Part shown: positions 1-31,695 of the stretch, piece by piece
Numbering within the stretch: position 1 is the stretch's first letter
Layout: the number at the start of each line of letters is the position of its first letter
From: Ochromonas danica
Taxonomy: Eukaryota > Sar > Chrysophyceae > Chromulinales > Chromulinaceae
Reading direction: 5' to 3'
NCBI GenBank assembly: GCA_015146655.1
Contig: VKHL01000232.1
Span: forward strand, 1-31,695
Length of the DNA: 31,695 bases
Notes under the pieces: generated by a model
Told to the model about the DNA's origin: nothing
Database searches by the model: none
Seen by the model: only the letters and a program-made list of their open reading frames with translations
Position numbers and translations under genes: made by a program

Positions 1-2830
1 GCTTTCTTCCACAAAGGAGAGAGTTGACTGTCCCTCTTTCTCTTTCCCCTTGTCTACTTGCGCTTCCTCGAAAGAGATCAGTGAAGCAGCAGAGGAAAAG
101 CCAAATACCGCTTTACTTCTCACATTTCTATAAACCTCATCATCATCTACTGGAGGAGGAACGTAGATAGATCGATATATTTCGTGCAGGCGATTAACTT
201 TGATGCGTGCTTCACTATTTCCTATCACCTTTTGCACAGTGTTTTGAATGGAATTAAAGGCTGTGGAATCGTTCAAATAGGCTGCTTTCGTCACTCCTTG
301 AAATCCTTGGCCAACAGATAAGCGAACAATAAAACGCAATGCAGTTGTTGGAGACAATGTCGGCTGACTTGATGGCTGCGTTGTAGGCTGACTGCTGGGC
401 TGAGCAGATGGTTGGGTGGTTGGTTGACTACTGGGCTGTCGAGTAGGCTGTGTGCTGGGTTGCGAAGATGGTTGTGTAGATGGTTGTGAAGTTGGTTGCG
501 TGGTGGGTTGTCCAGATGGTTGAGTAGTTGGTTGAGTTGTTGGCTGGCTGCTGGGTTGAGCGGTTGGTTGAGATGACGGTTGACTTGAAGGCTGCCCAGA
601 TGGTTGGGACGTCGGCTGAGTTGACGGTTGAGATGAAGGTTGTGTAGATGGTTGAGATGAAGGCTGGGTTGTTGGTTGCGTTGTTGGTTGCATCGTAGGC
701 TGACTGCTCGGTTGAGTTGTTGGCTGACTTGAAGGTTGCCGAGATGGCTGGGACGTTGGTTGGGAAGAAGGCTGAACTGAAGGTTGAGCTGAAGGTTGTG
801 TAGATGGTTGAGATGAAGGCTGGGCGGTTGGTTGAGTTGTCGGTTGAGCACTAGGCTGACTGCTCGGTTGGGTGGTTGGCTGACTTGAAGGTTGGCTAGA
901 GGGTTGAGTAGTTGGTTGCGACGTTGGCTGGCTTGAAGGCTGAGATGAAGGTTGTGTAGATGGTTTGGATGAAGGCTGACTGCTTGGTCGCGACGATGGC
1001 TGAGAAGAAGGTTGAGAGGAAGGTCGGCTAGATGGTTGACTTGTAGGCAGTCCACTAGGTTGTCCACTTGGTTGACTGGTGGGAGAGCCAGTTGGCTGAC
1101 CTGAAGGTTGGGTAGATGGAACGCTGGTGGGTTGTGACGACGGCTGTGAAGAAGGTTGAGCTGAAGGTTGACTGCTAGGATGAGAAGTCGGCTGTGACGA
1201 CGGTTGAGCTGAAGGTTGAGAAGAAGGTTGAGTAGAGGGATGGGATGTTGGCTGTAAACTCGGTTGCGAAGATGGTTGACCACTAGGCTGGCCACTGGGT
1301 TCGCTGGAAGGTTGAGTAGTTGGCTGTCCCGTTGGGATTGACGTTGGCTGAGTCGACGGCTGAGAAGAAGGCTGTGAAGATGGTTGGGATGATGGTCTTG
1401 AGGAAGGAATACCACTTGGCTGAGAAGAAGGAGAACTTGTGGGTTGTCCAGATGGCTCAGAAGATGGCTGAAAAGTCGGTTGGCCAGATGGAATAGCAGT
1501 TGGTTGAGTTGTTGGCTGCATCGAAGGTTGGCTGCTGGGTTGACTTGTTGGCCGACTTGATGGTTGAGATGAAGGTTGTGTAGATGGTTTGGATGAAGGC
1601 TGACTGCTTGGTCGCGAAGATGGCTGAGAAGAAGGTTGAGAGGAAGGTCGGCCAGATGGTTGGCTTGTAGGCAATCCACTAGGTTGTCCACTTGGTTGAC
1701 TGGTGGGAGAGCCAGTTGGCTGACCTGAAGGTTGGGCAGATGGAACGCTGGTGGGCTGTGAGGATGGCTGTGAAGAAGGTTGAGCTGAAGGTTGGCTGCT
1801 CGGTATAGCTGATGGTTGAACAGACGGTTGAGCTGAAGGCTGAGAGGTAGGTTGGGCAGATGGGTGACTAGACGGCTGAGAGCTGGGTTGAGAAGATGGT
1901 TGACCACTTGGCTGACCAGTCGGCTCGGAGGAAGGTTGAACAGATGGTTGGCTGCTTGGTTGAGTTGACGGTTGAGATGATGGCCGAGCGGAAGGTTGAG
2001 AGGTAGGTTGAGTAGATGGACAACTAGACGGTTGAGAGCTCGGTTGTGAGGAAGGCTGCGAACTGGGTTGAGATGAAGGTATTGAACTTGGTTGCTTTGT
2101 TGGTTGTGAGCTGGGTTGAGATGATGGTACTGCACTCGGCTGTGAGCTAGGCTGAGCAGAGGGTTGACTACTGGGACATGACGACGGCTGGCTACTGGGT
2201 TGAGTTGAGGGCTGAGAGGAAGGCACAGTAGACGGCTGAGACGAAGGCTGAGATGATGGTTGTGCAGACGGTTGGGATGAAGGCACAGCAGAAGGCTGAG
2301 ATGTTGGTTGCATTGAAGGTTGGCTGCTGGGTTGACCACTGGGCTGGCTTGACGGTTGAGTACTTGGCTGACCAGTAGGCTGAGCCGACGGCGCGGATGA
2401 TGGCTGGCTGCTGGGCTGAGATGAAGGCTGCGAAGAAGGTTGGCCTGACGGACAACTCGATGGTTGACTACTGGGACAAGAAGAGGGTTGACTGCTGGGC
2501 TGAGAAGAAGGCTGCATGGAAGGCTGGGAAGAGGGTTGACCTGTCGGCCAACTACTGGGTTGCCCAGAAGGCTGAGAGCTGGGCTGAGACGTTGGTCGAG
2601 CTGTTGGTTGCGAAGAAGGCTGTGAAGAAGGTCGAGATGAAGGCTGAGCAGAAGGCTGCTCGCTGGGTTGGGTACTCGGCTGGGAGCTGGGCTTCGCTGA
2701 AGGCTGGGAACTGGGTTGGCCTGTGGGTTGGCTGGAAGGCTGGGAACTCGGGATGGAGGAGGGCTGGTTGCTAGGCTGGGAGGATGGTTGCGAGGTTGGC
2801 TGACTTGACGGCTGAGCAGAGGGCTGTGAA
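1..2830. repeat. Left arm of inverted segmental duplication
   Basis: The reverse complement of this segment matches 11140-13064 of the plus-strand gene. Bases 2192-2774 match 11197-11779 without a visible length change, and base 1 pairs with 13064. The arm is about 906 bp longer than its partner: 888 bp (74 units of 12 bp) inside the stalk and 18 bp inside the ectodomain. Both arms are coding. Confidence 0.9.
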
Positions 2831-5252
2831 GATGGTTGAGCAGATGGTTGGGAAGAAGGTCGACTAGATGGTTGTGAAGATGGACGAGAGGAAGGCTGAG
2901 TTGATGGCTGAGAAGAAGGATGTGCAGATGGTTGGGAAGAAGGCTGTGCTGTGGGTTGGGACGTGGGTTGCGAAGATGGTTGTGAGGTTGGCTGGCCAGT
3001 AGGTTGAGATGATGGTTGAGAAGAAGGTTGTGTTGTAGGTCGTGCAGAAGGTTGTGTTGTTGGCTGAGTCGATGGTGATGTGGTGGGTTGAGTAGATGGC
3101 TGTGCGCTTGGTTGTGCTGTGGGCTGAGAAGATGGTTGGGATGTGGGTTGAGAAGATGGTTGAGAAGAGGGACGACTTGATGGTTGGGAAGATGGCTTCG
3201 ATGAAGGCTGAGTTGATGGCTGAGAAGAAGGGTGTGCAGACGGTTGGGAAGAAGGCTGTGTGCTTGGTTGCGCGGAAGGTTGAGAAGATGGTTGGGATGT
3301 GGGTTGAGAAGACGGTTGAGACGAAGGTAGGGAGGAAGGCTGTCGAGATGGTTGCGACGTCGGCTGAGTTGAAGGCTGAGAAGAAGGATGTGCAGACGGT
3401 TGGGAAGAAGGCTGTGATGTGGGTTGGGATGTAGGTTGCAAAGATGGTTGTGAGGTTGGCTGGCCAGTAGGTTGAGATGATGGTCGAGAGGAAGGTTGTG
3501 TTGTAGGTCGTGCAGAAGGTTGTGTTGTTGGCTGAGTAGATGGTGATGCAGTGGGTTGAGTAGATGGCTGTGCGCTTGGTTGTGCTGTGGGCTGAGAAGA
3601 TGGTTGGGATGTGGGTTGAGAAGATGGTTGAGAGGAAGGTCGACTTGATGGTTGCCGAGATGGTTGCGACGTCGGCTGTGTTGAAGGCTGAGAAGAAGGA
3701 TGTGCAGACGGTTGGGAAGAAGGCTGTGCTGTGGGTTGGGATGTAGGTTGCGAAGAAGGATGTGCAGACGGTTGAGAAGACGGTTGAGAGGAAGGTCGGG
3801 AGGAAGGCTGCGTTGTTGGTCCTGCAGAAGGTTGTGTTGTTGGCTGAGTAGATGGTGATGTGGTGGGTTGAGTAGACGGCTGTGCGCTGGGTTGTGCGGT
3901 AGGCTGAGCAGAGGGCTGTGAAGATGGTTGAGCAGACGGTTGGGAAGAAGGTCGACTAGATGGCTGTGAAGATGGACGAGAGGAAGGCTGAGTTGATGGC
4001 TGAGAAGAAGGATGTGCAGATGGTTGGGAAGAAGGCTGTGATGTGGGTTGGGATGTGGGTTGCGAAGATGGTTGTGAGGTTGGCTGGCCAGTAGGTTGAG
4101 ATGATGGTCGAGAGGAAGGTTGTGTCGTAGGTCGTGCAGAAGGTTGTGTTGTTGGCTGAGTAGATGGTGATGCTGAAGGCTGGCTTGAGGGTTGTTCGGT
4201 AGGCTTTGATGTTGGCTGAGTAGTGGGCCTGCTTGAAGGTTGGGTAGAGGGCTGGGAAGACGGTCTCGAAGAAGGCTGTGAAGAAGGACGCGAAGAAGGC
4301 TGGCTACTCGGCCGAGCTGATGGTTGGGCCGAAGGTTGCTTCGTGGGTTGAGCGGTTGGCTGTGTGGAAGGCGAGCTGGATGGTTGGGAAGAGGGTTGGG
4401 AAGAGGGTTGAGACGTTGGTGAAGTTGATGGTTGTCCACTAGGTTTGCCACTAGGATGCGAAGATGGCTGTGCTGAAGGCTTTGAGCTGGGCTGCAAAGA
4501 GGGTTGACTTGTTGGTGCAGATGTTGGCTGAGTTGATGGCTTTGACGTGGGGCGCCTGGTTGGCTCGGAACTTGGCTGAGAAGAGGGTTTACAACTTGGC
4601 TGTGAGCTTGGTTGTGCTGATGGTTGAGATGTTGGCAGAGAACTGGGCTGTGAGCTCGGTTTTGTGGATGGCTGACAGGTCGGCTTGTTGGAAGGTTGTG
4701 AAGTAGGTTGAGTAGAAGGCTTCAAAGAAGGCTGAGATGTGGGAGAACTGGTGGGTTGCCCAGAAGGTTGTACAGTGGGAGACTCGGTGGGCTGTCCGGA
4801 TGGTCTTGAAGAGGGCTGCAACGTCGGTTGAGATGATGGTTGAGTTGTTGGTTGAGACGTTGGCACTCCGCTTGGTTGCGAAGAAGGGCGAATTGTTGGT
4901 TGACTACTGGGTATCGCAGAGGGTTGACTCGTTGGTTGTGTGCTGGGATGATTTGAAGGTTGAGATGAAGGCCGCCCTGATGGCTGGGAAGGCTTGCTGG
5001 AAGGTTCCATGGTAGGCAAATCTGCTCCTGCCAATCGTTGTTCTGGTGAAAGTCAACATCACACAAACAGTTATAGGAACAGCTCAGAAAGGGTTTCAAA
5101 ATGCGCTTACTTGACCATATTCGATTTTGAATGTCTGAAGCATTCGCTAGTTCTCTCTGCTTGATCGCATTCTGTAGAATGTCAGCAGTTTTGACTGACT
5201 GAAGACCACAAGCAATCAATAGAATGACAAGTAGAAAGGTATCCACCTTCAT
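1..5252 (-). CDS. Giant QPS-repeat secreted or surface protein, 3' end outside window
   Basis: Two exons are read on the minus strand: 5252-5111 and 5042 to the window edge, with an intron at 5043-5110 (GTAAGC donor, CACCAG acceptor, phase 1). The reading frame stays consistent from 5042 to base 1 at every point I checked. The chosen start, MKVDTFLLVILLIACG, is a good signal peptide; an in-frame upstream ATG at 5345 would add 31 hydrophobic residues. After about 65 residues the protein becomes a Ser/Thr-X-Gln-Pro tetrapeptide stalk for about 1,570 residues. From about base 345 to the edge it becomes a folded segment starting LRFIVRLSVGQGFQG, the same ectodomain start as in the plus-strand neighbour. 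At least 1,728 residues lie in the window. No propeller domain is visible, unlike the neighbour. Role is unknown; an adhesive or cell-coat protein is inferred from the signal peptide and low-complexity stalk. Confidence 0.85.
345..5020 (-). repeat. 12-bp coding minisatellite (QPS stalk) of the minus-strand gene
   Basis: Tandem 12-bp units encode X-Q-P-S/T tetrapeptides almost without a break. Higher-order copies lie at multiples of 156 bp. The motif GGTCGTGCAGAAGG and its variants recur near 3039, 3507, 3819 and 4131 (steps 468, 312, 312). TGGGATGTGGGTTGAGAA recurs at 3137, 3293 and 3605 (steps 156, 312). A segment near 930-1115 recurs at about 1555-1745 (offset 624). Because every indel seen is a multiple of 12 bp, the frame is kept. 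Confidence 0.9.
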
Positions 5253-5586
5253 TCTTTTGATTGATGGTAATATACTACTGCTTTTCAAACAACTAATAAA
5301 GGATAATACGAAAAGAATTGAAGGCAATGATATCTTCGACTTCAATTAGTTTGATCGTTTAGTTTTTCGTTCTGAATTGTTCAAAAACCACCAGATGAAA
5401 CAACAGCCAAGACTGTAAAACTCACACAAAGCGATTACAAAAGGAAGAAAATGCTTGTTTTATCTTGAAATGAAAACCGAGGAAACCGCCCAACCACAGC
5501 GTTCGTTTTGTTTTTCGTCATCTTGTGAATCTAGACGACCTTTCAAAGTCTTTTCTTTATTGAATATTATATTGATAGTTAGATCG
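5253..5586. promoter_or_regulatory. Shared divergent promoter region of the two giant genes
   Basis: This gap separates the two start codons and must hold both promoters unless the longer upstream ATGs (5345 minus, 5470 plus) are used. AT-rich stretches occur around 5565-5605, including TATATATA-like sequence just upstream of and overlapping the plus start. I see no defined operator or element. Co-regulation of the pair is an inference from the head-to-head layout. Confidence 0.5.
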
Positions 5587-8500
5587 ATGCCTTCGTCTAT
5601 ATATATTCAATTGCTATCCATCAGTATATGGATAAATTTGCTTTGGTTATCATCGATAGCTTCATTCACTTTGGAGTCGACCGTTGATAACCCGCAACTA
5701 GATCCGATCGCTTCTAGCCGAGGCAAACACCGCATATACACGACAAAGATGTTTCCACAAGGTAAGCTGAGTGATGAAAGTAATGAAAAGCTGAGATTAC
5801 ACACTTAATTGTGCATTTTCGTAGAAAACTCCAGGCGACTGACTTCAGAACTGTCAGGAGAGTTTGTGATGGCCAAGAGCAACAACAAAACAGATTGGAC
5901 GTACACTGCAGTGTGCTATGTAGATAATGGTGAAGTACTAGCAGCAGGCTATCAAATCTCTGGTGGGTCTGTAATTCGTTCCACGGATTATGGCGATACA
6001 TGGACTACCATCGCAGACGAAAATAGTGTTTCAGGTCTCTTTGGTTTGGCCGTTAGAAGACTATCTGATTCAATAGTGCGTTATTTGGCATCAGATATTG
6101 ATGGTGTCATTTATTCGTATGATGGCTCTTCTTGGTCAGCTCTCGCCACCATGTCTGGAACTACGATTGGCTTGACCATTGGAAGTAATGGCAATGCATT
6201 TGCTTCTGGCTCAGGCGGATTTGTGGCAACTTCTTCGAATTCTTCTAGCTATGCCACTTGGACCACTGTCAGCCCATCTGGTACTAATTCAAATGACACA
6301 CTCTATGACGTCTCCAGTTTGGATGGCACCTATGTCATAACAGTGGGAACTTCAGGACATGTGTTCTACTCCTCTAACGCTGGATCTTCATGGACTGCTG
6401 GAAGTAGCGGTACCACCAACGTCATTTATTGCATTTCTCAGCTGTCCAATTCAGTTGCCATGATTGCTGGCGAGAAAGGGTATCTGGCTAAGACCACGGA
6501 TGGTGGAGCGACGTGGACGACCATGTCTGCATTCTCAAGCAGCTATACATCTCGCTTCCATGCCATCTCTATGCTGGATAGCTCTGTAGCTTATGTGGTA
6601 GCAAGTCCTGTATCATCTGGATCATCTGGTGGAGTTGTCTATGAGACATTGGATGGCGGCTCCACGTGGTATCTTGTTCAAAGCACGACAGCTTCTCTTT
6701 ACAGTATCAAAATAATCGATTACACCCATGGTGTTATTGGAGCAGGACCTGGTACTGCCATTCTTCGCATGGTACCAAGTAAGTGGTGTGGTTCTTCTAC
6801 CATTGGAGTGTGTTGTATATATTGGCTTGCTTCGTTGTTTGTTGTCTTGATGTGGCGAATATGTTCACGGCTGTATTCCTGCTTTGATGTGCTGCATACT
6901 TCCTCTTGCTGTTCTTTTAGCATTATTTGAAGGGTTTATCGCCAATACTAAATTTTTCACTTGCTTTCTGAATAGGTCCAACTGGTCAACCAACTCGTCA
7001 GCCCACTGGCCAGCCGTCTGGTCAGCCTTCGAGGCAGCCAACAAGACAACCAACGTCGCAACCTACCTCTGAACCAACATCTCAACCAAGTCGAAAACCT
7101 ACATCTCAACCTTCTGCTCAACCAAGTAGTCAGCCAAGTGGTCAACCAGTTGCTTACCCAACATCCATACCTTCCTCACAACCATCGGGTAAACCCAGCA
7201 GTCAACCTTCCGGACAACCTTCTTCGCAACCAACTAATCCTACAAGTCAGCCAACTGCAAATCCAACAAATCCAACGGCGCAGCCGACTAGTCGCCCTTC
7301 ACATAGCATGGTTCCTTCATCTTCCCCATCGTCAAGTGCTCCAAGCAGGCGTCCCTCCTCTTTTCCTTCTGGGCAACCTTCCTCTTTGCCGACTCAACCG
7401 ACGGGGCAACCCTCTTCGCAGCCCTCTTCGCAGCCGTCAGCAAGACCAAGTACTGTTCCAACAACACAACCTTCATCACAACCAACCACCCAGCCCTCTG
7501 TTCAACCAAGTGCCATGCCATCGGCTCAGCCTAGCTCTCAGCCGTCTTCTCAACCAGTCGGTGCACCAACATCTATTCCCAGTGGTCAACCGAGCGGGCA
7601 GCCAAGTGGAAAGCCCTCGGCTCAACCGTCGAGTTGTCCCAGTGGTCAGCCGTCTACTCAACCTTCAGGATGCCCCACAAGCCAACCTACGGGTCAGCCA
7701 ACAGCTCAGCCAGTTGCTGCTCCCACCAACATTCCCTCATCACAGCCCTCTGGTCAACCTTCTTCTCGGCCTTCTGCACAGCCTAGCGAGAGACCCTCTT
7801 CTCAACCAACTTCAAAACCTTCCACCCAACCAAGTTCGAAACCTTCATCTCAACCTTCAAACCAGCCAACAGGTCAGCCTTCTGGCCAACCATCCGGCCA
7901 ACCCTCCGGTCAACCTTCGTCTCGACCTTCCGCACAACCGAGTGGGAGACCCTCTTCTCAACCGACATCAAAACCCTCCACCCAACCAAGCTCGCAACCA
8001 TCATCCCAACCTTCAAACCAGCCTTCTGCACAGCCTTCTGGCCAACCATCCGGCCAACCCTCCGGTCAACCTTCCTCTCGACCTTCTGCGCAGCCCAGTG
8101 GGAGACCCTCTTCTCAACCGACATCAAAACCTTCAAACCAACCAAGCTCGCAACCATCATCCCAACCTTCGAGTCAGCCTTCTGCACAGCCTTCCGGCCA
8201 ACCATCTGGCCAACCCTCTGGTCAACCTTCCTCTCGACCTTCCGCACAGCCGAGTGGGAGGCCCTCCTCTCAACCGACATCAAAACCCTCCACCCAACCA
8301 AGCTCGCAACCTTCATCCCAACCTTCAAACCAGCCAACAGGTCAGCCTTCTGGCCAACCATCTGGTCAACCCTCCAGTCAACCTTCGTCTCGACCTTCTG
8401 CACAGCCTAGTGGGAGACCCTCCTCTCAACCGACATCAAAACCCTCCACCCAACCAAGCTCGCAACCTTCATCCCAACCTTCAAACCAGCCAACAGGTCA

Positions 8501-11500
8501 GCCTTCTGGCCAACCATCTGGTCAACCCTCCAGTCAACCTTCGTCTCGACCTTCTGCACAGCCTAGTGGGAGACCCTCCTCTCAACCGACATCAAAACCC
8601 TCCACCCAACCAAGCTCGCAACCTTCATCCCAACCTTCAAACCAGCCAACAGGTCAGCCTTCTGGCCAACCATCTGGTCAACCCTCCAGTCAACCTTCGT
8701 CTCGACCTTCTGCACAGCCTAGTGGGAGACCCTCCTCTCAACCGACATCAAAACCCTCCACCCAACCAAGCTCGCAACCTTCATCCCAACCTTCAAACCA
8801 GCCAACAGGTCAGCCTTCTGGCCAACCATCTGGTCAACCCTCCAGTCAACCTTCGTCTCGACCTTCTGCACAGCCTAGTGGGAGACCCTCCTCTCAACCG
8901 ACATCAAAACCCTCCACCCAACCAAGCTCGCAACCTTCATCCCAACCTTCAAACCAGCCAACAGGTCAGCCTTCTGGCCAACCATCTGGTCAACCCTCCA
9001 GTCAACCTTCGTCTCGACCTTCTGCACAGCCTAGTGGGAGACCCTCCTCTCAACCAAGCTCGCAACCTTCATCCCAGCCTTCTTCGTTCCCATCTTCGCA
9101 GCCTTCGAGCCAGCCGAGCTCCAAGCCAAGTGGTCAACCAAGTGGATGTCCAACAGGACAGCCTTCTATTAGGCCTTCTGCTAGACCGAGCGGTCAGCCG
9201 AGTGGTCAGCCATCTTCTGTCCCTTCATGCCAGCCTTCGTCACGACCAACCGCGAATCCAACGAACCCTACGTCTCACCCCACTGGCCAGCCATCCACTC
9301 AGCCGTCTTCTTTCCCCTCTTCTCAACCTTCAGGTCATCCCAGTGGTCAACCTTCAGCTCAACCTTCGTCTTATCCTTCCAGTCAGCCATCAGCACAACC
9401 TAGTAGTTGCCCCTCGACTGTTCCCACAAGCATGCCTACGGGCTTTGTTTATCCAGGTGTTTGGTGGTCTATCCAGGCTGGTTTAACTTCAGATGCTTTC
9501 TTGGGAGCTACATGGCTCAATAGTTTGAATTGTGTTTTAGTTGGAAGAGCTTTGCTGGATGGAGTAATAGTGGCAAGCTTGGATCGTGGAGTCAGTTGGA
9601 CTCGTACATTGGTTACCAATTCACCTTTCTCGGACGTCACATCTTATGATCCTGGATCAGGTACAACCTATATTCTAGCGCTGTCGTTAGGTGGGTTGGT
9701 ATACTGCTCAAGAAATGGAGGGATCACGTGGACACAATGCACAACATCTGCCATGGGTTCCTTATTTTATGGTATTGGAGTCGGCTCGAATGGTGTAGCT
9801 TATGCAGTTGGCAACGCTGGACAAGTGTACACTTCGAGCTATTCTTCTTCTTATGTGACATGGACTGCGAAGTCTCTTTCTGTTTCTTCCCCTCCTCGCC
9901 TGAATGCCGTGGCAACTTATGATGGTGTTGTTGTCTACGTGGCGGGTGTGTCTGGTAATGTCTATAAGTCTACCAATGCAGGAACTTCTTGGACTGCCTT
10001 GACGAAGACGACATACATCAACATTTATGCAATCTCTGTGTCGAGCAATGTTGATGTCTTGTTCACCGGGGCGGCAAGAATGGGAAGGATTAGTGCAGAT
10101 GGGGGAAATAGTTGGACTAAGTTGAATATATTTCCCAGTGGTGGAGCTAATGCCAGCACCTATCCTCCTCATTCTGCTCATATGCTGACATCCGCTGTGT
10201 CGTTTTGCGGAGGATTAAGTGGAGCAGTGTACAAAACTGTGAATGGTGGTTTCAAGTGGAATCCCGAGTCGTTGGTAGTTGCAAGTTCTGGTCAGTCTAT
10301 TTACAGCTTGAATATGTATTCGACGAATGTTGGCGTGGCAGGAGACAGCATAGGAAATGCTTATCTCTTGACACCAGCACCCACAGCTATGCCCACCAGC
10401 CAGCCTTCAGGCCAGCCCAGTGGTCAGCCATCAAGTCAACCCACTGGCCAACCTACTGGACTTCCGTCTACCCAGCCTTCTTCACTTCCATCATCACAGC
10501 CATCTGGACAGCCCACCGTTCGGCCTTCAAGTCAACCGAGCAGTCAGCCTTCCGGTTCACCCGCAAGCCAACCAACTTCTGTCCCATCTTCTCAGCCAAC
10601 AGGTCAACCAAGCAGTTCTCCAACAACGCAACCATCAACACAACCCAGCTCGATGCCTTCTTCCCAGCCTAGTGCCAGACCTTCTTCGCAACCAAGTAGC
10701 TACCCGACAAGTCAACCCTCTTCACAGCCGTCGGCCTGTCCTTCCTCTCAACCTTCATCTTCTCCTTCCTCTCAACCTTCAGGTCAACCGTCAGCTCAGC
10801 CTTCAGGTCAACCCTCTGGAAAGCCATCGTCTCAACCATCTACGCAACCTAGTGCAGTTCCTTCTTCACAACCAAGTGCGCTTCCATCCGCCCAACCTTC
10901 CTCTGTACCATCATCCCAGCCAACGGCATGCCCTTCAGCACAACCGTCCTCCTATCCTTCCTCTCAACCATCAAGTGAGCCATCTAGCCAACCCACGGGT
11001 AACCCCAGCGGGCAACCTACCAATCAGCCGTCCTCACAACCAACTTCTCAGCCTTCTTGTCAGCCTACGTCCGAACCCACTTCTCAACCCTCCTCACGAC
11101 CCTCTTCCCAACCATCTAGTCGACCTTCCTCTCAACCATCTTCACAGCCCTCTGCTCAGCCGTCAAGTCAGCCAACCTCGCAACCATCCTCCCAGCCTAG
11201 CAACCAGCCCTCCTCCATCCCGAGTTCCCAGCCTTCCAGCCAACCCACAGGCCAACCCAGTTCCCAGCCTTCAGCGAAGCCCAGCTCCCAGCCGAGTACC
11301 CAACCCAGCGAGCAGCCTTCTGCTCAGCCTTCATCTCGACCTTCTTCACAGCCTTCTTCGCAACCAACAGCTCGACCAACGTCTCAGCCCAGCTCTCAGC
11401 CTTCTGGGCAACCCAGTAGTTGGCCGACAGGTCAACCCTCTTCCCAGCCTTCCATGCAGCCTTCTTCTCAGCCCAGCAGTCAACCCTCTTCTTGTCCCAG

Positions 11501-14500
11501 TAGTCAACCATCGAGTTGTCCGTCAGGCCAACCTTCTTCGCAGCCTTCATCTCAGCCCAGCAGCCAGCCATCATCCGCGCCGTCGGCTCAGCCTACTGGT
11601 CAGCCAAGTACTCAACCGTCAAGCCAGCCCAGTGGTCAACCCAGCAGCCAACCTTCAATGCAACCAACATCTCAGCCTTCTGCTGTGCCTTCATCCCAAC
11701 CGTCTGCACAACCATCATCTCAGCCTTCGTCTCAGCCGTCTACTGTGCCTTCCTCTCAGCCCTCAACTCAACCCAGTAGCCAGCCGTCGTCATGTCCCAG
11801 TAGTCAACCCTCTGCTCAGCCTAGCTCACAGCCGAGTGCAGTACCATCATCTCAACCGTCATCACGTCCTTCCGGTCAACCATCTTCTCAGCCATCAACT
11901 CAACCAAGCAGCCAACCATCCGTTCAACCTTCCTCCATGCCGACTGGTCAGCCCAGTGGTCAACCATCTTCTCAACCAAGCAGCCAACCTTCCACTGTGC
12001 CATCTGCTCAACCCAGTGCCGAACCTTCATCTCAACCATCTGTTCAACCATCAGCTATACCGAGCAGTCAACCTTCTACCCAACCTTCTTCCGAGCCAAG
12101 TAGTCAGCCCACCAGCGTTCCATCTACCCAACCTTCAGGTCAGCCAACTGGCTCTCCCACCGGTCAACCAAGTGGACAACCTAGTGGACTGCCTACAAGT
12201 CAACCATCTAGCCGACCTTCCTCTCAACCTTCTTCTCAGCCATCGTCGCGACCAAGCAGTCAGCCTTCATCCAAACCATCTACACAACCTTCATCTCAAC
12301 CATCAAGTCGGCCAACGTCGCAACCAACTACTCAGCCGTCTAGCCAACCTTCAAGTCAGCCAACAACTCAACCGAGCAGTCAGCCTACGATGCAACCAAC
12401 AACGCAACCAACAACCCAGCCTTCATCTCAACCATCTACACAACCTTCATCTCAACCGTCAACTCAGCCGACGTCCCAACCATCTGGGCAGCCTTCAAGT
12501 CAACCGTCATCTCAACCAACCGCTCAACCCAGCAGCCAGCCAACAACTCAACCAACTACTCAACCATCTGGACAACCCACCACGCAACCAACTTCACAAC
12601 CATCTACACAACCATCTTCGCAACCCAGCACACAGCCTACTCGACAGCCCAGTAGTCAACCAACCACCCAACCATCTGCTCAGCCCAGCAGTCAGCCTAC
12701 AACGCAGCCATCAAGTCAGCCGACATTGTCTCCAACAACTGCATTGCGTTTTATTGTTCGCTTATCTGTTGGTCAAGGATTTCAAGGAGTGACGAAAGCA
12801 GCCTATTCGAATGATTCCACAGCCTTTGATGCCATTCAAAGTACAATACAAAAGGTGATAGGAAGTGGCGAAGCACGCATCAAAGTTAACCGCTGGAAGG
12901 AAATATATCGATCTATATCTATCTCTACCTTGCAAGAGGAGGACGTTTCTTCAAACATGTTGTCATCTTCCTCTGCTGCTTCACTGTTCTCTTTCGAGGA
13001 AGCGCAAGTAGACAAGGGGAAAGAGAAAGAGGGACAGTCAACTCTCTCCTTTGTGGAAGAAAGCATACAGACTGAAGATGTCATAGACGTGCCTGTTCTA
13101 GTCATGAACTACACACTTTCCTTCTATGCAGGAGATATAGCTCCTTTGGCCAACGCTTCCTTTGCCGTCCGGGTAGTCTCTGAGCGCTTGCAAGCTGCCA
13201 CTTCGAGTGGTGAATATGATGTGATCCTTCGAGAGGAAGCTGTATCTCGCAACAGTGTTTCTCTGGCATCTGCTTCAGTTGCTAATCGTACACTCACATT
13301 TAATGGTTATGTGTCAGCTTTTGTTCATTCTGGCCATCCCACAAGCCAGCCATCTGGTCAGCCTTCGAGTTCTCCGAGCAGTCAGCCATCTAGCCAACCC
13401 ACATCTTCACCGACATTAGTGCCAGCCACGAGGTGGAGAAATCGTTTACAAGAGGAGCTGCACGCCCGATACGATGAAGAGAAGCATCGCAACGGTCGCA
13501 GCATCTATAGCGAGTTGATGGTGTGGGGTGAAGTACTCTATGGAGGGCAAGACGAATGGTCACACTTCCTATTGAAGGATGTGCGCTTGGCTCTGAACAG
13601 TCGGAAGCTTTCGGGGTTGTCCTTGATTCTGGCTAATGGCTCTGACACGGCCGCAGCCGTCGAAGTCAGTTGCACTGAGGAGACTGCACTAGACTATCTT
13701 TCCGATGCAGTTCAGAATCCGCTATGGAACTTGCTATCGTCTTCTCCTACCACTTCTCCCTTCACGACCACGACAGAGGTGAAGAGCATCCTTTGTGGTT
13801 CTGATCGGTGGGCTATACAGTATTGTGCTACTGCACAGCAGTATGAGAGCAGCACTACATCGAGTAGTGACTATTACAGCAGTATCATCTATCCCTCTCT
13901 GTGCGTGAACTGCAGCAGTCCATGCAATCAAACATGTCAGTCCAGTGTGGTATCTTCGTCTGGTCGCATGAGTGGTCGATTGCCTGTGAATGAGAGCTGT
14001 CCAGAGAGTGGAGGCTCTTATTTCAAGATCTTGACGTTCTCCACGGAGGAGGAAGAGCAGAGTGGTCGCTACTTTGTGGTCACTTTCTCAACCTTATGGG
14101 GAGCTGTTTTGCTGTTGTGCTGTTGGAATCTCTTCCGAGGTGGCACAGATCGTGTGAGCTCGACATGGCGGGTAGTGGAGGAAAGTTCTGGTCAAGTGAA
14201 GAAAGCGTTCTGGAAGCTGAAGCGGATGAGAGCGTCCTCACAGATCTCACCCATCTCGTCACATTCCGATGCGATCCAGGCAGTGCAGAAGTTCTTTGCT
14301 TGGTGCTCAGAGCCTTCTTATCCAGTGGTCAGCTCCTTTCTTCACACCTTGTTAAGCCAACATCGAGATCTCAAGGTCTGGCAAAGTCGCTCACAAGGCC
14401 CTATCTATGCACTGTACACAGCCAGCCATCTGATTTGCTATGCTATCATCCTGGCGGGATTGTTGCAGTTGATCTATCCCATGGACCATGGACTGTGTTC

Positions 14501-16970
14501 AGAGCAGAAGACAGAAGCGGACTGTGAGGATGTGCGAGCTGCATTGCTGGGTCATCGCCATCTGTGTGTTTGGTCTCGCGCAGGCCAGCCGCAGGCGGCA
14601 ATCTATCCTGACCCTGCCATCTTTCAGACGCATTGCTACTGGCGAGACGAAGCCATTTCCTCTGCGGAAGCCTTCTATCTGGCATTGATAGCGATGTCGA
14701 TCATGCTTCCTGTGCGAGTCCTTTTCCTGGAGAAAGCTCTGCGAAGGTGGCTGCTGCCTCCCACGAACTGGGGAGAGCCTGCTGATTCGAGTGCTGTGGT
14801 TCTTCCCCCAGTTGCAACGGTAGGACGAGGAGCAGAGGCACATGGAGGGAGTAGTCCAAGGCGCAACCAGGTCTCTCCCTTCTCTGCTCCGGTGGGTTTG
14901 TCTCTGGCCGATCCTCGTCATGTCCCTCTCAATCTCAATCTCCAATTTGATGGAGGAGCGTCCCCCAGTCGACCGCAAAGTCGTGGAGATGTTTCGATGA
15001 TGAAGGTGGCACCTTTCGATGAAGACCTAGTGGGTGGAGTGAGAGCACCTTCCATGGATCTGCATGTGCTACAAAGTCTGACCCCTGAGGAGTACTTTCA
15101 GTACGACTTCGAGATTCGCTCCCCAACCAAGGCTGCAAGTGGCGTGATGAGGAAAGGTGGTGGGGCAGCCAGCAAGCTGCCTGCCTTGCCGATCGAGAGT
15201 CGTCTCTTGCCAAGGCAAGCTCCAGCAGTTTCTGGCGATCTCTTCGAGACGTTCTTCAACGCTTTGCTTCGCTATCGCAATGCTCTTCCCAATCCTGTGG
15301 AGCAGCAGAAGGTGAGCAGTCAATGGGGGTTGAATGGCAACGCTTTTGATCGCGACCTGCTCATGTCTCGCGACTTCGTGTGGAAGGTGCGCCACTTCCC
15401 ACAGGTCGGTTATCAACCTGCGGCTGATTACTTTGCAGACTGTCTGGAGCAGACCGGGCGCGAAATACAGCAGGAGGTGCAACAAGGAGATCGCTATGCA
15501 TCAACAGCTCAGCTTCGTCCTCTCTGGCTGTTTGTGATGGATATGATGGGGTGGAACAAGTTGGAATGCCAAATATTCCGCCGTCGCTCTTATCGTTTGT
15601 TGCATCCCTACGCCGCTCTTTCCGTCTATATCAAGGCCTCTGTGCTCTTCGTCTGTCTGGCGACGAATGCAGTGTTGATCTACCTGTGCTGGCAGCTTCT
15701 TTCCCAGCAGTCACAGCAACAGGTGCGCAACTGGCTTGTGACTGTTTTGATCGCTGTGTTCGGGGATGTGGTCATTGTGGAGAATGTGGACAATGCCTGG
15801 TGTCACGCCCTCCTACCCAACCTTTGCATGGCACTCTATGACCAAGTGCAGATCGATGTCTTGCGAATCATTCGAGCTTGTGAACTAGCCGAGACTGCTC
15901 CGTTGCCCAATCGCACAAGCTCTGTGCAGGCAGCGGTGGCATCCGAAGTGGCGGGAGTCGCTCAGGCTGTGTCAGCTGCTCTGCGCAAGATCTCTCCTCG
16001 CAAAGTCCTTCCTCATCCTGCTCAACCTTCAGCCTTCGACTTCGATTCCTCGCACTACTTCTTTGTCTCGAAGCATTATCTCAAGAAGCGTTATGCAGGT
16101 CGCGTGGTCAATGACATTGTCTATAAGTTTCGTACTCACGGTCCTGAGCGCCTTGTGTTGGGACCTTGGCAGGCGAATCCAGGCTCCCATGCTGCTGCTG
16201 CTGCCAATGCCACTGCCACTCATGCTCCAGGTCTCCCACTACAACCAGCAGCAGGTGGAAGTGGAAGTGGAGGGTGGTGGCAGCGAATGACGGGGCAGTG
16301 GGGTCATCGCCTTGGCCAAGGCCTCGGGTACTGGGGCAAGGTCTTTGGTTGCCTCCCACTGTCTTGTCAGAGAATCATGCTGGCCACAGCGATCATCGGT
16401 GTGGGTTTCTTGGCAGTCTTTCTGGCAAGTAGTGGAGGCAGAGAGATCTCACTCTCGATTCTGTGGCAGGTTGGAGTCGCCTTTCTCGCTCTGTGGTTCC
16501 TAGCCTGGGTCCTGTATATGATCTACCGCTACAATGAGTCCTTCCGCATTTCCTTCGATCGTTTGCTGCGAAGATCTGGAGGGAGAAGAGCAGATGTCAT
16601 GGACCGGCAGCTGCAGCAGCAATCTTCCTTCCGCCTCTCCTCTCGCTTCTCTCAGCGGGCAGGATCGATGCGAGGGTCGGCCATGTCTGCAGTCAGTGCC
16701 ATGAGTGGTGCTAGTCGACCCAGTTCGATGCAGTCTGCACGGTCAGTGCATCGCCTTTCTCGTAAAGAAGCACATGATATGGTACAGATGCTTGCAGACA
16801 ACAGCACTGCTCGGCAAGCATTGGAAATGACCGCTTGGGAACTGTCTGATAGTGATGACGAGAATGAGATCGAAGCTCTGCGGCGTCAATTACAAGATAT
16901 TGAAGGTGGAAGAGTTGTTCTACCTGGTGAAGTGGTGAAGGAAGGAAGCACTTCACAAGGTCCACGATAA
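5587..16970 (+). CDS. Giant propeller-stalk-propeller-stalk multi-pass membrane protein
   Basis: Three exons, 5587-5761, 5825-6778 and 6976-16970, join in frame to 3,707 residues (introns GTAAGC...TTCGTAG and GTAAGT...GAATAG, both phase 1). The order is: signal peptide (1 to about 29); beta-propeller 1 (about 75-376) with Asp-box blades such as STDYGDTW, SSNAGSSW, TTDGGATW; QPS stalk 1 (378-1198); propeller 2 (about 1200-1510) with SLDRGVSW, SRNGGITW, STNAGTSW, SADGGNSW; QPS stalk 2 (1512-2290); ectodomain (about 2298-2735) with a short QPS insert near 2500 and a Cys-rich patch CVNCSSPCNQTC; then about seven hydrophobic segments near 2740, 2855, 2945, 3255, 3295, 3510 and 3540, and a Ser/Arg-rich acidic tail. 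The blades resemble BNR/Ycf48/sortilin propellers. A surface adhesin or receptor is inferred; the ligand is unknown. An upstream in-frame ATG at 5470 exists but weakens the signal peptide. Confidence 0.85.
6978..9440 (+). repeat. QPS stalk 1, 12-bp coding minisatellite
   Basis: This stretch begins directly after the second intron and encodes uninterrupted X-Q/R/K-P-S/T tetrapeptides up to the start of propeller 2. The codons vary (CAA/CAG, CCN, TCN/AGY) outside the 156-bp array, so the stalk is old there and kept for its protein sequence. It contains the recently amplified array described separately. Confidence 0.95.
7760..9058 (+). repeat. Tandem array of 156-bp higher-order units, about 8 copies
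   Basis: The anchor TGGCCAACC (CGGCC in one copy) recurs at 7883, 8039, 8195, 8351, 8507, 8663, 8819 and 8975, exactly 156 bp apart. Each unit is 13 tetrapeptides (52 residues) with internal variants in a fixed order, including SRPS, GRPS, SKPS and NQPT. The copies from 8351 onward look base-for-base identical, while the first three carry differences, which points to recent unequal exchange at the 3' side. The last copy is truncated near 9058. Confidence 0.95.
10390..12735 (+). repeat. QPS stalk 2, 12-bp coding minisatellite
   Basis: This stretch encodes X-Q-P-S/T tetrapeptides from the end of propeller 2 to the ectodomain that starts LRFIVRL. The proximal part, up to about 11140, is specific to this gene. 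The distal part is nearly identical to the inverted copy in the minus-strand gene. It contains one copy of the segment at 12119-12301 that the minus-strand gene carries twice. Confidence 0.93.
11140..13064. repeat. Right arm of inverted segmental duplication
   Basis: This is the partner of 1-2830 in opposite orientation, about 8.3 kb away. Identity begins abruptly near 11140 within the stalk and runs into the ectodomain. It is broken by diverged patches, for example about 12915-12975 against about 90-170. The true outer end of the duplication is unknown, because the left copy is cut by the window edge at the base matching 13064. Confidence 0.9.
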
Positions 16971-17413
16971 GAGACAAACAAAGTCTACAATACTCTTCCA
17001 TTGTTGTCATTGTCTTGTAGTAAACTACACTGTATTCTTGTCAATATACAGAAAGTGTGTGTGTGTTTCGCTTTGTAGTATTTCACAATTAAGAATGGAA
17101 TGCAAACCTTGTAATCATGCCAATAACAACAGAAGAGGAGAATAGTCGTCTGTCTGGATTGTATGGTAGATATACTAAATTTATAATAATGCCTAAATAA
17201 TACTAGTACTAGTATATTAAGACCCAGTTTCACCAGTTCGAATGGACGAAAACTCATGAGGGACTGTTATTAGAAGGCTTCGGTAAAAGAAGGTTGTCTT
17301 CTTATTAAGCTCTTGACTACTTGGAAAGTCTTTTCTGGAGGTCCACAAAACAGTAATGAAAACAACCTGTGTAGAGGATATGCTTTCTATTGTGATTTGA
17401 TTTCGTGGCACGT
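16971..17413. other. Intergenic, 3' flank of the giant gene and 5' flank of 5S
   Basis: No gene is supported. The stretch holds a short (GT)n run near 17056 and a 16-bp perfect palindrome, ATACTAGTACTAGTAT, at 17200-17215. Short ORFs here have no recognisable protein content. A TFIIIA-type 5S gene has internal promoters, so little upstream signal is expected. Confidence 0.5.
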
Positions 17414-17531
17414 ATGGTCGTTCATACTAGCACTACTGCACCCTAACCCGTCAGATCTAGGAAGTTAAGCGTGCTCAGGCGAGGCCAGTAGTACGGTGGG
17501 TGACCACGTGCGAAGCCCTCGTGACGATCGT
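17414..17531 (+). rRNA. 5S ribosomal RNA
   Basis: The 118-nt segment carries the conserved 5S core: CATACTAGCACTACTGCACC near the 5' end, CCGTCAGATCT, the internal promoter stretch GAAGTTAAGCGTGCTCAGGC at 17461-17480, AGTACGGTGGGTGACCACGTG, and GAAGCCCTCGTGACGATCG at the 3' end. The ends pair as helix I: 17414-17421 against 17524-17531 gives eight pairs, counting G-U. A T run at 17531-17535 fits RNA polymerase III termination. It is a single copy in this window, between protein genes and not linked to 18S/28S rDNA. Confidence 0.95.
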
Positions 17532-17804
17532 TTTTGTTTTCATCATTGCTTTTGCTTCTTGTTTTTGCTTTAGTTATACTTGGCTTCGTTCGTTCTGCTG
17601 ACAGTTTCGATAAACTCCTTCTGGTCGATTTGTCAGTAACCCAATTGCATTCAACCCATCTATCCATCCTATACCACTACTACTACCACAACATGTTCGA
17701 ATTACAAGCTTTGGCTTTGGCTTAGGGTTATGATACAAAGAGAGCTAGCTAGTCTACTTCCAAGACCAGTAAGTGATCATTGTCATTAATGTCATCATCA
17801 TCAT

Positions 17805-19760
17805 CTAACGCACAAACTGTCTCTTATCCGTGGCCTCACGTCGACCATAAGGATTGTCCGCAGAGAAGACATGACCAGAAGACCGATGGAAATGCTTAGC
17901 ACGATTTTCTCCTTCTGTTTCCCCTTCTAACGCACGCTTCTTACCTCTTCGGCCATCATCTCCTCCTCGACTAGCAGCAGCAGCAGTACGATCGATGATA
18001 TTCACTTGAACCTCTCCATTCCCAGCAGATGCAGTGGGTCTCGTGGAGGAAGAAGACGAAGAACTACCACCTTTCACACTAAAGGGAAGATGATTAATAC
18101 GAGGTGGGACAGAGAGTCCAAAGGCCTTGGCTAATGCTTGCATATCAATAGCATGCACATCAAAGATATCCTTATGAGAGTGACTTGCATAGGCGAGGAG
18201 ATAAGCACGATAAGCATCTTGTGCTGACTTTTGTAAGAAGTAATTCTTCTCGACAAGAGCATTCATCTGTTGACTAATACAAAGGACTTTGTGTGCAGGG
18301 AATTCATACTCTTGTAAGAGAACTTTAGCAGCACGAAGATAGTGTAAGAAGGCTAATTCAGATGGTAAGAGGAAGAGTAAAGCACGACCACGTTTCTCTG
18401 ACACACCACGTCCTGTACGACCCACACGATGAATATATTCCTATTATGATAACACACACACACCATGAAGTTAGTCATCAAGCATAGCTAAAGTTGTTAT
18501 AATAAGTTACGTGTCATCTACCTTGGGATCATCAGGAGGATCAAATTGTACAATCCAATCAACAGCTGGAATATCTAAACCACGTGCTGCAACATCTGTA
18601 CATAATAGAATCCCTGCTTCAGCTTGTACAAATTGAAAGAAGGTTGTGGTACGTTTAGCTTGTTTTTGTTTGCCATGAATATCTAAGACAGGTAGATCAA
18701 TATAGTTTAACAAGGCAGCATGATAACTAACTGAAGCACATGATGAAAAGAACACCATGACTTTCTTCTTTTGATTCTTCTTAAGAAAGGTATATAATAA
18801 CATAAATCGTTTATCAGCAGGACATAAGATATAACCTTGTTGTAAACCATCTGTTGTCGCTGTCTCTGCTGCATCATGTACACCAAGATAGACAGGTCCA
18901 CTACTACGCATTGCTAAACGTGCTAAATCTTCTACTTTACGTGTTTGTGTTGCAGAGAATAAGATAGTTTGACGATCACGTTGTAAATATTTAATAATCT
19001 GTCTCATATCTTCTTCAAATCCTTGATCTAAAATACGATCAGCTTCATCAATGACTAATAATGATAAACGATCATATTTAAATCCTTTCGTATTTGCTAA
19101 ATGATCATGTAAACGACCTGGTGTAGCAACAAGAATATTCACACCTTTAACTAACTTCTCAGCTTCAGCTTTACGATTTGCTCCACCCATGACTAAACCA
19201 TGTGTTTGTCCATATCCACAAGCATCCATTAACTCACGTAAAACACCATAGATTTGTAAAGAAAGTTCACGTGTTGGTGAGATAATAAGAGCTCCTGTTC
19301 CTTGTTTTCGTGTAAAGTTAACCTTTTGTAAAGTTTCAACAATGGGGACAAGGAAGGCAAGGGTCTTGCCTGACCCTGTCTTAGCAGCAGCGACAAGGTC
19401 AGAACCTGCTAGACATTCTGGAATAGCACGTGCTTGAATATGTGTCATACGATCAAACCCCATCTTCTGTAAACCTTCTTTGGTTGTGGTGGAAATTGGC
19501 AACGAGGAGAAGGTTTGGTCAGAGAGGATGGAAGTCACTGCGACAGAGTTCATTGGAGTACTGGAAGTGGTAGTGTTGCTCTCTGCTACCTCCTCACTGT
19601 CAGTGGTAGTAGTCACAGTGGTAGTACTAGCAGCAGCAGGTGGTGCAGAATCATCAGATGATTGACTTGATTGTTGTTGTTGTTGTTGTTGTTTCTTCTT
19701 GGATACTTTCTCTTCTTCTTTCATGGAAGACTTCTTTTTCTTCTGAGAGTCTGTTGCCAT
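17805..19760 (-). CDS. HAS1: Has1/DDX18-type DEAD-box ATP-dependent RNA helicase
   Basis: Two exons, 19760-18522 and 18440-17805, are separated by an 81-bp intron in phase 0, giving 624 residues. The helicase motifs appear in order: Q motif ([14 protein letters not shown]), motif [32 protein letters not shown] in [19 protein letters not shown], and HRVGRTGRG, which the splice completes ([11 protein letters not shown]). The C-terminal block [20 protein letters not shown] followed by AYASHS and GLSVPPRI is diagnostic of Has1/DDX18, which acts in nucleolar 60S and 40S pre-rRNA processing. The N-terminus is a low-complexity Lys/Gln/Ser/Thr tail with a poly-Gln run. The start is the first ATG ([10 protein letters not shown]). 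All catalytic motifs look intact. It shares a divergent promoter gap with the sirtuin gene. Confidence 0.95.
19671..19692. repeat. (TTG)n trinucleotide run, encodes poly-Gln
   Basis: This short run of TTG on the plus strand is read as CAA on the minus strand. It encodes the poly-Gln stretch in the N-terminal tail of the Has1-type helicase. Confidence 0.9.
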
Positions 19761-20295
19761 TCTTTCTTGATATAGTCTCTCTCTCTCAAAGTAGTACAAG
19801 TAGTGATAGTGAAGGAAATGGTATTTGTTGTGATTCTTGTCTCAACAGAGCATGTCATGGAAATCGACTGGACGAGAAGGTTAACATCACAACCACTCAC
19901 CACGCACTGTAACAATATTCGAACTCTCTCTACTCACCCTCTACTGTATAAAAACATAAGATAATATAAATATAAGAAGATACAGTGACGATGGATGATT
20001 CTTATATAAGACCAAAATCTGCTATCTATAATGATTATTACAGTAAATTAGCGCTGAAAGAAAGTAGTCAAATTGATTGATTGATTAGTACTCCTTTGCG
20101 AGGGAAATGACTGTTAACTTAATAAGAGAGTCCCTATCAACAAGAGCTCCTCAACAAGTGAATGAGAAGAACGAAATACACACTCTCTCTATATTTTGCA
20201 TTCACAGCCATCAATTAAATCGATTGACTCCTTAAATAAACTACTACCATTAAGACCACCTAGAAGACCTATCCTATCCTATTCTATCCTGTCAA
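19761..20295. promoter_or_regulatory. Divergent promoter gap between the Has1-type and sirtuin genes
   Basis: Both flanking genes start here on opposite strands. The sequence is AT-rich with short repeats (TTGATTGATTGATTAG near 20075, TCCTATCCTATTCTATCCTG near 20272). I see no protein-coding content and no firm promoter element. Confidence 0.45.
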
Positions 20296-21561
20296 ATGTC
20301 TCATTTTACAATCACACCGAAAACAGATTGTCCTCATATTAATCAACAAGCAGGATATACCTTATCAATTGAAGAATTCTTTGGTATTCTTGATCTTTCC
20401 TCACATGAAATACAAGGTCATTGTGAACAATGTCTAAGTGACGTAGAGAATTGGGTGTGTCTGGGATGCTGTCAGATCTATTGTTCACGTTTTGTTCATG
20501 GCCACATGGCAGAGCATGCTGAACAATCTGGACCTGGTCATACTGTAGCATTTAGTCTAACTGATGCTTCAACATGGTGTTATCAATGTGATAGTTATAT
20601 TACTAACTTTAAATTAGCATTATTATCTTCTTATTTTAGTCAAATTAAGTTTCCAGACGATCAACAACAACATCAACAACATAATAACGACGACGATGAT
20701 GATGAGAGTGATGGAGTAGTAGTCGAGACAGCACTACCTTCTTCTTCTTCTTCCTTCCCATCGTTCACACGAGATGATCTAGTACAAGGATTGTCTCAGA
20801 AGACCTTCCAACGTGTCGCTATCCTAACTGGTGCGGGTATTTCTGTTGCTGCTGGTATTCCAGATTTTCGTACACCTGGTACTGGATTATATGCACAAGT
20901 TGCACGATTAGGTCTACCTTTCCCTGAGGCAATCTTTAGCTTAGACTTCTTCTTAGCTAATCCACAACCATTTTATACGATTGCTGAAACTTTCTTAACG
21001 TATCAGACATATCCTGTTCAAGCACATTATTTCATAAAGAAGATAGAAGATGAAGGAATGTTATTATATAACTATACACAGAATATTGATGGTTTGGAAT
21101 TAGAAGCTGGATTATCATTAGAGAAAGTAATTCAAGCACATGGACATATGAGAACAATACGTTGTGTTCAATGTAAGAAAGAACAAGATCGACAACAATT
21201 TGATCAAGCTATTACCAAACAAGAAGTTCTATATTGTTCATCATGTCATGGTTTAGTTAAACCTGATATTGTCTTCTTTGGTGAAAGCTTACCAGAGATC
21301 TTCCATGAGAAGTTTGATGAGATTCAAGAAGCTGATCTTGTCATTGTCATGGGGACATCTTTGAAAGTCTATCCTTTTGCTTTCTTATTGACTACATTAT
21401 CTGAAGATGTGCCAATTGTCTTGATCAATCGAGAGAATCCAGGCATTGCTAGAGAGAACTTTCTCTTCTTGGCAGGAGAGATTGAAGAGACTGTTAGCAA
21501 GCTGGCAGAAGATCTGCATTGGACATTGGGTAGTGGAGAGAAGAAGAAAGTTGATGGATGA
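20296..21561 (+). CDS. Sirtuin (NAD-dependent protein deacylase) with N-terminal ZnF-UBP domain
   Basis: A single exon encodes 421 residues. Residues about 12-105 form a ubiquitin-binding ZnF-UBP domain: CPHI, CEQC, WVCLGCCQIYC, RFVHGHMAEH, GHTVAFSL and WCYQCDSYI match the spacing seen in HDAC6 and USP proteins. After an Asp/Gln/Ser-rich linker (about 118-160) comes the Sir2 catalytic domain: GAGISVAAGIPDFRTP (about 179-194), TQNIDGLE, catalytic His in QAHGHMRT (about 281), zinc ligands CVQC and CSSC, KPDIVFFGESLP, and MGTSLKVYPF. This is the class I (SIRT1/2/3-like) type and appears catalytically complete. The family removes acetyl or acyl groups from lysine using NAD. The fused finger suggests it docks on free ubiquitin C-termini. 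It converges with the DEX1-like gene downstream. Confidence 0.95.
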   Translation: MSHFTITPKTDCPHINQQAGYTLSIEEFFGILDLSSHEIQGHCEQCLSDVENWVCLGCCQIYCSRFVHGHMAEHAEQSGPGHTVAFSLTDASTWCYQCDSYITNFKLALLSSYFSQIKFPDDQQQHQQHNNDDDDDESDGVVVETALPSSSSSFPSFTRDDLVQGLSQKTFQRVAILTGAGISVAAGIPDFRTPGTGLYAQVARLGLPFPEAIFSLDFFLANPQPFYTIAETFLTYQTYPVQAHYFIKKIEDEGMLLYNYTQNIDGLELEAGLSLEKVIQAHGHMRTIRCVQCKKEQDRQQFDQAITKQEVLYCSSCHGLVKPDIVFFGESLPEIFHEKFDEIQEADLVIVMGTSLKVYPFAFLLTTLSEDVPIVLINRENPGIARENFLFLAGEIEETVSKLAEDLHWTLGSGEKKKVDG

Positions 21562-21771
21562 TCATGATCATGATTATCTCTTATGATGAGGAAGGAAGTG
21601 GTGTTGACTTGTTGATTGTTATTCTCTTTCTTGATGAATGCTATGTTTTTGTAATTTCTTAACAGCAGCGGGTAAATTAGGTCGTCATGGGGACAGTCAG
21701 CAGTCGAAAGGAATCATCTTTGTTTAATTTTTGAAACTAGACTATATATCACTACTACAGTACAGTATTGA

Positions 21772-21799
21772 CTTCTTCTTCTTCTTCTTCTTCTTCTTC
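21772..21799. repeat. (TTC)n microsatellite
   Basis: This pure CTT/TTC run lies between the convergent 3' ends of the sirtuin and DEX1-like genes, just past the DEX1-like stop. It probably sits in overlapping 3' untranslated regions. Confidence 0.9.
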
Positions 21800-21808
21800 G
21801 AACACATC

Positions 21809-24800
21809 CTAAAGGTTCTGTATCTTGAGAAAGGTAAGACTAGCAAAGAGAAGAACTGGCGCTAAGATAAAGTACTTGATCCATCGATACCGACTAGTTA
21901 GATCGAGATGAACCAAGAGTTGATCTTCCCCAATAGTGTAATGGCTATCCACAACCTTCACCACTAGCACGAGATCAGCATGACCATAATGTCCAAAGGA
22001 AGCTGCAGCCAGAAGTTCACGCAAAGGCCACTGAGCCACATAGTCACCTGGTCGATCATAATGGCCAAGGAAAAGCGGAGTTGTGACATCATTGGTGCTT
22101 CGACTAATGGTGACTGTGTACGGACTTCGACCAACGGGAATATTTTCACCATGATCGCTCTTTGCTGAGTGGAGACTATCTGCAATAGTGAAGCGCAGCG
22201 ACACTGGGCTTTCTTCATCTTCATCGTTGATGAAGGATGGATGCTGCCATCGTAGCTTCTCTTCATAGCTAATCAACAAGTCGAGAGAGCGGAAGAGATA
22301 GTGACTGGCTTGACGATGACGTGGCATAGAGTTCCAAATACGATCATTTTCAGCTGGTACTGTAGTAGAATAGATGGCTAGATCACCTTCTAATGTGGTG
22401 GTAATAAGGTCTAAATAGCCATCTGATGTAACATCATCAACCAAGACAGGAGTGTAGGACTGAGCTCCTAGATCGATGGATTGAAGGCAGATCTGTGAGG
22501 TTGTTGTTGTTGATGAGCCAGCCTTCTGTGATCTGGATTTAGTCGAAGACTTGGTCAAAGGTGGGGGAGGGCCTGTAGGCAGCTGCACAATATAAAGATG
22601 ACCTTCAAATGTTGTCACTAGCATATGTACACCATCGTCTCGGTCAGGTTGACTGTTGCTTGGCAGTATCTCATCAGCGGTCATTGACTTCCCACGTAAC
22701 ATGCTGCTATTGCTATTACTGAAGCTTGAAGTGGCCTGCTGCTGCTTGGTCAACAATGAAGAGATCGACTTCGAGGAGGATGTCATAGAACTACTAGCAT
22801 CATGATGTCGACTGCTAAGGGAAGTGAGAACGATTGGTGCGGAAATGATCGCTTCAGCAGGTAGAAAGAAATTGTACAAGATCTTTCCACTATCACCCGA
22901 TAGCACATAAATGACACTCTTCCCCTTCCCTCCTTCACCCTCCAGATAGACCGAGCAAACAATATCCAAGATACCATCACCATTAATATCAGCTAAGGTA
23001 GGAGTATAGTAGATGCTACCAGGCAAAGCTACATCATAAAGAATCTCAGCAGCGGCATTGAAAACTACAACATTTCCATTCAAATCACTTGCTATTACTT
23101 CCAAGTCACTTCCTCCTAACAGATTAGCCGTGACTAAAGACGTGGTTATGGCATGTAATTGAATAGGGAATCCATGGCGAGGATAGCCACTATCAGCATC
23201 GATCACATAGACCATCCCTAAGGCTGTCCCAACCAAAACTTCCAATCTAGATCAAAACCCATCACATCACATTACTTCAAACTATACCATTGCCATACAT
23301 AACAACAACAAGTAGTGTATACAGTACAGTACCTGCCATCTCCATCTAAATCAGCAACAGTTGGTTGAGCGTAGATCTTGGCCTGTAAACTAAACCACAC
23401 AACAGATATAAACAAATCAAATCAGATTAAAACAAATCAAAGCAGAAGAAACAAGTAGCAACCTACACCTACCCTGTGAGATTGGTAGAGAGATCGAGAT
23501 GAACTTGCCAACGATATTTTTGATTTTGTAGATCAAAACAAAGTAAAGCACTCGCATAATACATGGCAGGATTGATATCTTTAGGATAGTGATGAGCATG
23601 TTCAGGGTCGATATAATAGCTCACAGGAAAGATCACCTATTTTACATACAGTAGAGTGTTTACAATCAATACACATGAGAACACGGTTAGGTATACTATA
23701 CTATACTATACTATACTATACTATACTATACACTGTACTGTACCTCCATGTGATTGTCTCCATCAATATCTGCCATAGTAGCAGAGGCTAAGATATGTGG
23801 TTCAATCGCAACAAAGCCTTCATTTTCATCAAATCCTAACCCTCCTCCTCCTCCTGCTGCTCCATCTCCTCCATCGCCTTCAGCCATTCCATTACTTCCA
23901 CCCATCCCTCTTCGTTCCATATAATACAATAAATGATCATCCGTTGCTCCATGAACACGTCCAGCAGCACCATAGCCATAGGCATAGTGCATACCTTCTT
24001 CACTAAATGGTTCATCTGGTCCTTCATATCCTTCTGTTACATAGCCATCCTCTCCTTCTCCTTCTCCTTGACCTTGTCCTTGTGTACTATGGCCTTCTTC
24101 TTCTTCACCATGATTGACTAGTAGCAGATGATGATCTTCTTCTTCTTCTTCTTCCTCTTCAGATAGACGACGACGTTGACTAGGTAGATCATCATTACCA
24201 CTACCACTACCACTACCTCGTCGTCGTCTATTGTTATCAATATTATCATAGTTATTGTTATTGTTATTCGATTTTGATGTTTTAGTTGATGTCAAAGGAT
24301 CAAGTTTAGCTTCTTGTTGATGAACATTAGCACCAGCATTAGCATTAACGTCATCCTTATTATTACCTTTATTGCCTTTATTATTATTTTCGTTCTTTTG
24401 TAAGATGGAAGCATCGACTTCAATCTGATTAAAGAACGAAATCAAATGATAAGCAGCACCATATCGATGACCATCTTCTTCTCTTACATTTTCACTTAAG
24501 GCAATCCAATCCTTCCTCACTCTTAATCGAGGTAAGGCAATATGATAATCTTCCAGATATTCTCCTACTTCACCAACACGTATAAAATACAAATTACCAT
24601 TATAATCTAATGCTCCAATATCATTTTGACCATCACCATCAATATCATAAATTAATGGACTAGAATAAAAGCGATTTAATTGACCAAAACTAATAGGCCA
24701 TCCTATAGGACGATGACCATCATGACCTTCAATGAGTTCAATCGTATTAAATAGACTATTGAAGAAGATTGACTTATGGTCATGTGACCCACTACTACTA

Positions 24801-25249
24801 CTACTGCTACTAGTACTGCTACTACTACTAGCATAGGAATAGAATGTGACAGGTGGAGTGTAGATTGGCTGATCCACTGTAGTATGCCATTCTAGATGGA
24901 AGTCAATATTACAAGATAACGTATCTTTCAGTTCTAATATTTTCACATTTTCTAAAGGATTAACTTCACTTCCCCCTCCTTCTCCTCCCCCCTCACTATT
25001 ATTATTACCATGACTTGTATTTGATGTACTACTAGTAGTAGTACTAGGAGTGTATCTTGGTAGATGTTTATGACGAGGGATATGATATATTTTACCAGGT
25101 TGATAATTATATCCACGTAAGAAATCTGGTATGAGATCTTCTAAAGCTCCATCAGGAGTTAAAGGGACTGTAATAGGACTACTAGTAAGAAGGGTAGCAG
25201 AGAGTAATGTCTGGAAAAAGACTACCAAGTAGTGAATTTTCTTCATCAT
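21809..25249 (-). CDS. DEX1-like FG-GAP/integrin-alpha-like membrane protein
   Basis: Four exons, 25249-23744, 23636-23473, 23389-23333 and 23246-21809, join in frame to 1,054 residues (introns 107, 83 and 86 bp). The order is: signal peptide (MMKKIHYLVVFFQTLLSATL); FG-GAP-type calcium-binding-like loops DIDGDGQND, DIDGDNHME, DLDGDGRLE, DINGDGILD and DVTSDGYLD; a lumenal domain; and a C-terminal membrane helix (WIKYFILAPVLLFASLTFL). The spliced stretch LSTNLTGLQAKIYAQPTVAD aligns without gaps to plant DEFECTIVE IN EXINE FORMATION 1 as I recall it, which supports the exon joins. Plant DEX1 is about 900 residues; the excess here is an Asn/Glu/Gly-rich insert at about 283-475. In plants the protein acts in the secretory pathway in pollen wall patterning. 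A cell-covering role here is only an inference. An in-frame TTG upstream of the ATG was not chosen. Confidence 0.9.
23692..23732. repeat. (CTATA)n pentanucleotide repeat in intron
   Basis: About eight tandem CTATA units lie within intron 1 of the DEX1-like gene, close to the donor site. The tract is likely length-polymorphic. Confidence 0.9.
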
Positions 25250-25646
25250 TCCTTTTCTTTCTCTGTTTGTCTTTCTTGTCACCAACTCAACTCAAAACCT
25301 CTCCCACTGGGTAAACTCTGCTTTTACGACTTAAAACTCGTATATTCTCCGGTTAACTTAAGATGTACTTAGCACATCGGACAACCTTTCACCTTATACT
25401 GTAGATTGATTGGTTAGGGTGAAGACCAACTTAATGAAAGTCATCAAGGCTATAATCAATCTAATTATGGGTAAACCATGTGGTAAGAGTAGAATTAACA
25501 ATAGTTTATCTTAAGTTAATGACTCTGTGCTAACCAATAGCAACAACAACTGAAGCGAAGTGACAGGTGATGGTAGTCCATTTGACACCTCCACAATACA
25601 ACAAACAAATGCGCCCTCTCTCTCCTTCATTCTCTCTCTTTCTCTC
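25250..25646. promoter_or_regulatory. Upstream region of the DEX1-like gene
   Basis: No coding content is supported. The gap lies between the DEX1-like start and the Mpo1-like stop, both on the minus strand. It holds a telomere-like GGTTAGGGTG at about 25411-25420 and several TTAACTTAAG/CTTAAGTTAA-like stretches. It presumably contains the DEX1-like promoter and the Mpo1-like 3' UTR. Confidence 0.4.
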
Positions 25647-26255
25647 TTAGGCCTGCTTTCTACGGAATTCTCGAATATTCTTGGTAGCAATGACATCAAT
25701 CTTCTTTCTTAATTCATTCTTATATCCTAAGAGAAAGAAGATCTCAATCACTACGAAGAGAGGTGCCATGACTAAAGCTTGGAATAGATTATCCAAGAAA
25801 GCTGGTGCTCTCTTCTCGAAGACTTGATGGCCAAAGATCTGTGCAGCCCATGCCAACAGATGGATAGCCAAGGCAGGCTTCCAAGCCAGGGGGTAGTATT
25901 GTAGGACAGCTAGGTTACCAAAGTAGCCTAGAGCAACCAGCAAGGAAGCAAAAGGACCAGCTAAGCCAGGCTGTTCGATCAAGAAGTAATAGAGACCCAC
26001 AGTGAGTGAGAGGAGGAGGCAAGGAGTGACTTGATAGGAGAAAGGAGGAGGAAGAGTCCATTGAAGAGGAGATTGAAAGATGAAAGTCTGTGCAGTAAAG
26101 AAGATTGGCCAGACGAAAAAGAAATGAATTAATTTGTTTCTGTGTTCATGATGATAACTCGCATAGAAGGCAAGAGAAGACTCCAACCAAGTAGGAGGAG
26201 GAGTGGTAGTAGAAGAAGAAGAAGAAGGAGAAGGGGAAGGAGAAGGAGAGGACAT
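25647..26255 (-). CDS. Mpo1-like (DUF962/YGL010w) ER membrane protein
   Basis: A single exon encodes 202 residues. After a Ser/Pro-rich N-terminus comes the family signature YASYHHEHRNKLIHFFFVWP, then four hydrophobic segments, then GHQVFEKRAPAFLDN and APLFVVIEIFF, and a Lys/Arg-rich tail. The yeast member Mpo1 is an Fe(II)-dependent dioxygenase that alpha-oxidises 2-hydroxy fatty acids in the phytosphingosine degradation pathway at the ER. The His residues of the first and third blocks, thought to bind iron, are present. Yeast Mpo1 is about 174 residues, so the length fits apart from the N-terminal extension. The ATG at 26255 is the only reasonable start. Confidence 0.9.
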   Translation of the reverse strand: MSSPSPSPSPSSSSSTTTPPPTWLESSLAFYASYHHEHRNKLIHFFFVWPIFFTAQTFIFQSPLQWTLPPPFSYQVTPCLLLSLTVGLYYFLIEQPGLAGPFASLLVALGYFGNLAVLQYYPLAWKPALAIHLLAWAAQIFGHQVFEKRAPAFLDNLFQALVMAPLFVVIEIFFLLGYKNELRKKIDVIATKNIREFRRKQA

Positions 26256-26732
26256 GATCTTTCTCAGTGATGACTAGATAGGATATCAGTTAATCAGTCA
26301 GTCAGTTAGTTAGTTAGTCTTGTGCTATCTATTTTCAATTGATTTTCTCACCCGTCATGCTTCAAGCGGCAGTGCTGGGAAAGTCAACAAAATAGAGTTT
26401 AAACTCGTTTTTTCCTGGTTTGATCCCTGCACATCCTCATCCTCCACCACCGCACCGCAACCTGTTGGGATTGATGATGAAGATGATGATGAAATGACCC
26501 TGTCGATGATCATGAAATACTGTTAATCACACAAGATCTTCTGTCACCTTCACATCTATTTTGGTAGGGTTAGGGTAAGCTGAGAATAGCTATCTTGTCG
26601 AATTCCCTCACTCAGCCATGACGAGTTTGGATGCAACGCGTTTTTTGGCAGCTGTTTCTTGAAAATGGTGTTTATTTAGTAAACACCGCCCAATTTCCAA
26701 CTCTACAGTATTGATAAATAACAAACATTGAA
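26256..26732. other. Intergenic, divergent 5' flanks
   Basis: This gap lies between two divergently transcribed genes. It holds a telomere-like GTAGGGTTAGGGTAAG near 26562-26577 and a perfect 8-bp-stem hairpin GGTGTTTA-TTTAG-TAAACACC at 26667-26687. A 68-codon ORF at 26320-26526 has no recognisable content and was not called. Confidence 0.45.
26667..26687. repeat. 8-bp inverted repeat (hairpin or dyad)
   Basis: The arms GGTGTTTA and TAAACACC are separated by a 5-base loop, about 46 bp upstream of the ATG at 26733. It could be a transcription-factor dyad or an RNA hairpin; function unknown. Confidence 0.6.
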
Positions 26733-27766
26733 ATGGATCAAGTCACAGCAAGAATTAACTTTATTGAACTCGCATTAGGGACATTTGAGAATGTTTATGA
26801 AGGAGAAGATAAAGAGAAGCAGAGAAAAGATGATTTGAACCATCAATTACGACTGATTTATTATTGCAAGAGCAATTGAAGGGATATATCAGATTGACAG
26901 AAGAAGAGCTGAAAGGCCAATTGAAGCTAGAAATAGAGCAAATAAATGCGACGACAGGTTAGTCGCTGTTCCGTGTTGGTTCTTCACTTGCAAGTTAATA
27001 ATCAATCTTCGTGTTGCTAGTTCAACGTCCATCATCAACTCCTCCGGGGGATACGTCAGTTGTCTATGGAGTGATATTGCTCAGAAATGGTGACATTGCT
27101 GCGATCGGTACAGCTTTTGCTATCTCTGACAGTTTGGCTATCAGTGCTTGGCGCAATTTCACCGATTACGAATACCAGCCGTCGACTGATGAGGTGATCT
27201 TGTGCAAGGAAATCAGAAAGAGTGTGCTCTTGAGGTCCAGCCCGGTAGCGGTGGTCCTCGACTATAATGTAGAAGACGATTGGGTCACTCTGCAACTGGC
27301 CTCGTCCGCGTTGTTTCCTAGCCATGTAACCCTCTGCCCTGAAGCAGAACTACCGCCCGAGCGCGATGTCGCGGGTCAACACACGGTCATAGAAGTGAGG
27401 GATTTCTGTTCTGATGGTCCGAACGATTACGGCCATGACTTTGTTGTGAAAAGTGCGAATGCGAAGATCTGGAATTATGGCGCACCCTTCGACTCATCTC
27501 CTGCTAAGAAGCTTCGTCTAGAAGATCACCTCCCTTTGGCTAACCTGTGCATAGTGAACGTGCGCGGTGAAAGAGCCGATGGGGGCGGTGGAGCTCCGTA
27601 CTTCGCGGATAATGGCAAGGTGTTTGCGTTTCACGCGAGCTCACTCCTCAACTATAGCTACGAGGGACGTGTACTGGTGCGTCTGAGATCATTCACCACT
27701 AAGTATCCTCACTTGTTTGGAGCACATTCAGTTAGGAGTTCATTGAGTTGTAATGCGATAGAGTGA
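26733..27766 (+). pseudogene. Trypsin-fold-like protein gene, catalytic residues lost and 5' exon out of frame
   Basis: A 3' exon from 27021 reads on from a 63-bp intron (26958-27020, GTTAGT...TGCTAG, phase 1) after a coiled-coil-like segment (EQLKGYIRLTEEELKGQLKL). Upstream, the only ATG (26733, MDQVTARINFIELALGTFEN) is in another frame and stops at 26877-26879, with no GT-AG intron to bridge them. Either a frameshift breaks the gene or there is a sequence error. The main exon (about 248 residues) has the outline of a trypsin-like fold: GTAFAISDSLAISAWRNF where the catalytic His would be, DDWVTLQL like the Asp region, and GGGGAPYFADNGKVFAFH where GDSGGP would be. His and Ser are missing, so proteolysis is unlikely. 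The family assignment is tentative. Confidence 0.5.
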
Positions 27767-28231
27767 GTTATCACTTGATTTCTCATGTTGCATGGATTTT
27801 CAATACATTTATTTCTTTTTAAGAGATTTCTAAACGATTGACTTTCTGTAAGCGATAGTGTTTCGTAACTTTCTTTTGGAGAGATAAAGCATACCGTGTT
27901 GTTAGCTATAAGCTAACACACAGAGAGTGTATAATATCTCACCACTTATCTCACCACTTAATAGCGTTGGTTGAGTTCATTGGAGGTAGTACAGCATTAT
28001 TAGTATTAAACGACCTAACAACCCCTCTCCTTCTACCACTTCCTCCTCCTAAGCTAAATGGGTCTCCCTCCTCCCATACTACACCATTCATGACAAAGAG
28101 ACATCCTCCTATTCTTCTCTCCTCAACAGGTTTTCCATATATGGAATACACTTGCTTGTACTTGTCATGAAGTGAAGAGAAGATGAACAAACACCCTCGC
28201 CCCTCGCCTATCCACGACGCATCACCATCAC

Positions 28232-28283
<52 letters not shown>

Positions 28284-28290
28284 TAGTTCT
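27767..28290. other. Intergenic between convergent genes
   Basis: No gene is supported. An 8-bp-stem inverted repeat TGTTAGCT-ATA-AGCTAACA lies at 27900-27918, about 130 bp after the preceding stop. An (ATC)n microsatellite fills 28220-28283. ORFs here are products of the microsatellite or lack recognisable content. Confidence 0.5.
28220..28283. repeat. (ATC)n microsatellite
   Basis: A long run of ATC/TCA trinucleotides, nearly pure from 28231, lies immediately 3' of the SPRY-domain gene and probably in its 3' UTR. Confidence 0.95.
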
Positions 28291-28926
28291 TCATATCAAA
28301 CTAGTAGAAGCAATAATCATCTTAAACTTCTTATGAATAGGAGGATATTGGAAAGATGCTTCATCGAAAGTGAGGGTCAGACGTCCTTGTCCTATTACAC
28401 TAACCGCAGGGTAGACCTCAGAGGAAGGTCTAATCCGATGAATAGCTAGTGAACTAACTTCTTGACCATTGATAGAAAAGCGAACCATAGGGAAGTCTGT
28501 CTGATCCCAGTAGATTCCTACTACATCACCTTCTTGTAGATCTTTTGCATGAAGAAACCATGCTGGTGTTGTAGTATGATCTTGATAGTCTTGAAGTGTA
28601 TGAGTACTTAGATCAGTGGGTGTTAACCCCTTCTTGCTGTTGTTGTTGATGCGAAGCAGACCAAGTTGAAGTGAAGAAGGTTCTTTACCAATTTTGACTT
28701 CCCATCGTCCTGTATCACATTCTAATGGACATGATCCTAATAGAATACCTTGTCCTGAAATATCATAACTATTATCATTATTATGATAGACTTGGATAGT
28801 GTCAGCTTTTTGACCACAATGACACATAACAGAAGCATTGGTTGTTGTTATTGAACCAATAGCAGAGAGATTGATTTCTTGTCGACCATCTTTATCATCA
28901 TCTGATTTAGAACATAGACACCCCAT
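28291..28926 (-). CDS. SPRY-domain protein with N-terminal dual-acylation motif
   Basis: A single exon encodes 211 residues. The N-terminus MGCLCSKSDDDKDGR fits N-myristoylation at Gly2 with neighbouring Cys for palmitoylation, which would anchor the protein to a membrane. A SPRY/B30.2-like domain follows: GRWEVKIGKEPSSLQLGLLR, GDVVGIYWDQTDFPMVRFSI (domain core), NGQEVSS, SSEVYPAVSVIGQGRLTLTF, and a closing FQYPPIHKKF. SPRY domains are protein-interaction modules, usually joined to another domain, but here nothing else is seen. The partner is unknown. The start is the only ATG that supplies the acylation motif. Confidence 0.85.
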   Translation of the reverse strand: MGCLCSKSDDDKDGRQEINLSAIGSITTTNASVMCHCGQKADTIQVYHNNDNSYDISGQGILLGSCPLECDTGRWEVKIGKEPSSLQLGLLRINNNSKKGLTPTDLSTHTLQDYQDHTTTPAWFLHAKDLQEGDVVGIYWDQTDFPMVRFSINGQEVSSLAIHRIRPSSEVYPAVSVIGQGRLTLTFDEASFQYPPIHKKFKMIIASTSLI

Positions 28927-29616
28927 TCTTATTGATTTCTTCTGTGATGTCTGCTTGTTTTAATTAATTAATTAATTTATTTTATTTATTTTTGATTCTC
29001 TCAGCGGAGATGGGATCCTCCCAACCGACAACAACTGCGCTGGACCATTATTGTACTTTTAAGATCGAATATGATAGTTTTATTACAGAAAAATGAGTAT
29101 TTTGACAACACGATTGAGTCTAAAACAATTCAGAAGGCAATTCACACCATTTCTCTTGGATCATCAGACTCTAACATAATGGATAGAAGAAAGGGCTGTC
29201 ACCGTGCTGGCCTCCAGCCAAACGCGTTAATTCAACAAGACAGAGCTAATAATAGTCTACAAAGACAGACAACAGTATAGTACAGTAGCTACAATGCTCA
29301 TTGGAAACTTATATTACTCTTATTACTACATATTCTTCTTGATCATCAGTATGCATACCGAGGAAAGGAAACACGCGCTCTCTTATCAGATCTTCTTCAC
29401 ACTACTATGTATACTAAAATATAATATACTAAGTACATTAAAATAGAGAATATATATGTCGAGAATATATATATGTATCATATATATGTGCGAGAAGCAC
29501 TTCAATCAAAAATGATTATAATCAACACAAGGAGAAGAACCGAGCCATCACTTACAGTACGTAAGATCAAAAGATCTCAACCTGTATGCTTCTGGCCCAA
29601 CAGTTTGCGCTCTTCT
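28927..29616. other. Intergenic, AT-rich
   Basis: No gene is supported. The stretch holds a TTAATTAATTAATTAATTTA tract near 28959-28978 just upstream of the SPRY gene, and alternating AT sequence with a repeated GAGAATATATAT at about 29446-29472. Short ORFs at 29071-29280 and from 29473 lack recognisable protein features, and the latter overlaps the antisense of the next gene. Confidence 0.5.
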
Positions 29617-30903
29617 TCATACTGCATTGACAGAAGACACTTGCGCTTCTTTATCAACTGCGTGGTGCTGCATGATCTCTCTTTTCTTCTCATTGATAAA
29701 CTTGGTCAAGCCTGCCTTGGTATCATGCCAGAACTTCTTCGTACCTTCCAAAATATGCTTCTCTCTTTGATCTTGAACGAATTTGTTCACACCATTCTTA
29801 GTATTAGACCACACCTTGCCAATATCTTCCAATATCTTGTGTGGCTTTCTTTCTCTTTGTTTCTTTTTCTCTTGATATACCAACGTCTTCTTCTCCTCTT
29901 CTTCAACATCATTATCATTATCAGAGAGAGTAATGGCCTTCTCGATAGGAAACTCTACTACAGAATAAACTTGAATAGTCTGTTCAAATTGACTTTGGAG
30001 CAGTTTTCGATTAGTCAATTCTCTATGATAACTGTTATTCAAAGAGAAGCAAAGGAGTAACAAAAGACCAAGAATAGTACATCCTACAGTCGTCCAGATA
30101 TCTCTCTTTCTTACGAGATAGACCTGGCGGAAGACATTCTCAGAGAGAATCTCAGAATACTTGACGACAGGAATCGTCATCACCGCCGTTGTCTTCTTCT
30201 TCTCTTTCTCATCTTTGGTAGTGAGAAGAAAAGGATAAAGTTTCTTCTGACATTTGGTCCAATTTAGATGAATAGCATCTAATAAACTACCTTGTAGATC
30301 ATTACCAAATGCTTTTGGATTAATCAGATCCATGAAGACAATACGATTCAGTAATTCTTCACGACTTTCTGTCAGAAAGGAAAATTGGTTAACGACTAGC
30401 TGGCGGTAGTTCTCATCTATACGATCCTCTGGTGTGTGCATAATTACCACTCGAATCAGATCCTGGAATTGTGGTGTAGTACAAGTACGAATGAGTTGTA
30501 AGATAGGATCCTCTTCCTTGGAAAGATCACTACTGGTGGTAGTAGCATTGGCATCGTTTGCTTTAGTGGCACCCCCACCACCGTTTCGTAACACAGTGAC
30601 CGAGGACAGGCAGAGGAAGACTAGGTCAACTTGTCCATCTTTAGGTGCCTTTTTAACCACCTGGTGTAAGGTATGATAATCTCGTTTGAGATCACCCGTC
30701 AAGGCTTCAATATTGAAGATCTTCACTTCACCTTGATCACCTTGAATAGGAATGACTTCATTCTCCTTCTCTTTCAAGTTAAGTAAGGTAGGAGCACCTA
30801 CAAGACAAGAAATAAAAAGCTCTTTATCAATTCCTTTCTCAGTCAAGAGCATCAGGTTGACATGAGCAAGTGCTTGAGATGAGGGGTCACCAATTCTTAA
30901 CAT
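29617..30903 (-). CDS. Single-pass membrane protein, possibly a degenerate AIG1/GIMAP-like GTPase
   Basis: A single exon encodes 428 residues. The N-terminal 250 residues have the rhythm of a P-loop GTPase of the AIG1/GIMAP kind: VNLMLLTEKGIDKELFISCL where strand 1 and the P-loop would be, IFNIEALTGD at the switch, VDLVFLCLS, IRVVIMHTPEDRID (TxxD-like), and a final hydrophobic strand (IVFMDLINP). The GxxGxGKS P-loop is absent, so nucleotide binding is doubtful and the assignment may be wrong. One membrane helix (TVGCTILGLLLLLCFSL, about 270-286) follows. The Lys/Glu-rich tail holds two similar segments, WSNTKNGVNKFVQDQREKHI and WHDTKAGLTKFINEKKREI, likely amphipathic helices. No signal peptide is evident. 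Function is unknown. Confidence 0.7.
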   Translation of the reverse strand: MLRIGDPSSQALAHVNLMLLTEKGIDKELFISCLVGAPTLLNLKEKENEVIPIQGDQGEVKIFNIEALTGDLKRDYHTLHQVVKKAPKDGQVDLVFLCLSSVTVLRNGGGGATKANDANATTTSSDLSKEEDPILQLIRTCTTPQFQDLIRVVIMHTPEDRIDENYRQLVVNQFSFLTESREELLNRIVFMDLINPKAFGNDLQGSLLDAIHLNWTKCQKKLYPFLLTTKDEKEKKKTTAVMTIPVVKYSEILSENVFRQVYLVRKRDIWTTVGCTILGLLLLLCFSLNNSYHRELTNRKLLQSQFEQTIQVYSVVEFPIEKAITLSDNDNDVEEEEKKTLVYQEKKKQRERKPHKILEDIGKVWSNTKNGVNKFVQDQREKHILEGTKKFWHDTKAGLTKFINEKKREIMQHHAVDKEAQVSSVNAV

Positions 30904-31537
30904 TCTTAATCAATTCACGATTTTGACTGATTGAAGACTGATTTGAAGTCTTTCTAATAGTAGTGATAGAGAGAGGATGGCTTTAATAGTAGCAGAAAGG
31001 ACTACTAATCGACAGTTGGTCTAGTCTAGTCCAGCAGTTAGTCTAGTTGACTTGAGAGGAGAGGAGGACAAGAGAGGAGCAGTGAGAGAGTGAGTGAGAC
31101 GTGCTGGCTGTGCTGGGCAGGGCTGAGGAGTGCTGAGGAGTGCTTGGCAGTGGAAGTGAGGACGAAGTGAAGGCGAAGTGACTCATTGGATCCTCTCCCT
31201 CAACCACCACGCTGATGACCAGAACTTGGAGAAATAACTCCATAATTGAAACTTTCCATTATTTGGAAATTCGTTTTCGTTTTCGTTTTCGTTTTCGGTT
31301 TCGGTTTCGTTTTCGGTGCCACCGAACAGAATCAACTCCTACATCAACTCCGACGAAAAAGTCAGTTTTAAACTCTGAAAAGTGTTGCATTTCAAAGAAG
31401 AAACGCATTTAGAAGCCACAAAAACAGCGTCGTATTTTTGATTTTGCTCTGGTAGAATCTTTGGAATAGATCTGAGATCAGAGACCTCCCCGTCTATATT
31501 ATCCCTCCCTGACTTGCTTCCTCCTTACGGTCAAAAG
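30904..31537. other. Intergenic, divergent 5' flanks
   Basis: No gene is supported. A purine-rich stretch with short direct repeats (GCTGAGGAGT twice, then GCTTGGCAGT) lies at about 31122-31150, and a (GTTTTC)n tract at 31272-31315. Both flanking genes start here on opposite strands. Confidence 0.5.
31272..31315. repeat. (GTTTTC)n hexanucleotide repeat
   Basis: About seven tandem hexamers, GTTTTC with GGTTTC variants, lie about 220 bp upstream of the secreted-protein start. Confidence 0.9.
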
Positions 31538-31695
31538 ATGATGCTTTTGACTATTCTTTCAACTTTCTTATTTTTCTCTTATTCTCAAGCTCTTGCTTCA
31601 AATAGCACTTTAAGTGGAATTTGTTCTTATTCTGATACTTGCAGTGTTTCTGGATATGACGGGGCTTGTGTGAGCATCTCTTCTGGATGTTGCTC
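31538..31695 (+). CDS. Secreted Cys-rich protein, 5' end only
   Basis: Fifty-two codons are open to the window edge. MMLLTILSTFLFFSYSQALA is a clear signal peptide with a likely cut after ALA. The mature start runs GICSYSDTC, then GACVSISSGCC. The spacing C-x5-C-x(n)-G-x-C-x6-CC recalls Cys-rich modules placed before catalytic domains in some secreted cell-wall hydrolases, but too little is present to assign a family. Two adjacent ATGs (31538, 31541) are both possible starts. Confidence 0.6.
   Translation, partial: MMLLTILSTFLFFSYSQALASNSTLSGICSYSDTCSVSGYDGACVSISSGCC

Follow-up and report, generated by a model that had tools for sequence, protein, structure and literature searches.

Patchwise sequence identity between two inverted giant genes of Ochromonas danica suggests gene conversion

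This study concerned a contig of the chrysophyte Ochromonas danica that carries two giant, divergently arranged genes. The window analysed was the whole of this contig (C232, 31,695 bp), one of 337 contigs in an assembly of 31.19 Mb; the genome gave 47 chlorophyll-binding matches, as in a photosynthetic eukaryote. Gene A lies on the minus strand, with its ATG at 5252, and extends for at least 5.25 kb before being truncated by the contig end at position 1, while gene B, on the plus strand, starts with the ATG at 5587 and ends with a stop at 16970, a length of about 11.4 kb. The preliminary description had recognised this head-to-head pair, and its estimate of a 330-bp gap between the genes agrees, within rounding, with the 334 bp measured here. 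The introns of both genes were predicted from GT..AG ends and reading-frame phase, and the resulting proteins comprised 3,707 residues for B and 1,728 residues for A up to the contig end, with 0 inner stops. The region of the gap (5200-5700) contained 1 predicted promoter site against 1.7 expected, under a bacterial-type model that is uninformative on eukaryotic promoters. The features of the two genes are as follows.

1 to 5042, minus strand: gene A exon 2, a frame encoding the stalk followed by the first part of the ectodomain, still open where the contig ends
5111 to 5252, minus strand: gene A exon 1, with the ATG at 5252 and a signal-peptide-like start, MKVDTFLLVILLIACGLQSVKTAD; the intron that follows it (5110-5043) was predicted from GT..AG ends and phase
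5253 to 5586, no strand: intergenic gap between the divergent genes A and B, 334 bp between ATGs
5587 to 5761, plus strand: gene B exon 1, with a signal-peptide-like start, MPSSIYIQLLSISIWINLLWLSSIASF; splice sites predicted
5825 to 6778, plus strand: gene B exon 2, BNR/YCF48-like propeller 1 (Pfam, 5836-6775)
6976 to 16970, plus strand: gene B exon 3, encoding stalk 1, propeller 2, stalk 2, the ectodomain, 7 hydrophobic segments, a cytosolic tail and the stop
7743 to 9055, plus strand: 156-bp tandem array in stalk 1 of gene B, with 13 four-residue units per copy (repeat analysis)
9519 to 10409, plus strand: propeller 2 of gene B (Pfam PSII_BNR, 6.2e-8), including a 386-bp exact tract shared with a third gene, C, on contig C180

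The stalk of gene A is a single uninterrupted run of 387 four-residue units of the pattern P[STV]xx, and in the stalks of gene B the runs of four-residue units reach 181 and 155. Propeller 1 of B (5836-6775) matched the Pfam families PSII_BNR (5e-10) and Sortilin-Vps10 (3.9e-10); an AlphaFold model of this propeller, made with no alignment, had a mean pLDDT of 35 and was set aside. A PDB search at E 1 with a query from gene B (P0002) gave OCM3 (9ufe, E 0.0098) as its sole match, over residues 95-150, a stalk-like stretch. The membrane part of gene A would lie beyond the contig. A fragment on another contig (C7:171818-172351) is 76-78% like the C-terminal region of B, contains stops and extends about 95 bp beyond the B stop, and is probably a pseudogene relic. 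Within the window, two successive frames with FG-GAP repeats occupy 21809-25285 on the minus strand, near the giant genes (the second scoring below the Pfam cut-off), and a single frame at 20296-21561 on the plus strand combines a ubiquitin-type zinc finger (zf-UBP) with a Sir2 domain.

The membrane part of gene B relates it to a family of genes carrying the REJ domain. The REJ profile (PF02010) matched 38 places in the genome, some of which share a frame; none of the 14 control genomes gave a match. Among the scanned paralogs, REJ was detected in those on contigs C9, C285, C180, C302 and C282. The membrane part of B aligned with the REJ gene on C9 at 25% identity (P0002 residues 465-935, E 8e-10), the hydrophobic segments of the two are similarly spaced, and an alignment of four family members (A1) showed 22-24% identity. 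When P0002 was scanned against Pfam at E 0.1, no REJ domain was detected in the ectodomain of B, the only hit being a PT repeat below the cut-off. Because its membrane part matches a REJ gene but its ectodomain lacks a REJ match, gene B is best described, at the level of sequence, as a distant relative of the REJ (polycystin-1) genes and not as a member of them. At the same Pfam threshold B had no match to a polycystin-type channel, PLAT or GPS, and the A1 profile had no PDB match at E 1. The resemblance to REJ/polycystin-1-like proteins therefore lies in the REJ domain (PF02010) and multiple hydrophobic segments carried by the paralogs in this genome, whereas B has no detectable REJ but does have propeller caps and long stalks rich in Pro, and no channel was found in it by sequence. 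The type of cap is not constant across the family: BNR-type propellers occur in B and C, while the C9 paralog (292000-301999, P0003) has an NHL-type propeller (Pfam NHL, 1.1e-11; PDB teneurin-like protein, 3.3e-28). Single uninterrupted frames combining stalk and REJ were seen on C138 (4443-27353, minus strand, 7,637 residues) and on C180 (19701-41006, plus strand, 7,102 residues). A second gene on C302, which lies downstream of a REJ gene, has a stalk with exact direct repeats of 360-bp period (11467-13057). In Ectocarpus, Esi0130_0068 is presented as a gene with REJ, GPS and a polycystin channel, and as a candidate male reproductive gene under positive selection (PMC4700764). Purely by analogy, a recognition or adhesion role may be proposed for proteins of the A/B type. 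Judged by titles, the listed papers combining the REJ domain with gene conversion concerned human PKD diagnostics, and no title among those listed dealt with the A/B gene family.

The distal parts of genes A and B form an inverted repeat, in which A 2840-1 (an arm of 2,840 bp) corresponds to B 11131-13064 (an arm of 1,934 bp, inside the long exon). The shared segment had been described as almost identical; the inverted repeat was recovered, but identity proved to be restricted to tracts, and the patches between them are diverged. The components of the repeat are listed below.

A 2114 to 2840 (minus) and B 11131 to 11857 (plus): 727-bp exact tract (exact-match comparison)
A 941 to 1076 (minus) and B 12163 to 12298 (plus): 136-bp exact tract (exact-match comparison)
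A 311 to 738 (minus) and B 12345 to 12772 (plus): 428-bp exact tract (exact-match comparison)
A 1 to 77 (minus) and B 12988 to 13064 (plus): 77-bp exact tract at the contig end (exact-match comparison), probably an assembly-graph overlap
923 to 1939, minus strand: repeat in direct orientation within the A stalk, with an offset of 624 bp (1939-1547 resembles 1315-923 at 87%)
78 to 310, minus strand: diverged ectodomain start of A, strongly diverged from B, with 18 bp of gaps
12773 to 12987, plus strand: diverged ectodomain start of B, the counterpart of A 310-78

Exact in-register tracts of at least 77 bp account for 1,368 of the 1,934 bases of the B arm, and an off-register exact match of 71 bp lies between repeats (A1617-1547 = B12246-12316). 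Between the exact tracts, the stalk of A is 888 bp longer than that of B. Other stalk DNA in the genome was mostly 61-70% identical, with short matches of up to 85%, among the matches listed, so that only the long tracts of high identity are informative. A 656-bp ungapped block contained 35 mismatches, and its 428-bp clean run was equalled in 0 of 20,000 shuffles; 142 consecutive third positions in this block are identical. For a 202-bp block, clustering was not significant when all sites were considered (1,079 of 20,000 shuffles) and significant at third positions (8 of 20,000).

The long exact tracts, and the internal repeat of A, could be explained by one recent event that duplicated the 3' half in inverted orientation (or duplicated a whole gene, its front being later replaced), followed only by turnover of stalk repeats and fast change at the ectodomain start. 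Other pairs of equal-scoring genes, inverted or tandem, occur in the genome and are in keeping with such an event. This explanation fits poorly, however, because the silent changes are just as patchy: the 727-bp tract has no difference at any of its 242 third positions, while the ectodomain start gave a dS of 0.265 and a dN of 0.159 (99 codons, from about A 310 to the contig end), and all of the exact tracts (727, 428, 136 and 77 bp) adjoin sequence with this dS. A lone duplication is thus decidedly unlikely. No further copy of the arms that could be used to polarise events was found in the assembly.

Gene C consists of the 7,102-residue exon on C180 (19701-41006) and a propeller exon upstream. 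In B coordinates, the identity between B and C was 95% over 5902-7232, 96% over 7491-7867 and 90% over 8834-10682. The last of these blocks includes an exact tract of 386 bp (B 9645-10030) that was equalled in 0 of 5,000 shuffles; the block 5902-7232 had no excess identical run (1,491 of 5,000 shuffles). Propeller 1 of B and C gave a dN/dS of 0.26, and the adjoining intron is identical at 196 of 201 positions. Between A and C there was no exact match of at least 60 bp. Since the front of B is C-like and its back A-like, while A and C share no such match, gene B is, as read from these alignments, a mosaic. The earlier proposal that segments are exchanged between A and B gains support from this mosaic identity, which extends likewise to B and the third gene.

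The length differences in the stalks mostly follow a twelve-bp step. Within the stalk, the A-B offset changes by 108, 624 and 156 bp, all three multiples of 12 and the largest equal to the offset of the direct repeat in A, and the B-C jumps between blocks (252 and 1,092 bp) are also both multiples of 12. The shifts that are not multiples of 12 were of 18 bp (A-B, in the non-repetitive ectodomain) and of 3 and 9 bp (B-C, inside blocks). Most stalk length changes preserve both frame and register, and the common register means that exchanges and unequal pairing leave the reading frame intact.

Patchy interlocus gene conversion between the inverted paralogs is the best explanation of this pattern, and one that we regard as probable, if not strongly so. 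The near-identical tracts have abrupt borders and include silent sites, a pattern that is characteristic of conversion but is subject to assembly smoothing. The B-C block without an excess run, the A-B block that was significant at third positions only and the B-C shifts of 3 and 9 bp weigh against it.

Inverted, near-identical neighbours recur in the genome, or in its assembly. The clearest is a tail-to-tail pair of REJ genes (C285:1-17150) with arms of 7,451 bp that are 99.6% identical, with 33 clustered mismatches, identical runs of 2,461, 1,297 and 2,681 bp, and C-termini that diverge abruptly; it repeats the pattern of the A/B arms and in this respect speaks for conversion. On C56, opposed REJ domains at 121908-123275 (plus) and 129142-130509 (minus) have identical HMM scores and spans, and these domain scores make them possibly another near-identical inverted pair. 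A head-to-head pair of light-harvesting genes on C166 (19037-19441, minus, and 19945-20349, plus) was recognised by equal family scores only; from this pair, opposed twin genes may not be limited to surface proteins. Contig C153 carries two tandem REJ domains with near-equal scores. As inverted pairs recur (on C285, and on C56 and C166 by equal scores), the layout is not special to this surface protein.

The main rival to conversion is an effect of the assembly, in which moderately diverged arms were merged by the assembler, so that the identical tracts, and possibly the assignment of flanks to genes, would partly be artefacts. Several observations at contig ends bear on it. C232 begins with the same 77 bases as B 12988-13064, and C180 begins with those of B 16737-16813; each match ends exactly at 77. 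Eleven contig ends were checked, and an exact 77-bp overlap, resembling the signature of an assembly graph, was present at three (the left ends of C232, C180 and C302, the last with a sequence different from that of B). The left end of C282 had an overlap of 57 bp and its right end one of 374 bp (a tandem array), the two ends of C285 matched each other across all 400 bases tested, and 4 of the 11 ends had no second copy in the assembly. The first 195 bases of C180 terminate a paralogous frame, in register. From the behaviour of assemblers in general, we take the 77-bp overlaps to reflect a k-mer length of 77, which suggests that the assembly was graph-built with k=77 and that the following segment forms a repeat edge that two paths enter and two paths leave but that was used once.

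12988 to 16813, plus strand: repeat (3,826 bp) that was probably collapsed and appears a single time, within gene B (from the 77-bp contig-end matches)

With this repeat placed only once, the missing 3' part of gene A should be near-identical to that of B, and the arrangement suggests that A continues via a copy of the edge into C180. A near-identical A/B segment of this length, as implied by both contig breaks, also speaks for conversion. No second full copy of B 13065 to 16736 was found in the 337 contigs; the idea that the 3' end of A is present elsewhere as a full copy was rejected accordingly, and its absence is in line with merging by the assembler. Graph assemblers remove small bubbles, so isolated differences between copies can vanish. 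None of the 33 mismatches of the C285 pair stood alone with more than 77 bp clear to each side, and every mismatch in the A/B blocks has another mismatch or a diverged edge close by; this absence of isolated mismatches fits smoothing as well as it does conversion. The effect of smoothing was therefore simulated on tracts 428 to 3,826 bp long, and 308 bp was assumed as the bubble limit. The probability of a clean tract was at most 0.044 at 2% divergence and 0.16-0.20 at 1%, so under that assumption smoothing hides about 1-2% of divergence, and not the dS of the adjacent sequence. Moreover, the assembly retained two copies despite identical tracts of 727 and 2,681 bp. Smoothing may exaggerate the identity of the arms, but we consider it unlikely to account for the pattern as a whole.

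The inverted layout also raises, as the preliminary description noted, the possibility of inversion. In such a switch, crossover between the arms would flip the inner 8.3 kb, so that two membrane modules would trade their promoters, signal peptides and caps. Both arms are long, inverted and in frame, so a swap would leave both genes open; if C180 adjoins C232, a flip would also put the C-like 5' half of B on the strand of gene C, as in an ancestral tandem pair. Against this, a single assembly presents one arrangement only, and arm identity alone does not demonstrate inversion. A crossover between the arms flips the inner segment without making the arms alike, so their likeness points to conversion or recent duplication and not to inversion. 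Flipping is highly improbable as the explanation, and no finding at the locus requires it; the shared halves look like the product of repeated copying between duplicates rather than a proven genetic switch.

Conversion between inverted duplicates has precedents in other systems. In C. elegans, hsp16 and hsp70-7/hsp70-8 are described as inverted neighbours for whose high identity conversion was favoured (PMC3966223). Genes A and B resemble the paralogs treated in that report in their opposed arrangement (head-to-head there or tail-to-tail) and high identity, but differ from the hsp pairs in that the putative conversion is confined to the distal half, that the genes are giant and rich in repeats, and that a third gene resembles the proximal half. 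The palindromes of mammalian sex chromosomes, as defined in a report that also treats X-Y conversion (PMC3308322), likewise have inverted arms of high identity flanking a unique spacer, whereas the A/B arms are 2-3 kb as assembled, patchy and within coding exons. The vls antigenic-variation cassettes of Borrelia, as presented in PMC11499132, share with A/B the segmental exchange in a surface-protein gene; at A/B, by contrast, no silent cassettes or single expression site were recognised, the frame of B is intact and that of A is open to the contig end. Conversion from arm to arm is known in the mammalian palindromes.

Genes A and B are best read as two members of a large family of giant, putative surface proteins in a photosynthetic protist. 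In both, a signal-peptide-like start is followed by a long stalk of the Ser/Thr-Pro kind that keeps strictly to a four-residue (12-bp) register, and B carries two BNR-type caps as well. If gene conversion is the process, as we infer, their inverted C-terminal modules would have been homogenised patchwise by interlocus conversion while the N-terminal parts remained different, and the N-terminal part of B would likewise have exchanged sequence with gene C. The frame-safe register would allow different caps to be retained on one common membrane module. A bolder extension sees the locus as a cassette for active exchange within a family of giant REJ-related receptors. Its 12-bp-register stalks would then serve as frame-proof recombination zones, where crossover or conversion between inverted arms repeatedly combines common membrane modules with varied promoters and propeller caps, and the recurring inverted pairs (C232, C285 and probably C56) would represent a general architecture of diversification; this we regard as speculative and quite improbable.

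A practical consequence is that assemblies can lose one copy of such genes, as the C-terminal half of A is apparently missing for being too like that of B. If the mosaic is real, the locus makes modular shuffling testable in giant surface receptors of an alga, receptors distantly related to polycystin-1/REJ proteins. Such receptors would be candidates for cell or gamete recognition, and the repeat stalk itself would be a zone in which sequence can be exchanged without loss of frame.
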